Positions 1-64,000 of a stretch of 64,000 bases of DNA are shown here, in pieces (within the stretch, counting starts at the first letter, position 1; every line of letters starts with the position of its first letter). The stretch is from Luteimonas huabeiensis HB2 (GTDB lineage Bacteria > Pseudomonadota > Gammaproteobacteria > Xanthomonadales > Xanthomonadaceae), in contig NZ_JAAN01000005.1 of assembly GCF_000559025.1 (NCBI RefSeq), forward strand, positions 62,001 to 126,000. The letters are read 5' to 3'. Both the position numbers and the translations under genes were made by a program. The notes under the pieces are model-generated. The model saw only the letters and a program-made list of their open reading frames with translations, did no database searches and was not told where the DNA came from.

Positions 1-969
1 ACCCGCAACGGGCGCGGCGACTACGCGACGATCGCCGATCCGGAAGGCGGCGAATTCAACCAGGCGCTGCTGCGCCACGACGGCGGCTACGGCAGCGTGG
101 CCGTGGGGCGCCAGCGCATCGTGCTCGGCAACCAGCGCTTCGTCGGCGGCGTGGCCTGGCGCCAGAACGAGCAGACCTACGACGGCGTCCAGCTGCAGCT
201 CGCGCCGGCCGATGGCCTGCGCTTCACCTACGCCTTCGTCGACCGGGTCAACACCATCTTCGGTCCCGAGGATCGACGCACCGCGACCGCCGCCAACCGG
301 TCCGACATCGACGGCGACAGCCATCTGTTCGACCTGCGCTACGAGGCGTCGCCCGCGTTGTCGCTGGCCGCCTACCACTACCGGCTCGACCTCGACAACG
401 CCGCGGTGAGCCCCGGCGCGCCGCTGGGCACGCTGTCCAGCCGGACCACGGGCGCGCGCCTGGGCGGCGCCTGGCGCAGCCTGTCCTACGCGGCGGAATA
501 CGCCCGGCAGACCGAAGGCGCCGGCAATCCGTGGACGCTCGACAGCGACTACCGCCTGCTCGAACTCGGCTACGCGGTGCGCCAGGCCAAGTTCACCGCC
601 GGCTACGAGGCGCTGGGCGGCGGCACCGGCGCGGGCAACCGCGCCTTCCAGACGCCGCTGGCCACCAAGCACGCGTTCCAGGGCTGGGCCGACGTCTTCC
701 TGACCACCCCGGCCGATGGCGTCGTGGATCGCTATCTCGGCGCCAGCGCGCCGCTGGCGGGCGGCACCGTGCAGGCGTGGTACCACGACTTCGTGCCCGA
801 GCGCGGCGGCGGCGACTATGGGCACGAGCTCGACCTCTCCTACGCCCGCGCCATTCCCGGCGTCCAGGGCCTGACCGGCCTGCTCAAGTACGCGCGCTAC
901 GCCTCCGACGACCGCACCCGCAGCGTCGATACCGAGAAGTTCTGGCTGCAGCTGCAGTACGCCTACTGA
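1..969 (+). CDS. Alginate-export/porin-like outer membrane protein (5' end outside window)
   Basis: Open from the first base, so the N-terminus and any signal peptide lie outside the window; 322 residues plus a TGA stop are present. The protein is rich in alternating aromatic and polar residues, with repeated short strands and a terminal aromatic (ends Gln-Tyr-Ala-Tyr), typical of an outer-membrane beta-barrel. The strand pattern and the phrase GRQRIVLGNQRFVGGVAWRQ resemble the alginate-export (AlgE-like) family often annotated in Xanthomonadaceae. This is a family-level call; substrate unknown. The next gene (nrdD) starts about 130 bases later behind an FNR-type box, so the two are probably separate transcription units. 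Confidence 0.7.
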   Translation, partial: TRNGRGDYATIADPEGGEFNQALLRHDGGYGSVAVGRQRIVLGNQRFVGGVAWRQNEQTYDGVQLQLAPADGLRFTYAFVDRVNTIFGPEDRRTATAANRSDIDGDSHLFDLRYEASPALSLAAYHYRLDLDNAAVSPGAPLGTLSSRTTGARLGGAWRSLSYAAEYARQTEGAGNPWTLDSDYRLLELGYAVRQAKFTAGYEALGGGTGAGNRAFQTPLATKHAFQGWADVFLTTPADGVVDRYLGASAPLAGGTVQAWYHDFVPERGGGDYGHELDLSYARAIPGVQGLTGLLKYARYASDDRTRSVDTEKFWLQLQYAY

Positions 970-1027
970 CCCGCCGCGCCGCCCGGCACGCCCGGATTTC
1001 CGTGCGCGCCGGACGGTTGGCCTTCGC

Positions 1028-1041
1028 TTGACCCAGGTCAA
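1028..1041 (+). promoter_or_regulatory. FNR/Anr-type box upstream of nrdD
   Basis: TTGACCCAGGTCAA is a perfect inverted repeat (TTGAC-N4-GTCAA) matching the FNR/CRP-family consensus TTGAT-N4-ATCAA. Its centre is 64 bases before the preferred nrdD start. A class II position (-41.5) would put transcription start near 1076, which fits activation of an anaerobic enzyme. Confidence 0.75.
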
Positions 1042-1098
1042 TCCACATCTTGTGCTTTTGCATCAGCATTCCCACAACATCTTGTGTCGGGGACTGGC

Positions 1099-2862
1099 AT
1101 GCGGAGCGATGGATTCACGGCGCGATCCCTGGGCGGCGGCCGGGCGGCGGGGCCTCTCGTCGATCCGGTCGCCTCGATCGGCGAGTACTTGAGCCGCGCC
1201 GACTGGCGGGTCAACGCCAACGCCAACCAGGGCTACTCGCTGGGCGGGCTGATCCTGAACGTCTCCGGCAAGGTCACCGCCAACTACTGGCTCTCGCACG
1301 TCTACCCGCCCGAGATCGGCCGCGCCCACCGCGAGGGCGACCTGCACATCCACGACCTGGACATGCTCTCCGGCTACTGCGCCGGCTGGTCGCTGCGCAC
1401 CCTGCTGCACGAGGGGCTCAACGGGGTGCCGAACCGGGTCGAGGCGTCGCCGCCGCGGCACTTCTCCTCGGCCATCGGCCAGATCGTCAACTTCCTGGGC
1501 ACGCTGCAGAACGAATGGGCCGGCGCCCAGGCGTTCTCCTCGTTCGACACCTACATGGCGCCGTTCGTGCGCAAGGACGCGCTGTCCTACGACCAGGTGC
1601 GGCAGGGCATCCAGGAGCTGATCTACAACCTCAACGTGCCCTCGCGCTGGGGCACGCAGACGCCCTTCACCAATCTCACCTTCGACTGGGTGTGCCCGCC
1701 CGACCTGCGCGCGCAGCGGCCGTGCATCGGCGGCGAGGAGATGCCCTTCGCCTACGGCGAGCTGCAGGCCGAGATGGACGCGATCAACCGCGCCTACATC
1801 GAGGTCATGAGCGCCGGCGACGCCCGCGGCCGGGTGTTCACCTTCCCGATCCCGACCTACAACATCACGTCCGATTTTCCCTGGGAGTCGGAGAACGCGC
1901 AGCGGCTGTTCGACATGACCGCCAAGTACGGGCTGCCGTACTTCCAGAACTTCATCAATTCCGAACTCGACCCCGGGATGATCCGCTCGATGTGCTGCCG
2001 CCTGCAGCTCGACCTGCGCGAGCTGCTCAAGCGCGGCAACGGCCTGTTCGGCAGCGCCGAGCAGACCGGCAGCCTCGGCGTGGTGACGATCAACTGCGCG
2101 CGCCTGGGCTATCTGCACCGTGGCGACGAGGCGGCGCTGTTCGCGCGCCTGGACGAGCTGCTGGAGCTGGGCCGGCGCAGCCTGGAGATCAAGCGCGAGA
2201 CGATCCAGCGCCTGATCGACGAGGGCCTGTTCCCGTACACCAAGCGCTATCTGGGCACGCTGCGCAACCACTTCTCGACGCTGGGGGTGAACGGCGTCAA
2301 CGAGGCGATCCGGAACTTCACAGGCGACGCCCACGACATCGCCAGCGACTGGGGCCACGCGTTCGCGCTGCGCCTGCTCGACCACGTCCGCGCGCGGATG
2401 GTCGAGTTCCAGGAGCGCACCGGCCATCTCTACAACCTCGAAGCCACGCCGGCCGAGGGCACCACCTACCGCTTCGCCAAGGAGGACCGGCGGCGCTGGC
2501 CCGGCATCCTGCAGGCCGGCACCGACCAGCAGCCGTACTACACCAACTCCACCCAGCTGCCGGTCGGCTTCACCGACGATCCGTTCGAGGCGCTGGAGCG
2601 ACAGGAGGCGCTGCAGTCGCGCTACACCGGCGGCACCGTGCTGCACCTGTACATGGGCGAACGGCTCTCCAGCGGCGCGGCCTGCCGCGACCTGGTCCGG
2701 CGCGCGCTGAGCCGGTTCCGGCTGCCCTACGTCACGGTGACGCCCACGTTCTCGATCTGCCCCGTGCACGGCTACCTCTCCGGCGAGCACGTCTTCTGCC
2801 CGCGCTGCGACGCCGAGCGGCTCGCCGCCCGGCGCGAGGCCGCGCGCCCCGGCGCCGCCTAG
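1099..2862 (+). CDS. nrdD: Anaerobic (class III) ribonucleoside-triphosphate reductase, large chain lacking the glycyl-radical tail
   Basis: Reduces ribonucleotides to deoxyribonucleotides without oxygen, using a glycyl radical. Seen: the N-terminal region with HIHDLDMLSGYCAGW, the active-site stretch MCCRLQLDLRELL, INCARLGYL, and a C-terminal zinc site (CPVHGYL...CPRC), after which the chain ends about 17 residues later at a TAG. The family normally continues into a glycyl-radical motif (RVxGY). Here that motif is absent and is encoded by the next small gene. The ATG at 1099 is preferred; an in-frame GTG at 1084 would add five residues. The gene lies behind an FNR-type box and is followed by the radical-domain gene and nrdG. 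About 587 residues; identification is secure, the split is the oddity. Confidence 0.92.
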   Translation: MRSDGFTARSLGGGRAAGPLVDPVASIGEYLSRADWRVNANANQGYSLGGLILNVSGKVTANYWLSHVYPPEIGRAHREGDLHIHDLDMLSGYCAGWSLRTLLHEGLNGVPNRVEASPPRHFSSAIGQIVNFLGTLQNEWAGAQAFSSFDTYMAPFVRKDALSYDQVRQGIQELIYNLNVPSRWGTQTPFTNLTFDWVCPPDLRAQRPCIGGEEMPFAYGELQAEMDAINRAYIEVMSAGDARGRVFTFPIPTYNITSDFPWESENAQRLFDMTAKYGLPYFQNFINSELDPGMIRSMCCRLQLDLRELLKRGNGLFGSAEQTGSLGVVTINCARLGYLHRGDEAALFARLDELLELGRRSLEIKRETIQRLIDEGLFPYTKRYLGTLRNHFSTLGVNGVNEAIRNFTGDAHDIASDWGHAFALRLLDHVRARMVEFQERTGHLYNLEATPAEGTTYRFAKEDRRRWPGILQAGTDQQPYYTNSTQLPVGFTDDPFEALERQEALQSRYTGGTVLHLYMGERLSSGAACRDLVRRALSRFRLPYVTVTPTFSICPVHGYLSGEHVFCPRCDAERLAARREAARPGAA

Positions 2863-2882
2863 CGCGCCGGTCCGACTTTCCC

Positions 2883-2900
2883 GCCGGCCGCATGGCCGGC
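2883..2900 (+). other. Intercistronic stem-loop between nrdD and the glycyl-radical gene
   Basis: GCCGGCC-GCAT-GGCCGGC forms a 7-bp perfect stem with a 4-base loop, 20 bases after the nrdD stop and just before a strong GAGGAG ribosome-binding site. No T-tract follows, so it is unlikely to be a terminator. It could stabilise or process the mRNA and so set the ratio of the two proteins. Confidence 0.5.
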
Positions 2901-2928
2901 TCCCGCCCGACCCAACGAGGAGATGCAG

Positions 2929-3111
2929 ATGCGACACGACGACCACGACACCCTGCCCGACGACGAGCGCCAGCGCTGCGAGGTGTGGACCCGGGTGATG
3001 GGCTACCACCGCCCGGTATCCAGCTTCAACCTCGGCAAGCGCGGCGAGCATGCCGAACGCCGCTTCTTCGCCGAGCCCGCGGCGGCGCGCGCGGTGCCGC
3101 GCGCGGCATGA
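2929..3111 (+). CDS. Stand-alone glycyl-radical domain of class III ribonucleotide reductase
   Basis: A 60-residue protein containing CEVWTRVMGYHRPVSSFN, the motif that normally ends NrdD; the Gly of RVMGY is the expected radical site. The start at 2929 is chosen because GAGGAG (2917-2922) is six bases upstream; the ATG at 2923 abuts that site. It lies in the same reading frame as nrdD, with 20 sense codons between the nrdD TAG (2860-2862) and base 2923. Its TGA overlaps the nrdG ATG (ATGA at 3108-3111), implying coupled translation with the activase. Inferred role: it docks on the truncated NrdD and carries the radical, like a permanent version of the YfiD spare-part principle. Family known; behaviour as a separate subunit inferred. 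Confidence 0.85.
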   Translation: MRHDDHDTLPDDERQRCEVWTRVMGYHRPVSSFNLGKRGEHAERRFFAEPAAARAVPRAA

Positions 3112-3773
3112 TCCGCATCGGCGGCATGACGCCGGTGACCTCGATCGATTTCCCCGACCGCCTGGCGGCGGTGCTGTTCCTGCAGGGCTGCCCGTGGCGC
3201 TGCGGCTACTGTCACAACCCCGCGCTGCTGCCGGCGCGCGGCGGGGAGGCGATCGCCTGGACGCAGGTCGAGGCGTTCCTGCGCCGCCGCCGCGGCCTGC
3301 TCGACGGGGTGGTGTTCTCCGGCGGAGAACCCACCCTGCAACCGGCGCTGCCGCAGGCCGCGGCGCGCGTGCGCGCGCTGGGCTTCGAGGCCGCGTTGCA
3401 CACCGGCGGCATGTACCCGGCGCGGCTGGCCGCGCTGCTGCCGCTGCTGGACTGGGTGGGGCTGGACGTCAAGGCGCCGGCGTCGCGCTACGACGCCATC
3501 ACCGGCGTGCGCGGCAGCGCCGCCAGGGTTGGCACCTCGCTGCGGCAGGTGCTCGACAGCGGCATCGCCTACGAATGCCGCACCACCTGGCACCCGGGGC
3601 TGTACCCCGAGGACGAACTGCAGCGGCTGGCCGACGGCCTCGCCGCGCAGGGCGTGCGCCACTGGGCGCTGCAGGAATGCCGGAGCGCATCGCTGCCGGC
3701 GACGGGCTGGGCGCTGCGCGATCCGGCGGCGCTGGGCGCGCGCTTCGAGCGCTTCGTGGTGCGGCGCGCCTGA
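3108..3773 (+). CDS. nrdG: Anaerobic ribonucleoside-triphosphate reductase activating protein (radical SAM)
   Basis: Radical-SAM activase that installs the glycyl radical on class III ribonucleotide reductase using S-adenosylmethionine and a 4Fe-4S cluster. The signature CPWRCGYC (CX3CX2C) is near residue 29, preceded by the usual VTSIDFPDRLAAVLFLQGC lead and followed by the SGGEP SAM-binding motif. 221 residues, normal for the family. The ATG overlaps the stop of the glycyl-radical gene by four bases, so substrate domain and activase are co-translated. It ends shortly before a hairpin shared with the convergent azurin gene. Confidence 0.93.
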   Translation: MIRIGGMTPVTSIDFPDRLAAVLFLQGCPWRCGYCHNPALLPARGGEAIAWTQVEAFLRRRRGLLDGVVFSGGEPTLQPALPQAAARVRALGFEAALHTGGMYPARLAALLPLLDWVGLDVKAPASRYDAITGVRGSAARVGTSLRQVLDSGIAYECRTTWHPGLYPEDELQRLADGLAAQGVRHWALQECRSASLPATGWALRDPAALGARFERFVVRRA

Positions 3774-3775
3774 AC

Positions 3776-3804
3776 GAAAAAGCCCGCCGGCGAAGCCGGC
3801 GGGC
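3776..3804 (-). terminator. Intrinsic terminator of the azurin gene
   Basis: GCCCGCCGGC-GAA-GCCGGCGGGC forms a 10-bp perfect stem. On the minus strand it is followed by a run of five T (AAAAA at 3777-3781 on the plus strand). It serves azurin and may also limit nrdG read-through. Confidence 0.85.
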
Positions 3805-3832
3805 CCGAGCTGCGGACGTGCCGCGCGGCAGG

Positions 3833-4288
3833 TCAGGGCGTGACGACGAGCGTGCCGCGCATGATCGCCGAGTGGCCGGGGAACGAGCAGAAGAACACGT
3901 AGTCGCCGCCGGCGCGCAGGCGGTTGCCCGGGAAGGTGACCCGAGTGGTCGCGCCGCCGCCGATCACGTCGGTGTGCGCGATCACGCGCTGGTCGTCGGC
4001 GGGCACGTACTTGCCGGCCGCGCCGGCGGCGATGCCGGCCTGGGCCACCGCGGCGGCATCGCCGCTGGCGGTGATCACCACGTTGTGGCCCATCGCGGTC
4101 GCCGGCAGCGCGCCCGTGTGCTTGAGCTCGACGGTGACCGTCCGGCAGCCGGCCGAGACGGTCGCGCTCTTCTTGTCGAACTGCATGCGGTCGTTGCCTT
4201 CGAGGCTGATCGTGCAGTTGTCGCTGGCCTGGGCGGCGCCGGCGGCGCACAGCAGGGCGAGGCCGAGCAGGGTGGAGAGGGTCTTCAT
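3833..4288 (-). CDS. azu: Azurin, periplasmic blue copper electron carrier
   Basis: Type 1 copper protein that shuttles electrons in the periplasm. A cleavable signal peptide of about 20 residues ends near AAQA. The mature part starts with the azurin-like DNCTISLEGNDRMQF. Copper ligands are visible as the His of MGHNVVI and the Cys, His and Met of FFCSFPGHSAIMRG. 151 residues as precursor, normal length. The gene is preceded by an FNR-type box (4360-4373) and followed by a strong terminator, so it is monocistronic. Neighbouring cbb3 oxidase and cytochrome c peroxidase genes are plausible electron acceptors (inference). Confidence 0.96.
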   Translation of the reverse strand: MKTLSTLLGLALLCAAGAAQASDNCTISLEGNDRMQFDKKSATVSAGCRTVTVELKHTGALPATAMGHNVVITASGDAAAVAQAGIAAGAAGKYVPADDQRVIAHTDVIGGGATTRVTFPGNRLRAGGDYVFFCSFPGHSAIMRGTLVVTP

Positions 4289-4359
4289 CTGGAACTCCTT
4301 GCGGATGGAACGGGAAAGAGGGTGTGCGCGTAGTGTGTGCGCGCACGGCCGCGACCGAA

Positions 4360-4373
4360 TTGATCTGGATCAT
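4360..4373 (-). promoter_or_regulatory. FNR/Anr-type box upstream of azurin
   Basis: On the plus strand TTGATCTGGATCAT (TTGAT-N4-ATCAT), one mismatch from the FNR consensus. The centre is about 78 bases before the azurin ATG, leaving a plausible leader of about 37 bases if bound at -41.5. Confidence 0.65.
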
Positions 4374-4441
4374 TACCCGGCGTGAAGGCATTCCGGCGTT
4401 TGGTCGCCGCTCAGCGTTCGCGGGCGCCCCGCCGGCCCGGG

Positions 4442-5170
4442 CTACCGCGCCGGCAGCGGCGCCGGCAGGCAGCCCAGCGCGGCCAGCGGGCCGTGCAGCG
4501 CCGGCACGTGCATCAGCCAGGGGGCGGCGAGGGAGAGCACGCCCGCGGCCAGCACCAGCGCGCCGGCGGCGGCGCGCCAGCCCGGGCGCTGCAGCCAGCG
4601 GCCCAGGCGCGCGCCCGACCAGGTCAGCGGCAGCATCACCGGCAGGGTGCCGAGCCCGAACGCGGCCATGGTCAGCGCGCCGTTGCGCGCGTCGGCCTGC
4701 AGCCAGGCGATGGTCAGCAGGCCCAGGCTGAGACCGCAGGGCAGCCAGCCCCACAGCACGCCCAGCAGGATGCGCTTGGGCGCGGAATCGGCCGGCAGCA
4801 GCGGCCGCTGCAGCGGCCGCAGCCACTGCCACAGCCGCTGGCCGGGGCCGGAGAGCCCGGCACGGCGCACGCCCAGCAGGCGCAGCGCCAGCACCACCAG
4901 CGCCGCACCTACCAGCATGCGTAGGCCGACCGCCAGCCAGGGCGAGCGCGCCACCGCCAGCAGGCCGTCGCCGACGACGCCGGCGGCCGCGCCGGCCAGC
5001 ACGTAGCCGGCCACGCGGCCGAGGTTGACCTGCCAGGCCAGCGGCCAGCCGCCGCGCGGCGACAGCGCCGAGAAGCCGGTGGCGATGCCGCCGCACATCG
5101 CCGCGCAGTGCACGCCGCCCAGCAGGCCGGCCAGCAGCGCGGCCAGCAGCACCGGCCAGTCAACCGGCAT
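4442..5170 (-). CDS. TauE/SafE (UreH-like) family membrane protein, last gene of the cco cluster
   Basis: Integral membrane protein of about 242 residues with six or so hydrophobic segments. The first segment holds GGVHCAAMCGG, the Cys/His/Met-containing signature of the UreH/DsbD-like transporter group, and a central segment holds LPCG. Genes of this type commonly sit directly after ccoS, and a role in metal or copper handling for cbb3 assembly is suspected but not proven; the name sulfite exporter is only a family label. The ATG at 5170 starts 11 bases inside ccoS, implying translational coupling. The upstream in-frame extension is Gln/Pro-rich and antisense to a repeat in ccoS, so it was not used. 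Confidence 0.8.
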   Translation of the reverse strand: MPVDWPVLLAALLAGLLGGVHCAAMCGGIATGFSALSPRGGWPLAWQVNLGRVAGYVLAGAAAGVVGDGLLAVARSPWLAVGLRMLVGAALVVLALRLLGVRRAGLSGPGQRLWQWLRPLQRPLLPADSAPKRILLGVLWGWLPCGLSLGLLTIAWLQADARNGALTMAAFGLGTLPVMLPLTWSGARLGRWLQRPGWRAAAGALVLAAGVLSLAAPWLMHVPALHGPLAALGCLPAPLPAR

Positions 5171-5456
5171 CGCGCGGCGCTCCCCCCGCGTCGCTGGCGG
5201 TTGCGGTTGCGGTTGCGTCAGCGGTTGCGTCCGCGTCTGCGGACGCGTCGCTCGTGGCATCCGCGGATGGCGCGGGACCGGCCTGCGTTCGCTTCGGCGC
5301 GCGTTCGGCGCGCGGGCCGTCCTCGTCCACCAGCACGTCGAGCGCCGGGGTGTCGAGGTCGTCGAACTGGCCGCGCCGCACCGCCCAGACGAAGGCGCCG
5401 ATCGCCACGCCCAGCAGCAGCAGGCTGATCGGCAGCAGCAACAGCAGGCTTCTCAT
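5160..5456 (-). CDS. ccoS: cbb3-type cytochrome oxidase assembly protein CcoS
   Basis: Small membrane protein needed for haem and copper cofactor insertion into cbb3 oxidase. Residues 1-30 form one hydrophobic helix followed by the family signature AVRRGQFDDLDTPA. Classical CcoS proteins are about 50-70 residues; this one has 98 because of a low-complexity Ala/Asp/Thr/Ser tail from about residue 60, encoded by a degenerate GCGGTT-like hexamer repeat. The start overlaps the ccoI stop (ATGA) and its end overlaps the TauE/SafE-like gene. Confidence 0.9.
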   Translation of the reverse strand: MRSLLLLLPISLLLLGVAIGAFVWAVRRGQFDDLDTPALDVLVDEDGPRAERAPKRTQAGPAPSADATSDASADADATADATATATASDAGGAPRDAG

Positions 5457-7873
5457 CGCGGCGCGGCCGGCACGGCGGCGGTGGACCCGGCGCCGGTCGC
5501 GCGCGGCGCCGGCAGCGGCGGCGTGCGCGCCAGCCGCAGCGCATTGGCGGTCACCGCCAGCGAGGACAGCGCCATGCCCAGCGCCGCCAGCCAGGGCGTG
5601 ACCAGCCCGGCGGCGGCCACCGGCAGCGCGACCAGGTTGTAGCCCAGCGCCCAGGCCAGGTTCTGGCGGATCACCCGGCGCGTGCGCCGCGCCACCGCGA
5701 CCGCGGCGGGAATGCGCATGAGCGAGCCGCCGGTGAGCACCAGGTCGGCGGCGCGCTGCGCCAGCGACGCGCCCTCGCCCATGGCGATCGACACGTCGGC
5801 GCCGGCCAGCACCGGGGCGTCGTTGAGGCCGTCGCCGACCATCGCCACCACGCGGCCGCGCGCCTGCAGCGCGTGCACGCGGTCGAGCTTGTCCTGCGGG
5901 CTCTGGCGCGCGTGCGCGTCGTCCAGGCCGAGGCGCTGCGCGAAGGCCGCCACCCGCGCCGGCGCGTCGCCGCTGGCCAGGTGCAGCGCCAGCCCCTGCG
6001 CGCGCAGCGCGTCGAGCGCTTGCGGTGCGTCCTCGCGGATCCGCTCGCGCAGCACGAAGCGGGCCGCCGGCTGCGCGCCGTCGCCCAGCCAGACGTCCTC
6101 GTCGGGCGCGCGCGCGGCGGCGAAGCGCGCCTGGCCGAGCCGCCAGCGGCGCCCGCCGACCGTGCCTTCCACGCCTTCGCCCGGCACGCTGCGGACCTCG
6201 CGCGCATCGGCCGCGGCCGGCGCGTCGGCGAAGGCCGCGGCCAGCGGGTGGCGGCTGTCGCGCTGCAGCGCGGCGGCGATGGCCAGCGCCTCGTCGGCGC
6301 GCATGCCCGGCTCCGGCACCACCCGTTCCAGTTGCGCGCGGGCGTCGCCGAGGGTGCCGGTCTTGTCGAACACCACGTCGGTGGCCGCGGCCAGCGTGTC
6401 CAGCGCGCCGTCGCGGGTGGCCAGCACGCCGAGCCGGGCCAGGGTGCCGTGCGCGGTCGCCAGCGCCGTGGGCACCGCCAGCGACAGCGCGCAGGGGCAA
6501 CTGATGACCAGCAGGGCCAGGGTGACCTCGAACGCGCGCGAAGGATCGTAGAGCCGCCAGCCGACGTAGACCGCGATCGCGGCCACCAGCAGCGTCGCCA
6601 CGAAGCGGCTGCCGACGCGGTCGGCCGCGCGCGCCAGCGCCGGGCGCTGCGCCTGCGCCTGCTCCACCAGCCGGGTGAGCTGCGAGAGCCGGGTGGCGCT
6701 GCCGACGCCGGTCACCGCGATCCGCGCCGGGCGCTCGCGGCAGACGCTGCCGGCGTGCACGGTCTCGCCGGCCTGGCGCAGCACCGGGCTGGATTCGCCG
6801 GTCAGCAGCGATTCCTCGAACGCCACCGGCCCGTCCAGCAGGCGGCCGTCGGCGGGCACGGTCTCGCCCGCGGCAACGCAGGCGGTGTCGCCCACGGCCA
6901 GGCGCGCGATGGCCACCGTCTCGCGCTCGCCGTCGGCGCGCTCGCGGGTGGCGAACGCCGGCCGCGCCCGCGCCAGCGCATCGACCTGGGCGCTGGCGGC
7001 GTTGCGCGCGCGCTGCTCCAGCATGCGCGCGGCCAGCAGCAGGAACACGAACATCACCGCGGCGTCGTACCAGACGTGCGGCCCGCCGCGGATCGTCTCG
7101 ACCAGGCTGGCGAAGTAGGCCAGCAGGGTGGAGGTGGCGATCAGCGTGTCCATGCCGACGTGGCGGGCGCGCAGCTCGCGCCAGCAGCCGATCAGGAACG
7201 GCCAGCCGGAATAGAACACCACCGGGGTGGACAGCACGAAGGTCAGCCAGCGCAGCACGTCGCGGGTCGCGGTGGGCATGCTGGCGTCGAAATCCAGGTA
7301 CAGCGCCTCGGCCAGCATCATCGCCTGCATCGCGCCCAGGCCGGCCACGCCCAGGCGCAGCAGCCAGCGCCGGCGTTCGCGGGCGCGCTCGCGCTCGCGC
7401 GCATCCCCGGCGGCCAGGTACGGCCGGTAGCCCAGCGCCAGGAGGCGGCGCAGGATCGCCGACAGCGGCGCGCGCGCCGGGTCCCAGGCGATGCGGATGC
7501 GGCCGGTGACAGCGTTGGCGACGACCTCGGACACGCCGTCCTCGCGCGACAGCGCGCGGTCGATCAGCCAGGCGCAGGCGGCGCAGCGCATGCCGTCGGT
7601 GAGCAGGGTGATGCGCAGGCCGCCGTCGAAGGCGTGGGCGTGCTCGGCCAGTACCTCGTCGCGGTCCCACACCGACAGGTCCACGGCGTCGGTGCCCACC
7701 GGCGCCGGCAGCGCGCTGCGCAGGCGGTAGTAGTCGTCCAGGCGCGCATCGCGGATCCAGGCCGCCGCGGCCTCGCAGCCGGCGCAGCAGAACGCCGCGC
7801 CGTCGGCGCCGATCGTCGCCGTGCCGGCGATGGGCTCGCCGCAGTGGAAGCAGGTGCGCGCGGCGGTCGCCAT
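5453..7873 (-). CDS. ccoI: Copper-transporting P1B-type ATPase CcoI for cbb3 oxidase assembly
   Basis: Copper-export ATPase supplying the CuB site of cbb3 oxidase. 806 residues. The N-terminus has an extra cysteine-rich metal site (CFHCGEP and CCAGCE), typical of FixI/CcoI, followed by a heavy-metal-associated domain with MRCAACAW. Transmembrane ion site ISCPCALSLAVP (CPC), phosphorylation site DKTGTLGD, and hinge GDGLNDAPVLAGADVSIAMG. It lies between ccoH and ccoS in the usual order; its stop overlaps the ccoS start. Probably transcribed with the whole cco operon. Confidence 0.95.
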   Translation of the reverse strand: MATAARTCFHCGEPIAGTATIGADGAAFCCAGCEAAAAWIRDARLDDYYRLRSALPAPVGTDAVDLSVWDRDEVLAEHAHAFDGGLRITLLTDGMRCAACAWLIDRALSREDGVSEVVANAVTGRIRIAWDPARAPLSAILRRLLALGYRPYLAAGDARERERARERRRWLLRLGVAGLGAMQAMMLAEALYLDFDASMPTATRDVLRWLTFVLSTPVVFYSGWPFLIGCWRELRARHVGMDTLIATSTLLAYFASLVETIRGGPHVWYDAAVMFVFLLLAARMLEQRARNAASAQVDALARARPAFATRERADGERETVAIARLAVGDTACVAAGETVPADGRLLDGPVAFEESLLTGESSPVLRQAGETVHAGSVCRERPARIAVTGVGSATRLSQLTRLVEQAQAQRPALARAADRVGSRFVATLLVAAIAVYVGWRLYDPSRAFEVTLALLVISCPCALSLAVPTALATAHGTLARLGVLATRDGALDTLAAATDVVFDKTGTLGDARAQLERVVPEPGMRADEALAIAAALQRDSRHPLAAAFADAPAAADAREVRSVPGEGVEGTVGGRRWRLGQARFAAARAPDEDVWLGDGAQPAARFVLRERIREDAPQALDALRAQGLALHLASGDAPARVAAFAQRLGLDDAHARQSPQDKLDRVHALQARGRVVAMVGDGLNDAPVLAGADVSIAMGEGASLAQRAADLVLTGGSLMRIPAAVAVARRTRRVIRQNLAWALGYNLVALPVAAAGLVTPWLAALGMALSSLAVTANALRLARTPPLPAPRATGAGSTAAVPAAPR

Positions 7874-7888
7874 CGCGGGGTCCGGGGA

Positions 7889-8398
7889 TTACGGCGAGGC
7901 GGGCGCGAGCCGCGTCGCCAGCTGACCGGCCGGCAGGCGGCCGCGCAGGCGCCACGCCGCGTCCTCGGGCGCCAGTTGCAGGATCCAGTCGTGGGACAGG
8001 TCGATCTCGCCGTCCGCGCGCCAGCCGTGCTCGGACGGCGCCAGCAGCAGGTCGAGGTCTTCGCGCGCCTGCGCCGGATGCGCCAGGGTCAGCCGCAGCG
8101 GCGCGGCGCGGTCGAAATCGCCGTTCACCGCGATCACCTCGATCGCACCGCCGCCCTCGTCCAGCCGCAGCAGCGCGGCCAGGTGCAGGCGGCGCGCGGC
8201 GCCGTCGGGGCCGAGGTCGGCGGTCTGGATCTGGGAGACGCGCTGCACCTCGTCGCGCACCGCGTCGGTGCCGCCGGAGCGGGTGGCGATGGTCACCAGC
8301 GAAACGCCGGCGACGATGGACGCCAGCGGCAGGCCGAACACCAGCCAGAGCATGGGTTCGCGCCACGGCGGGCGTTTCTTCTGTACGGGGTCGTTCAT
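7889..8398 (-). CDS. ccoH: FixH/CcoH family cbb3 oxidase assembly protein
   Basis: 169-residue single-pass membrane protein. A hydrophobic helix at about residues 16-38 follows the polar start MNDPVQKKRPPWREPM, with the remainder periplasmic. It contains a FixH-like domain with ARRLHLAALLRLD and a tail lacking further membrane segments. FixH/CcoH stabilises the assembling CcoNOQP complex and interacts with CcoI. The gene overlaps the ccoG stop by four bases (ATGA) and is followed after 15 bases by ccoI. Sequence divergence in this family is high, so the call rests partly on position. Confidence 0.88.
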   Translation of the reverse strand: MNDPVQKKRPPWREPMLWLVFGLPLASIVAGVSLVTIATRSGGTDAVRDEVQRVSQIQTADLGPDGAARRLHLAALLRLDEGGGAIEVIAVNGDFDRAAPLRLTLAHPAQAREDLDLLLAPSEHGWRADGEIDLSHDWILQLAPEDAAWRLRGRLPAGQLATRLAPASP

Positions 8399-9948
8399 TG
8401 CATGGGTCCGAAGAAGCTGCTGTCGATCTCGGCGCGGGCGCTGCCGTCGGCGCTCTCGACGTGGAAGCGGATCGCCTGGCGTCCGCCGAGGTCGGCGGGC
8501 GCGTCGAGCACCACCGGCACGGCAGCGACCTCGCCCGCGGCCACCTCGGTTTCCAGGGGCGCGCCGCGGATCTGGATGCCGGCCGTGGTCGGCGAGATCC
8601 CGATGCGGTAGACCTGCGGCTGGGGCGACTTGTTGGCGATCTTCAGAGTGTAGCCGTTCTCGATCCGGCCATCGGCCGCCTCGCGGTAGAGCGCGTTGCG
8701 GTCGCGCAGCACCTCGGCGATGAGCTCGCTGCGGTGGCCCACGCCCCAGGCCCAGGCCACGCACAACGCCGCCAGCAGCGCGCCGTAGACGATCACCCGC
8801 GGCCTGAGCACGCGGCTGGGCTGGCCGTCGATGGCGTTCTGGGTCGAGTAGCGGATCAACCCGCGCGGGTAGCCCATCTTGTCCATCACCTCGTCGCAGG
8901 CGTCGATGCAGGCGCCGCAGGCGATGCACTCGTACTGCAGGCCGTTGCGGATGTCGATGCCGGTCGGGCAGACCTGCACGCAGATCGTGCAGTCGATGCA
9001 GTCGCCCAGTTCCTCCGGCGCGAACCGCGGCAGCGGCTGGATCTCGCCCAGGTCGCCGTCGAAGGTGATGGTCTTGCGCGCCTGCAAGCGGTTGTCGGCG
9101 GCCGAGGGATGGTGGTTGGCGCGGAACACGTAGTCGTAGGCGGTGGCGGCGTCGAGCAGGCCGCGCGCGCGCTCGAGCACGCTGGCCAGCCCGCGCTTGC
9201 GCGGCCCGCGCGGTTCGCCGCGCATCGGGTCGTAGGCGATCAGCAGCGTGTTGCGGTCGAACATCGCGCTCTGGAAGCGCGCGTACGGGCACATGTACTT
9301 GCACACCTGCTCGCGCAGGAAGCCGGCGTTGCCCCAGGTGGCGAAGGCGTAGAACAGCACCCAGAACGTCTCCCAGCCGCCCCAGGAGAGCGTCGCCAGG
9401 CGCGCGCCCAGGTCGGTGATCGGGGTGAAGAAGCCGACGAAGGTGAAGCCGGTCCACAGCGCCAGCAGCGCCCACAGCAGGTGCTTGGCGCCCTTGCGCA
9501 GGATCTTTTCCCGCGTCCACGGGCCGGCGTCGAGCTTCATGCGCTTGCTGCGGTCGCCCTCGGTCCAGCGCTCGATCCACAGGAACACCTCGGTCCACAC
9601 CGTCTGCGGACAGGCGTAGCCGCAGAACAGCCGTCCGGCCAGCGCGGTGAAGAAGAACAGCGCCATCGCCGCGATGATCAGCAGCAGCGCCAGGAACAGG
9701 AAGTCCTGCGGCCAGAAGGTCAGCCCGAAGACGTGGAACTTGCGCGCCGGCAGGTCGAACAGCACCGCCTGGCGGCCGTCCCAGCGCAGCCAGGGGAACA
9801 GGTAGAACATGCCCAGCAGCCAGAACACCGCCGCGGTGCGCAGGCGGTCGAAACGGCCGCGCACGCTGCGCGGGTAGACCTTGGCTTCGCTGACGTAGAG
9901 CGAGCCGCCGCGATCCTCGGCGACTTCGATGGGAATGCGCTTGCTCAC
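8395..9948 (-). CDS. ccoG: Cytochrome c oxidase accessory protein CcoG (FixG/RdxA)
   Basis: 517-residue membrane iron-sulfur protein involved in copper delivery for cbb3 oxidase; family members act as cupric reductases. Several membrane helices occur in the first half, with CGYACPQTVWTEVF near residue 105. A double ferredoxin motif follows (CIDCTICVQVCP and CIACGACIDACD, about residues 310-345), then an Ig-like periplasmic C-terminal domain. The start ATG is about 4 bases downstream of the small membrane gene and the stop overlaps ccoH. Confidence 0.96.
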   Translation of the reverse strand: MSKRIPIEVAEDRGGSLYVSEAKVYPRSVRGRFDRLRTAAVFWLLGMFYLFPWLRWDGRQAVLFDLPARKFHVFGLTFWPQDFLFLALLLIIAAMALFFFTALAGRLFCGYACPQTVWTEVFLWIERWTEGDRSKRMKLDAGPWTREKILRKGAKHLLWALLALWTGFTFVGFFTPITDLGARLATLSWGGWETFWVLFYAFATWGNAGFLREQVCKYMCPYARFQSAMFDRNTLLIAYDPMRGEPRGPRKRGLASVLERARGLLDAATAYDYVFRANHHPSAADNRLQARKTITFDGDLGEIQPLPRFAPEELGDCIDCTICVQVCPTGIDIRNGLQYECIACGACIDACDEVMDKMGYPRGLIRYSTQNAIDGQPSRVLRPRVIVYGALLAALCVAWAWGVGHRSELIAEVLRDRNALYREAADGRIENGYTLKIANKSPQPQVYRIGISPTTAGIQIRGAPLETEVAAGEVAAVPVVLDAPADLGGRQAIRFHVESADGSARAEIDSSFFGPMQ

Positions 9949-9951
9949 GGC

Positions 9952-10248
9952 CTACTCCGGCGGCAGCGCGCGGTTGAAGCGGGCGGCCGGTCGCAGGAGG
10001 ATCCAGGTGAACAGGCTCGAGCCGGCGGTGGCCAGCCAGAACATGAAGAACCCGGCCGTATAGCCGAGTTCGCGGGTGAGGGGCAGGTCGGGAAAGGTCA
10101 TGTCGCGCAGCAGCAGGGGATCGACGAAGGCGAAGAACACCATCGTCGACACCCCCGCGGAGAAGAAGCTCGGCCACAGCACCGCCCCCAGGCGCTGGGC
10201 CAGGGGGCGGGGCGGGTGGTCGTAGTGAGGGTCCGGCGGACGGCTCAT
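9952..10248 (-). CDS. Small two-helix membrane protein of unknown function within the cco operon
   Basis: 98 residues. Two hydrophobic segments are visible: SFFSAGVSTMVFFAFVDPLLL (about 27-47) and AGFFMFWLATAGSSLFTWILL (about 64-84). N- and C-termini are short and polar and Pro/Arg-rich. I do not recognise a named family. The start overlaps the ccoP stop (ATGA), and the gene sits between ccoP and ccoG, so it is translated with the oxidase. A role in oxidase assembly or stability is inferred from position only. Confidence 0.8.
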   Translation of the reverse strand: MSRPPDPHYDHPPRPLAQRLGAVLWPSFFSAGVSTMVFFAFVDPLLLRDMTFPDLPLTRELGYTAGFFMFWLATAGSSLFTWILLRPAARFNRALPPE

Positions 10249-11183
10249 GGCGAGTTCGCGGACGCCGTGGCGGGGGGCGGGTTGGACAGCGACCACACGT
10301 AGGCGGCCACCAGCCGGGAGCGGGTCTCGCCCAGCAGGTCGCGATGGGCGGGCATGACGCCGTGCCGGCCCTCGCGGATGGTCTGGCGCATGCTCTCCAC
10401 GGTGTTGGCGTACAGGGTGTTGCCGTGGGTCAGGTCCGGCGCGCCGAAGGCGATGTTGCCCTTGCCGTCGGGACCGTGGCAGGCCACGCACAGGCTGTCG
10501 TAGAGCTTCTTGCCGCGCGAGGCCGCGTGGTTGTTGCGCAGGCTCTGCTCGGGCTGGCGCAGCAGGCGCACGTAGGCGATGACCTGGTCGACGGCGTCGT
10601 CGCCGCCGATGCCGGTCAGCACGTCGCCCAGCGGCGGCATCACGCCCTCGCGGCCGTCCAGCACCGAGGCCAGGATCTGGTCGGGCTCGCCGCCCCAGTT
10701 CCAGTGCGCGTCGGTCAGGTTGGGATAGCCCGGCGCGCCGGTCGCCGCCGAGCCGTGGCAGGCCGCGCAGGTGTTGGCGAAGATCGAGCGCCCCAGCGCG
10801 CGGGCCTGCGGATCGCGGGCGAGCACGTCGATCGGCTGGCCGGTGTAGGCGGCGAAGGTGGCCTCCAGCTGCTGGTCCTGGCGCGCCTTCTCCGCGTCGT
10901 GCTCGGCCACCGAGGTCCAGCCGCCGAAGCCGGCGAAGTTGCCCAGCCCGGGGTACCACAGCAGGTAGGCGATGCTGAAGACGATGGTGATGTAGAACAG
11001 GTTGATCCACCACCGCGGCAGCGGCTTGTTGTACTCGGTGATGTCGCCGTCCCAGACGTGGCTGGTGTCCTCCGGCGCCGGGTCGCCGGGGCGGCGGCGC
11101 GCCGTCCACCACAGCAGCCAGACGCAGCCGGCGATGTTGAGCGCGATGAGCGCGATGACGTACCAGGACCATCCTGTGCTCAC
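10245..11183 (-). CDS. ccoP: cbb3-type cytochrome c oxidase subunit III (di-haem CcoP)
   Basis: Membrane-anchored di-haem c subunit that passes electrons to CcoO and CcoN. 312 residues. An N-terminal helix is followed by the CcoP-specific region (HVWDGDITEYNKPLPRWW), a second helix, then two cytochrome c domains with CAACH and CVACH; probable axial Met residues are in GVMPPLG and GVMPAHR. Overlaps ccoQ at the start and the small two-helix gene at the stop by four bases each. Confidence 0.97.
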   Translation of the reverse strand: MSTGWSWYVIALIALNIAGCVWLLWWTARRRPGDPAPEDTSHVWDGDITEYNKPLPRWWINLFYITIVFSIAYLLWYPGLGNFAGFGGWTSVAEHDAEKARQDQQLEATFAAYTGQPIDVLARDPQARALGRSIFANTCAACHGSAATGAPGYPNLTDAHWNWGGEPDQILASVLDGREGVMPPLGDVLTGIGGDDAVDQVIAYVRLLRQPEQSLRNNHAASRGKKLYDSLCVACHGPDGKGNIAFGAPDLTHGNTLYANTVESMRQTIREGRHGVMPAHRDLLGETRSRLVAAYVWSLSNPPPATASANSP

Positions 11184-11317
11184 GGCGCATCCTCCCCGTC
11201 GGACAGCGGCAACCGGGCCGCGTCCTCGAAATCGGCCTTGCGGCGCGGGCTCCAGGCCCAGGCCCAGCCGGCCAGGAACAGGATCAGCAGGACGGTGGTG
11301 ACGATTCCGGAGATCAT
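11180..11317 (-). CDS. ccoQ: cbb3-type cytochrome oxidase subunit CcoQ
   Basis: 45-residue protein: one membrane helix (about residues 4-23, ending WAWAW) then a polar tail beginning [16 protein letters not shown], the standard CcoQ pattern. It stabilises the association of CcoP with CcoNO. It overlaps the ccoO stop and the ccoP start by four bases each, so the N-O-Q-P order is tightly coupled. Confidence 0.92.
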
Positions 11318-11937
11318 TGCGGCGCTCCTCCGCGCGGTGCGTGCCGCCCCAGCCCCTGCAGGTAGGCCACGATGGCGTCGAGTTCGGTCTTGCCGATCAG
11401 CTCGTCGCGCGCGGCGGCGATCTGCTCGTCGGTGTAGGGATCGCCCAGGCGCTGCAGGGCGCGCATGCGGTCGGAGACCTGGTCGGGATCGAGCGGGTTG
11501 CGCTCCAGCCAGGGGTAGCCGGGCATGTTGGATTCGGGCACCACGTCGCGCGGGTTGTGCAGGTGCACGCGGTGCCAGGCGTCGGAGTAGCGCCCGCCCA
11601 CGCGGGCCAGGTCCGGCCCGGTGCGCTTGCTGCCCCACTGGAACGGGCGGTCGTAGACCGATTCGCCGGCCAGCGAGTAGTGGCCGTAGCGCTCGGACTC
11701 GAAGCGCAGCGTGCGCACCATCTGCGAGTGGCAGTTGTAGCAGCCCTCGCGGACGTAGACGTCGCGCCCGGCCAGCTCCAGCGCCGGGTAGGGTTCCACG
11801 CCCTCCAGCGGCTCGATCGCCTCGGCCTGGTACATCAGCGGGACGATCTCGGCCAGCCCGCCGAAGGACACCGCCACCGCGATCAGGACCGCCATCAGGC
11901 CGACGTTCTTCTCGATCTTCTCGTGCTTGTTCGACAT
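11314..11937 (-). CDS. ccoO: cbb3-type cytochrome c oxidase subunit II (mono-haem CcoO)
   Basis: Mono-haem c subunit. 207 residues with one N-terminal membrane anchor (about residues 12-33) followed by a periplasmic haem domain. The haem motif is [12 protein letters not shown] (CxxCH near residue 61) and a likely axial Met is in [10 protein letters not shown]. Lies nine bases after ccoN and overlaps ccoQ. Length and motifs are normal for the family. Confidence 0.97.
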
Positions 11938-11946
11938 GGCGCTTCC

Positions 11947-13395
11947 TCAGCCCTTCGCCGGTGCGGGTTCGGGTTCGACCGCCGGCGGCAGCACCGGCTG
12001 GTCGGCCACGCTGCGTGCGGCGGCGTAGGTCTTCCACACGTTGAGCGCCATCAGGAACATGCCGGCCAGCACCAGCACCCCGCCGCCCAGGCGCACCAGG
12101 TAGTAGGGGTAGGTGGCGTTGAGGGCCTCGACGAAGCTGTAGGTCAGCGTGCCGTCGTCGTTGGTGGCGCGCCACATCAGGCCCTGCATGACGCCGGCGA
12201 TCCACATCGAGGCGATGTAGAACACCACGCCCAGGGTGTGGATCCAGAAGTGCAGGTCGATCCACTTGGTCGAGTACATCGCCTCGCGGCCGAGCAGCTT
12301 CGGCAGCAGCGCGTAGATCGAGCCGATGGAGATCATCGCCACCCAGCCCAGCGCGCCGGCATGCACGTGGCCGATGGTCCAGTCGGTGTAGTGCGACAGC
12401 GAGTTGACCGTCTTGATCGACATCATCGGTCCCTCGAAGGTGGCGATCATGTAGAACGAGATCGCGACGATGAGGAACTTCAGGATCGGGTCGGTGCGCA
12501 GTTTGTGCCACACGCCCGACAGGGTCATGATGCCGTTGATCGCGCCGCCCCAGCTGGGCGCCAGCAGGATCAGCGAGAACACCATGCCCACCGACTGCGC
12601 CCAGTCCGGCAGCGCGGTGTACTGCAGGTGGTGCGGGCCGGCCCACATGTAGACGGCGATCAGCGCCCAGAAGTGCACGATCGACAGCCGGTAGGAGTAG
12701 ATCGGCCGGCCGGCCTGCTTGGGCACGTAGTAGTACATCATCCCCAGGAAGCCCGCGGTCAGGAAGAAGCCGACCGCGTTGTGGCCGTACCACCACTGCA
12801 CCATCGCATCCACCGCGCCGGTGTAGACGCTGTACGACTTGGTCAGGCCCACCGGCATCGAGATGTTGTTGACGATGTGCAGCAGCGCCACGGCGATGAT
12901 GAACGCGCCGTAGAACCAGTTCGCCACGTAGATGTGCTTGACCCGCCGCTTGGCGATGGTGCCGAAGAACAGCACCGCGTAGGCCACCCATACCGCGGTG
13001 ATCAGGATGTCGATCGGCCATTCCAACTCGGCGTATTCCTTGCCCTGGGTGAAACCCAGCGGCAGGGTGACCGCGGCCAGCACGATCACCAGCTGCCAGC
13101 CCCAGAACACGAAGGCCGCCAGCTTGTCCGAGAGCAGGCGGACATGGCAGGTGCGCTGCACCACGTGCAGGCTGGTGGCGAACAGCGCGCAGCCGCCGAA
13201 CGCGAAGATCACCGCGTTGGTGTGCAGCGGCCGCAGGCGGCCGTAGCTCAGCCAGGGCAGGTCGAAGTTGAGCGCCGGCCAGTAGAGCTGCGCGGCGATG
13301 ATCACGCCGACCAGCATGCCGACGATGCCCCAGATCACGGTCATCACCGCGAACTGGCGTACCACCTTGTCGTTGTAGGTTTCTGTGTTGGCCAC
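11947..13395 (-). CDS. ccoN: cbb3-type cytochrome c oxidase subunit I (CcoN), catalytic subunit
   Basis: Haem-copper oxidase catalytic subunit that reduces oxygen to water with high affinity. 482 residues with about 12 hydrophobic helices. Histidine ligands are visible in [28 protein letters not shown] and [16 protein letters not shown]. First gene of the leftward operon ccoN-O-Q-P-(small gene)-G-H-I-S-(TauE/SafE-like). An FNR-type box lies 60 bases upstream, consistent with induction under low oxygen. Confidence 0.98.
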
Positions 13396-13454
13396 GTCGC
13401 CGTCCCAGGGTTTTTCAGGCGACCCGAGTCTGCGCCAGCCCAGGCGCGTTCACA

Positions 13455-13468
13455 TTGATCAGAATCAA
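13455..13468 (-). promoter_or_regulatory. FNR/Anr-type box upstream of ccoN
   Basis: TTGATCAGAATCAA is an exact match to the FNR consensus TTGAT-N4-ATCAA. Its centre is 66 bases before the ccoN ATG, so binding at -41.5 leaves a leader of about 25 bases. Confidence 0.88.
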
Positions 13469-13622
13469 GGTACGGACAGCGCGAACGGCGCAACGACGCG
13501 GAATCGGCGCGGAGTGAGACGTGTTCGCATTTGCGCGCTCGATCGGCCCGGCGCCCACGGGCCCGCAGCGCGGGGGCGCCGCCCTGGGACGGGCCACGGC
13601 GACGAGGTGCCGCCGGAGCGGT

Positions 13623-14267
13623 TCAGTCGGCCTGGGCCGTCCGCTTCAGCGCCCGGTAGCGCTCCAGCGCGTCGCGCAGGTCCTGGCCCAGGTGCCGGCG
13701 CTCGTCGAGCTGCTGCTCCAGGATCGCCTGCTGGCGCAGCAGGTCGGCGTGCTGGCTCAGGATGCTGTCGGCCAGCGGCTTGCGCACCGGCTGCTGGCGC
13801 AGTTCCAGGTCGGCGGCCTGGCGCAGCAGGTTCAGCAGGCTGGCGCGCAGGTTCGCCACGCCCATGCGCGAGGTCTTGACCGACTCCTCGATCAGGGTGA
13901 TCCGCTCGCCGTAGGCGCGTTCCAGGTCGGCCTCGGTGGCGTAGGACTCCACCATCGCCAGGTCGCGGCGCCGCGCCGCGGCCTCCGCGTCCGCGGCCTC
14001 CGCCGCCTCGCGCGCGGCGCGCGCGGCGGCGGCGCGCTCCTCGGCGCTGGGCGCGCGACCGACCTCGGCCCGCGGCAGCCCGGTGGCGGCATTGAACTCG
14101 GTCCGCGGGGCGTCCACCGCCGAGGCGGGCAGGGCGTCGCCGCAGATCTTGCGGCCGCCTTCCTCCCAGCAGTACACGCGGCGGGGCGCCTTGTCGCTGC
14201 GCTGCGCGGCCGCCGGCGCGGACAGCGCCAGCAGGGCGGTCAGGATCGCAGTGGTGATCGCCTTCAT
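13623..14267 (-). CDS. Secreted coiled-coil protein of unknown function
   Basis: 214 residues with a signal peptide of about 21 residues (MKAITTAILTALLALSAPAAA). The mature N-terminus reads RRVYCWEEGGRKICGDALP with two cysteines, possibly a disulfide. The rest (about residues 75-210) is Ala/Glu/Arg/Leu-rich with heptad character, predicting a long coiled coil. I do not recognise the family. It loosely recalls DUF4124-type secreted proteins of xanthomonads at the N-terminus, but the match is weak. The start at 14267 is chosen for the signal peptide; upstream in-frame sequence is not protein-like. pyrE lies immediately upstream on the same strand. Confidence 0.75.
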   Translation of the reverse strand: MKAITTAILTALLALSAPAAAQRSDKAPRRVYCWEEGGRKICGDALPASAVDAPRTEFNAATGLPRAEVGRAPSAEERAAAARAAREAAEAADAEAAARRRDLAMVESYATEADLERAYGERITLIEESVKTSRMGVANLRASLLNLLRQAADLELRQQPVRKPLADSILSQHADLLRQQAILEQQLDERRHLGQDLRDALERYRALKRTAQAD

Positions 14268-14304
14268 GGTGCTCCCGTCCCCCCGGTCGGTGCGCGAGGC
14301 CGGA

Positions 14305-14964
14305 TCAGGCCTCGCTGCCGTAGCGCGCGCGGTACGCCGCCAGGCGCTCGCGCTGGCCGGAGAGTGACGCGCTTTGCGCGGCGAACGCAAGCAGGTCGTC
14401 GAGCGCGGCCACCGCGATCACCGGCACCCCCTGCTCGGCGGCGACCGCCTGCGCGGCCGAGCGCCGCGGCGTGGCGCTCTCGTCCACCACCTCCTGGCGG
14501 TCCAGCGCGATCGCGATGCCCGCCACCCGCCCGCCGGCCCCGGCGATCAGCCCCAGCGCCTCGCGGATCGCGGTGCCGGCGGTGATCACGTCGTCGACGA
14601 TCAGCACCTCGCGCCCGGCCAGCGGCGCGCCGATCAGGGTGCCGCCCTCGCCGTGGGCCTTGGCCTCCTTGCGGTTGAAGGCCACCGGCAGGTCGCGCCC
14701 GCGCGCGGCGAATTCGCAGGCCAGCGCGGTCGCCAGCGGGATGCCCTTGTAGGCCGGGCCGAACAGCAGGTCGAAGCCCAGCCCGGCGGCCTCGATCGCG
14801 TCGGCGTAGCAGGCGGCCAGGCCGCGCAGCGCGGCGCCGGAATCGAAGCGGCCGGCATTGAAGAAGTAGGGGCTGCTGCGGCCGGACTTCAGGACGAAGT
14901 CGCCGAAGCGCAGCGCGTCGGCGTCGAGGGCGAGCCGGAGGAAGCGGGTGCGGTGGTCGGTCAT
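14305..14964 (-). CDS. pyrE: Orotate phosphoribosyltransferase
   Basis: Makes orotidine 5'-monophosphate from orotate and PRPP in pyrimidine synthesis. 219 residues. Seen: LRFGDFVLKSGRSSPYFFNAG at the N-terminus, GPAYKGIPLAT, the NRKEAKAHGEGG catalytic loop, and the PRPP-binding motif VLIVDDVITAGTAIRE. Cytosolic. Precedes the secreted coiled-coil gene on the same strand with a 37-base gap. Confidence 0.97.
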   Translation of the reverse strand: MTDHRTRFLRLALDADALRFGDFVLKSGRSSPYFFNAGRFDSGAALRGLAACYADAIEAAGLGFDLLFGPAYKGIPLATALACEFAARGRDLPVAFNRKEAKAHGEGGTLIGAPLAGREVLIVDDVITAGTAIREALGLIAGAGGRVAGIAIALDRQEVVDESATPRRSAAQAVAAEQGVPVIAVAALDDLLAFAAQSASLSGQRERLAAYRARYGSEA

Positions 14965-15034
14965 GGCGGGATTGTCCCACGGCCGCGCGGCGCGGTCGCC
15001 GGGGGCGCTTCGAGGCGACGATGCGCCCGGTCCG

Positions 15035-15553
15035 CTACGCGCCGGCGGCCGGCCCGATCGCGCGCAGCAGCAGCGATTGCGGACCCGCGCGGCCGCCCCA
15101 GACCAGCTCGCCGCTGTCGACGAAGTCGGCCCCGCGGTACAGGCGCAGCGCGGCCAGGTTGGCCCGGTGCACGTTGAGGCCGAGCAGGCGCGCGCGGCCG
15201 CGGCTGGCCAGGTCGCGGCAGCACGCGGCCAGCGCGCGGCCGCCCAGGCCCAGGCCCTGCCAGCGGCGGTCCAGCGCGAACGCGCGCAGCGCCAGCGTCG
15301 CCGCCGGCAGCCGCTCGCGCGAGACCAGGCTGGCGCCCGGGTCCAGCCGGTAGAAACCGACGACCGTCTCGCCCAGCAGCACCGCCATCGGCTCGCAGCC
15401 CGCATCCGCCAGCGCGCGCTGCACGTTCCAGGCGATGTCCCCGGCCCAGGCGACCTGCGCCGGATCGACCCGCAGCGCGCGCGCCGTCTCGGCGCGGCCG
15501 GCATCGAGCGGCAGCACGCGCACGGGCGCGGAGGCGGCAGGGGCGGCGGGCAT
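15035..15553 (-). CDS. GNAT-family N-acetyltransferase
   Basis: 172 residues with the GNAT fold. The acetyl-CoA binding loop appears as RRWQGLGLGGRALAAC (Q/R-x-x-G-x-G/A type), followed by a C-terminal NVHRANLAALRLYRGADFVDSGE, typical of GNAT motif B. Substrate cannot be told from sequence. It is divergent from the cytochrome c peroxidase gene, with an FNR-type box between the two starts. The start at 15553 is the first ATG that keeps the whole domain. Confidence 0.82.
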   Translation of the reverse strand: MPAAPAASAPVRVLPLDAGRAETARALRVDPAQVAWAGDIAWNVQRALADAGCEPMAVLLGETVVGFYRLDPGASLVSRERLPAATLALRAFALDRRWQGLGLGGRALAACCRDLASRGRARLLGLNVHRANLAALRLYRGADFVDSGELVWGGRAGPQSLLLRAIGPAAGA

Positions 15554-15574
15554 GCGCGCAGCATGCGGGGCCGG

Positions 15575-15588
15575 TTGACCACGATCAA
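15575..15588 (+). promoter_or_regulatory. FNR/Anr-type box upstream of cytochrome c peroxidase
   Basis: TTGACCACGATCAA (TTGAC-N4-ATCAA), one mismatch from consensus. Centred about 65 bases before the peroxidase ATG, as in the other three sites of this window. It also lies 22 bases upstream of the divergent acetyltransferase gene. Confidence 0.75.
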
Positions 15589-15646
15589 TGAACGCCGTGC
15601 CGTGCGCGGCCACAGTGGGGGCATCCCGACGAGGACGGGGAACCCG

Positions 15647-16696
15647 ATGGACATGCGAAAGACGGGCCTGGCGCTCGCCGTGGGCGCGTTGCTGTGCGCC
15701 GGCGGCGCGGTGCTGGCGCAGGGCGACGACGGGCTGCGGGACATGGCCGCGGCGCTGTTCGGCGCGATTCCGGGGCCGCCTACCGAGGTGCGCGGCGTGG
15801 CGGTCACGCCCGAGCGGGTGGAACTGGGGCGGATGCTGTTCTTCGAGCCGCGGCTGTCGCGCAGCCACGTCATCAGTTGCAACACCTGCCACAGCGTGGG
15901 CACCGGCGGCGCCGACAACGTGCCGGTGTCGATCGGCCACGGCTGGCAGCGCGGGCCGCGCAACTCGCCGACGGTCTTCAACGCGGTGTTCAACGCCGCC
16001 CAGTTCTGGGACGGCCGCGCCGCCGACCTGGCCGAGCAGGCCAAGGGCCCGGTGCAGGCCAGCGTGGAGATGAACAACACGCCCGAGCGCGTGGTGCAGA
16101 CGCTGGCCAGCATCCCGCAGTACGTCGAGCGCTTCCGCGCCGCGTTCCCGGACGATCCCGATCCGGTCGACTTCGACAACGTGGCGCTGGCGCTGGAAGC
16201 CTTCGAGACCACCCTGGTCACGCCCGGGTCGCGCTTCGACCGCTACATCGCGGGCGACGAGGACGCGCTCGACGCCACCGAGCGCGAGGGCCTGCGCCTG
16301 TTCGTCGACAGCGGCTGCGGTTCCTGCCACAACGGCCCGAACTTCGGCGGGCGCGCCTACTTCCCGTTCGGGGTGATCGAGCGGCCGGGCGGGGAGATCC
16401 TGCCCGAGAGCGACAAGGGCCGCTTCGCGGTGACCCAGACCGCCAGCGACGAGTACGTGTTCCGCGCCGCGCCGCTGCGCAACGTCGAGCTGACCGCGCC
16501 CTACTTCCACTCCGGGCAGGTCTGGGACCTGGAGCAGGCGGTGGCGATCATGGGCAGCAGCCAGCTCGGCCGCGAACTCGCCGATGCCGAGGCCGCGGCG
16601 ATCGCCGCGTTCCTGCGCACGCTGACCGGCCGCGCGCCGGAGGTGGTCTACCCGGTGCTGCCGCCGAGCACCGCGGCCACGCCGAAGCCGGAATAG
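15647..16696 (+). CDS. Di-haem cytochrome c peroxidase
   Basis: Periplasmic enzyme that reduces hydrogen peroxide with electrons from small c-type cytochromes or azurin. 349 residues with a signal peptide of about 24 residues (ends AVLAQG). Haem motifs are CNTCHSVG (about residue 82) and CGSCHNGP (about residue 223), the two-haem arrangement of bacterial CcpA/MacA, and the FDRYIAGD and LRNVELTAPYFHSG segments of the family are present. Start chosen at ATG 15647 behind GAGGACGGGG. An FNR-type box upstream matches the known anaerobic control of such peroxidases. Confidence 0.95.
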   Translation: MDMRKTGLALAVGALLCAGGAVLAQGDDGLRDMAAALFGAIPGPPTEVRGVAVTPERVELGRMLFFEPRLSRSHVISCNTCHSVGTGGADNVPVSIGHGWQRGPRNSPTVFNAVFNAAQFWDGRAADLAEQAKGPVQASVEMNNTPERVVQTLASIPQYVERFRAAFPDDPDPVDFDNVALALEAFETTLVTPGSRFDRYIAGDEDALDATEREGLRLFVDSGCGSCHNGPNFGGRAYFPFGVIERPGGEILPESDKGRFAVTQTASDEYVFRAAPLRNVELTAPYFHSGQVWDLEQAVAIMGSSQLGRELADAEAAAIAAFLRTLTGRAPEVVYPVLPPSTAATPKPE

Positions 16697-16777
16697 GCGC
16701 CAGGCACCGGGCGGGCCGGTGCCGGCGGGTCGGCGGCTGCGTTACCCTTGCCGCGCCTTCCGTCCCCGTGCCCGCCC

Positions 16778-17578
16778 ATGCGAATCATCAGCTTCAACGC
16801 CAACGGCCTGCGCTCGGCCGCGACCAAGGGATTCTTCGACTGGTTCGCGCAGCAGGACGCCGACATCCTGTGCGTGCAGGAGACCAAGGCGCAGGAGCAC
16901 CAGCTCGCCGGCGAGGCGTTCCGGCCGCCCGGCTATCACGTCGCCTTCCGCGACGCGCAGACCAAGAAGGGCTACAGCGGCGTGGCGATCTACAGCCGGC
17001 GCCAGCCCGACGAACTGCGCGCGTCGCTGGGCTGGGCGCCGTTCGACGACGAGGGCCGCTACCTGGAGGCGCGCTTCGGCAACCTCAGCGTGGTCTCGTT
17101 CTACATCCCGTCCGGCTCGTCGGGCGAACTGCGCCAGGGCTTCAAGTTCGAGGTCATGGACTGGCTGCGGCCCATTCTCGACGAGTGGCTGGCCAGCGGC
17201 CGCGACTACGTGCTGTGCGGCGACTGGAACATCGTGCGCGCGCGCAACGACATCAGGAACTGGACCGGCAACCAGAAGAATTCCGGCTGCCTGCCGCCCG
17301 AGCGCGCCTGGCTCAACGGCCTGATCGCCGATGCCTGCGGCGACGGCTCGCCGCAGCCGCAGGTCGGCTGGGTGGACACCTTCCGCGCGCTGAAGCCCGA
17401 CGCGGTGGAATACACTTGGTGGAGCAACCGCGGCGCCGCGCGCGCCAACAATGTGGGCTGGCGGATCGACTACCAGTTGTGCACGCCATCGCTGGCCTCG
17501 CGGCTGTCGGGCTGCTCGATCCTGCGCGAGCCGCGCTTCTCCGACCACGCGCCCTACACCGTGGACTACCGCGCATGA
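16778..17578 (+). CDS. xth: Exodeoxyribonuclease III (Crc-related clade, catalytic residues intact)
   Basis: AP endonuclease/3'-5' exonuclease of base-excision repair. 266 residues from the ATG at 16778, which gives the canonical start MRIISFNANGLR. Catalytic positions are visible: Asn of FNANG, Glu of VQETK, Asp and Asn of CGDWNI, and the terminal FSDHAPYTVDY. Overall layout (including the WW-rich segment before the end) is close to Pseudomonas Crc, but Crc proteins have lost these metal-binding residues while this one keeps them, so nuclease activity is expected. Confidence 0.93.
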   Translation: MRIISFNANGLRSAATKGFFDWFAQQDADILCVQETKAQEHQLAGEAFRPPGYHVAFRDAQTKKGYSGVAIYSRRQPDELRASLGWAPFDDEGRYLEARFGNLSVVSFYIPSGSSGELRQGFKFEVMDWLRPILDEWLASGRDYVLCGDWNIVRARNDIRNWTGNQKNSGCLPPERAWLNGLIADACGDGSPQPQVGWVDTFRALKPDAVEYTWWSNRGAARANNVGWRIDYQLCTPSLASRLSGCSILREPRFSDHAPYTVDYRA

Positions 17579-17606
17579 GCCAGGCCGCTGGGGACGCGGC
17601 GCCGGG

Positions 17607-18929
17607 CTACCCGGAACGGGCCTCGGCGCGCACGTCGCTCTCGGCGATCGAGGCATCGACTAGCCCGGCGCGGATCATCCAGGCGTAGAGGAAGACGCCG
17701 GGCAGGGCGACCACGGTCGTCATCAGGTAGAAGTCCACGTAGCCCATGCGTTCGATCAGCGCGCCGGCGGTGGTGCCGGTGACCACGCGGCCCACGATCG
17801 AGGCGGCGGCCGAAAGCAGCGCGAACTGGGTGGCGGTGAACGACAGGTTGCACAGCGCGGACAGGTAGGCGACGACGACCACGCCGCCGATGCCGCTGGC
17901 GAAGTTCTCGAAGCAGATGGTGAAGGCGAGCATCGCGTTGCTGTGGCCGATCTGGGCGAGCGCCGCGAACGAGAGGTTCGACACCGCCATCAGGATCAGG
18001 CTCAGCAGCACCGAGCGCTTCATGCCGATGCGCGCGTAGAGAATGCCGCCGGCGAAGATGCCGACCAGATAGGCGGCGAAGCCGAAGCCGACGTCGTAGG
18101 TGGCGATCTCCGCGTTGCTGAACCCGAGATCGTCCAGCAAGAGCCGCAGGGTCAGATTGGCCAGCGTGTCGCCGATCTTGTGCAGCAGCACGAACAGCAG
18201 CACGAGCAAGGCGCCGCGGCGGCGGAGGAACTCGGCGAGCGGGCCGACCACGGCCGCGATCGCCGCGGCCATCCCGCGTCGCGGCGTCGGCTCGCGGTGG
18301 CGCGGCGGCTCGCCCAGCCAGAAGCCGACGAACACCGCCGGCAGCACGAAGACCGCGCACACCAGGTAGGCCGCGTTCCAGCCGATGGACGCGGCCAGCA
18401 GCAGCGCCAGCGCGCCGGCGCTGACCGAGCCGATGCGCCAGCCGTACTGCGACATCCCGGAGCCGACGCCGAGCTGGCGCGGCTCGAGCAATTCGATGCG
18501 ATAGGCATCGATGACGATGTCGAAGGTCGCCCCGGCCGCGCCGAGCGCCACCGCGGCCACGGCGACGGTGCCGAGCTGCGTGGCCGGGTCGGCGAGGCCG
18601 AGGAAGGCCAGGGCGGCGGCGACCAGGGCGGCGGACAGCCAGAGCCAGGAGCGTCGCTGGCCGAACCGCGAGAGGACCGGCAGCCGGAACCGGTCGACCG
18701 CCGGGGCCCAGAGGAACTTGAAGTTGTAGGCGAGAAACGCCAGCGAGAACGCGGTGACGCTGCGCTTGTCGATGCCCTCCTGCGCCAGCCGGGTGGTCAG
18801 GGTGGCGCCGATCATGGCGTACGGGAAGCCGGAGGAAATGCCGAGCAGCAGCGCACCCAGCGGTGCGCGTTCGAGGTAGGGCGCGATCCAGCCGGCCAGG
18901 CCGGTGCGCGCCGGGGCGGGCGTCGTCAT
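17607..18929 (-). CDS. ampG: AmpG-type muropeptide permease (MFS)
   Basis: Inner-membrane major-facilitator protein that imports anhydro-muropeptides for cell-wall recycling. 440 residues, about 12 helices. The family hallmark GFPYAMIGATLTTRLAQEGI follows the first helix, and KFLWAPAVDRFRLPVLSRFGQRRSWL and FDIVIDAYRIELL are typical AmpG loops. Convergent with the nuclease gene, with stops 29 bases apart. Substrate assigned by family. Confidence 0.92.
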   Translation of the reverse strand: MTTPAPARTGLAGWIAPYLERAPLGALLLGISSGFPYAMIGATLTTRLAQEGIDKRSVTAFSLAFLAYNFKFLWAPAVDRFRLPVLSRFGQRRSWLWLSAALVAAALAFLGLADPATQLGTVAVAAVALGAAGATFDIVIDAYRIELLEPRQLGVGSGMSQYGWRIGSVSAGALALLLAASIGWNAAYLVCAVFVLPAVFVGFWLGEPPRHREPTPRRGMAAAIAAVVGPLAEFLRRRGALLVLLFVLLHKIGDTLANLTLRLLLDDLGFSNAEIATYDVGFGFAAYLVGIFAGGILYARIGMKRSVLLSLILMAVSNLSFAALAQIGHSNAMLAFTICFENFASGIGGVVVVAYLSALCNLSFTATQFALLSAAASIVGRVVTGTTAGALIERMGYVDFYLMTTVVALPGVFLYAWMIRAGLVDASIAESDVRAEARSG

Positions 18930-19051
18930 CGTCGGTATGCTACCCGAGCGCCGCGGCGCCGGGCTGGCGCCGCGCGCCTTGTCGGTCCCGCCCCCCCTAT
19001 GGCAGCGTATGCGCCGCAGGGGTGCGACGGCTTCGTGGAGAAGAGGCGACG

Positions 19052-19309
19052 ATGGACATCGTGCTCCAGAACGTGGACGAGGTGCTGGCCGAGCGCATCC
19101 GCCGCGTGGCCGAGGCCCGCGGCTGGACGCTGCCGCAGACCTGGCTGCACCTGGTCGAGCAGGGGCTGTACGCCTGCGAGGCCGACACGCCGGGCTTCGA
19201 CCGCCAGGAGGCCGAGGCGCTGCAGGCGGCGCTGGCCGCGCTGCAGGCGGTGCCGGACGATCCGGGCTACGCGATGATCGGGCGCCGAGCGCCCCGCGAC
19301 GCGCGCTGA
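19052..19309 (+). CDS. Small conserved-looking protein with ribbon-helix-helix-like N-terminus
   Basis: 85 residues. The N-terminal half (DIVLQNVDEVLAERIRRVAE, then a helix ending LHLVEQGLYA) resembles a FitA-type ribbon-helix-helix DNA-binding fold: one short strand followed by two helices. The C-terminal half is Ala/Leu-rich and acidic. GAAGAGG lies eight to ten bases before the ATG. There is no toxin-like gene beside it. Sits between divergent ampG and convergent rep. Function unknown; the DNA-binding idea is weak. Confidence 0.6.
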   Translation: MDIVLQNVDEVLAERIRRVAEARGWTLPQTWLHLVEQGLYACEADTPGFDRQEAEALQAALAALQAVPDDPGYAMIGRRAPRDAR

Positions 19310-19327
19310 TCGCGGCGCGGCGGGCGC

Positions 19328-21304
19328 TCAGGCGTCGAGCAGCGCCTTGATCGCGGCGAAGCCGGCGCCGGCGCGCTCGCGCTTGTGGGCGGCGTCGGCC
19401 ACGGGGTCGGCGCCGTCGCGCTGCAGCTCCTCCGGCGGCAGCTCGTCGAGGAAGCGGCTGGGCGTCAGTTTCATGCGGCTGCCCCACTTGGTGGCCTCGC
19501 GCGCGTAGGACAGCCACAAGCGCTCCTTGGCGCGGGTGATGCCCACGTAGAGCAGCCGCCGCTCCTCGTCGATGCGGCCCTCGTCGATGCTGGCCTCGTG
19601 CGGCAGCACGCCGTCCTCGACCCCGACCAGGAACACGTAGCGGAACTCCAGGCCCTTGGCCGCGTGCAGGCTCATCAGCCGGACCTGGTTGCCGGGGTCG
19701 TCGCGGTCGGCGTGGGTCAGCAGGGCCAGTTGCGCGGCCAGTTCGCCGGGACCGGCGCCGCGGGGGCCCTCGAACCAGCCGGCCAGTTCCTCGAGGTTGC
19801 CGCGGCGCATGGCGAACTGGGTCTCGGTCTTGCACTGCGCGCGCACCGCGGCGAGCAGGCCGGAGCGCTCGACCACGCTGCGCACCAGCTCCGCGGGGGG
19901 CACGCGGGCGGCGTCCTGGCGCAGGCCGCGCACGATGTCGGCGAAGGCGCCCAGCGCGTTGGCCGCGCGCGGCTGCAGCTGCTTCAGCAGGCCGACCGAC
20001 TCCACCGCGCGCGACAGCGGCAGGTGCGCGGTGCGCGCCAGTTCCGACAGCCGCGCCAGGGTGGTGGCGCCGACCTCCCGCTTGGGCGACTGCACCGCGC
20101 GCAGGAAGGCGCTGTCGTCGTCGGGGTTGGCGATCAGCCGCAGCCAGGACAGCGCGTCCTTGACCTCGGCGCGTTCCAGGAACGCGGTGCCGCCGGACAG
20201 GTGGTAGGGCACACGCATCAGCTGCAGCGCCTTCTCCAGCGCGCGCGACTGGAAGTTGCTGCGGAACAGCACGCAGCACTCGCTCCACGGCATGCCCACC
20301 GACGCCTGCAGGAACTGCAGCTCGGCGGCCACGCGCTCGGCCTCGTGCGCGTGGTCGCGGCACTCCCAGACGCGGATCCGCTCGCCGTCGGCCTGCGCGC
20401 TCCACAGGGTCTTGAGGTGTTCGTGCGGGTTGTTGGCGATCAGCGCGTTGGCCGCGCGCAGCACGCGGTTGGAGCAGCGGTAGTTCTGCTCCAGCTTGAT
20501 CACGGTCAGCGCCGGGTAGTCGCGGCCGAGCTGGCCGAGGTTCTCCGGATTGGCGCCGCGCCAGGCGTAGATGCTCTGGTCGTCGTCGCCCACGCAGGTG
20601 AAGTTGCCCGCGGGGCCCGCGATCGCCTTGAGCAGGCGGTACTGGGCGTCGTTGGTGTCCTGGCACTCGTCGACCAGCAGGTAGCCAATGCGCTCGCGCC
20701 AGGCCAGGCGCAGGTCCTCGTGCGATTCCAGCAGCTGCACCGGCAGGCGGATCAGGTCGTCGAAGTCCACCGCGTTGAACGCGGCCAGCCGCGCCTGGTA
20801 GCGCCCGTACAGTTCGGCCGCCTCCAGCTCGCGCGGGCTGCGCGCCAGCGCGGCGGCTTCCTCCGGCGACAGGCCGGCGTTCTTCGCCCGCGACACCAGG
20901 TGCTGCAGGGCCTGGATCGCGTCGGGCTTCATGCCGTTGCACAGGTCCTTGTACTGCGCCGCGCAGTCGTCGGCGTCGAACACCGAGAAGCCGCGCCGCA
21001 GTCCCGCGCGCTCGTGCTCGATCTGCAGCAGCTTCAGGCCCAGCGCGTGGAAGGTGGAGATCGTCAGCCCTTCGGCCGCGTCGCCGCGGATGCGCTTGCT
21101 CACGCGCTCGCGCATCTCCTTGGCCGACTTGTTGGTGAAGGTGATCGCCGCGATCCGCCGCGCCGGGTAGCGGCCGGACGAGATCAGGTGGGCGATCTTC
21201 TCCACGATCACGCGGGTCTTGCCGCTGCCGGCGCCGGCGAGCACCAGCAGCGGGCCTTCGCAGTGCAGCACCGCGGCGCGCTGAGGGGGATTGAGGGAGT
21301 GCAT
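19328..21304 (-). CDS. rep: ATP-dependent DNA helicase Rep (UvrD/PcrA superfamily)
   Basis: Superfamily 1A 3'-5' helicase that helps replication forks past obstacles. 658 residues from ATG 21304 (MHSLNPPQRAAV). Motifs in order: Q-motif NPPQRAAV, Walker A AGAGSGKT, ITFTNKSAKEM (Ia), LLVDECQDTN (II), GDDDQSIYAWRGA (III), LEQNYR (IV), LMSLHAAKGLEF (V) and YVGITRAKERL (VI). Length matches Rep rather than UvrD. A GTG/ATG five codons upstream is possible. Confidence 0.95.
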   Translation of the reverse strand: MHSLNPPQRAAVLHCEGPLLVLAGAGSGKTRVIVEKIAHLISSGRYPARRIAAITFTNKSAKEMRERVSKRIRGDAAEGLTISTFHALGLKLLQIEHERAGLRRGFSVFDADDCAAQYKDLCNGMKPDAIQALQHLVSRAKNAGLSPEEAAALARSPRELEAAELYGRYQARLAAFNAVDFDDLIRLPVQLLESHEDLRLAWRERIGYLLVDECQDTNDAQYRLLKAIAGPAGNFTCVGDDDQSIYAWRGANPENLGQLGRDYPALTVIKLEQNYRCSNRVLRAANALIANNPHEHLKTLWSAQADGERIRVWECRDHAHEAERVAAELQFLQASVGMPWSECCVLFRSNFQSRALEKALQLMRVPYHLSGGTAFLERAEVKDALSWLRLIANPDDDSAFLRAVQSPKREVGATTLARLSELARTAHLPLSRAVESVGLLKQLQPRAANALGAFADIVRGLRQDAARVPPAELVRSVVERSGLLAAVRAQCKTETQFAMRRGNLEELAGWFEGPRGAGPGELAAQLALLTHADRDDPGNQVRLMSLHAAKGLEFRYVFLVGVEDGVLPHEASIDEGRIDEERRLLYVGITRAKERLWLSYAREATKWGSRMKLTPSRFLDELPPEELQRDGADPVADAAHKRERAGAGFAAIKALLDA

Positions 21305-21396
21305 GCCGGGGGGAATCACGGGGCAGCGGATTGTAGCGTTTCGGGCGCGGGCGGATGTGCTGTAATGACGGCGGTCCCGCCTCCCCCGTTCCCGCC

Positions 21397-22152
21397 ATGC
21401 GCACTCTCTCCCGGCTCGGCGCGTTGCTGCTCGCCCTGGCCGGCGGCCAGGCCGTCGCGGCCGGCCCGGGGCCCGCGGAAGGCGCCGACGCGCGCTTCGT
21501 CGATCGCCAGGCGCTGGACGGGGCCGATCCCGAGATCCTGCGCAGCGCGGGTTTCGAGGCGGCGCATCCGGACCTGCAGTTCCGGCGCCTGGGCGCCGAA
21601 GCGCTGCAGGCCGGGCGGCTCGAGGACGCCCGCGGCTATTTCCGGCGCGCGGCGCGCTTCGGCGACAAGCTCTCGCAGGCGGCCTATGCCGAGATGCTCT
21701 GGGAAGGCCAGGGCGGACCGGCCGACCGGCCGCTGGGCTACGCCTGGATGGATCTGGCCGCCGAGCGCGGCGCGCCGCTGGCGCTCGCGCATCGCGAGCG
21801 TTACTGGCACCGCCTGGACGAGGCCGAGCGCACGCGCGCGCTGGAGGTCGGCCAGGCGGTCTATGCCGAGTACGGCGACGCCATCGCCCTGCCGCGGCTG
21901 GAGCGCACGATGCGCCGCGTGGCCAACAACGTCACCGGCAGCCGCACCGGCTGGGTCGGCCGCGTCGACGTCTCGCTGGGCATGGACCCCGGCGGGCGGA
22001 CCGGCGCGCCCAAGCGCGGCGAGTCCTACTACGCGGATCGCTACTGGAAGATCGACGAGTACGTGCGCTGGCAGAACGAGGCGCTGCGCACGCCCGTGCC
22101 CGAGGGGCGGGTGGACGTGGGCGCGCCCGAATCGCTGCCGGACGGGGACTGA
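21397..22152 (+). CDS. Secreted Sel1/TPR-repeat-like protein
   Basis: 251 residues with a signal peptide of about 23 residues (ALAGGQAVAAG). The central part contains Sel1-like repeat features: AGRLEDARGYFRRAARFGDKLSQAAYAEMLWEG followed by the ADRPLGYAWMDLAAERG unit, typical of short tetratricopeptide-type repeats. The C-terminal 70 residues are charged and aromatic with no known motif. Probably periplasmic and protein-binding. Divergent from rep with 92 bases between starts; tdk follows 28 bases after on the same strand. Confidence 0.8.
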   Translation: MRTLSRLGALLLALAGGQAVAAGPGPAEGADARFVDRQALDGADPEILRSAGFEAAHPDLQFRRLGAEALQAGRLEDARGYFRRAARFGDKLSQAAYAEMLWEGQGGPADRPLGYAWMDLAAERGAPLALAHRERYWHRLDEAERTRALEVGQAVYAEYGDAIALPRLERTMRRVANNVTGSRTGWVGRVDVSLGMDPGGRTGAPKRGESYYADRYWKIDEYVRWQNEALRTPVPEGRVDVGAPESLPDGD

Positions 22153-22180
22153 GCCGGCGCCGGCCGCCTAAACTAGCGTC

Positions 22181-22804
22181 ATGGCCAAGCTGTACTTCTA
22201 CTACTCGGCGATGAACGCCGGGAAGACCACCACGCTGCTGCAGTCGGCGCACAACTACCGCGAGCGCGGGATGCGGGTGCTGATCCTCGCCCCGGCACTG
22301 GACGACCGCGCCGGCCTGGGCCGGGTGGCGTCGCGGATCGGGCTGGAATCGCCGGCCGAGGCCTTCGCGCCCGGGGACGACCTGCTGGCGTGGGCCGAGC
22401 GCGACGTCGCCGCGCACGGGCGGCTGGACTGCGTGCTGGTGGACGAGGCGCAGTTCCTGCGCAAGGCGCAGGTGTGGCAGCTGACCGAGATCGTCGATGC
22501 GCTGCGGATCCCGGTGCTGTGCTACGGCCTGCGCACCGATTTCCGCGGCGAGCTGTTCGAGGGCAGCCAGTACCTGCTGGCCTGGGCCGACGAGATGCAC
22601 GAGATCAAGACCATCTGCCACAGCGGGTCGAAGGCGACGATGACCGTGCGCGTGGACGACGGCGGGCGCGCGGTCAGCGATGGGCCGCAGGTCGAGATCG
22701 GCGGCAACGAGCGCTACGTCTCGGTCAGCCGTGCCGAGTTCAAGCGCATCGCCCGCGGCGAGGGCCGGATCGAGCCGGCGCAGGGCGCGCTGCCGCTGGG
22801 ATAG
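22181..22804 (+). CDS. tdk: Thymidine kinase
   Basis: Phosphorylates thymidine for nucleotide salvage. 207 residues. P-loop [16 protein letters not shown], Walker [10 protein letters not shown], the lasso-region [22 protein letters not shown], and [17 protein letters not shown]. In type II thymidine kinases a structural zinc is held by two Cys-rich pairs; here the usual CxC-like second Cys is Ser (CHSGS), and the C-terminal Cys/His pair is absent from [12 protein letters not shown], so the zinc site seems lost. The rest of the active site looks intact. Confidence 0.94.
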
Positions 22805-22832
22805 GCCGCCGCTCCCGCCGCCCGGGCGGCGT

Positions 22833-23645
22833 TCAGCGCTGGCAGCGCGGGCACCAGACGCTGGCGCGCTGGCCGATGCTGGCCTGCTTGAGCGCCCGCC
22901 CGCAGCGCCGGCAGGGGGCGCCGGCGCGGCCGTAGGCGCTGAGTTCCTGCTCGAAATAGCCGGGCAGGCCGTCGGGGCTGATGAAGTCGCGCAGGGTGGT
23001 GCCGCCGCGCTCGATCGCGTAGCCGAGGATGCGCCGCACCGCCGCGGCCAGCGCGCGGTAGCGCTCGCGCGAGACCCGGCCGGCCGGGCGCAGCGGCGAG
23101 ATGCCGGCCTCGAACAGCGCCTCGGCCGCGTAGATGTTGCCCACGCCGACCACCACCGCCTGGTCCATCAGGAAGGTCTTCACCGGCGCGCGGCGGCCGC
23201 GGCTCGCCGCGAACAGGTGGTCGCCGTCGAAGGCGTCCGACAGCGGCTCGGGGCCGAGCCCGCGCAGCAGCGGGTGGGTCTCGCCGGGGGGCTGCCAGAG
23301 CAGGCAGCCGAAGCGGCGGGGATCGTTGAAGCGCAGCACCCGGCCGTCGTCGAGCGCCATGTCCACGTGATCGTGCGGGCGCGGCGGCGTGTCGCCGGGC
23401 AGCACCCGCAGGCTGCCGGACATGCCCAGGTGCAGCAGGGCGCTGCCGGCGGCGGTGTCCAGCAGCAGGTACTTGGCGCGCCGCTGCACGTCCTCGATGC
23501 GCTGGCCGGCCAGCCGCTCGGGCAGCTCGGGCGGGATCGGCCAGCGCAGGTCGGGCCGGCGCAGCGTCAGCGCGCGCACCCGGCGCCCGCGCAGGTGCGG
23601 CAGCAGGCCGCGGCGGGTGGTCTCGACTTCGGGCAGTTCGGGCAT
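22833..23645 (-). CDS. mutM: Formamidopyrimidine-DNA glycosylase
   Basis: Removes 8-oxoguanine and related lesions and cleaves the abasic site. 270 residues. The catalytic N-terminus [13 protein letters not shown] is intact; also [10 protein letters not shown], the helix-two-turn-helix region with [18 protein letters not shown], and a C-terminal zinc finger [10 protein letters not shown]...CPRC. Convergent with tdk, with a 28-base gap. Normal length. Confidence 0.97.
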
Positions 23646-23836
23646 CGGGCGGGCGCGGGCGCAGCGACGGAACCGGCAAGGTGGGCCCGGCGCGGCGCCG
23701 GGACAAGGCCGGGGGCCGGCGTCGAGGAGGCCTTCGCGGCCATGTACCGGGGCCAACATACCCGGCCGCAGGGATGGCAAAGCGCCGGGACGGCTTGCAT
23801 GATGGCGGTGCGTCCCACCCTACCGATTCCGCGACG

Positions 23837-25045
23837 ATGCCCGCTTCCCTGCTCGATTTCCTCGCCGGCGGCCTGCTGCAGTTCGGCTTCTGGCCGCTGC
23901 TGGCGGTCCTGCTGGTCTTCACCCAGCTCACGATCTTCTCGGTCACCCTGTACCTGCACCGCAGCCAGGCCCATCGCGGGGTGGATTTCCATCCGGTGCT
24001 GGCGCACTTCTTCCGCTTCTGGACCTGGCTCACGACCTCGATGATCACCCGCGAATGGGTGGCCATCCACCGCAAGCACCACGCCAAGTGCGAGACCGAG
24101 GACGATCCGCACAGCCCGCAGTTCAAGGGCATCGGCAACGTGTTCTGGCGCGGCGTGGAGCTGTACCGGGAGGCGCGCGGCATGCGCGCGGACATCGACC
24201 AGTACGGCAAGGGCTGCCCGGACGACTGGATCGAGCGCCACCTGTACACGCCCTACGCCACCCTCGGCCCGACGGTGCTGCTGTTGGCGATGTTCGCGCT
24301 GTTCGGCTTCGCCGGCGTCGCCGTGTGGGCGATCCAGATGGCCTGGATCCCGTTCTGGGCCGCCGGCGTGGTCAACGGCCTGGGCCACTGGTGGGGCTAC
24401 CGCAACTTCGAGACCACCGACACCGCCACCAACCTCAGCCCCTGGGGCGTGTGGATCGGCGGCGAGGAACTGCACAACAACCACCATGCGTTCCCCAGCT
24501 CGGCCAAGTTCGCCCTGCGCCGCTGGGAATTCGACATCGGCTGGGCGGCGATCAAGGGCCTGGAAAAGCTGGGGCTGGCCAAGGTGCTGCGCGTGGCGCC
24601 CTCGCTGGACGTGCGCCCCAATATCCACGTGCCCGATACCGATACGGTCAAGGCGCTGCTGGCGCACCGCTTCCAGGCGATGACCGACTACCAGCGCAAC
24701 GTGCTCACGCCGGCGCTGCGCGAGGAGGCCCGTGCCGCGGGCGCGCGGCTGCGCGCGCTGCTGCCGCGGCGGCTGCGCAAGGGGCTGGTCGACGACGGGC
24801 GCTGGCTGAAGCCCGACGCGCGCGAGCAGCTGCAGCGCTGGGTCGAGCAGCGCCCGCGCATCCGCACCCTGATCGAGTACCGCGCGCGCCTGGCGGCGGT
24901 GCTGGAGGCGCGCAGCCACGACGCCGGCGAGCGCCTGCGGCAGCTGCAGGCCTGGTGCCAGGAGGCCGAGGCCAGCGGCATCCGCGCGCTGCAGGAGTAC
25001 TCGGCGCGCCTGAAGGGCTACACCTTGCAGTCCGGCCACGCCTGA
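23837..25045 (+). CDS. DesA-type fatty acid desaturase with C-terminal extension
   Basis: Membrane di-iron enzyme introducing a double bond into acyl chains. 402 residues. Three histidine boxes: HRSQAH, HRKHH and HNNHH, in a delta-9-type layout with four hydrophobic segments before about residue 190. The C-terminal 150 or so residues (after HVPDTDTVKALLAHRF) are soluble, Arg/Leu/Ala-rich and helical, not part of the core desaturase fold. ATG 23837 chosen because it leads straight into the first helix. The EF-hand gene begins seven bases after the stop. Confidence 0.92.
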   Translation: MPASLLDFLAGGLLQFGFWPLLAVLLVFTQLTIFSVTLYLHRSQAHRGVDFHPVLAHFFRFWTWLTTSMITREWVAIHRKHHAKCETEDDPHSPQFKGIGNVFWRGVELYREARGMRADIDQYGKGCPDDWIERHLYTPYATLGPTVLLLAMFALFGFAGVAVWAIQMAWIPFWAAGVVNGLGHWWGYRNFETTDTATNLSPWGVWIGGEELHNNHHAFPSSAKFALRRWEFDIGWAAIKGLEKLGLAKVLRVAPSLDVRPNIHVPDTDTVKALLAHRFQAMTDYQRNVLTPALREEARAAGARLRALLPRRLRKGLVDDGRWLKPDAREQLQRWVEQRPRIRTLIEYRARLAAVLEARSHDAGERLRQLQAWCQEAEASGIRALQEYSARLKGYTLQSGHA

Positions 25046-25052
25046 CGGGGCG

Positions 25053-25418
25053 ATGGCCCCGCGCGTCCGGGTGCGCTCCCTGAGGCGGCCGGTCGCCTGC
25101 ACGGCGCTCGCGTTGCTGTCGGCGGCGGGCGCCGCGGGCGCGCAGGTGACCGCGACCGGCGAGTACCTGGCGCGGATGGATACCGACGGCGATGGCCGGG
25201 TTTCCCTGGCGGAGTACCAGGCGTGGATGCTCTACGCCTTCGAGCGCATGGACGCCGACGGCGACGGCGTGCTGGCGTCCTCGGAACAGCCGGGCGGGCG
25301 CGCTGCGCCGCTGACGCGGCAGGCCTATCTGGATCGGCTGGCGGAGCGCTTCCGCCGCCAGGACGCCGACGGCGACGGCAGCCTGGACGCGCGCGAGCTG
25401 GCCGCGCCGCCGCGCTGA
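25053..25418 (+). CDS. Secreted EF-hand calcium-binding protein
   Basis: 121 residues with an N-terminal signal sequence ending near AAGAQV (about residue 32). Three EF-hand calcium loops are visible: DTDGDGRVSLAEY, DADGDGVLASSEQ and DADGDGSLDAREL, each with the DxDGDG core and a Glu at the last position. Such small secreted EF-hand proteins are common in xanthomonads; a calcium sensor or buffer role is inferred. Only seven bases separate it from the desaturase, suggesting co-transcription. Confidence 0.85.
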   Translation: MAPRVRVRSLRRPVACTALALLSAAGAAGAQVTATGEYLARMDTDGDGRVSLAEYQAWMLYAFERMDADGDGVLASSEQPGGRAAPLTRQAYLDRLAERFRRQDADGDGSLDARELAAPPR

Positions 25419-25473
25419 ACGGGCGCCGGCGGGCTTCGGATGCCCGCCATCGAGCGCGGGACCGCCCGGCCCT

Positions 25474-26388
25474 TCAGCGGTGGGTCGATCTCGCGGCCTG
25501 GAAGATCTGCTCGCGGAACCAGACGCTGGCGTCGTCCTCGCGCGTGCGGGGATGCCAGTAGGCATTGATCGAAAGCGCGGGCAGGTCGAGGGGCGGATCG
25601 AACAGGTCCAGCGAGGCGGAAAACCGTTGCAGCAGGCGGCGCGGCAGGGTGCACAACAGGTCCGTGGCCGCCACCAGCGGCGGCGCCATCGCATAGCTCT
25701 GGGTGGACATCACCACCTGGCGGCTGCGGCCCAGCCTGGCCAGGGCGCGATCCACGAAGCCGGCGAACGGATCGCCCTCCGAAGACACCAGCAGATGCGG
25801 CGCGGCGCAGAACGCCGCCAGATCCAGCTCGCGCCGCCCGCGCGGGTGCCCCTTGCGCTGGCCGGTGACGAAGTCGTCGGTCAACAGCGGGCGGCCCGCC
25901 CAGCCGGCGTCGGCCGCGGCCTCGATGCCGATGAAGACGTCGATTTCGCCGTTTTCCATGCGCTGCGGCAGGGTGTCCGGGTCGGGCAGGGCGAAGCGCA
26001 GGCGCGCTCGGGGCGCGTGCGCGCGCATGCGGTTGAGCAGGTCGGCGCCCAGCGTCAGCGCCGGGTTCTCGTGCAGCGCCACGACGAAGGTCCGCCGGCT
26101 GGTGGCCGGATCGAAGGCCGCAGGCTCCAGCAGGGCCGACATGCCGCGCAGCACCTGCTGCAGGGCGGGGCGCAGCGCCAGGGCGCGGGGCGTGGGCAGG
26201 ACGCCGCGCCCGGTGGGCGCGGCGACGAACAGCCGGTCGCCGAAGACCTTGCGCAAGCGCGCCAGCCGGGCCGACATCGCGGGCTGGCTGATGCCCAGGC
26301 GCAACGCGGCATGGGTGAGGTTGCGCTCGTCCAGCAGCGCTTCCAGGGTCAGCAGCAGGTCCGTGTCGATGCCGGCAGGCAGCTTCAT
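25474..26388 (-). CDS. LysR-family transcriptional regulator
   Basis: 304 residues. The N-terminal helix-turn-helix reads LLLTLEALLDERNLTHAALRLGISQPAMSARLARLRKVFGDRLFV, followed by a periplasmic-binding-protein-like effector domain beginning RRTFVVALHENPALTLG. The N-terminus resembles the NodD/NahR subgroup. It lies downstream of the metallo-hydrolase on the same strand, 55 bases apart, so it may control it or be carried in the same transcript. An ATG at 26418 would add ten residues. Ligand unknown. Confidence 0.9.
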   Translation of the reverse strand: MKLPAGIDTDLLLTLEALLDERNLTHAALRLGISQPAMSARLARLRKVFGDRLFVAAPTGRGVLPTPRALALRPALQQVLRGMSALLEPAAFDPATSRRTFVVALHENPALTLGADLLNRMRAHAPRARLRFALPDPDTLPQRMENGEIDVFIGIEAAADAGWAGRPLLTDDFVTGQRKGHPRGRRELDLAAFCAAPHLLVSSEGDPFAGFVDRALARLGRSRQVVMSTQSYAMAPPLVAATDLLCTLPRRLLQRFSASLDLFDPPLDLPALSINAYWHPRTREDDASVWFREQIFQAARSTHR

Positions 26389-26443
26389 CCGGCGCGCCCC
26401 GCGTCGTCGGGGCGCCATGGCGGGCGAGCGCGGGTCATGCCGG

Positions 26444-27424
26444 CTAGCGCTCCTCGCGATCGGTATAGGCGACGGGCACCCAATCATAGCCCCCGGCCGC
26501 GCCCGCTCTCAGGTATCCGATGCCCGGAAACGGCAGGTGCGGCGCCGCGATCAGGGTGCGCTCGCGCGCGAACGAAGCGAACTGCGCCTCGCGCACGGCC
26601 GCGGCCCGGGCCTGATCCTGGTCGTAGGCGATCGTCACCTCCGGCCGCGGGAACTGCACGGCCCCGGCATGCACGATGTCGCCCACGAAGGTGATGCTCT
26701 CGCCCGCGCTGGCGAGCCTGAAGAACGCCGAGCCGGGGGTGTGCCCCGGATGCACCGTGGCGGTGATGCCGGGCAGGATCTCCCGGGTCCCCGAGAACGA
26801 CCTCACCTGGCCGGCATCCAGGTACGGCTTCAAGGTCAGCCTGGCGATGTCGAAATAGCGCTGGTCGTACCCGGTGCGCGCCTGCTGGCCGTCGTCGAAG
26901 AAGAACTCGACGTCCGGCTGGCCGACGTGGACGATGGCATTGGGAAAGACCCGGCGGCCGTCCTCGACCAGCCCGCCGGCGTGGTCGGAATGCGCGTGCG
27001 TCAGCAGCACGTCCGTCACGTCCTCCGGCCGGAGGCCCTGCGCGGCCAGTCGTTCGATCAGGCGCCCGCCCTTGCCCGCGCCGAACAGTTGGCCGGCGCC
27101 GGTATCCACCAGCACGCGGTGGCCGGGAAGGGTCAGCAGGAAGACGTTGATCGAGGTCTCGACGGGATTGCGCTGGAAGCTCGCCTCCAGCAGGCGGTCG
27201 ATCTCCTGCGTCGCCGCGCCGTGGAGCAGCGGGTGCAGGTCGATCGGCACCGTACCGTCGGTCAGCGACGTCACCCCGACGTCGCCGATGCGCACGGCGT
27301 AGCTCCCCGCCTGCTGTCGTACGGGATGCTGCGGCGCGAACGCGCCTTGTGCGTGCGCGGACGGCATCTGGAAAAACGCGATGGCCAGCGAGGCCAGCAC
27401 GAGGTGCGTCTTGGTCGGGGACAT
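26444..27424 (-). CDS. Secreted metallo-beta-lactamase-fold hydrolase
   Basis: 326 residues with a signal peptide ending near PSAHAQ (about residue 25). The zinc-binding signature THAHSDHAGG is intact; further metal ligands are HPGHTPGS, FVGDIVHAG and the terminal AAPHLPFPG. The layout (YAVRIGDVGVTSLTDGTV near the start) resembles lactonase/quorum-quenching-like MBL proteins with periplasmic location, but the substrate cannot be assigned. A LysR gene follows in the same direction. Confidence 0.88.
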   Translation of the reverse strand: MSPTKTHLVLASLAIAFFQMPSAHAQGAFAPQHPVRQQAGSYAVRIGDVGVTSLTDGTVPIDLHPLLHGAATQEIDRLLEASFQRNPVETSINVFLLTLPGHRVLVDTGAGQLFGAGKGGRLIERLAAQGLRPEDVTDVLLTHAHSDHAGGLVEDGRRVFPNAIVHVGQPDVEFFFDDGQQARTGYDQRYFDIARLTLKPYLDAGQVRSFSGTREILPGITATVHPGHTPGSAFFRLASAGESITFVGDIVHAGAVQFPRPEVTIAYDQDQARAAAVREAQFASFARERTLIAAPHLPFPGIGYLRAGAAGGYDWVPVAYTDREER

Positions 27425-27570
27425 GGCGATGGACCGGTTGCGTCGAAGCCATCATCGTAGGCACGCGCGCGCGCGCCGGCCAGATATCGCCATCGATACG
27501 ACCCATCCAGGCAATGGATGGGGCGTGCCATGACCCGGCTTCGATCCTGCGCGAGCCGGCGAGCAGCCGA

Positions 27571-27598
27571 AAAAAAGGCCGGCCCATGCGGGCCGGCC
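27571..27598 (-). terminator. Intrinsic terminator after the MFS permease gene
   Basis: GGCCGGCCC-ATGC-GGGCCGGCC forms a nine-bp perfect stem. On the minus strand it is followed by seven T (plus-strand A run at about 27570-27576). It lies about 30 bases past the permease stop. Confidence 0.85.
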
Positions 27599-27630
27599 TG
27601 TACGGGCGAGGTGCCCGGCGCAACCTGGGA

Positions 27631-29292
27631 CTACTGGGTGATGTCGACGTTCCTGGTTTCGCGCAGGAACAGCGTGCCGATCACCAGCGTCATGACCGCG
27701 ATGCCGATCGGGTACCACAGGCCGTAGTAGATGTTGCCGGTGCCGGCGACCAGCGCGAACGAGATCGCGGGCAGGAAGCCGCCGAACCAGCCGTTGCCGA
27801 TGTGGTAGGGCAGCGACATCGAGGTGTAGCGGATCCGGGTCGGGAACAGCTCCACCAGGTAGGCGGCGATCGGGCCGTAGACCATGGTCACGTACAGCAC
27901 CAGGATCCACAGCAGCAGGACCGTCATCGGAATATTGATGCGGGCGGTGTCGGCCTTCTCCGGGTAGCCGGCCTCGGTCAGCGCCGCCTTCAGCGCGGCG
28001 CCGAATTCGCCCTGCTGGGTCTTGAGCGCGTCGCCCGCCAGGCCCTCCGCCTCATAGGAGGTGACGACCGTCTGCCCGATCCGGACCTGCGCCAGCGAGC
28101 CCACCGGCGCCGCTTCCACGCTGTACGGCACGCCGGCGCGGGTCAGCGCGGCGGTGGCGACGTCGCAGGAGCTGGTGAACTTGCGGATGCCTACCGGATC
28201 GAACTGGAAGCTGCAGGTCTGGGGATCGGCGACCACGACCGCCGGCGAATTGGTGCTCGCCTCCTCGATCGCCGGGTTGGCGTAGTGGGTGATGCCCTTG
28301 AAGATCGGGATGTAGGTCACCGCGGCGATCAGGCAGCCGGCCATGATGATCTTCTTGCGGCCGATCTTGTCCGACAGCCAGCCGAAGAACACGAAGAACG
28401 GCGTGGCCAGCAGCAGCGCGGCGGCGATCAGCAGGTAGGACACCGTGAGATCCACCTTGAGCATGCTCTGCAGGTAGAACAGCGCGTAGAACTGGCCGGC
28501 GTACCAGACCACGGCCTGGCCGGCGGTCGCGCCGAACAGCACCAGCAGCATCAGCTTCAGGTTGCCGCCCTTGAGCGAATCCCGGAACGGCATCTTCGAG
28601 CCCTTGCCCTGCGCCTTCATCTCCTGGAACAGCGGCGATTCCGACAGCTGCAGCCGGATCCACACCGAGATGCCCAGCAGCACGATCGAACCCAGGAACG
28701 GAATGCGCCAGCCCCAGTCCTCGAAGGCCTCGACGCCGAGGATCCAGCGGCAGCCCAGGATCACCGCCAGCGACAGGAACAGGCCCAGCGTCGCGGTGGT
28801 CTGGATGAAGCTGGTGTACAGCCCGCGCTTGCCGGGCGGCGCGTGCTCGGCCACGTAGGTCGCCGCGCCGCCGTATTCGCCGCCCATCGCCAGGCCCTGG
28901 GCCAGGCGCAGCACGATCAGGATCACCGGAGCGGCGACGCCGATCGAGGCGTAGTTGGGCAGCACGCCGACCAGGAAGGTCGAGATGCCCATGACCAGGA
29001 TCGTGATCAGGAAGGTGTACTTGCGCCCGATGCGGTCGCCGAGGCTGCCGAAGAAGGCCGCGCCGAAGGGGCGCACGAAGAAGCCCGCCGCGAACGCCAG
29101 CAGGGTGAAGATCATGCCGGTCGTCTCGTTGACGCCGCTGAAGAACTGCCGCGAGATGATGATCGCGAGCGAACCGTACAGGTAGAAGTCGTACCACTCG
29201 AAGACGGTGCCGAGGCTGGACGCGAAGATGACCTTCTTGTGGCCCTTGGTCAGCTCGCCCTTGGGCGCTGCGTTGGCGGTCGTGCTGGACAT
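27631..29292 (-). CDS. MHS-family MFS organic-acid/osmolyte permease with large soluble insert
   Basis: Inner-membrane proton-coupled permease, 553 residues. The N-terminus VIFASSLGTVFEWYDFYLYG and GSLGDRIGRKYTF, plus GLAMGGEYGGAATYVAEHAP, are hallmarks of the metabolite:H+ symporter (MHS) group. Unusual is a hydrophilic stretch of about 110 residues between helices in the second half (roughly residues 335-445, with two Cys: PQTCSFQF and TSSCDVAT), probably periplasmic. Substrate is uncertain; the neighbouring DcaP-type porin and acs suggest a carboxylate. Ends at a strong terminator. Confidence 0.88.
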   Translation of the reverse strand: MSSTTANAAPKGELTKGHKKVIFASSLGTVFEWYDFYLYGSLAIIISRQFFSGVNETTGMIFTLLAFAAGFFVRPFGAAFFGSLGDRIGRKYTFLITILVMGISTFLVGVLPNYASIGVAAPVILIVLRLAQGLAMGGEYGGAATYVAEHAPPGKRGLYTSFIQTTATLGLFLSLAVILGCRWILGVEAFEDWGWRIPFLGSIVLLGISVWIRLQLSESPLFQEMKAQGKGSKMPFRDSLKGGNLKLMLLVLFGATAGQAVVWYAGQFYALFYLQSMLKVDLTVSYLLIAAALLLATPFFVFFGWLSDKIGRKKIIMAGCLIAAVTYIPIFKGITHYANPAIEEASTNSPAVVVADPQTCSFQFDPVGIRKFTSSCDVATAALTRAGVPYSVEAAPVGSLAQVRIGQTVVTSYEAEGLAGDALKTQQGEFGAALKAALTEAGYPEKADTARINIPMTVLLLWILVLYVTMVYGPIAAYLVELFPTRIRYTSMSLPYHIGNGWFGGFLPAISFALVAGTGNIYYGLWYPIGIAVMTLVIGTLFLRETRNVDITQ

Positions 29293-29443
29293 GTGATGCT
29301 TCTCCCTCCGAAGCGTCGTGGATGTGGCGTCCGGGGCGCGGGCCGGTCGCTGTGGTGGCCGCCGGCATGCGGCGGCCGGCGGCGTTTCGGTGTCGCGGCT
29401 CCCGCGAGGGGAGCGCCGCGCGGCCGGGCGCGCGGCGGGCGGG

Positions 29444-30826
29444 TCAGAAGGTGTAGCGGGCCATCGTGTGCAGGCGGATCAGCTCGCCGTCGGCGCCGGA
29501 CTCGAGCGTGCGCTCTCCCCAGATCGCTTCCACGCCGAGGTCCAGCTTCGGGTACGGCGTCCAGATCAGGTTGGCGTGCAGCGACTGCACCTTCTGGGTC
29601 ACGCCCAGCCCGGTCCAGGCGCTGTCGTTGTCCCACTGCGAGCGCGCGTAGTAGAGGTTGCCGCGCACGCGGTCGCTGAACACCTGGCGCAGGCCGAAGT
29701 AGCCGGCCCAGCCGCCGAGCGCGTCGATGTCGCCGTTGGCGTCGGCGATCGCGTCCTGGTTGATCGTGGCTAGGCCGATGTAGCGGCCGATGCCGTCGCC
29801 GCCGGTGAGCTGGTAGCGCAGGTCCGTGGTCTCGCCCAGCTTGACCAGGCCGCTGACGGTCAGGCCGTAGCCGGTGTCGGTGGCGTCGGCGCCGGCGGCC
29901 GGCTCGTACTTGAGCTGCCGCGCCATGCCGGCCACGCTGAAGTGGCCCCAGTCGCCCTTGGTGGTGTGGCGCACGATCACGTCGGGGATGGCGCTGTTGT
30001 CGCCGGCGATCACCCGCGCGCCGCCGCCGAAGGGCTGCACGGTGGTTTCCGGGCTCTCCAGCGAGACCGTCCACGGGCCGTTGCTGTAGCGCAACTGCGG
30101 CTGGCGCACGAACACCACGCCGTCGGTGGGGCCGACGAAATCCACCGCGTCGATCAGCGCCGCGGTGTCCATGAAGTTCGACCAGGTCTGGCCGGCCAGC
30201 CAGTTGTTCCAGGTCACGTAGGCGTGGCGCAGGGTGGCGCCGTAGGTATTGGTGGCCGCGGTGTTGCCCAGCGAGCCGCCGAAGAAATCCATCTCGAAGC
30301 GCGCGCCGAGCTTGTCGCCGGAATCGAGCGTGGTGCTGGCGTCGAACCACAGGCGCGAGAACTTCAGGTGCGCGTCCATGTAGGTGTCCGGCCCCTCGCC
30401 GCCGACCGGGATCGCGCCGGGCGCGTAGAAGTCGCGTCCCGCCGTGCCCTTGGCGATGTCGCCGTCGGTGGTGTGGGTGGCAAGCGCGTCCATGCGCACC
30501 ATGCCGCCCACGGTGAACACCGTGCCCGGGTTCGCCTGCGGGGTGATGGTGGTGGACTGGATCGGCCGCGCGCCGGCGGGCGCGGCCGCGATCGCCGGCG
30601 CCGCGGGCTGCGCGGCCTGGGCGGTGCGCACTTCCTGCACGTCGGCCTGGGTCTGCTGCTGCTGCGACAGCAGCGCCTGCACCTGCGCCTCCAGCTGCGC
30701 GATGCGCGCTTCCAGTTCGCGCTCCTTCGCCGTCTGCGCGAACGCCAGCCCCGGCGTGGCCAGGGCGACCGCCACCGCGGCGGCGAGCAGGCGCGGCCGC
30801 GCCGCGCGGATGCTGTTTCGAATCAT
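29444..30826 (-). CDS. DcaP-like trimeric outer-membrane porin
   Basis: 460 residues with a signal peptide of about 30 residues (ends GLAFAQ). Next comes an N-terminal coiled coil (ERELEARIAQLEAQVQALLSQ, with Gln-rich tail), then a beta-barrel ending in a C-terminal Phe (MARYTF). This arrangement is that of DcaP, the dicarboxylate-uptake porin of Acinetobacter. It lies upstream of the MHS permease on the same strand (151-base gap) and divergent from acs, suggesting outer- and inner-membrane import of a carboxylate used through acetyl-CoA metabolism (inference). Confidence 0.88.
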   Translation of the reverse strand: MIRNSIRAARPRLLAAAVAVALATPGLAFAQTAKERELEARIAQLEAQVQALLSQQQQTQADVQEVRTAQAAQPAAPAIAAAPAGARPIQSTTITPQANPGTVFTVGGMVRMDALATHTTDGDIAKGTAGRDFYAPGAIPVGGEGPDTYMDAHLKFSRLWFDASTTLDSGDKLGARFEMDFFGGSLGNTAATNTYGATLRHAYVTWNNWLAGQTWSNFMDTAALIDAVDFVGPTDGVVFVRQPQLRYSNGPWTVSLESPETTVQPFGGGARVIAGDNSAIPDVIVRHTTKGDWGHFSVAGMARQLKYEPAAGADATDTGYGLTVSGLVKLGETTDLRYQLTGGDGIGRYIGLATINQDAIADANGDIDALGGWAGYFGLRQVFSDRVRGNLYYARSQWDNDSAWTGLGVTQKVQSLHANLIWTPYPKLDLGVEAIWGERTLESGADGELIRLHTMARYTF

Positions 30827-30905
30827 GCTCCCTCCCTCGGGTACGCGATCCCGGCCGCGTGCGCGCCCGGTCGAGGGCCGAGACTGCGCGCAGGCGCGCG
30901 GTGCG

Positions 30906-30955
30906 CCAATTCACCATTGGTCGTAGACCGCGCGCGCCTTAGACCAAGGTCTAAG
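30906..30955. promoter_or_regulatory. Cluster of inverted repeats in the divergent porin/acs promoter region
   Basis: Three symmetrical elements within 50 bases: CCAAT-N5-ATTGG (30906-30920), GGTC-GTA-GACC (30919-30929) and CTTAGACC-AA-GGTCTAAG (30938-30955). The last is an 8-bp perfect arm pair ending 65 bases before the acs ATG. Repeated GACC/GGTC arms suggest sites for one regulator, most simply the adjacent CrbR-like response regulator (inference). Confidence 0.6.
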
Positions 30956-31019
30956 CCGGGCGGCGGGCGGATGCGGCACACTTGCCGGTCCAGGCCCCAG
31001 CCGCATACGGAATCGCGCC

Positions 31020-32972
<1,953 letters not shown>

Positions 32973-33033
32973 CGGCGCGGTTCGGGATTGGGGATCGGGG
33001 AATTCGAATACGCTCTGCCGCCGTATGCTCCCA

Positions 33034-33138
33034 TCCCGGGTCCCGGGTCCCGGGTCCCGGGTCCCGGGTCCCGGGTCCCGAGTCCCGAGTCCCGAGTCCC
33101 GAGTCCCGAGTCCCGAGTCCCGAGTCCCGAGTCCCGAC
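33034..33138. repeat. Tandem 7-bp repeat (TCCCGGG x6, TCCCGAG x8, TCCCGAC x1)
   Basis: Fifteen heptamers in perfect register between acs and the response-regulator gene. Six copies of TCCCGGG are followed by eight of TCCCGAG and one variant, ending 19 bases before the regulator ATG. TCCCGGG units are self-complementary in their CCCGGG core, so the array can fold. It lies in the leader of the regulator gene and replaces any ordinary promoter spacing there; copy number is likely unstable. Confidence 0.95.
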
Positions 33139-33157
33139 TTCCCCAATCCCGGCTCTC

Positions 33158-33835
33158 ATGTCCCAGACCATCCTCGTCGCCGACGACCACCCGCTGTTCC
33201 GCGAGGCGCTGCGCGGCGCGGTCGCGCGCAGCCTGCCGGCCGCGCGCCTGCGCGAGGCGCACGACACCGCCACGCTGTACGCGCTGGTCGAGGACGAGCC
33301 CGACGCCGACCTGCTGCTGCTCGATCTCAACATGCCCGGCGCGCAGGGCTTCAGCGCGCTGGTGCACCTGCGCGCGCAGCATCCGCAGCTGCCGATCGTG
33401 ATCGTCTCCGCGCGCGAGGAGCCCACGGTGATGCGGCGCGCGCTCGACCACGGCGCGATGGGCTTCATTCCCAAGTCCGCCGACACCCAGGTCCTGGGCG
33501 AGGCGCTGCAGCGGGTGCTCGACGGCGACCGCTGGGTCCCGGCCGCGGCCAGCGCCGCGCCGGCGGCCAGCGCCGACGAACACGACGTCGCCGCGCGCGT
33601 GAGCGACCTGACCCCGCAACAGTTCCGCGTGCTGCAGATGCTGGGGGAGGGCATGCTGAACAAGCAGATCGGCTACGAACTGGGCGTGTCCGAGGCCACG
33701 GTGAAGGCGCACATGAGCGCGATTCTGCGCAAGCTCGGCGCCTCCAACCGCACCCAGGCGGTGCTGATCGCCGGCCGGCTGGCGGTGGATCCGGCCGCGG
33801 TCACGCCGCCGCCGGAAGACCACGAGGACGCGTAG
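33158..33835 (+). CDS. crbR: LuxR-type response regulator, probable CrbR (acetate switch)
   Basis: 225 residues. Receiver domain residues 1-120 with acidic pocket ADD (9-10), phosphoacceptor Asp56 in LLLLDLNMPG and Lys in FIPKSA. LuxR/FixJ helix-turn-helix at the C-terminus (LTPQQFRVLQMLGEGMLNKQIGYELGVSEATVKAHMSAILRKL pattern, about 145-195). Positioned after acs and near a transporter-domain hybrid kinase, the arrangement of the CrbS/CrbR system that activates acs. Convergent with exoD; a GC-only hairpin follows the stop. The heptamer repeat immediately upstream may influence its expression. Confidence 0.88.
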   Translation: MSQTILVADDHPLFREALRGAVARSLPAARLREAHDTATLYALVEDEPDADLLLLDLNMPGAQGFSALVHLRAQHPQLPIVIVSAREEPTVMRRALDHGAMGFIPKSADTQVLGEALQRVLDGDRWVPAAASAAPAASADEHDVAARVSDLTPQQFRVLQMLGEGMLNKQIGYELGVSEATVKAHMSAILRKLGASNRTQAVLIAGRLAVDPAAVTPPPEDHEDA

Positions 33836-33862
33836 GCGCGCGCGAGCGCGCGCCCGTGGGCT

Positions 33863-34504
33863 TCAGCCGCCCGACATCCGCTGCCACAGCGTGTGCAGCG
33901 CGTAGCCGCCGCCGCCGATCAGCACGCCGAAGTAGATCACCGTGCCGATGGTGGCCAGGTGCCCGAGCAGGATCGCGCCGCCGTCGCGCTGGATCATGCC
34001 GATGGCGTAGAACAGCAGCGCCACCGCCGGGAAGGTGTTGCTGAAGGGCACGAAGCCGAACGGCGCCATCAGCAGCAGCGCGGCGAAGATGAAGGCCAGG
34101 CCGTTGAAGGTGTCGATCGCGCGGCCCTCGGCCAGCGGCGCCAGCCGGCCCGGCCGCGCCACGCGCTCGAGCCGGCGCACCCAGCCCAGGCCGCGGGTAA
34201 GGCCGTTGCGCAGCTTGTCCGCCGGCAGCCGCCGCTCGCGCAGGCGCCGCGGCAGCCACAGCGGACGCCGGGTCAGCCGGCTCACGCCGATCAGCAGCAG
34301 CGCCGCGCCGAACACCGTGCTCACGCCGGGGATCGAGACCGGGATCAGGAACACCACCGTCAGCAGCATCGACAGCATCAGCAGGCCCTCGCTGCCGATG
34401 CGTTCGATGATCGCGCCGAGCGTCAGGTGCTCGCCGTCGAGGTCGGCGATGATCTGTTCGAGCCGGTCGCCGAGGGAGGCGTGGCGGGGATCGTGGGCGG
34501 TCAT
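33863..34504 (-). CDS. ExoD-family membrane protein
   Basis: 213 residues, four or five hydrophobic segments. Family features: SLGDRLEQIIADLDGEHLTLGAIIERIGSEGLLMLSMLL at the start, then VFLIPVSIPGVSTVFG and APFGFVPFSNTFPA. ExoD was named for an exopolysaccharide/alkali-tolerance phenotype in rhizobia; its biochemical role is unclear. It sits between the regulator and kinase genes but faces away from the regulator, so it may simply be an insertion into the locus. Confidence 0.85.
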   Translation of the reverse strand: MTAHDPRHASLGDRLEQIIADLDGEHLTLGAIIERIGSEGLLMLSMLLTVVFLIPVSIPGVSTVFGAALLLIGVSRLTRRPLWLPRRLRERRLPADKLRNGLTRGLGWVRRLERVARPGRLAPLAEGRAIDTFNGLAFIFAALLLMAPFGFVPFSNTFPAVALLFYAIGMIQRDGGAILLGHLATIGTVIYFGVLIGGGGYALHTLWQRMSGG

Positions 34505-34596
34505 GCGGAAGAGGCGCCTCGCGTGGCGTCGCGGCGGCGACGCGGGCCGCGCAGTGTAGCAAGCGTCAGGCGAGGTGCCGGCGCGGCGGCTTCCGT

Positions 34597-37500
34597 TCAG
34601 CGCGGGCCCTTCGCCCGCCGGACCTGCGCGGCCAGGAATGCGCGCAGGGAGGCCGGCTTGACCGGCTTGGTCAGCACCCGGTAACCGCGCGCGCGGGCGG
34701 TCTGCTTCAGCGCGTCGCTGCCGTCGGCGGTCAGCAACACGCCGGGCGTGCCCGGCGCCTGCGCGCGCAGGGCGTCGAGGGTGTCCAGGCCGTCTAGGCG
34801 ATCGTGCAGGTGGTAGTCCACGACCAGCACGTCCGGGCGGCCGTGCATCGCCTCGAGCGCTGCGTCCACGGTGGTCGCGCACAGCACCTCCGCCTGCCAG
34901 CGCTGCAGCAGCGCGATCATGCCGGCGAGGATGTCGGGATCGTTGTCCACGCACAGCACGCGCAGCCCGGTGAGCGATTCGCTCAGGTCCACCGGCGGCG
35001 TCGCGCGCCGCACCGGCAGCGCCTGCGCCGCGCGCGGCACCACGATCGAGAACATGCTGCCGTGGCCGACGCGCGATCGCGCCTCCAGGCGGTGGTCGAG
35101 CAGGCGCGAGATGCGCTGGCAGATCGACAGGCCCAAGCCGAGGCCGCGCTCGTCCCAGTCGAAGGGCTGCTGGTAGCGGTGGAACTCGTCGTAGATCTGC
35201 CGCATGTGGTGCTCGGGGATGCCCGGGCCGGTGTCCCAGACCTGCAGCCGCACCAGGTGCCCGCGCGAGCGCGCGGCCAGCACGATGCGGCCCTCGCGGG
35301 TGTAGCGCAGCGCGTTGGCGAGGAAGTTCTGCAGGACCCGCCGCAGCAGGCGGCGGTCGCTGCGCACCGGCAGCGCGCGCACGTACAGGCGCAGCGCGAT
35401 GCCGCGCGCGGCCGCCATCGGCGCGTACTGCGCGGCCAGCTCGCGCAGCAGCTCGGCGGCGTCGAAATCCGACCATTCCGGCTGCAGCGCGCCGGCGTCG
35501 AGCCGGGAGACGTCGAGCAGGCCGTCGAGCAGCTCCTCGGCCGCGCGCAGCGAGGTGTCCACGCGCTCGGCCAGCCGCCGCTGCTCGGCGGGCTCGTGGG
35601 TCTCGCGCAGCGCCGAGGTGAACAGCCGCGCGGCGTTGAGCGGCTGCAGCACGTCGTGGCTGAGCGCCGCCAGGAAGCGCGTGCGCGACTGCTGCGCGGC
35701 CTCCGCCTCGCGGGTGCGTTCGGTCACCCGCTGCTCCAGCGTCTCGTTGATCTCGCGCAGCGCGCGCTCCACCCGCTTGTACTCGGTGACGTCGCTGTAG
35801 CTGGTCACGTAGCCGCCGCCGGGCAGCGGCTGGCCGCGGGTCTCGATGACCAGGCCGCTGCTGAGCACGCGTTCGGCCACGTGCGGCGAGCCGGCGCGCA
35901 TGTAGCCGATGCGCTTGTCGGTCTCCGCCGACACCGCCGCCTCGCTGAGGTCGCCCAGCTCGCCGCGCTCGGCGTTGTAGCGGATCAGGTCGGCCACCGG
36001 GCGGCCGACGTAGAGCATGCCGTCGGGGTAGTCGAACAGTTGCTGGTAGCGCCGGTTCCACGCCACCAGCCGCATGTCGCGGTCGACCACGCTCACGCCC
36101 TGGTCGATGTTCTCCAGCGTGGTGGAGAGGATCTCGCGGTTGAAGCGCAGCTCCTGGCCGGCCTCGTCCAGCACCGCCACCACCTCGCCCAGGTCCATGC
36201 CGTAGCCGCGCAGCGAGCCGGTCAGCACCAGCCGCGCGGAGGCCGCGCCGATCGCCGAGGCGAGCAGGCGCTCGGTGAACTGCACCCACGCGCGGTCGGC
36301 CGGCGCGGCGGTCTGCAGCGCCCGTCCCTGCGCGCGCGCGTGCTCGACGAAGGCGCGCTGGGCGTGCTGCGCGCCCACGATGCGCCGCGCCAGCACCAGC
36401 AGGTCGCGGACCTGCAGCCCGCTGCGCCATTCGCCGCTGCCCAGCGCGCGGCGTTCGGCGTAGGGGTTCAGGAACGGGCCGGCGCGCAGGTGTTCCTCCA
36501 GGCTCGGCCGCCAGCGTGCGGAGACCAGCAGCAGGGTGCCGATGTTGAACAGCAGCGACCAGAACGTGCCGTGGGTCAGCGGGTCCCAGCCCTGCATGCC
36601 GAACAGCTCGCGCGGGCGCAGCCAGGCCAGGCCGAACGGGCCGGCCTCCAGCCACGCGCGCTGGAACCAGCCGGCGTCGGTGAGCGTGGGCAGCAGCAGC
36701 GTGTACATCCACACCGCGAAGCCGATCAGCATGCCGGCCTCGGCGCCCTGGCGGCTGGCGCCGCGCCAGTACAGGCCGCCGATCAGCGCCGGCGCGAACT
36801 GCGCCACCGCGGCGAACGCCATCAACCCGTACGAGGCCAGGGTGGCGTCGGAGCCGCTGGCGCGGTAGTAGCCGTAGGCCAGGCCGGCGAAGGCCAGGAT
36901 CGCCGCGCGCCGGATCCACAGCACGGTGCCGGCGACGTCGCCGCCGTGGCGCTGCGCCCAGCCGCGCCGGCGCAGCAGCAGCGGCATGACCAGGTCGTTG
37001 CTGACCATCGTGGCCAGTGCCACGCTGGACACGATCACCATGCCGGTGGCGGCCGAGAAACCGCCGATGTAGGCGAACAGCGCCAGCAGGTCCTGCCGGC
37101 CGGCCAGCGGCAGGGCGAGCACGTAGGTGTCGGCGATCGTGCCGTCGCCGAACACCGCGGTGCCGGCGGCGGCGATCGGCACCACCATCAGGCTCACGAT
37201 CACCAGGTAGCCGCCGAACAGCCAGCGCGCCCGGCGGATCTCGGAGACGTCGCCGCACTCCACGATCGCCACGTGGAACTGCCGCGGCAGGCAGACGATG
37301 GCGGCGAAGGCCAGCAGGGTCTGGCCGACGAAGCCTTCCGCCGGCGCGTTGGACAGCAGCGCGCGGCTGGCCTCGACGATACGGGCGCCATCGCCGAACC
37401 AGGCGATGGCGAACACGCCCACCGCCACCAGCGCGACCAGCTTGACCAGCGATTCCAGCGCGATCGCCAGCATCATGCCCGGGCGGTGCTCGGTGGCATC

Positions 37501-38037
37501 GACCTGGCGGGTGCCGAACAGGATCGCGAACAGCGCCATCAGCAGCGCGACGTACAGCGCCGGATCGCCGAAGCCGCCGCGGCCGATCCCGGGCCCGCCC
37601 AGCACGTCCAGCGACAGCGCCACCGCCTTGTACTGCAGGGCCAGGTACGGCACCGCCGCGACCAGGGCGATGATCGCCACCATCGCCGCCAGCCGCTGCG
37701 AGCGGCCGTAGCGCGCGGCGATGAAGTCGGCGATCGAGACCGTGCTCTGCGATTGCGCGACCAGCGCCAGCCGCTCCAGGATCCGCCAGCCGAACAGCAG
37801 CAGGAGCAGCGGCCCGAGGTAGATCGGCAGGTAGCCCAGGCCGTTGCGGGCGGCGCTGCCGACCGCGCCGTAGAACGTCCACGACGAGCAGTACACCGCC
37901 AGCGCCAGGCTGTAGACCACCGGGCGCAGGCCGGCGCGCTGCACGTGGTGCGGATGTCGGTCGCCCCACCACGCCGCCGCGAACAGCAGCGCGGCGTAGC
38001 CCAGCGACACCAGCAGCAGTACCCAGTCCGGCAGCAT
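34597..38037 (-). CDS. crbS: Hybrid sensor kinase with sodium:solute-symporter domain, probable CrbS
   Basis: 1146 residues. An SLC5/SSS-type transporter domain fills about residues 1-500 (13 or so helices, with VYCSSWTFYGAVGSAARNG and IADFIAARYGRSQRLA). Then come a linker, a PAS domain (LENIDQGVSVVDRDMRLVAWN onward), a coiled coil, a histidine kinase with phosphoacceptor His794 in AALSHDVLQPLNAARL, an ATPase domain (GTGPGIPEHH-like, LGLGLSICQRI) and a C-terminal receiver with Asp1074 in VLVVDYHLHD. This is the CrbS/MxtR domain order. With the LuxR regulator nearby it should sense acetate or a related solute and control acs. Signal not provable from sequence. Confidence 0.9.
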   Translation of the reverse strand: MLPDWVLLLVSLGYAALLFAAAWWGDRHPHHVQRAGLRPVVYSLALAVYCSSWTFYGAVGSAARNGLGYLPIYLGPLLLLLFGWRILERLALVAQSQSTVSIADFIAARYGRSQRLAAMVAIIALVAAVPYLALQYKAVALSLDVLGGPGIGRGGFGDPALYVALLMALFAILFGTRQVDATEHRPGMMLAIALESLVKLVALVAVGVFAIAWFGDGARIVEASRALLSNAPAEGFVGQTLLAFAAIVCLPRQFHVAIVECGDVSEIRRARWLFGGYLVIVSLMVVPIAAAGTAVFGDGTIADTYVLALPLAGRQDLLALFAYIGGFSAATGMVIVSSVALATMVSNDLVMPLLLRRRGWAQRHGGDVAGTVLWIRRAAILAFAGLAYGYYRASGSDATLASYGLMAFAAVAQFAPALIGGLYWRGASRQGAEAGMLIGFAVWMYTLLLPTLTDAGWFQRAWLEAGPFGLAWLRPRELFGMQGWDPLTHGTFWSLLFNIGTLLLVSARWRPSLEEHLRAGPFLNPYAERRALGSGEWRSGLQVRDLLVLARRIVGAQHAQRAFVEHARAQGRALQTAAPADRAWVQFTERLLASAIGAASARLVLTGSLRGYGMDLGEVVAVLDEAGQELRFNREILSTTLENIDQGVSVVDRDMRLVAWNRRYQQLFDYPDGMLYVGRPVADLIRYNAERGELGDLSEAAVSAETDKRIGYMRAGSPHVAERVLSSGLVIETRGQPLPGGGYVTSYSDVTEYKRVERALREINETLEQRVTERTREAEAAQQSRTRFLAALSHDVLQPLNAARLFTSALRETHEPAEQRRLAERVDTSLRAAEELLDGLLDVSRLDAGALQPEWSDFDAAELLRELAAQYAPMAAARGIALRLYVRALPVRSDRRLLRRVLQNFLANALRYTREGRIVLAARSRGHLVRLQVWDTGPGIPEHHMRQIYDEFHRYQQPFDWDERGLGLGLSICQRISRLLDHRLEARSRVGHGSMFSIVVPRAAQALPVRRATPPVDLSESLTGLRVLCVDNDPDILAGMIALLQRWQAEVLCATTVDAALEAMHGRPDVLVVDYHLHDRLDGLDTLDALRAQAPGTPGVLLTADGSDALKQTARARGYRVLTKPVKPASLRAFLAAQVRRAKGPR

Positions 38038-38101
38038 CGGCCCCCCTTTCGACGCCGCGAGTGTACGCGCCGAGGCCGGTCGCCGCCGCCCCCGCCGCAG
38101 G

Positions 38102-39517
38102 CTACATGAAGGAGTCCGCCAGCCGGGCGATGCCTTCCAGGCTGCGGCGCCAGCGCGGCCGCCGGCGCCATTCGGCGAGGTCCACCGCCTCGGCGTCGGC
38201 CAGGTAGGCGGCCTCCACCGCGCGCATGCGCGCGACCACCCTCGGGTCGTAGCACAGCAGGCCGATCTCGGCGTTCAGCGCGAACGAGCGGATGTCGAGG
38301 TTGATCGAGCCGACCAGGGCGATGTCGTCGTCCACGCTCATGTGCTTGGCGTGCAGGAAACGCGGCCGGTGCAGGGCGATCTTCACGCCGCACGCCAGCA
38401 GTTCCTCGTAGCTGGCGTGCTGGGCGAGCGCGGTCAGGCGCTGGTTGTTGCTGGCCGACAGGATCAGTTGCACCTCCACGCCCGACAGCGCGGCGATGCG
38501 CATCGCGCCGAGGATGGCGTCGTCGGGCACGAAGTAGGGCGTGGTCAGCACCACCCGGCGCCGCGCCAGGTGGATCAGCGTGGCGATGGTGTCGCCGGCG
38601 TTGGGGAAGGGGTAGGCGGGGCCGCTGGGCAGCAGCTGGCAGGCGACGTCGTCGGCGTGGGTGGGCCGGGCCGGCGCGACCTCCAGCACCTCGCCGGTCT
38701 CCAGGTACCAGTCGCTGGCGAACACCGCTTCCAGGTGGGCGACGATCGGCCCGTGCACGCGCGCGACCAGTTCGCGGTTGGGGTGGCCGGGCACGAACAG
38801 GGCGTCGGCCAGGTTCTGCGAGCCGACGTGGGCCACGTCGTCGTCGATCACCGCGATCTTGCGGTGGTTGCGCAGGTCGGCGCGGCCGCTGCGGCGCCAG
38901 CGCAGCCCGCCGGGCAGCATGGCGTGGACCTCGACCCCGGCCCGGCGCAGGCGCCGGGCGTAGCGCCGCAGCCCGCGCTTGGCGCCCATCGCGTCGAGCA
39001 GCAGCCGGCAGCGCACGCCGCGCGCGGCGGCGCGCTCCAGCGCGTCGGCGACCGCCTCGCCGACCGCGTCGTCGAACATCAGGTAGTACAGCAGGTGGAC
39101 GCGGTGGGTCGCGGCGTCGATGTCGGCCAGCAGCCGCGCCAGCGAGGCGTCGTAGTCGTCGAGCAGGGCCACGCCGTTGCCGCGCACCGGCATGAACGCG
39201 CCCAGCCGCTCCACCAGCGGCACGGCCTCGCCGGCCACGGTGCCCTCGGCCGGGCACCAGCGCAGCGCCGCCTGCGGCGCCTGGCCGTCGCGCACGGCGG
39301 CCGAGGCCTCGGCCTGGCGGCGCACGCGTTCGCGCGACAGCCACGGATGGCCCAGCAGCAGGTACAGCGGCAGCCCCAGCAGCGGCACGAAGCCGATCAG
39401 CAGCAGCCAGCTGCGCGCGGCCGCCGGCCGCGTGCGCAGCGGAATCCAGGCCAGCGCGACGATGCGGATGGCCCAATCCGCCACGAGGATCCACAACCCC
39501 AGGTTGATGCCGTCCAT
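38102..39517 (-). CDS. cls: Cardiolipin synthase
   Basis: 471 residues. Two N-terminal membrane helices (about 5-25 and 35-57), then two phospholipase-D HKD motifs: HRKIAVIDDDVAHVGSQNLAD and HAKHMSVDDDIALVGSINLD. Condenses two phosphatidylglycerol molecules, or related donors, to cardiolipin in the inner membrane. Length and architecture fit ClsA. Sits 64 bases upstream of the hybrid kinase start on the same strand; no functional link is evident. Confidence 0.95.
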   Translation of the reverse strand: MDGINLGLWILVADWAIRIVALAWIPLRTRPAAARSWLLLIGFVPLLGLPLYLLLGHPWLSRERVRRQAEASAAVRDGQAPQAALRWCPAEGTVAGEAVPLVERLGAFMPVRGNGVALLDDYDASLARLLADIDAATHRVHLLYYLMFDDAVGEAVADALERAAARGVRCRLLLDAMGAKRGLRRYARRLRRAGVEVHAMLPGGLRWRRSGRADLRNHRKIAVIDDDVAHVGSQNLADALFVPGHPNRELVARVHGPIVAHLEAVFASDWYLETGEVLEVAPARPTHADDVACQLLPSGPAYPFPNAGDTIATLIHLARRRVVLTTPYFVPDDAILGAMRIAALSGVEVQLILSASNNQRLTALAQHASYEELLACGVKIALHRPRFLHAKHMSVDDDIALVGSINLDIRSFALNAEIGLLCYDPRVVARMRAVEAAYLADAEAVDLAEWRRRPRWRRSLEGIARLADSFM

Positions 39518-39638
39518 GGTCCGATTCTGCGGGCGCGGCGGGGCCGGGCGAAAGCCCGCCGGCCGGCGCGATCGCCCGGTCGGTCGGGGCGGTGCATGTC
39601 GCGGGAGGGAATGCCGGACTCCGGCGCGGGGCCCGGTC

Positions 39639-40898
39639 TCAAGCTTTCGGCGCGGCGTGCCGGAACGGCCATTCGCGGCCCGCGCCGGCGCCGTACTCGG
39701 CGCACACCGCCCGAAACGTTTCCACGAACGTCGCCTGCAGTCGTGTCGGCCGCCAATCGGCGCGGGTGGTCATGCCGATGCGGCGGCGCCCCCCGGGCCC
39801 GGCCACGCCGATCTCGCGCAGTACGCCGGCGCGGCGCTCGAACAGGAACTGGTCGCGCGACATCAGGGTCAGCCAGTCGTCTTCCAGCATCAGGCCGCGG
39901 ATGATCAGCACCGAGCCGCACTCGATGCGCAGCCGCGGCGGTTCGAGGCCGCGCTCGCCGAACATCCGCTCCCAGCGCGCGCGCACCGGCGCGCCGGTTG
40001 CGGCGATCACCCACGGATAGTCCAGCAGGCGCTCGAAGGCGAATCCGGGCTCGCGCAGCAAGGGATGGTCGGCACGACCGACGATCACGGGGTCGTCGTC
40101 GAACAGTCCGGCCTGCACCACGTCGCCCACCGGTGCCGGATCGCGCAGTGCGCCCACCAGCAGATCCAGCCCGCCCTCGCGCAGATGCGCGAGCATTTCG
40201 GCGTAAGGGCCCTCGACCACGCTGACGGTGGCGCCGGGATGGGCGCGGGCGAAACGCGCCAGGACCCGCGGCAGCAGCACCGCGCGCGCCAGCGGCAGCG
40301 CGCCGATGGCCACCCGGCCGGCATCCTTCGAACGCAGGGCGGCCAGCTCGTCCATCCCCGCGTCCAGTTCGGACAGCGCCAGGCGCACGAAGCGGAGCAT
40401 GCGCACCGCCGCCGGAGTGGATTGCACGGTCTTGCCGCGGCGCACGCACAGCGGAACCTCGATCAGCGCCGAGAGCTGCTGCACCGCGCGGTAGATCGCC
40501 GGCTGCGAAACGCCGCTGCGCGCGGCGGCCAGGGAGTAGTTGCCGGCGGCGTCGACCGCCGCGAGCGCGCGCAGCTGCGAGAGGCTGACCCGGCGTTCCA
40601 GGCCGGGCAGCGCCGGCAACCGCAGCGACCGCCGTGCCGCACGCACGCCGCGCGTCAGGTACGCCAGCGCGCGCTCGATGCGAGGCACCAGCAGGCGTCC
40701 GGCTTCGGTCGGCGTAACGCCGCCGGGCTGGCGATCGAACAATCGCTGGCCCAATTGCGCCTCAAGCCGCGCGATGGCCTGGGTCAGCGCCGGCTGCGAC
40801 AGATTCACCTGCGGCGCGGCGGCGCCGATGCCGCCGCTGGCGGCCACCGCGACGGCGGCGTGCAGATGCCGCAGGTTCAGTTCCGGCCCTCTTTCCAT
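39639..40898 (-). CDS. LysR-family regulator with two tandem helix-turn-helix domains, probable controller of the lig island
   Basis: 419 residues, about 110 longer than a normal LysR protein. Residues 8-65 form one LysR-type helix-turn-helix (LRHLHAAVAVAASGG...LSQPALTQAIARLE, ending GVTPTEAGRLLVPR). Residues 105-165 form a second, independent one (LSQLRALAAVDAAGNYSLAAARSGVSQPAIYRAVQQL, ending QSTPAAVRMLR). A full effector-binding domain follows. Divergent from ligK with an inverted repeat between them, so it most likely regulates the catabolic operon, with a pathway acid as effector (inference). The start at ATG 40898 keeps the first domain complete. Confidence 0.88.
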   Translation of the reverse strand: MERGPELNLRHLHAAVAVAASGGIGAAAPQVNLSQPALTQAIARLEAQLGQRLFDRQPGGVTPTEAGRLLVPRIERALAYLTRGVRAARRSLRLPALPGLERRVSLSQLRALAAVDAAGNYSLAAARSGVSQPAIYRAVQQLSALIEVPLCVRRGKTVQSTPAAVRMLRFVRLALSELDAGMDELAALRSKDAGRVAIGALPLARAVLLPRVLARFARAHPGATVSVVEGPYAEMLAHLREGGLDLLVGALRDPAPVGDVVQAGLFDDDPVIVGRADHPLLREPGFAFERLLDYPWVIAATGAPVRARWERMFGERGLEPPRLRIECGSVLIIRGLMLEDDWLTLMSRDQFLFERRAGVLREIGVAGPGGRRRIGMTTRADWRPTRLQATFVETFRAVCAEYGAGAGREWPFRHAAPKA

Positions 40899-40908
40899 GC
40901 GCAGAACT

Positions 40909-40931
40909 ATAACCAGATGCAATGGCGTTAT
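40909..40931. promoter_or_regulatory. Inverted repeat, candidate LysR operator for the lig island
   Basis: ATAAC-N13-GTTAT, a perfect 5-bp arm pair 11 bases upstream of the regulator ATG and about 72 bases before the ligK ATG. It is an AT-rich symmetrical element in otherwise GC-rich DNA at the position expected for a LysR recognition site of a divergent operon. Confidence 0.5.
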
Positions 40932-41002
40932 CGCAAAACGATCTTGAGCTGCCGCACGACGAGCGCACAGACTCCGCCATCTCTTCGCGGACTGGATGGG
41001 CA

Positions 41003-41674
41003 ATGGCGACTGTGGTGACCCGAATCGAGCGCGTCGATGCCGCCGTGGCGGCGGGCCTGGGCGTTGCCGGCGTGGCGACCGCGCACGAGGCCCAGGGCCG
41101 TCGCGGCCTGCTGCACCATCGCTTGCGCCCGATCTACGCCGGAGCGCGGATCGCTGGCAGCGCGGTCACGGTCTCGGTGCCGCCGGGCGACAACTGGATG
41201 ATGCACGTCGCCATCGAGCAGCTGCGCGAGGGCGATGTGCTGGTGGTGGCGCCGACCAGCGACTGCTGCGACGGCTACTTCGGCGACCTGCTGGCGACCT
41301 CCGCGCAGGCGCGCGGTTGCCGCGGGCTGGTGATCGACGCCGGTGTCCGCGACGTGCGCGAACTGACCGCGATGGGTTTCCCGGTGTGGAGCCGCGTCGT
41401 CCATGCCCAGGGCACGGTCAAGGAGACGCTGGGCTCGGTCAACGTGCCGGTCGTCTGCGCGGGCGCCCTGGTGCACCCGGGCGACGTGGTGGTGGCCGAC
41501 GACGATGGGGTGTGCGTGGTCCCGCGCGAGGATGCGCCGCGCGTGCTGGCCCAGGCGCAGGCGCGCGAGGCGCGCGAGGCCGAGAAGCGCGAACGGCTGG
41601 CGCGGGGCGAGCTGGGGCTGGACATCTACGCCATGCGCGATCGCCTGGCGGCCAAGGGCCTGAAGTATGTCTGA
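41003..41674 (+). CDS. ligK: 4-carboxy-4-hydroxy-2-oxoadipate aldolase (LigK/GalC type)
   Basis: Last step of the 4,5-cleavage (protocatechuate/gallate) pathway: cleaves 4-carboxy-4-hydroxy-2-oxoadipate to pyruvate and oxaloacetate, and often also decarboxylates oxaloacetate. 223 residues of the RraA-like fold. [24 protein letters not shown] carries the metal/substrate motif (D of GD and R-x-x-x-x at the following loop), and [17 protein letters not shown] is the C-terminal family signature. ATG 41003 gives the standard N-terminus; the track-length extension upstream overlaps the operator region. Overlaps the next gene by eight bases. Confidence 0.9.
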
Positions 41675-42722
41675 CGGCGTGCGCGCGATGTGGATGCGCG
41701 GCGGCACGTCCAAGGGCGGGTTCTTCCTGGCCGGGGATCTGCCCGCAGACGCGGCCGCGCGCGATGCTTTCCTGCTGCGCGCCTACGGCTCGCCCGATGC
41801 GCGCCAGATCGACGGCATGGGCGGCGCGGACCCGCTGACCTCGAAGGTCGCGATCGTCTCGCGCTCCTCGCGGCCGGGCGCCGACGTGGATTACCTGTTC
41901 CTGCAGGTCCACGTCGACCAGGCGCTGGTCAGCGACGCGCAGAACTGCGGCAACATGCTCGCTGGCGTCGGTCCGTTCGCGATCGAGCGCGGTCTGGTGC
42001 CGGCGCGCGACGGCCGGACCGAGGTGCGCATCTTCATGGCCAACACCGGCAAGATGGCCATCGCGACGGTGTGCACGCCGCAGGGGCGGGTCCGCTACGA
42101 AGGCGATGCGCGCATAGACGGCGTGCCCGGCACTGCCGCGCCGGTGCCGCTGGCCTTCTCCGACATCGCCGGTTCGACCTGCGGCGCATTGCTGCCGACC
42201 GGCAACGCCATGGACGTCGTCGGTGGCGTGGAGGCCACGCTGATCGACAACGGCATGCCTTGCGTGGTGCTGCGCGCGCGGGATCTGGGCATCGAAGGCT
42301 ACGAGGATCGCGCCACGCTCGATGCCGACGATGCGCTCCGTTCCCGGCTGGAGGCCATTCGGCTGGAGGCGGGGCCGTTGATGCATCTGGGCGAGGTCGC
42401 CGACAAGAGCGTGCCGAAGATGATGCTGGTGGCGCCGCCGCGCGCCGGCGGCGCGATCTGCGTGCGCTCGTTCATCCCGCACCGTTGCCATGCGTCGATC
42501 GGCGTACTCGGCGCGGTCAGCGTCGCCAGCGCCTGCCTGTTGCCGGCCTCGCCGGCGCATGCCTTGGCGAAGCTGCCGGGCGGGCACCGGCAGCGGATCG
42601 CGGTCGAGCACCCGAGCGGCGCCATCGACTGCGAGATCGATCTCGACGCGCGCGCGCAGGTGCTGCGTGCCGCGGTGCTGCGCACCGCGCGAAAGCTGTT
42701 CGACGGGGTGCTGTTCGGCTGA
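41667..42722 (+). CDS. ligU: 4-oxalomesaconate tautomerase (PrpF-like, GalD/LigU type)
   Basis: Interconverts oxalomesaconate isomers so that LigJ can hydrate them. 351 residues of the PrpF/diaminopimelate-epimerase-like fold. Starts with the family motif [33 protein letters not shown] and the catalytic Cys in [16 protein letters not shown] follow, with [17 protein letters not shown] near the end. GalD of Pseudomonas putida has the same features. Translationally coupled to ligK by overlap and followed 45 bases later by the permease. Confidence 0.9.
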
Positions 42723-42767
42723 TTCGGGCGTTGCGCCACAGCACGGTTTTCTTGGGAGGGGTTAAGC

Positions 42768-44081
42768 ATGGCAATCGAACGGAGGCGGCCCGGCCGCTTC
42801 GGCATCCTGGGCCAGCTCTGGTTCCAGGTGGTGGTGGGTACCCTGGTCGGCGTTCTGCTCGGCTGGCTGGCCCCGGATCTCGGCGCGACGATGAAGCCGT
42901 TCGGCGATGCCTTCATCAAGCTGATCAAGATGATGATCGGGCCGATCATCTTCGTCACCGTGGTGCACGGCATTTCCGGCATGAACGATATGCGCAGCGT
43001 CGGCCGGGTCGCGTTGAAGTCGCTGATCTACTTCGAAATCGTCACCACCCTGGCGCTGGTGCTCGGGTTGGTGATGGTGAACCTGTGGCAGCCGGGCACG
43101 GGCATGAACATCGATGCCTCGAAGATCGACACGGCCGCGATCCAGGGCTACGTGCACAGCGCGCAGGACCAGAGCATGGTCGCGTACCTGATGAACATCA
43201 TTCCGACCACGCTGGTCAGCGCGCTGGTCGAGCCGAACGTGCTGCAGGTGCTGTTCGTTTCGGTGCTCTTCGGTATCGCGCTGGCTTCGATCGGCGACCG
43301 CGCCGCGCCGGTGAAGGCGGTCATCGAGAGCGCATCGCACGCGTTGTTCAGGATCATCGGCTACGTCATGTGGTTCGCACCGCTGGGGGCGTTCGGCGCG
43401 ATCGCCTTCACCGTCGGCCAGTTCGGCGCCGGTTCGCTGCTGTCGCTGGGCGAGTTGATTCTCGAATTCTTCGTGGTGTGCGCGATGTTCACCTTCCTGG
43501 TGCTGGGCAGCGTGGCGTGGTGGTGCGGCGTCAGTCTGCCGCGGCTGATGGCGTACTTCCGCGAGGAGATCGTCATCGTCGCCGCGACCACCTCCACCGA
43601 GACCGTGTTGCCGCGCCTGATCCAGAAGCTCAAGGCGCTGGGCTGCGAGGAGAGCGTCGTCGGCTTCGTGGTTCCGGCAGGCTATTCGTTCAACCTCGAC
43701 GGCACCTGCCTGTACCTGACGACGGTGGCGGTGTTCCTGGCCCAGGCCACCAATACCGAGCTGACCATCTGGCACGAGCTGGGCCTGATCGCGGTCCTGC
43801 TGCTCACTTCCAAGGGTGCGGCCGGCGTGGCCGGCGCGGCGTTCGTGGTGCTGGCCGCGACCCTGGGCACCACCGGCACCATTCCGGTGGCCAGCATGGC
43901 CTTGATCCTGGGCATCCACCGGATCCTCGCCGAGGGCCTGACCTTCGTGAACCTGATCGGCAATGCGGTGGCTGCGATCTTCATCGCCAAGTGGGAGGGT
44001 CGGCTCGACGAGGCCACGCTCGCCGAGCACGTGGGCACCCGCGCCCTGCGCCGCCGTCACCTGGTCGCCGGGCAACTCTGA
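42768..44081 (+). CDS. DctA-type dicarboxylate/cation symporter
   Basis: 437 residues, eight helices plus two re-entrant loops of the DAACS/GltPh family. Seen: VKLIKMMIGPIIFVTVVHGISGM-type helix, AATTSTETVLPRLIQKL (serine-rich hairpin equivalent), VVPAGYSFNLDGTCLYLT (NLDGT ion/substrate site) and LLLTSKGAAGVAGAAFVVLAATL. Family members import C4-dicarboxylates with protons or sodium. Its place inside the lig operon suggests the substrate may instead be a pathway acid such as 2-pyrone-4,6-dicarboxylate or oxalomesaconate (inference). GGGAGG precedes the ATG. Confidence 0.9.
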   Translation: MAIERRRPGRFGILGQLWFQVVVGTLVGVLLGWLAPDLGATMKPFGDAFIKLIKMMIGPIIFVTVVHGISGMNDMRSVGRVALKSLIYFEIVTTLALVLGLVMVNLWQPGTGMNIDASKIDTAAIQGYVHSAQDQSMVAYLMNIIPTTLVSALVEPNVLQVLFVSVLFGIALASIGDRAAPVKAVIESASHALFRIIGYVMWFAPLGAFGAIAFTVGQFGAGSLLSLGELILEFFVVCAMFTFLVLGSVAWWCGVSLPRLMAYFREEIVIVAATTSTETVLPRLIQKLKALGCEESVVGFVVPAGYSFNLDGTCLYLTTVAVFLAQATNTELTIWHELGLIAVLLLTSKGAAGVAGAAFVVLAATLGTTGTIPVASMALILGIHRILAEGLTFVNLIGNAVAAIFIAKWEGRLDEATLAEHVGTRALRRRHLVAGQL

Positions 44082-44146
44082 GCGCGCGCGTCGCGCGCGA
44101 TCCGCCACCTCGATCGAGCCGGCCGAAGGCCGGGAAGGAGACCATT

Positions 44147-45442
44147 TTGTCCCGATACAGCCCATCCGCACTGGCGCTGCTGCTCGCCGTGGCCGTTCCG
44201 GCCGCGCAGGCGGCCGCGCCGGAAGCCGATCGTGGGAAGGTGCCCGAGGGCATCGATCTGACCCTGGATTTCGTCGGCAACGTCGCCGGCAACCCGGTCG
44301 GCGGCGTCGAGCAGGGCGTCGAAGGCTCGTACTGGATCATGGCGCAATCGAAGTTCGACCTGGACCGGCTCTTCGGCGTGCGCGGCACCGAGGTGGACGT
44401 GCAGGCCGCCTGGTTCGACGGAGGCAATCTCGCGCGCGAGAAGATCGGCAATTCGATCAGCGCCCAGCAGACCTGGCGACCGGTGGACGGCGGCCGCCTG
44501 ACCCGGCTGACCGTCACCCGCCGCTTCGAGAACGGCCTGAGCGTCATGGCGGGCCGCGCGCCGCTGAACAGCTACTTCAACAACTCGCCGCTCAACTGCG
44601 TGTTCATGAGCAACGCGATGTGCCTGACGCCTTACGGCCCCATCGCCGACCTGGGCATCACCGCCTATCCGAACGCCTCGTGGGCGGCGTTGGCGCGCTA
44701 CGACGGCAAGGCGCACTGGTACGTACAGGCGGGCGCGTTCGACTACAACAACGATCTCAATCGGTCCGGCAAACACGGTCTGGACTTCTCGTGGCGCGAC
44801 GGCACCGGCACGCTCGGCGCGTTCGAGGCCGGCTACCAGACCGGCCTGTCCGACGAACGCCTGCCGCGCACCTACAGGATCGGCATGTACCGCAACACCG
44901 ACGGCGGCAGGAGTCCGTATTTCGATGCCGACGGCGATTCGGCCGCGCTGACGGGCCGGCCCTTCGCCGAACTCGACGGCGCGCGGGAGGGCTGGTACGC
45001 GATGGCCGACCGCACCGTCTGGCGCGGCGAAGGGCGGCGCAACCTGGCGCTGTTCGCGCGCGGCTTCGTCAACACCGGCAATGCCGCGCCGGTGAAGCAC
45101 TTCACCGCCGTCGGCCTGGTCAAGACCGGCACGTTCGCCGGCCGCGACCGGGACACCTTCGCGATGTTCGTCTCCAACATCCACTTCGATCCGGAGCAGA
45201 TGGCCTACCTGCGCGATCGCCGCATCGCCCTCGGGGGCAGCGGCACGCCGAACGACGACGAGATGATCGCCGAGATCAGCTATGGCTGGGCGCTGCGCCC
45301 GGGCATCCGCCTGATGCCCAATCTGCAATACGTCGCCAATCCCGATCCGATCTACGCGCCGACCCGCACCACCGACATCCCCGACGCGCTGATCCTGGGG
45401 CTGCGCGTGGACGTGCATTTCGCGCAGTTGCTGGGCTGGTAG
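44147..45442 (+). CDS. OprB-like outer-membrane porin of the lig island (TTG start)
   Basis: 431 residues from TTG 44147, which is placed six bases after AAGGAG and gives a good signal peptide (LALLLAVAVPAAQAA). The mature protein begins with the OprB-like VPEGIDLTLDFVGNVAGNPVGG and consists of amphipathic strands ending with an aromatic (LLGW), an outer-membrane barrel. Carbohydrate porins are the nearest family, but in this operon it probably passes an acidic pathway substrate through the outer membrane. No in-frame ATG lies close enough to give the signal peptide. Confidence 0.85.
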   Translation: MSRYSPSALALLLAVAVPAAQAAAPEADRGKVPEGIDLTLDFVGNVAGNPVGGVEQGVEGSYWIMAQSKFDLDRLFGVRGTEVDVQAAWFDGGNLAREKIGNSISAQQTWRPVDGGRLTRLTVTRRFENGLSVMAGRAPLNSYFNNSPLNCVFMSNAMCLTPYGPIADLGITAYPNASWAALARYDGKAHWYVQAGAFDYNNDLNRSGKHGLDFSWRDGTGTLGAFEAGYQTGLSDERLPRTYRIGMYRNTDGGRSPYFDADGDSAALTGRPFAELDGAREGWYAMADRTVWRGEGRRNLALFARGFVNTGNAAPVKHFTAVGLVKTGTFAGRDRDTFAMFVSNIHFDPEQMAYLRDRRIALGGSGTPNDDEMIAEISYGWALRPGIRLMPNLQYVANPDPIYAPTRTTDIPDALILGLRVDVHFAQLLGW

Positions 45443-45475
45443 CTCCCCACGATCCTTCCCTGACCGAAGACACGC

Positions 45476-46498
45476 ATGATCATCGATTGCCACGGCCACT
45501 ACACCACCGCGCCCGCCGCGCACGACGCCTTCCGCAAGGCGCAGATCGCGCACTTCGACGACCCGAGGCTGCCGGCGCCGGAATATCCCCGCATCTCCGA
45601 CGACCAGATCCGCGAGAGCGTGGAGGCGAACCAGCTGCGCCTGCTGCGCGAACGCGGCGCGGACATGACGATCTTCTCCCCGCGCGCCAGCGCCATGGCC
45701 CACCACGTGGGCGACGAAGCGGTCAGCCGCGAATGGACCCGGCGTTGCAACGACCTGATCGCGCGCGTGGTGTCGCTGTATCCGCAGCATTTCATCGGCG
45801 TATGCCAACTGCCGCAGTCGCCGGGCGTGCCGATCGCCCATTCCATCGCGGAGCTGGAGCGCTGCGTCAACGAGCTGGGCTTCGTCGGCTGCAACCTCAA
45901 TCCCGACCCGTCCGGCGGACACTGGACCGGCGTGCCGCTGACCGATCGCGCCTGGTATCCGTTCTTCGAGAAGATGGTCGAGCTGGACGTGCCGGCGATG
46001 GTCCACGTCTCCGGAAGCTGCAACGCCAATTTCCACGCCACCGGCGCGCACTACCTCAACGCCGACACCACGGCCTTCATGCAGTTCCTGCAGGGCGACC
46101 TGTTCAAGGATTTCCCGACCTTGCGCTTCGTGATCCCGCATGGCGGCGGCGCGGTGCCCTACCACTGGGGTCGCTTCCGCGGCCTGGCGGACATGCTCGG
46201 CAAGCCGTCGCTGGACGAGCACCTGATGCGCAACGTGTTCTTCGATACCTGCGTCTACCACCAGCCCGGCATCGACCTCCTGTTCGAGGTGATCGACATC
46301 GACAACATCCTGTTCGGATCGGAGATGGTCGGCGCGGTGCGCGGCATCGACCCGCTGACCGGGCACCACTTCGACGACACCAAGCGCTACATCGACGCGC
46401 TGGACATCTCCGATGAGGACAGGCGGAAGGTCTACGAGGGCAATGCCCGGCGCGTGTACCCGCGACTGGACGCGCAACTGAAGGCGAGGGGGCTGTGA
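45476..46498 (+). CDS. ligJ: 4-oxalomesaconate hydratase (LigJ)
   Basis: Amidohydrolase-superfamily zinc enzyme that hydrates the oxalomesaconate tautomer to 4-carboxy-4-hydroxy-2-oxoadipate. 340 residues. Metal ligands: HxH in IIDCHGHYTTAP at the very N-terminus, the His of MVHVSGS, and IPHGGGAVPYHWGRF; GSEMVGAVRGIDP is near the C-terminus. This matches LigJ of Sphingobium in length and motifs. The stop overlaps the ligI ATG by three bases (ATGA region), so the two hydrolytic enzymes are coupled. Confidence 0.93.
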   Translation: MIIDCHGHYTTAPAAHDAFRKAQIAHFDDPRLPAPEYPRISDDQIRESVEANQLRLLRERGADMTIFSPRASAMAHHVGDEAVSREWTRRCNDLIARVVSLYPQHFIGVCQLPQSPGVPIAHSIAELERCVNELGFVGCNLNPDPSGGHWTGVPLTDRAWYPFFEKMVELDVPAMVHVSGSCNANFHATGAHYLNADTTAFMQFLQGDLFKDFPTLRFVIPHGGGAVPYHWGRFRGLADMLGKPSLDEHLMRNVFFDTCVYHQPGIDLLFEVIDIDNILFGSEMVGAVRGIDPLTGHHFDDTKRYIDALDISDEDRRKVYEGNARRVYPRLDAQLKARGL

Positions 46499-47382
46499 TG
46501 GCCGCGTTCCGGAAGGATCCCGACTGGCTGGACTTCCATCCGAACCCGAGCAAGCCGCGCTTCGTGCCGCCGCCGGGCGCGGTGGACGCGCATTGCCACG
46601 TGTTCGGCCCCGGCGACGTGTTCCCGTATGCGCCGGAGCGCAAGTACACGCCCTGCGACGCCGGCAAGGACAGGTTGTTCGCGCTGCGCGACTTCCTCGG
46701 CTTCGAGCGCAACGTGATCGTGCAGGCGACCTGCCACGGCGACGACAACCGCGCCCTGGTCGATGCGCTGCGCGCGGCAGGCGATCGCGCGCGTGGCATC
46801 GCGACGGTGCGCGACACCATCGCCGATGCCGAGCTGGCCGAGCTGCACGCGGCCGGCGTGCGCGGGGTGCGGTTCAACTTCGTGCGCCGCTTGGTCGATC
46901 CCAAGCCGGACGCGTACTACCTGCGCATCATCGAGCGTATCGCCCCGCTGGGGTGGCAGGTGGTGGTGTACTTCGAGGCGGCCGACCTCGAAGAGCGCTG
47001 GGACTTCTTCGCCTCGCTGCCGACCACGGTGGTGGTGGACCACATGGGCCGGCCGGACGTGACCCGGCCGGTGGACGGGCCGGAATTCGGCCGCTTCGTG
47101 CGCTTGATGGACGAGCATCCCAACGTGTGGAGCAAGGTGACCTGCCCGGAGCGCCTGTCCGCATCGGGTCCGCCCGGCTACGACGACGTGGTGCCGTTCG
47201 CGAAGTCCCTGGTCGAGCGCTTCCCCGACCGCGTGCTGTGGGGCACCGACTGGCCGCACCCCAACATGAAGAGCCACATGCCGGACGACGGTCGCCTGGT
47301 CGATTTCATTCCCCGGATCGCCGTGACGCCGGACCTGCAGCGCAGGCTGCTGGTGGACAATCCGATGCGGTTGTACTGGTAG
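46498..47382 (+). CDS. ligI: 2-pyrone-4,6-dicarboxylate hydrolase (LigI)
   Basis: Opens 2-pyrone-4,6-dicarboxylate to 4-oxalomesaconate/4-carboxy-2-hydroxymuconate. 294 residues, amidohydrolase superfamily. Features: VDAHCHVFGPGDVFPYAPERKYTP, the LigI-type VRGVRFNFVRRLVD, VVVDHMGRPD, and the catalytic Asp in LWGTDWPHPNMKSHMPDDG. LigI enzymes work without a bound metal. Start ATG 46498 overlaps the ligJ stop; a GTG just upstream (46495) is possible. Last gene of the island, followed by a hairpin terminator. Confidence 0.94.
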   Translation: MAAFRKDPDWLDFHPNPSKPRFVPPPGAVDAHCHVFGPGDVFPYAPERKYTPCDAGKDRLFALRDFLGFERNVIVQATCHGDDNRALVDALRAAGDRARGIATVRDTIADAELAELHAAGVRGVRFNFVRRLVDPKPDAYYLRIIERIAPLGWQVVVYFEAADLEERWDFFASLPTTVVVDHMGRPDVTRPVDGPEFGRFVRLMDEHPNVWSKVTCPERLSASGPPGYDDVVPFAKSLVERFPDRVLWGTDWPHPNMKSHMPDDGRLVDFIPRIAVTPDLQRRLLVDNPMRLYW

Positions 47383-47413
47383 CGGCCGGCAGGCTGGGCG
47401 CCCCTCCAAGCAC

Positions 47414-47437
47414 GAAACCCGCCTCGCGGCGGGTTTC
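47414..47437. terminator. Bidirectional hairpin between ligI and rpmG
   Basis: GAAACCCGCC-TCGC-GGCGGGTTTC, a perfect 10-bp stem with a GNRA-like TCGC loop. The arms carry TTT on both strands, and it lies between convergent ligI and rpmG, so it can serve both. Confidence 0.75.
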
Positions 47438-47468
47438 GTCGTTCCCCAATCGTCGGGCGATCAGGCGA

Positions 47469-47633
47469 TCACTTGATCTTGCCTTCCTTGTAGATCACGT
47501 GCTTGCGCACCACCGGATCGTACTTCTTGATCTCGATCTTGCCGGGGGTGTTCTTCTTGTTCTTGTCGGTGGTGTAGAAGTGGCCGGTGCCGGCCGAGGA
47601 GGTCAGACGGATCTTGTCGCGCTTGGAAGCCAT
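47469..47633 (-). CDS. rpmG: 50S ribosomal protein L33
   Basis: 54 residues, lysine-rich (begins [19 protein letters not shown], ends YKEGKIK), the standard non-zinc form of L33 without CxxC pairs. Structural protein of the large subunit near the E site. Twelve bases after rpmB, the usual rpmB-rpmG order. Confidence 0.97.
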
Positions 47634-47645
47634 GGGTCAGTCTCC

Positions 47646-47882
47646 TCAGATCTTCTCGCCGCGGGCGCGCAGCTCGGCGAGCACGGCGTCGATGCCGTTC
47701 TTGTCGATGGTGCGCAGGGCCTTGGTGGAAACGCGCAGCTTCACCCAGCGGTTCTCGCTGGCCACCCAGAACCGGCGCTCGTGCAGGTTCGGCAGGAAGC
47801 GGCGGCGGGTCTTGTTCATCGCGTGCGAGACGTTGTTGCCGGTCGTCGTACGCTTGCCGGTGACTTGGCATACTCGGGACAT
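47646..47882 (-). CDS. rpmB: 50S ribosomal protein L28
   Basis: 78 residues. Begins [21 protein letters not shown], with the basic [15 protein letters not shown] motif, and ends RARGEKI; all standard for L28. Start ATG at 47882 on the minus strand. The 265-base gap upstream, up to the ECF sigma gene, is GC-rich and holds the divergent promoters; I see no further gene in it. Confidence 0.97.
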
Positions 47883-48147
47883 TGCGCACCTCAAGTGTGT
47901 GGTGTCGTTGGGCTTCCCTTGGCCAGGGAGGCGGCGGCCCCGGCGAGTCCGGCAGGCGCCGGCTTCGCCACGTGTGCGGGAGGATCGGTCGCGGCCCGCG
48001 TCGCGCGCGCGGCACACGTTGCCGGCGTCGCGATGGCCCGGAACGAAAGGCCGGGGCGCAGCGAGCCGGCGATTATCCTGCATGCGGGGGCGGCGGCGCA
48101 AGCGCGCCTGCCGTTTCAATTCCGAGGCCCTTCTTCGTCCAGGCATC

Positions 48148-48717
48148 ATGACCACCGCCAACGACATTCCCCCCGCGGGTCCCGGCGTCGATCCGGGCCC
48201 GGCCGGCGCCCGGATCGACGCCGAGGCGCTGGTGCGGGAGTTCAACCGCTCCCTGATCCGGATGCTGCAGGCCCGGCTGGGGTCCTACGAGGACGCCCGC
48301 GAGATCGCCCAGGAGGCCTATGCCCGGCTGCTGAACCTGGACGAGGGGCAGGCGGCCAGCTACCACCGGGCGCTGCTGTTCAGGATCGCCCAGAACCTGG
48401 CCACCGATCTGCTGCGCCGGCGTCGCTACATGGAGCTGCCCGAGCCGGACGGTCTGGCGTTGTGGCCCGATCCCGCGGTGGACCCGGAGCGTTCGGCGCG
48501 AGCGCGTATCCTGATCGAGCGGTTGCCGGCGCTGCTGGCCGAGTTGCCGCCGCGCACGGCGCTGGCGTTCCGGCTGGTGCGGATGGAGCAGAAGAGTTTC
48601 GCGGAGGCGGCCGAGCGGCTCGGGGTGACCGAGCGCATGGCCAGGATCCATGTGGCGAGGGCGCTGTCGTACTGCCAGCAGCGCCTGGACGAGATCGACG
48701 AGGGAGCGACCCGATGA
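48148..48717 (+). CDS. ECF-family RNA polymerase sigma factor (FecI-like)
   Basis: 189 residues. Region 2 is seen as [34 protein letters not shown] and the following [17 protein letters not shown]; region 4 as [41 protein letters not shown]. Overall FecI/iron-starvation type. Its stop overlaps the ATG of the FecR-like gene (ATGA), and a TonB receptor with an STN domain follows, the classical cell-surface-signalling arrangement. It should direct transcription of the downstream receptor and peptidase genes when substrate binds. Confidence 0.93.
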
Positions 48718-49772
48718 CCGGGGCAATGGACAGGGGCGGGCGCGCGGACGCCCTCGACCAGGCGGCCGACTGGCTGCTCCGGCTGCGCGAGCCTGCGCTC
48801 GACGAGCGCGAACTGGAGGCCTGGACCGCCTGGATGGCCGATCCGGAGCACGCGCGCGCATTCGACGACATCAGCCTGCTGTGGGACGCCGCCGGCGAGC
48901 TGCCGCCGGAGGCGGTGGCGAGCGCGCCGGCGGCGTCGGCCGCCGCGCCGCGGCCGGCGGCCCGCCGCCCGCGCCGCCGTCGCTGGCTGGCCGCGGCTGC
49001 GGCCGCGTGCGCCGCGCTCGCGGTCGGCGCGCTGTGGTGGCGCGCCGCCGAGCACTCCGGCGACGAGCGACCGCTGCAGATCGCCACCGGCGTCGGCGAG
49101 CATCGCGAGGTCTCGCTGGCCGATGGCTCGGTGGTGGAGCTCGGCGCGGCCAGCCGGGTGCGGGTGCGCTACAGCGATGCGCGCCGCGAGGTGGAACTGC
49201 TGGAGGGCGTGGGCCGGTTCTCGGTGGCGCATGCGCCGGAGCGCCCGTTCGAGGTCCGCGCCGCCGGCACCCTGGTGCAGGCGATCGGCACCCGCTTCAG
49301 CGTCGGCCTGCGCCCGCGCGGCGCGGTGGCGGTCGCGGTGGACCAGGGCGTGGTGCAGTTCAACGACCTCGGCACCGGCCGCGGTTCGGCCAGCGGCCGG
49401 CCGCTGCGGCTGACCGCGGGCGAGCGCGGCCTGTGGCTCGCCGGCGAGGGCCTGTCCGGGCCGCTGCCGTCGGCTCCGCGGCCGGCCGGCGACGGCCTGG
49501 AGCGCAGCATCGCCTACCTCGGCGAGCCGCTGTCCGACGTCATCGGCGACCTGAACCGGTACTCGCCGGTGCCGATCGAGCTCGATCGCCGGGTCGAGGC
49601 CTCGGTGCCGGTGACCGGGCGCTGGCATACCGGCGATCTCGACGCCTGGCTCGACGGCCTGGCGAGCGCGGCCTCGCTGTCGGTGGTGCGTACCGACGGG
49701 CGCATCCTGCTGGTGCCGGCGGCCGCCAGCGAGGTCCCCGCGCCGCGCCGGCGCCCCTCCGGTTCCGGATAG
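48714..49772 (+). CDS. FecR-like anti-sigma factor/regulator
   Basis: 352 residues. N-terminal cytoplasmic DUF4880-like segment (ALDQAADWLLRLREPALDERELEAWTAWMAD), one membrane helix at about residues 88-106 (RRWLAAAAAACAALAVGALWW), then the periplasmic FecR domain (TGVGEHREVSLADGSVVELGAASRVRV) and a C-terminal STN-interacting part with PVTGRWHTGDLDAWLDGL. It holds or activates the sigma factor according to the state of the receptor. Start overlaps the sigma-gene stop; the receptor gene begins six bases after its own stop. Confidence 0.92.
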   Translation: MTGAMDRGGRADALDQAADWLLRLREPALDERELEAWTAWMADPEHARAFDDISLLWDAAGELPPEAVASAPAASAAAPRPAARRPRRRRWLAAAAAACAALAVGALWWRAAEHSGDERPLQIATGVGEHREVSLADGSVVELGAASRVRVRYSDARREVELLEGVGRFSVAHAPERPFEVRAAGTLVQAIGTRFSVGLRPRGAVAVAVDQGVVQFNDLGTGRGSASGRPLRLTAGERGLWLAGEGLSGPLPSAPRPAGDGLERSIAYLGEPLSDVIGDLNRYSPVPIELDRRVEASVPVTGRWHTGDLDAWLDGLASAASLSVVRTDGRILLVPAAASEVPAPRRRPSGSG

Positions 49773-49778
49773 CCGCCG

Positions 49779-52045
49779 ATGCCGCCGCCGCCCGCCGCGT
49801 CCCGACCGCCCCGCGCCCCGCGCGCGCGTCGGTTCGCGCGGTGGTGCGGACCGGCGCTGGCGTGGCTGCTGTGCCTGGCGCCGGCCTGGGCGCAGGAGCG
49901 CGCGTTGCGTCGCTTCGACATCGCGCCGCAGGCGCTGGAGCAGGCCCTGCTGGCGTTCTCCGAGCAGGCCGGGCTCGACCTGGTGGCGGTGGGCGATCTC
50001 GGCGGGCCGTACACCACGCCAGCGGTCCGCGGCGAGATGGCCAGCGGCGATGCGCTGGCGCGGCTGCTCGCCGGCACCGGGCTCGGCTACCGCGTGCGCG
50101 GCGACGGCGTGGTCCTGGTCGCCCGGCGCCGCGCAAGCGCGACGAGCGCCGGGTCGACGTGCCGGTCTCGGTGACCGCGCTGGGCACCGCGCCGTTCGAC
50201 GACTTCGCCTTCGGCCGCGAAGGCGTGTCGAGCGCGCTGGGGACCGTACCGGCGACCTCCTCGGTGGACATCGGCGGCGGTTTCACCCAGGTGCAGATCC
50301 GCGGCGTCTCCAGCTCGCTGGGCGGCAACGACAACGGCTACTACCTCGACGAGATCCCGTTCACCGGGGTGACCGTGCCGTGGTACCCGGATGCGCGCGG
50401 CTTCGACCTGGACCGGGTGGAGATCCTGCGCGGGCCGCAGGGCACCCTGTTCGGCGAAGGTTCGATGGGCGGCACGGTGCGCATCCTGACCCGCAAGCCG
50501 GATCCGGCCGCGTTCGACGCCCGCGTACAGCTCGCCGGCTCGACCACCGACGGCGGCGGCGACGGCCATGCCGCGCGCGCGATGCTCAACCTGCCGCTGG
50601 CCGGCGGCATGGCCGCGCTGCGCGTGGTCGGCACCGACGAGCGGCTGGCCGGCTGGGTGGACGACGGTGATGCGCGCGACATCAACCCGCAGCGCGTGCG
50701 CACCGGGCGCGCGCGGCTGCGGGTCTCGCCCGACGAGGCCACCGACATCGACCTGGGCTACTGGCGCTACGACTCGCGCGCGCCCGGCGGCGGCTACGCC
50801 GCGTTCGACGACATGCGCGCCGACGCGGTGTACGCCCGCACCTCCGACTGGACCACGCGCAGCCTGGTCGCCACCCGCCGCCTGCCGGGCTCCACCCTGG
50901 TCTACGCGGCGGCCGATGCGGGCCTGCGCTACACCGCCGACGGCGAGCTGGCGCCCGCGGTCGCCTACGACAGCGACATCCGCATCGACGTGACCACCCA
51001 CGAGCTGCGCTGGTCCTCCGAGGGCGAGCGCGCGCTGGACTGGACGCTCGGCGCCTACCTGCGCGAGGCCGAACGCAGCGACCGGACCACGCTCGCCCCC
51101 GCGGCGGAAACCGCGCTGCGCCAGCGCAACGCCGCGGTGGCGCTGTTCGGCGAAGCGAGCGTCCGGCTGCCGCGCCCGGGCTGGTCGATGCTCGCCGGCC
51201 TGCGCTACTTCTCCGACGACGTCGATGCGGTCTCGCGGTCCGGGGACTGGCGCAGCACGCTCGATGCGCGCTTCTCCAGCTGGAACCCGCGCCTGGGCCT
51301 GTCCTACGCGCCGGATGCCGATGCCCTGGTCTACGCCAATCTCGCCCGCGGCTTCCGTTCCGGCCAATTGCAGCCGGTCAGCTCGCTGCTGGCCGCCGAA
51401 CAGGCCGGGATCGAGCTGCCCGGCGCGATCTCGCCCGACGCGATCGTGAGCATCGAACTCGGCGCGCGCCGCAGCTTCGCCGCCGGTCGCCTGCTGCTGG
51501 AGGGCGCGCTGTTCCGCAGCGACTGGAAGGACGTGGCGGTGCGGGTGCCGCTGACCGACACCCTCAACGGGCTGGCCAACTCGGCCGGGGTGGCCTCGCG
51601 CGGGGTGGAGGCGGCGCTGGCCTTCTCGCCGGCGCCCGCCTGGTCGTTGCAGCTGTCGGCCAGCCTGGTCGATGCGGCCTACGTGGCCGCGGTGCCGGGA
51701 ACCGCGATCGATCGCGGCACGCCCGTCTACAACGTGCCGCGCACCAGCATCGCCGGCGCGCTGGGCTACGCGCGGCCCTTGCCGCAGGGCCTGCAGATGC
51801 TGGCGCATGCCGACGTCCGCTACGACAGCGCGCGGGCGGTCTCGCTGACCCAGGGCACCCCGGGCGACGACATCCTGCTCGCCAACGCGCGCATCGGCGT
51901 GCAGTCGCCGCGCGGCTGGGGCGTGGCGCTGTTCGTCGACAACCTCACCGGCGAGGACGGCGCGGTGGACGCGCGCAACCTGCGCGGCGCGGCGACGCGG
52001 CTGCATCCGCGGACCTGGGGCGTCGAGCTCGACCTGCGGTATTGA
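49779..52045 (+). pseudogene. TonB-dependent receptor with STN signalling domain, frameshifted
   Basis: Two frames are needed. 49779-50174 encodes a signal peptide and an STN domain (RRFDIAPQALEQALLAFSEQAGLDLV...GLGYRVRGDGVVLVARR) and then stops. From about 50132 another frame continues RKRDERRVDVPVSVTALG, a plug domain (GGGFTQVQIRGVSSSLGG), and a full barrel ending in ELDLRY. One missing base (or two extra) in the GC run near 50121-50135 explains the break: a single indel would restore one protein of about 755 residues. Without correction the STN fragment is 131 residues, and the barrel could start only at GTG 50171 inside the plug, without a signal peptide. Either a real loss of function or an assembly error in GC-rich DNA. 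Confidence 0.85.
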
Positions 52046-52276
52046 GCCGGTCTGCCGGTGGCGGGGCGGGCCGCCCGTCCGGTGCGAAGCCGCCGCCGTC
52101 GATCGATCGGGCGCCAGTCTGCGCCGCGCGCGTGTCGGGGATGCGTCGGGCGCGTTTCACTTTTCCTTCACTGCTTCGTTGGAACGGGAAGCGCCGCCGA
52201 TTCGCGGCGGCGCCCGAAGCCGGCGCGCGGGGCACACCGCGCCCGGCCGCCTCCCATCCGACCCGGAGCCGTCGCC

Positions 52277-54397
52277 ATGCATCGTCCCGCTTCTCCCTCG
52301 TCCCGTTCGCGGGCCCGTCCCGCCTTCGCCCGCACCCCGCTGGCCGCCGCCATCCTCGCCGGCCTGATCGCCGCCGGCCCCCTGCACGCCCAGAGCGTCG
52401 AGGCCGAGGCCGCGGATGCGCCGCAGCCCGCCGCGCGCGCCGGCCAGCGCGACGCGGTCGAGCTGTCCTCGGTCGTCGTCACCGCGCGCAAGCGCGACGA
52501 GCGCCAGATCGACGTGCCGATCGCGCTCAGCGCGGTCACCGGCGAACAGATCGACGCCATGGGCCTGCTCAACGTGGTCGACGTGCTCAACAGCACCGCC
52601 GGCGCCTCGTCGATCGACACCGGCGGCGGCTTCACCCAGGTGCAGATCCGCGGCGTGTCCAGTTCGCTGGGCGGCAACGACAACGGCTACTACCTCGACG
52701 AGATCCCGTTCACCGGCGTCTCCGTGCCGTGGTACCCGGACGCGCGCTCGTTCGACATCGATCGCGTCGAGGTGCTGAAGGGCCCTCAGGGCACCCTGTT
52801 CGGAGAAGGTTCCATGGGCGGCACCGTTCGCATCATCACCCGCAAGCCGGACTTCAACTACTTCAACGCCGGCGTCGAGCTGTCGGCCGGCACCACCGAA
52901 AGCGGCGGCGACAGCTGGGGCGGCAAGGCCTACGTCAACGTGCCGCTGGTCGAGGACACCCTGGCGCTGCGCGTGGCGGTCAGCGACGAGAAGCTGGGCG
53001 GCTGGATCGACGACAACGCCACCGGCGATCGCGACATCAACGAGCAGCGGGTCAAGACCGGCCGCTTCAAGCTGCGCTTCGCCCCGACCGAGCGCTGGAA
53101 CATGGACCTGGCGTACTGGAAGTACGACTCCGACGCGCCCGGCGGCGGCAACTCGTCGCTCGACGACCTGACCACCAACGCCTACTACGCCAACACCGAC
53201 GAGTGGGATGTCGCGAGCTTCGTGACCACCTACGACTTCGACGGCTCGCAGCTGTTCTATTCGTTCGCCGACGCCAACCTCGACTACGGCAACGACGGCA
53301 TGCTCAACCCCACCACGACCTACCTGAGCCTGATCGAGATCGGCGTGCGCACGCAGGAGCTGCGCTGGTCCTCCACCGGCCAGCGCACGCTCGACTGGAC
53401 CGTGGGCTACTACCTGCGCGAGGCCGAGCGCAACGACAGCTCCAGCGTCGGCGGCGTGCCGCCCAGCGCCTCCAGCCAGACCAACGATGCCTACGCGCTG
53501 TTCGGCGAAGTGACCTACAAGCTGCCCAACCCGGCCTGGGCGATCACCGCCGGCCTGCGCTACTTCAACGACGACGTGGACGCCATCTCGGTCTCCACCG
53601 ACCGCGTCTCCACCCTCAACGCCACCTTCGACAGCTGGAACCCGCGCCTGAGCCTGTCCTACAAGCCGCAGGACGACACCACGCTGTACGTCAGCGCCGC
53701 GCGCGGCTTCCGCTCCGGCCAGCTGCAGCCGATGACCTCGATCCTGCTGGCCGAACAGGCCGGCATCGAGCTGCCGTCCACGATCGATCCCGATTCGATC
53801 ATGACCTACGAGTTCGGCGCCAAGTCGCTGCTGCTCGACGGCAAGGTGATGCTGGAAGGCGCGATCTTCTACAGCGACTGGAAGGACGTCGCCGTGCGGG
53901 TGCCGATCACCGACACCATCAACGGCCTGGCCAACTCCGACGGCACCGAGAACAAGGGCGTGGAGGCCAACATCGTCTACACCCCCAACCGCTCGCTGAC
54001 CCTGCAGATCGGCGGCAGCCTGATCGACGCCACCTACGCCGAGGACGTGCCGGGCACGCCGCTCAACCGCGGCACGCCGGTCTACAACGTGCCCAAGACC
54101 AGCCTCAACGGTTCGGTGTCCTACCAGTGGCCGGTCGGCGGGCTGCGCGGCGTGGTGCGCGGCGGCTTCGTGCACGACTCCAAGCGCGAGACGGCGCTGA
54201 CCCAGGGCACGCCCGGCGACGACATCACCCTGGTGGACGCGCGCATCGGCCTGGAATCCCCGGCCGGCTGGTCGGCCTTCCTGTACGGCGACAACCTCAC
54301 CGACGAGGACGGCGCCATCAACGCGCGCAGCGCGCTCGGCGCGGCCAACCATCCGCGCCCGCGCAGCTACGGCGTGCTGTTCCGCTACACCTACTGA
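52277..54397 (+). CDS. TonB-dependent outer-membrane receptor, intact paralogue without STN domain
   Basis: 706 residues. Signal peptide of about 38 residues, TonB-box-like ELSSVVVTARKRDER, plug domain with GGGFTQVQIRGVSSSLGG and GPQGTLFGEGSMGGTVRIITRKPD, and a barrel ending YGVLFRYTY. Very similar along its whole length to the frameshifted receptor upstream, including the unusual GNDNGYYLDEIPFTGV segment, so the two arose by tandem duplication. It lacks the STN domain, so it can import but probably not signal. Substrate unknown; the downstream S9 peptidase suggests a peptide. Confidence 0.93.
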   Translation: MHRPASPSSRSRARPAFARTPLAAAILAGLIAAGPLHAQSVEAEAADAPQPAARAGQRDAVELSSVVVTARKRDERQIDVPIALSAVTGEQIDAMGLLNVVDVLNSTAGASSIDTGGGFTQVQIRGVSSSLGGNDNGYYLDEIPFTGVSVPWYPDARSFDIDRVEVLKGPQGTLFGEGSMGGTVRIITRKPDFNYFNAGVELSAGTTESGGDSWGGKAYVNVPLVEDTLALRVAVSDEKLGGWIDDNATGDRDINEQRVKTGRFKLRFAPTERWNMDLAYWKYDSDAPGGGNSSLDDLTTNAYYANTDEWDVASFVTTYDFDGSQLFYSFADANLDYGNDGMLNPTTTYLSLIEIGVRTQELRWSSTGQRTLDWTVGYYLREAERNDSSSVGGVPPSASSQTNDAYALFGEVTYKLPNPAWAITAGLRYFNDDVDAISVSTDRVSTLNATFDSWNPRLSLSYKPQDDTTLYVSAARGFRSGQLQPMTSILLAEQAGIELPSTIDPDSIMTYEFGAKSLLLDGKVMLEGAIFYSDWKDVAVRVPITDTINGLANSDGTENKGVEANIVYTPNRSLTLQIGGSLIDATYAEDVPGTPLNRGTPVYNVPKTSLNGSVSYQWPVGGLRGVVRGGFVHDSKRETALTQGTPGDDITLVDARIGLESPAGWSAFLYGDNLTDEDGAINARSALGAANHPRPRSYGVLFRYTY

Positions 54398-54456
54398 GGC
54401 CCCGCGCCTCGCCAACGCGGCGGCGCCCCGCGCGCCGCCGCTTTCCGGAGATCGAG

Positions 54457-56604
54457 ATGACATCCATTCCCGCATCGCCCGCCCGGCGGCTGCGCGCCGC
54501 GGCGCTGTTCGCCGGGTTGCTGGTCCTGGCGCCGGCCTGGGCCGACGACGACCAGTGGCTGGAAGCGCCCCACGACCCCGCCGCGCTGGCCTGGGCGCGC
54601 GCGGCCACCGCCGACACCGAGCAGCGGTTGTCCGCGCGCCCGGTCCACGCGGAGGTCGTGCGCGAACTGCGCGCCGCGCTCGATGCCCCGCCGGCCGAGC
54701 CCGACATGGTGCCGCTGGGCGCGCGCGCGCTGCGCTTCCTGCGCGACGCCGCCCATCCCTACGGCCTGCTGCAGGTCGCCGCCCGCGACGCGCGCGGCGC
54801 GCCCGGCGCCTGGCGTACCGTGCTCGACGTCGGCGCGCTGCGCGAGCGCGAGGGCGTGCCGTACGAATTGCAGGCCTACGATTTCTCCGGCGCCTGCGCC
54901 GCGCCCGACTACGCGCGCTGCCTGCTGCGGCTGTCGCCCGGCGGCGGCGACGAGGTTGAGATCCGCGAATTCGACCTCGAGGCGGGCGAGTTCGTCGCCG
55001 ACGGCTTCCGGGTGCCGCGCGCGCGCGCCTTCGCCGAGTGGATCGACCGCGACCGGGTCCTGGTCGAGCACACCGTGGGCGACGCGCCCAGGACCGCCGC
55101 CGGCTGGCCGGCGCAGGTCCGGCTGTGGTCGCGCGGCGAGGCGCTCGACGCCGCCCGGCCGGTCTACACCGCCCAGCCCAGCGATGCCATCGTCCAGCTC
55201 GGCGCGGTCGGCGCCGGCGACGCGCGGCGCGGCGTGATCGTGCGCTCGATCGACTATTCGACCTTCGAGGTGCACCTGGTCGATCGCGCGGGCGCTGTGG
55301 AACGCATCGAACTGCCGCAAGCCCTGAAGCCGATGGGCGTACTGGCCACCACCGACGACGCGCTGATCGTGCAACTGGCGCAGGCCGCCACCCTGGAAGG
55401 CCGCGCCTATCCCGAGGAAGCGGTGCTCGCCTACGCCGTCGCGCCCGATGCGCAGGGCCGCCGGGTGAGCGCGGTATACCTGCCGGGCGAGGGCGAGTTC
55501 GTCGGCGGCCGCGACGACGTGGCGGCCTCCGGCGACCGCGTCGCGATCGTGGTCAACGCCCATCTGCGCCAGCGCGTGCGCGTGGCCCGGCGCGACGGCG
55601 ACGACTGGACCGCGGTGGACCTGCTGGAAGTGCCGGCCGGCCAGACCGCGGCGGTGCGCGGCGGGCAGGGCGGCGAGCTGGTGGTGGCGACCACCGGGTT
55701 CGTGGTGCCGAAGCGGCAGGATCTGTACCGCCCCGGCGCGGACGCACCGGTGCTGCTGGCGCAGGATCCGGCGCTGGTCGATGCCGAGCGCTACGTCACC
55801 GAGATCGGCCAGGCCACGTCGCCCGACGGCACCGAAGTGGACTACTACCTGTTGCGGCCGCGCGAATCGCCGTGGACGGGTGCGCAGCCGACCCTGGCCA
55901 CCGGCTACGGCGCGTTCGGCATCTCCACCCGCCCCGGGCACTTCGACTACGTGGTCGGCGGGCGCTCGTTCAAGCTCTGGCTCGACCGCGGCGGCTCGCT
56001 GGTGATCCCGGCCATCCGCGGCGGCGGCGAGCGCGGCAACGCCTGGCACCATGCCGCGATCCGCGAGCGCCGGCAGGCCTCCTACGACGACTTCATCGCC
56101 GTCGTCGCGCACCTGGTCGCCACCGGCTACACCGTGCCCGCGCGCGTGGGGGTGTTCGGCATGTCCAACGGCGGGCTTCTGGCCGCCACGCTCGGCACCC
56201 AGCGCCCGGACCTGTTCGGCGCGGTGGTCAGCGACGTGCCGCTGGCCGACATGCTGCGGATGAAGCACATGGGCATGGGCGCGGCCTGGCTCAACGAGTA
56301 CGGCGACCCCGACGTGCCCGCCCAGCGCGCGGTGCTGCTGGGCTATTCGCCGGTGCACAACGTGCGCGCCGGCACCCGCTATCCGCCGTTCCTGGTGACG
56401 ATCTCGACCGAGGACAACCGGGTCGGCCCCGGCCACGCGCGCAAGCTGGCCTCGCGCCTGCAGGCCGCGGGCGCGCCGGTGTACTTCTACGAGGACGAGG
56501 AGGGCGGGCACGGCGTCAGCGACCCGCTGCGCAACCCGGGCCTGATGGCCCTGCGCATGACCTTCTTCATCGATGCGCTGATGCAGCCCGAATCGTCCAG
56601 GTAG
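54457..56604 (+). CDS. Secreted prolyl-oligopeptidase-family (S9) serine peptidase
   Basis: 715 residues with a signal peptide ending near PAWADD (about residue 30). A long N-terminal part, compatible with the S9A beta-propeller, precedes an alpha/beta-hydrolase domain with YGAFGIST, IPAIRGGGERGNAWHHA, nucleophile Ser570 in FGMSNGGLL, Asp653 in STEDNRVGPGH and His685 in EEGGHGVSD, so the triad is complete. Cleaves short peptides or cyclic/isopeptide substrates, usually after proline in this family. Located 59 bases after the receptor gene in the same direction: import, then hydrolysis in the periplasm. Confidence 0.92.
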   Translation: MTSIPASPARRLRAAALFAGLLVLAPAWADDDQWLEAPHDPAALAWARAATADTEQRLSARPVHAEVVRELRAALDAPPAEPDMVPLGARALRFLRDAAHPYGLLQVAARDARGAPGAWRTVLDVGALREREGVPYELQAYDFSGACAAPDYARCLLRLSPGGGDEVEIREFDLEAGEFVADGFRVPRARAFAEWIDRDRVLVEHTVGDAPRTAAGWPAQVRLWSRGEALDAARPVYTAQPSDAIVQLGAVGAGDARRGVIVRSIDYSTFEVHLVDRAGAVERIELPQALKPMGVLATTDDALIVQLAQAATLEGRAYPEEAVLAYAVAPDAQGRRVSAVYLPGEGEFVGGRDDVAASGDRVAIVVNAHLRQRVRVARRDGDDWTAVDLLEVPAGQTAAVRGGQGGELVVATTGFVVPKRQDLYRPGADAPVLLAQDPALVDAERYVTEIGQATSPDGTEVDYYLLRPRESPWTGAQPTLATGYGAFGISTRPGHFDYVVGGRSFKLWLDRGGSLVIPAIRGGGERGNAWHHAAIRERRQASYDDFIAVVAHLVATGYTVPARVGVFGMSNGGLLAATLGTQRPDLFGAVVSDVPLADMLRMKHMGMGAAWLNEYGDPDVPAQRAVLLGYSPVHNVRAGTRYPPFLVTISTEDNRVGPGHARKLASRLQAAGAPVYFYEDEEGGHGVSDPLRNPGLMALRMTFFIDALMQPESSR

Positions 56605-56637
56605 GCCTCGTCACTCTCTCCGACGCGGCATCCCCTT

Positions 56638-56670
56638 GGCCCCGCGCACGCGTCGCGCGGGGCCCTTTTT
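56638..56670 (+). terminator. Intrinsic terminator after the S9 peptidase
   Basis: GGCCCCGCGC stem pairing with GCGCGGGGCC, seven-base loop, followed by CTTTTT. Lies 34 bases past the peptidase stop and ends the rightward transcript facing the convergent DUF885 gene. Confidence 0.85.
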
Positions 56671-56676
56671 CGGCGC

Positions 56677-58458
56677 TCAGGGCGCGCGCGCGGCCTCGGC
56701 GATGAAGGCGCGGATCTGCCGCTCCAGCACCGGCAGCGGCACCGAGCCCTCCTTCAGCACCGCGTTGTGGAACGCCTTGATGTCGAAGCGCGGGCCCAGC
56801 GCGGCCTCGGCTTCGGCGCGCAGGCGCACGATCGCGATCTCGCCCAGCTTGTAGGACAGCGCCTGCGCCGGCCAGGAGATGTAGCGGTCGACCTCGGTGG
56901 CCACTTCGTGCTCGGACAGCGCGGTGTTGTCGCGCAGATAGGCCAGTGCCTGCTCGCGGCTCCAGCCCTTGTGGTGCACGCCGGTGTCGATGACCAGGCG
57001 CGCGGCGCGCCACATCTCGTAGGTCAGGCGGCCGAAGCGTTCGTAGGGCGTCTCGTAGATGCCCATTTCCTCGCCCAGCTTTTCCACGTACAGCCCCCAG
57101 CCCTCGCCGTAGGCGGAGATGTAGCTGTTGCGGCGGAATTCGGGCTGCTCGCCCTGCTCGCGCGCCAGCGCGGCCTGGAAGGCATGGCCGGGATCCGACT
57201 CGTGCAGGGTCAGCGCCGGCAGGTTGTACAGCGGCCGCGAGGGCAGGTCGTAGGTGTTGACCCAGTAGGTGCCCAGGCCGCCGCGGCCGGCGGTCCAGAA
57301 CGGCGCGATGTCGTCGGGCACCGGCACGATGGTGAAGCGCCCGCGCGGCAGCGGGTCGAAATACCGCCCGATCACCCCGTCCACGCGCTTGGCGATCCAG
57401 GCCGCACGGTGCAGCAGTTCCTCCGGCGTCTTCGCGTAGAACCGCGGGTCGGTGCGCAGGAAGGTCAGGAAGGCGTCGAAATCGCGGTCGAAGCCGACCT
57501 CCTCGATGATCGCGTCCATCTGCGTGCGGATGCGCGCGACCTCGTCCAGGCCGATCTCGTGGATCTGCTGCGGCGACAGGTCCAGTGTCGTGTATTCGCG
57601 GATCTGCTGGCGGTAGAACGCCTCGCCGCCGGGCATCGCCTCGGCGGCGAGCGTGGTCCGCGCCTGCGGCACGTATTCCTCGCGGAAGAAGGCCAGCAGT
57701 TCGCGGAAGGCCGGGATCACCGCTTCGGCGATGGCGGCGCGGCCCTGCTCGCGCAGGCGCGCCTGCTCGGCCGCCGGGATCGTCGCCGGCATGCGCTCGA
57801 ACGGCGTCCAGAACATCGCTGCCTCCGGATCGTCCAGGTCGGCGACCGCGGCGATGGAGACGTCGCGCCCATCCAGCACCGCGCGCGGCACGCTGAAGCC
57901 GCGCGCCAGCCCCGCGCGCATGTTGTCGATCTGCTGCCCGAAGTAGCGCGGCACGTCCGCCAGCCGGGCGATGTAGCGGGTGTAGTCCTCGGCGCTCGCG
58001 AAGTTGCCGCGCGTCATGAACGACAGTCCCGCCCAGAACGAGCTGTCGGAATTGAACGGCATCTCGTAGGTGCGCAGGCGCACGTTGTCGGCAAGGTGTT
58101 CGATCTGCGGCCGGTAGACCGCCAGGTCGACGCGGTGCTCCGGCGAGAGCGCCTGCGGGTCGATGGCGTCCAGTTCCGCCAGCACCTGCTCCCAGCGCGC
58201 CAGGCGCGCGGCCTGTGCCTCGGGCCCGACATCGGGCAGGCCGCGCGGGCCGGCGTCGCCGGACTCGGCCGCCGCGTCCTCGTCGCCGCGGCCGAACTGC
58301 GCCTGCCGCCAGGCCCATTCGGCCTCGTAGATCGCCTGGAAGCGGGCGTCGGCCTCGCTGCGCGGCGCCGTGGCGGCGGGCGTCGCCGGCTCCTGGGCGG
58401 AGGCGGCGGGACCCGCGAGGCAGGCGGCGAGCAGGACGGGCAGCAGCAGGGGCTTCAT
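56677..58458 (-). CDS. Secreted DUF885-family metallopeptidase
   Basis: 593 residues with a signal peptide (about 21 residues, ends PAASAQ). Family hallmarks: zinc motif HESDPGH (residues 419-425, HExxPGH) and YGEGWGLYVEKLGEEMG (about 450-466). DUF885 proteins resemble M3/M32-type peptidases and are found in the periplasm of xanthomonads and related bacteria. Convergent with the S9 peptidase, so not in the same transcript, but it may share the job of degrading imported peptides. The 573-base gap upstream holds only the 173-bp repeats. Confidence 0.9.
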   Translation of the reverse strand: MKPLLLPVLLAACLAGPAASAQEPATPAATAPRSEADARFQAIYEAEWAWRQAQFGRGDEDAAAESGDAGPRGLPDVGPEAQAARLARWEQVLAELDAIDPQALSPEHRVDLAVYRPQIEHLADNVRLRTYEMPFNSDSSFWAGLSFMTRGNFASAEDYTRYIARLADVPRYFGQQIDNMRAGLARGFSVPRAVLDGRDVSIAAVADLDDPEAAMFWTPFERMPATIPAAEQARLREQGRAAIAEAVIPAFRELLAFFREEYVPQARTTLAAEAMPGGEAFYRQQIREYTTLDLSPQQIHEIGLDEVARIRTQMDAIIEEVGFDRDFDAFLTFLRTDPRFYAKTPEELLHRAAWIAKRVDGVIGRYFDPLPRGRFTIVPVPDDIAPFWTAGRGGLGTYWVNTYDLPSRPLYNLPALTLHESDPGHAFQAALAREQGEQPEFRRNSYISAYGEGWGLYVEKLGEEMGIYETPYERFGRLTYEMWRAARLVIDTGVHHKGWSREQALAYLRDNTALSEHEVATEVDRYISWPAQALSYKLGEIAIVRLRAEAEAALGPRFDIKAFHNAVLKEGSVPLPVLERQIRAFIAEAARAP

Positions 58459-58544
58459 GGCGACATCCGGTAGCGGGAACGACCGCGGATCGTCGCATCC
58501 GGGGGCGCGGCGCGCAGGGGCCGGAAGTCCCGGGCCGCCTGGTT

Positions 58545-59030
58545 CCTTCTCCCGCTTGCGGGAGAAGGTGCCCCGGAGGGGCGGATAAGGGAGCTTTCCG
58601 ATCCGCTGCCGCGTCGTGGGCCCTCACCCCGTCCCCCTCTCCCGCAGGCGGGAGAGGGGCGATCGTGCCGGGCGGGCGCCGCTGAAGCATCTGGTGCGGG
58701 GGACTTCGGGCGCCGTTCCTTCTCCCGCTTGCGGGAGAAGGTGCCCCGGAGGGGCGGATGAGGGGTCTTTCCGGTCCGTGGCCGCGTCGCGGGCCCTCAC
58801 CCCGTCCCCCTCTCCCGCAGGCGGCAGAGGGGCGATCGTGCCGGGCGGGAGCCGCTGAGCGTCTGGTGCGGGGGCTTCGGTCGTGTCGATCCTTCTCCCG
58901 CTTGCGGGAGAAGGTGTCCCGGAGGGGCGGATGAGGGGGCTTTCCGATCCGCTGCCGCGGATCGTGCCGGGCGGGCGCCGTTTCGGGGACGGCGGTGGAG
59001 CTTCCGGTGCGGGCGCTTCGTGTGGATTGG
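58545..59030. repeat. Three direct copies of a 173-bp intergenic repeat with two inverted-repeat cores
   Basis: Copies begin at 58545, 58718 and 58891, exactly 173 bases apart. Each opens with CCTTCTCCCGC-TT-GCGGGAGAAGG, an 11-bp perfect inverted repeat, then GTGCCCCGGAGGGGCGGAT. The first two carry a second inverted repeat, CCCTCTCCCGC-AG-GCGGGAGAGGG (58634-58659 in copy one; one mismatch in copy two). The third copy lacks about 50 bases including that second core. The block fills the space between parB's end and the DUF885 start. Non-coding; similar inverted-repeat families occur throughout xanthomonad genomes. Confidence 0.92.
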
Positions 59031-59031
59031 T

Positions 59032-59949
59032 TTATCGGGAGCGCAGGCGTTCGAGCAGGCCGTCGAGGGTGTCCAGATCGGTGTAGTGGATCACCACCCG
59101 GCCCTTGTTGCCGCGGCCGTGGGCGATGCTGACCTTGGCGCCCAGCGATGCGGACAGTTCGTTCTCCAGCGCGGCGATGTCGGCCTGCTGCGGACGCGCC
59201 TTGGCGCCGGGCTTGGGCTTGCGCGCGGGAATCCGCCCCTCGGCGAACTGCTGCGCGCGGTGCTCGACCTCGCGCACCGACCAGCCGTGCTCCACCGCTT
59301 CGGCGGCCAGCTTGCTGGCCAGTTCCGGCGACAGCGTCAGCAGCGCGCGGGCGTGGCCCATTTCGAGCTGGCGCGATTCCACCAGCTTGCGGATCGCGGT
59401 GGGCAGTTCCAGCAGCCGCAGCAGGTTGGAGACCGCCGCGCGCGAGCGGCCCACCGCGGCCGCGGCCTGGGCGTGGGTCAGCATGAACTCGTCGATCAGC
59501 CGCTGCAGCGCCTGCGCTTCCTCCAGCGGATTGAGATCCTCGCGCTGGATGTTCTCGATCAGCGCCATCGCGACCACGGTGCGGTCGTCGACCTCGCGCA
59601 CCACCACCGGCACCTCGGTCAGGCCGGCGCGCTGCGAGGCGCGCCAGCGGCGTTCGCCGGCGATGATCTCGAAGCGGCGCCCGCCGAGGTCGCGCACGAC
59701 GATCGGCTGGATCACGCCCTGCGCCTTGATCGATTCGGCCAGCTCGTCGAGCTTGTCCTCGCTCATGTGGCGGCGCGGCTGGTACTTGCCGGGCGAGAGC
59801 GCGTCGATCGGAAGCTTCTGCAGGGTGTCGCCCGGCACGGCCTCCAGGGCCGGCGCGGCGGCCGCGCCCTGCGGGCCGAGCAGGGCGTTGAGGCCGCGGC
59901 CCAGGGTGCCCTTCCTGGCGGCGGATTTGGGGGGCTTCGCAGCGCTCAT
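59032..59949 (-). CDS. parB: Chromosome partitioning protein ParB
   Basis: 305 residues. KGTLGRGLNALLG at the N-terminus (ParA-contact region), CTPase/clamp motif AGERRWRASQRAGLTEVPVVVR, ALIENIQREDLNPLEEA, helix-turn-helix LTHAQAAAAVGRSRAAVSNLLRLLELP, and a C-terminal dimerisation part. Binds parS near the origin and loads condensin. Last gene of rsmG-parA-parB, separated from parA by 103 bases. I see no canonical parS in the nearby sequence. Stop TAA abuts the 173-bp repeats. Confidence 0.97.
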   Translation of the reverse strand: MSAAKPPKSAARKGTLGRGLNALLGPQGAAAAPALEAVPGDTLQKLPIDALSPGKYQPRRHMSEDKLDELAESIKAQGVIQPIVVRDLGGRRFEIIAGERRWRASQRAGLTEVPVVVREVDDRTVVAMALIENIQREDLNPLEEAQALQRLIDEFMLTHAQAAAAVGRSRAAVSNLLRLLELPTAIRKLVESRQLEMGHARALLTLSPELASKLAAEAVEHGWSVREVEHRAQQFAEGRIPARKPKPGAKARPQQADIAALENELSASLGAKVSIAHGRGNKGRVVIHYTDLDTLDGLLERLRSR

Positions 59950-60052
59950 GCCGCGCTCTCCGGGCGGGCGGGGCGGAGGCGCGCGGCCCCTCGCCCGGCG
60001 GTGTGGGGGGCGCCGGGCACGGGCGCGGCGTCGGTCGGGATCCTGCGCACGC

Positions 60053-60877
60053 TCAGCCTTCCTGCACCAGGGCGGCGGGCGCGACCAGGGGCGGCGCCAC
60101 CGGCTGCCCGCGCTCGTGCTGGCGGCGCAGGATCTCGCCGGCCAGGCCCAGGTAGGCGATCGCGCCGCGCGAGCCGCGGTCGTAGGCGAGGATGCTCTGG
60201 CCGTGGCTGGGCGCCTCGGCCAGGCGCACGTTGCGCGGCACGATGGTGCGGAACATGCGCTCGCCGAAGTGCTGCTCGAGCTCGTTGGAGACCGCGTTGG
60301 TCAGGTTGTTGCGCACGTCGTACATGGTGCGCAGCACGCCCTCGAGCTCCAGCCCCGGGTTGAGCCGGGCCTTGACCGCGTCGATCGTCTCCAGCAGCGA
60401 GGTGATCCCCTCCAGCGCGTAGTACTCGCACTGCATCGGCACCAGCACCGAATCGGCGGCGGTCAGCGCGTTGAGGGTCAGCAGCGACAGCGAGGGCGGG
60501 CAGTCGATCAGGATGAAGTCGTAGCGGTTGAGCAGCGGTTCCAGCACCCGCTTGAGCCGCTGCTCGCGCCCGTCCACGTCCATCAGCTCGACCTCGGCGG
60601 CGGTGAGGTCGGTGTTGGAAGGCAGCAGGTCGTAGCCTTCCGCGGTCTCCACCAGCGCATCCTCGGCCAGCAGCTCCTCCAGCAGCACGTCGCAGGTGGA
60701 GGCGAGCAGGTCGCGCTTGTCGATGCCGCTGCCCATGGTCGCGTTGCCCTGCGCGTCCAGGTCCACCAACAGCACGCGCTTGGGCGTGGCGGCCAGCGCC
60801 GCGGCCAGATTGACCGAGGTCGTCGTCTTTCCGACGCCGCCTTTCTGGTTGGCGATGGCGATGATGCGGGCGGCCAT
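60053..60877 (-). CDS. parA: Chromosome partitioning ATPase ParA
   Basis: 274 residues. Deviant Walker A IANQKGGVGKTTTSVNLA, switch motif LLVDLDAQGNATMGSGI, and FILIDCPPSLSLLTLNAL, all standard for Soj/ParA. Partner of ParB in origin segregation; binds DNA non-specifically and is released by ParB. Follows rsmG in the same direction with a 97-base gap. The region 59950-60052 between parA and parB contains no further gene that I can support. Confidence 0.97.
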   Translation of the reverse strand: MAARIIAIANQKGGVGKTTTSVNLAAALAATPKRVLLVDLDAQGNATMGSGIDKRDLLASTCDVLLEELLAEDALVETAEGYDLLPSNTDLTAAEVELMDVDGREQRLKRVLEPLLNRYDFILIDCPPSLSLLTLNALTAADSVLVPMQCEYYALEGITSLLETIDAVKARLNPGLELEGVLRTMYDVRNNLTNAVSNELEQHFGERMFRTIVPRNVRLAEAPSHGQSILAYDRGSRGAIAYLGLAGEILRRQHERGQPVAPPLVAPAALVQEG

Positions 60878-60974
60878 GGGCGGGGGCCTCGAAGCGTGGG
60901 GACGGCGCGCGGGAACGCGGGCCGGACCGGGGATTATGCCGGACCGGGCCGCCGGGGGCAGGCCGGGGCGGCGT

Positions 60975-61622
60975 TCAGGCCCGTACCACGCGGACCAGGT
61001 GGCGTTCGGCGGCCAGGCCGGGCACCGCCAGCGGCAGCACCGCCTCGGCGCGCCAGCCGGCGGGCAGCGCGGCGATCTCGTCGTCGGGCCGCGTGCCCTT
61101 CATCGCCAGCAGGACGCCGCCGGGGGCGAGCAGGTGGCCGCCCACGGCCAGGATCTCGGGCAGGGTGGCCAGGGCGCGGGCGGTGATCGCCTCGAAGGCG
61201 CCGGGCGCGTCCACCGCCTCCGCGCGTTCGGCCAGCACCCGCGCGTTGCCCAGGCCCAGCCCGCGCACCGCCTCGCGCAGGAAGCGCGCCTTCTTGCCGT
61301 TGGATTCCACCAGCGCCACCGACAGCTCCGGGTGCGCGATCGCCAGCGGGATGCCGGGCAGGCCCGGCCCGGTGCCCAGGTCGGCCAGGGTGCGCCGCCC
61401 GGCCACGTGCGGCGCCATCGCCAGCGAATCGAGCAGGTGCCGGGTCACCATCTCCGCCGGGTCGCGGACCGCGGTGAGGTTGTAGGCGCGGTTCCAGCGC
61501 TGCAGCAGGTCGAGATAGGCCAGCAGCGGGGCGGCCAGCGCGCGGTCGAGCGCGAGCGCGTCGAGGCCGGCGGCGAGGCGCTCGTGCAGCGCGGGGTCGG
61601 GGGCGGGCGCGGGATCGGGCAT
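60975..61622 (-). CDS. rsmG: 16S rRNA (guanine-527-N7)-methyltransferase
   Basis: 215 residues. SAM-binding motif [29 protein letters not shown]-type N-terminal family segment, and [15 protein letters not shown] with EAITARALA further on, typical of GidB/RsmG. Methylates G527 of 16S rRNA. First gene of the rsmG-parA-parB set typical of the replication-origin region. A 29-base gap separates it from the phosphopantetheinyl transferase upstream. Confidence 0.96.
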
Positions 61623-61651
61623 CCGCGCATTGTAGGCAAGGCGCGCGGACG

Positions 61652-62245
61652 CTACGGCGCGGGCGACCACGCCAGCGTCGCCAGGTAGGCCGGCGCCGGG
61701 GCGAAGGCGTGCAGGCGCCAGTCCCCGGCGCGGCCCAGCTCGGGGTCGCAGTCCACCAGCGCCAGCGCATCGCCGCGCTCGGCGAACTCCAGCCGGTGCA
61801 GGCCGAAGGCGAGGCCGCGCCCGTGCGCCTTCAGCACCGCTTCCTTGGCGCACCACAGGCGCACGAACACGCGCTCGCGCAGCGCGTCATCGGGCAGCGC
61901 GGCCAGCCACGCGGCCTCGTTGGGGTGGAAGAAGCGCTGCGCCAGTTCCAGCGCGCGCAGCCGCGGGCGTTCCCATTCCAGGTCGCAACCCACCCGCACG
62001 CCGCGGCCCAGGGCCATCAGCAGGCCGCCGCCGCTGTGGCTCCAACTGGCGTCGGCACCGACCTCCGCAGGCAACCGCGGCCGCCCGTACGCATCGCGCG
62101 GCAGCGGGCCGTCGAGGGCGCGCGACAGCAGCGCGCCCATCCAGGCCCGCACCTGCGGCTCGGCCGGACGGCCGCGCGCATAGGGGCCCCAGGCGCAGTG
62201 CAGCGGGCCGATTCTGAGGGCGCCGGGTGGCAGGGGATCGTTCAT
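61652..62245 (-). CDS. 4'-phosphopantetheinyl transferase superfamily protein
   Basis: 197 residues. Contains the Sfp/HetI-type motifs: [19 protein letters not shown] at the start of the core, [15 protein letters not shown] (GxDxE metal site), and [18 protein letters not shown] (WxxKEAxxK). Loads the phosphopantetheine arm onto acyl or peptidyl carrier proteins. Divergent from an AMP-ligase gene 131 bases away, and such a pair occurs at aryl-polyene/xanthomonadin loci; that it serves the same pathway is an inference. Confidence 0.92.
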
Positions 62246-62376
62246 CGGCGCCTGCGCAAGCTCGACGCGCGCTGGCGTCCGGTTCGTGTGTCCATGGCGG
62301 ACGCAGCGTAAGCTATCCGCGCACGCGACCGCTCGCCCGGCGCGTCGGCCCGAAGCCAGGAGGAAGCGGCCTGCCC

Positions 62377-63756
62377 ATGTCCGCCATCATCGACAGCACG
62401 CAGCGCCCGCCCGCGCCGGCCGAAGCCGGGGCCGCCGCGCTGGCGGTCGGCGCGGCGGAGCGCGCGATCGTCCTCGACGCAGGCGGCGGCGTGCCGCTGG
62501 CGCGCTTCCTCGCCGAAGTGCGCGGCCTGGCCGCGATGTTGCCCGACCGGCCCTACGCGGTGAACCTGTGCGAGGACCGCTATCGGTTCCTGGTGGCGTT
62601 CTGCGCGGTGGCCGCGCGCGGGCAGACCACGCTGCTGCCGCCCTCGCGCACGCGCGCGGCGATCGAGGAGGTGCGCGCGCATCATCCCGACAGCTACTGC
62701 CTGGGCGACAGCGAGCCCTGCGCCTGCGACGCGGGCCTGGCGCCGCTGCCGCACTTCGTGCGCGTGCCCGATCCGTTGCCGCAGGCGCCGGGCGCCATGC
62801 CCAAGGTCGAGGACGCGCATGTGGCGGCGGTCGGCTACACCTCCGGCAGCACCGGCGCGCCGAAGGCCAACCCCAAGCGCTGGCGCGACTTCCGCGCCGG
62901 CGCCGCGCAGAACGCCGCCGCGCTGGCCGACCTGTTCGGCGGCGCCGCGCCCGGCGTGGTCGCCACCGTGCCCGCGCAGCACATGTACGGCGTGGAGATG
63001 TCGGTGCTGTTCCCGCTACTGGCCGGCGCCGCGGTGCACCGCGCGCGGCCGTTCTTCCCCGACGACATCGCCGCCGCGCTGCGCGAATGCCCGGCGCCGC
63101 GGCTGCTGGTGACCACGCCGGTCCACCTGCGGGTCCTGGTCGAGTCCGGCGTCGCGCTGCCGCCGCTGGCCGCGGTGGTCAGCGCCACCGCGCCGTTGCC
63201 GGCGGAACTGGCCCGCGCCGCGGAAGCGCGCCTGGGCTGCGAGGTGCGCGAACTGTTCGGCTCCACCGAGACCTGCATCATCGCCCGCCGCCGCACCGCG
63301 CACGAGGACGCGTGGACGCTGCTGCCCGGCGTGCGCCTGCATCCCCAGCCCGACGGCACCGGCGTCGAGGCCGACCACCTCGCCGCGCCGGTGGTGCTGG
63401 CCGACCTGATGCAGCTGCTGCCCGACGGCCGCTTCCTGCTGCGCGGCCGCCAAGCCGACCTGCTGGAGATCGCCGGCAAGCGCGCCTCGCTGGGCGACCT
63501 CACCCGCCGCTTGCTGGCGATCCCCGGCGTGCAGGACGGCGCGGTGGTGCAGCTCGACGCCTGCGACGCCAGCGGCGTGCGCCGGATCGCCGCGGTGGCG
63601 GTGGCCCCGGATCTCGACGAGGCGGCGATCCTCGGCGCGCTGCGCCGGTCCGTGGACCCGGTGTTCATGCCGCGGCGCCTGCGGCTGGTGACGGCGCTGC
63701 CGCGCAACGAGACCGGCAAGCTGCCGCGCGCCGAGCTGATGGCGCTGCTGCGCTGA
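62377..63756 (+). CDS. AMP-dependent acyl/aryl acid ligase, XanA2-like
   Basis: 459 residues. ANL-superfamily motifs: VGYTSGSTGAPKANPKRW (P-loop), REVRELFGSTETCI-type A5, FLLRGRQADLLEIAGKRASL (A8), and terminal Lys in LPRNETGKLPRAEL (A10). Activates a carboxylic acid as adenylate and transfers it to CoA or a carrier protein. Similarity to the 3-hydroxybenzoic-acid ligase XanA2 of xanthomonadin synthesis is suggested by size and by the neighbouring PPTase and parAB, as I recall from Xanthomonas; not provable here. The next gene in the window is not a pigment gene. Confidence 0.85.
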   Translation: MSAIIDSTQRPPAPAEAGAAALAVGAAERAIVLDAGGGVPLARFLAEVRGLAAMLPDRPYAVNLCEDRYRFLVAFCAVAARGQTTLLPPSRTRAAIEEVRAHHPDSYCLGDSEPCACDAGLAPLPHFVRVPDPLPQAPGAMPKVEDAHVAAVGYTSGSTGAPKANPKRWRDFRAGAAQNAAALADLFGGAAPGVVATVPAQHMYGVEMSVLFPLLAGAAVHRARPFFPDDIAAALRECPAPRLLVTTPVHLRVLVESGVALPPLAAVVSATAPLPAELARAAEARLGCEVRELFGSTETCIIARRRTAHEDAWTLLPGVRLHPQPDGTGVEADHLAAPVVLADLMQLLPDGRFLLRGRQADLLEIAGKRASLGDLTRRLLAIPGVQDGAVVQLDACDASGVRRIAAVAVAPDLDEAAILGALRRSVDPVFMPRRLRLVTALPRNETGKLPRAELMALLR

Positions 63757-63843
63757 CGCAGCCGTCACGACGCGCTGCGCAGACTCCTCGCCGCACGCGA
63801 CGCCCCAGCCGGGGCCGCGGACCTGACGAGGAGGATCACGGCT

Positions 63844-64000
63844 ATGGGCATCATCATCTGGTTGATCGTTGGCGGCATCGTCGGTTGGCTGGCCAGCCTC
63901 ATCATGCGCACCGACGCGCAGCAGGGCATCGTCCTGAACGTGGTGGTCGGCATCGTCGGCGCCTTCATCGGCGGCCTGGCGATCGGCCCGCTGCTCGGCG
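63844..64000 (+). CDS. GlsB/YeaQ/YmgE-family stress-response membrane protein (3' end outside window)
   Basis: First 52 residues present, frame still open at the window edge. MGIIIWLIVGGIVGWLAS is followed by two more glycine-rich hydrophobic stretches (VVVGIVGAFIGGLAIGPLLG), the transglycosylase-associated/GlsB family pattern. The family is usually about 80-90 residues with three helices. GAGGAGGA lies about 10-14 bases before the ATG. Stress-related role by family only. Confidence 0.85.
   Translation, partial: MGIIIWLIVGGIVGWLASLIMRTDAQQGIVLNVVVGIVGAFIGGLAIGPLLG

Follow-up and report, generated by a model that had tools for sequence, protein, structure and literature searches.

Oxygen kills glycyl-radical enzymes by cleavage at the radical glycine. 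YfiD/GrcA and Y06I of phage T4 are small autonomous radical-glycine proteins that dock on a large partner and are activated by that partner's activase; the accessible part of PMC8683613 treats such spare parts as validated only for pyruvate formate-lyase and adds that others may exist. In the class III (anaerobic) ribonucleotide reductases of P. copri and T. maritima, as described in the available portions of PMC11226230 and PMC4493059, the zinc site and the radical loop of NrdD lie on one chain, whereas the locus analysed here is cut between them. The radical loop is encoded by a small separate gene between nrdD and nrdG, and our literature search found no description of a detached NrdD radical subunit.

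Anatomy and family assignment of the locus

The features of the locus within the window, the whole 64-kb stretch of DNA that was analysed, are as follows.

1028..1041, + strand: box TTGACCCAGGTCAA upstream of nrdD, which we take to be FNR/Anr/Dnr-like; the only match of this pattern in window positions 1-6000
1099..2862, + strand: nrdD, core subunit of 587 aa without the radical loop (ORF translation, NF006126 and Pfam NRDD profiles)
1987..2001, + strand: finger-loop-type double-cysteine motif SMCCR, at residue 297 (motif scan)
2758..2808, + strand: zinc-site half of the glycyl-radical domain, kept on NrdD, with CPVH at residue 554 and CPRC at 567
2863..2928, + strand: spacer of 66 nt from the NrdD stop to the best small-gene start
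2917..2922, + strand: Shine-Dalgarno (SD) sequence GAGGAG of the small gene
2929..3111, + strand: small gene for a putative glycyl-radical subunit of 60 aa; a second candidate ATG lies at 2923
3001..3003, + strand: Gly25 codon, within RVMGY; this residue is predicted to bear the radical because it aligns with the last part of the NRDD profile
3108..3773, + strand: nrdG, radical SAM activase of the NrdG2 type (TIGR02495, 196.3 bits, cut-off 131.15)

The original prediction had placed the end of NrdD soon after its zinc site and the radical motif on the next gene, with its own GAGGAG site and an ATGA coupling to nrdG, and all of this is borne out. Cysteine 570 completes the zinc site, the 587-residue chain ends 17 residues on at a TAG (2860-2862), and the end of the small gene (3111) overlaps the ATG of nrdG. 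At its other end, NrdD begins at NF006126 position 98 and lacks the N-terminal part of longer relatives. The cysteine and zinc features were scored as motifs, not as structure, and the meaning of the finger-loop cysteines follows the accessible text of PMC9669993 and PMC4493059. The small ORF, which lies in frame 0 relative to NrdD beyond the TAG, is short and has two candidate ATGs: the one at 2923 abuts the SD, and the one at 2929, spaced by 6 nt, is the best but putative start. A radical-loop pattern that we wrote ourselves occurs once in the six frames of the window. Of 81 split loci, 27 have the pattern matched by TTGACCCAGGTCAA in the 700 nt that precede the start of the NrdD match, and none has it in the 700 nt that follow this start; the latter stretch is coding and not a like-for-like control.

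Profile searches place the two ORFs end to end in one family. On NF006126 (684 positions), NrdD covers 98-651 (1033.6 bits, cut-off 548) and the small protein 648-682; on Pfam NRDD (562 positions), they cover 2-530 and 531-562, with the small ORF clearing the gathering score (30.5 versus 26.2 bits). With class III NrdD/NrdG systems (NF006126/PRK08270, Pfam NRDD) the locus shares the catalytic core, double-cysteine motif, zinc site, radical loop and NrdG-type activase, but the radical glycine motif is on the next gene and not on the chain of the core. It is thus the pair of NrdD and small protein that fits the class III family, not the NrdD chain alone. NRDD was the sole Pfam match of the small protein at E values up to 1, with no family of the pyruvate formate-lyase (PFL) type, and a PDB sequence search with it gave one chance-level match only (E 0.27).

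Distribution of the split among relatives

The search for truncated NrdD beside a small radical protein, suggested with the original prediction, found 82 of 91 related loci split and 8 fused, with 1 truncated at the end of its contig; the 91 include the locus of the window and count one genome twice (L007/L015). Uninterrupted chains in close relatives, named in advance as grounds for rejection, did not appear: among 198 genomes of the same family, all 7 with NrdD are split. Among 398 genomes of the phylum, some of whose records may be fragmentary, the 16 with this NrdD over the cut-off are the same 16 that have a radical peptide, separate in 13 and fused in 3. The split is the norm within this NrdD clade and not peculiar to one genome.

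Across the 82 split loci, the small gene falls at random into the three frames relative to nrdD (30/27/25), and the gap between the genes runs from -41 to 298 nt. In one of the 16 genomes (G504), the small gene adjoins nrdG about 9 kb away from nrdD. Further NrdD splits with other linkers or tails and N-termini occur in a different phylum, to which G597 belongs. Three genomes that likewise lie outside the phylum of the window (G915, G948, G977) have a fused NrdD together with a separate radical protein on another contig. On plasmid pHG1 of Cupriavidus necator H16, where NrdDG is essential for complete denitrification according to the available part of PMC2864759, a 676-aa NrdD is followed 142 nt on by a 66-aa small gene in a different frame. 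RefSeq annotates both genes separately on pHG1 and on Sulfuricurvum and Shinella plasmids, and calls the small gene nrdD on several plasmids. The pN/pS ratio of 0.17 over 34 conserved codons in 9 related loci indicates that the small gene is under purifying selection.

With 93 rows classed as split and 15 as fused, 108 in all, the free tree needs 5 changes between the two states. Its deep rows are fused, and some fused rows are nested among split ones, from which re-fusion would follow. However, the AU test does not reject a history with one split and no re-fusion (p 0.17; 0.46 when L103 is omitted), and thus we make no claim on the number of split events within the clade. The tree excludes 25 duplicate or partial loci and loci that score below 350 bits or start after residue 30; L146 and L147 were manually assigned as fused, L093 and L103 count as split, and L057 is unclassified.

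A proposed three-component enzyme and its alternatives

We propose that the locus very probably encodes a three-component class III ribonucleotide reductase, made of NrdD, the 60-residue protein and NrdG, with docking in trans. NrdD would provide the catalytic barrel together with the double-cysteine loop and that half of the C-terminal domain which holds the zinc site, and the small protein the radical loop with Gly25. NrdG would form the glycyl radical on the small protein, which would dock in trans and insert its loop into the barrel of NrdD, in the manner of the tethered loop of fused enzymes; the radical would then be passed on, starting reduction. Genomic evidence points to action in trans, because the relative frame is random, one copy is unlinked, splits occur in other NrdD lineages, and viral copies lack the core (see below). 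The detachable subunit of the original prediction, serving NrdD and NrdG in trans, is to this extent supported, as a separate and conserved gene. From the genomic record we infer that the two proteins bind in trans, that Gly25 bears the radical, and that the small protein is obligatory and can be exchanged once oxygen has cleaved it; it would be a glycyl-radical subunit of which phages may also supply copies. A structure predicted for a relative whose NrdD is naturally fused (L083), not for the two-chain complex, matches solved NrdD structures best (4u3e first, TM 0.74), with pLDDT 70-84 over the radical segment; pLDDT is below 50 in the double-cysteine loop region (285-309), so the model does not show the glycine meeting the cysteine.

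The window's small ORF continues in the NrdD frame after the TAG, as it would if a sequencing error or recent nonsense mutation had broken a fused nrdD, leaving a pseudogene or truly one chain. We give this reading a negligible probability: stops, gaps and frames differ among the split loci, RefSeq annotates the two genes separately on the pHG1, Sulfuricurvum and Shinella plasmids, and the small gene has a low pN/pS. Sequencing error in particular is very unlikely, since 82 of 91 related loci are split. Programmed stop readthrough, frameshifting or splicing could also join the ORFs into one chain, and the accessible text of PMC3653736 and PMC12363816 describes phage nrdD genes as often broken by introns or inteins. 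Readthrough or frameshifting does not yield one chain here, because the frame of the small gene is random, and the gaps range from overlap to 298 nt. The small gene of the window has its own SD and start, no Rfam family reaches its gathering score in positions 900-3900, and the genes lie 9 kb apart in G504. The 66-nt spacer is, moreover, too short for a group I intron. Joining thus has only a slight probability.

The small gene might instead be mainly an oxygen-repair spare part like YfiD/GrcA, with NrdD active without it. The logic of an autonomous glycyl-radical protein is the same (accessible part of PMC8683613), and the three genomes in which a separate radical protein accompanies a fused NrdD fit such a role. 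However, the radical loop is absent from NrdD of the split clade, which makes the small protein indispensable if the enzyme is class III, and the small protein matches no PFL-type family; we consider this reading improbable. Turnover might show as production of the small subunit in excess over NrdD, but this idea was rejected, since SD duplex energies do not differ from those of nrdD. At the locus they are -8.9 (small gene), -5.7 (nrdD) and -5.3 (nrdG); over 81 loci the small gene has the stronger SD in 42, the weaker in 37 and an equal one in 2 (Wilcoxon p 0.78), and it is stronger than nrdG in 59 of 74. This proxy is crude, with the strongest-SD start chosen for each gene.

Viral copies and relation to known systems

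Of 147 viral relatives of the small protein, 80 contigs were fetched, and all 80 carry it without NrdD or NrdG in the examined flanks. Whole-record scans of 50 of these, up to 108 kb and possibly fragments, found no NrdD core. All 80 copies retain the radical glycine, the conserved cysteine fails its pattern in 6, and a 40-row alignment (29 viral rows picked from the 80, and 11 cellular) has 16 invariant columns. NRDD was the sole match of the four copies tested in Pfam, and the viral copies match PHROG 4132, a group without known function. Among INPHARED phages, one viral protein as query found no match at E 1e-3, and the window protein gave four weak matches (E 0.2-9). A core is present on 53 other viral contigs; by our count, in 14 of them it is split and a radical ORF lies close by.

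Small proteins on phage contigs without NrdD suggest that the radical-bearing part can be exchanged. There is perhaps an even chance that bacteria swap this part after oxygen damage and that a phage copy, lacking core and activase, docks on host NrdD, is activated by host NrdG and feeds phage DNA synthesis, which would make it a radical cofactor protein shared across genomes. The viral copies might also be inhibitors, or partners of a core outside the recovered contigs, and not subunits for host NrdD. Such roles are a real if lesser prospect: the contigs carry no host assignment, PHROG 4132 has no known function, the records may be fragments, and on some viral contigs that hold a core the core is itself split. 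Against them stand the universal radical glycine, the invariant columns and the lack of a core in the 50 whole records.

If the three-component reading is right, the locus would offer a natural, genetically separable system for loading, activation and loss of the radical loop, which are hard to study in fused enzymes. Annotation would need correction, since the small gene is named nrdD and two-gene nrdDG descriptions miss the third component. The small proteins, viral ones included, would be spare-part candidates for ribonucleotide reductase.

The predicted likeness to YfiD/GrcA stands in its logic but not in kind. GrcA is PFL-type and takes the place of the end that has been damaged in an intact enzyme, whereas the small protein here is NrdD-type, and its large partner lacks a radical loop: the window NrdD, the only match in its genome, ends earlier. 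The small protein would therefore be obligatory rather than a spare beside an intact enzyme. In split class II NrdJa/NrdJb, as covered in the accessible text of PMC5704485 and PMC9669993, a separate gene likewise encodes a functional domain from the C-terminal end of a ribonucleotide reductase, but NrdJb is a cysteine-rich reducing domain without a radical site. Intron- or intein-split phage nrdD also spans more than one ORF; in the available parts of PMC3653736 and PMC12363816 the breaks are mostly mobile elements, some shown to be spliced, whereas here there is no insert, the border between domains is fixed and the ORFs have their own starts.

The radical gene of the window

The NrdD locus of Luteimonas huabeiensis HB2 comprises the following features, the three genes being open reading frame (ORF) calls:

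1099-2862, + strand: nrdD, whose chain ends 17 residues past the last zinc cysteine
2917-2922, + strand: Shine-Dalgarno (SD) sequence GAGGAG of the small ORF
2929 (best start) to 3111, + strand: small ORF with the radical motif RVMGY (60 residues; predicted radical glycine, Gly25)
3108-3773, + strand: nrdG, whose start overlaps the small-ORF stop as ATGA

These ORFs, the SD and the ATGA overlap bear out the separate radical gene of the original prediction, including its coordinates. Between the NrdD stop and the ATG at 2929 lie 66 nt, and this start is preferred because a second ATG, at 2923, directly abuts the SD. The two chains divide NrdD profiles between them: on Pfam NRDD (562 positions), NrdD matches 2-530 and the small ORF, with a score over the curated cut-off, 531-562, and on NF006126 (684 positions) the matches are to 98-651 and 648-682, respectively. 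The radical-loop pattern occurs once across the six frames of the window, and nine related small genes give a pN/pS of 0.17 over 34 conserved codons.

An FNR-like box lies upstream of the window nrdD. Of 81 split loci, 27 have a box of this kind no more than 700 nt ahead of the NrdD match, whereas the coding stretch used as a control has none at any of the 81. Downstream of nrdG, translation of the - strand gives a small secreted cupredoxin-like protein (3833-4288) and a large P-type-ATPase-like ORF (5453-7873), neighbors that would fit a low-oxygen gene neighborhood.

Split and fused NrdD in bacterial genomes

NrdD chains that end at the zinc site with an adjoining small radical ORF, which the original prediction proposed to look for, are found at 82 of 91 loci, a set made up of the best 80 of at least 589 relatives in genome contigs, 7 same-family loci and 4 annotated plasmids, with the window's own locus included and one genome counted twice (L007, L015). 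By script, 8 of the 91 are fused, and at one (L057) the contig ends without the motif; locus L073 is split. In the 82 split loci, the small protein has 49 to 79 aa (median, 63; starts picked by SD) and always keeps a C-E-V/I-W sequence, the small gene begins between -41 and 298 nt from the NrdD stop (median, 30.5), and a radical-SAM CxxxCxxC-type motif lies downstream in 78. A constrained readthrough or frameshift joining both ORFs would not leave random frames, and the small gene falls in frames 0, 1 and 2 relative to nrdD at 30, 27 and 25 loci, which makes this explanation very unlikely.

Among 398 genomes of the window organism's phylum, NF006126 scores over its cut-off in 16 and the small-protein alignment matches at an E value of 1e-5 or better in 16, and these are the identical 16 genomes, with one match in each (at most 16 candidates were scored per genome, so that further copies could escape). 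The radical peptide is a separate ORF in 13 of them and lies within the NrdD frame in 3 (G224, G308, G570). In one genome, G504, nrdD shares a contig with the small gene and nrdG but is separated from them by about 9 kb; the small gene has remained with the activase, apart from nrdD. Uninterrupted NrdD in close relatives, named in the original prediction as evidence against a split, did not appear in the same-family sample, where 7 of 198 genomes have NrdD and all 7 are split. In Actinomycetota, the phylum of G589 (its locus L047 being from Actinotalea), 7 of 198 genomes pass the NF006126 cut-off, and the radical motif lies within a large frame in these same 7.

In Thermodesulfobacteriota, the phylum of G597 (a Geobacteraceae MAG; locus L054), 50 of 198 genomes match the joint alignment A3. 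By our count from the table, the match falls in an open frame shorter than 180 aa in 17 of these genomes and in a large frame in the rest. In nine inspected examples (G858, G1014, G894, G930, G1024, G999, G872, G970, G1022), the NrdD tail stops past the zinc region and a separate short ORF follows; of six short ORFs checked further, three adjoin the core, as do, on profile evidence, those of G909, G944 and G972. Their N-termini differ. In one split lineage (loci L275-L277 and L310; genomes G1014, G894 and G930), both the NrdD tail and the small-protein N-terminus resemble charged heptad helices and might dock on each other. Three other genomes, G915, G948 and G977, have a fused NrdD (NRDD 1-560 of 562) and, on another contig, a separate protein of about 100 aa with an NRDD-type radical end (L335, L338 and L337, respectively); that of G977, with 103 aa, passes the NRDD cut-off only. 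Judged by sequence, all three are candidates for true spare parts of NrdD. Two side observations come from this phylum: NrdD open frames of 1076 to 1574 aa with gaps between profile matches in G909, G944 and G972 suggest inteins inside nrdD, and in G597 (L274), two radical-subunit ORFs of very similar sequence are separated by about 1.4 kb.

The small gene has been annotated before: on several plasmids in RefSeq it is called nrdD, next to a separate large subunit. The literature searched, largely non-subscription papers, yielded no account of an NrdD radical domain on a separate chain, so that the gene is, as far as we found, undiscussed. On plasmid pHG1 of Cupriavidus necator H16 (L088), NrdD has 676 aa (76.19 kDa), and a small protein of 66 aa is encoded 142 nt further on in another frame. 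C. necator H16 needs NrdDG to denitrify completely (PMC2864759). An older paper on the C. necator enzyme reportedly described a 76.2-kDa NrdD and a glycine 650, possibly as the radical site. In the 676-aa chain, Gly650 belongs to the zinc-site HGY, while the glycine of RVMGY is encoded by the 66-aa gene; if that assignment was made, the radical site was put on the wrong gene. Six Pseudomonas or Stutzerimonas loci in the 91-locus set, which includes the best 80 of at least 589 relatives, are split; Pseudomonas aeruginosa papers speak of nrdDG (PMC4860495, PMC5645315).

Radical genes on viral contigs

The boldest part of our findings is a putative stand-alone radical subunit in viruses. A short ORF with the radical glycine is present in all 80 viral contigs taken as the best 80 of 147 viral relatives of the small-protein alignment (L173-L252), with 63 distinct cores. 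In flanks of up to 4 kb, tblastn gave no significant match to NrdD (best E value, 0.025) or NrdG (best E value, 0.19) in these records, which may be fragments; at least 3 kb of upstream sequence is present at 56 of the 80 loci. An NRDD scan of 50 of the records as a whole, again possible fragments, found the profile end only, except for a second weak stretch in G822 (486-538, 11.5 bits), and NrdG2 was not found in 44 records scanned, a sample without the shortest ones. As a control, the viral collection has 53 contigs with an NrdD core, of which a script classed 30 as fused, 15 as split with a radical ORF, 6 as lacking the motif and 2 as truncated. On inspection, the split count is 14 (L358 has a frame break inside the core), and among the six, some (e.g., L388) look fused with the motif missed by the pattern and L340 ends with the contig. 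Viral contigs thus show three states: fused, split and radical-only.

Neighbors at 20 of the 80 loci, scanned with PHROGs, include head, tail or packaging genes at 8, replication genes at 4 and none of the named kinds at 6, with an integrase near L252 and a reverse transcriptase near L190. At L191 the radical gene follows terminase and portal genes, and at L229 its neighbors are a replication-initiation gene on one side and a helicase on the other. The best PHROGs match of six small proteins (the window's and five viral) is PHROG 4132, annotated as function unknown. Over 349 viral pairs, pN/pS comes to 0.46, a crude value because pS is near saturation. Six viral proteins (L228, L233, L211, L213, L202, L191) carry a cysteine-rich N-terminal extension ahead of a conserved ER..CEVW-like segment.

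A proposed two-chain NrdD compared with solved enzymes

We modeled a naturally fused Cellulomonas relative (L083) as a single chain, using 57 other unchanged rows. The predicted model has a mean pLDDT of 79, with 70 to 84 over the radical segment and less than 50 over residues 285-309, which include the double-cysteine loop, and its best structural matches are solved NrdD chains, which supports a common NrdD fold. The double-cysteine motif of the window NrdD is SMCCR; the SCCR motif of Thermotoga maritima NrdD is placed far from the active site in PMC4493059. Oxygen cuts glycyl-radical chains at the glycine (PMC3019208, PMC8683613), and because cleavage falls there, a separate loop would limit the damage to a peptide of 60 residues. 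The SD strength does not point to overproduction of the small protein.

In solved structures of fused NrdD, the loop bearing the glycine reaches down into the barrel, and the radical domain can move, possibly as one rigid unit (PMC4493059, PMC11226230). Compared with these enzymes, the window chain is cut between the zinc site and the loop. The 60-residue protein would dock onto the zinc region and barrel of NrdD, NrdG would generate the radical on Gly25 of the small protein, and catalysis would then proceed as in the fused enzymes.
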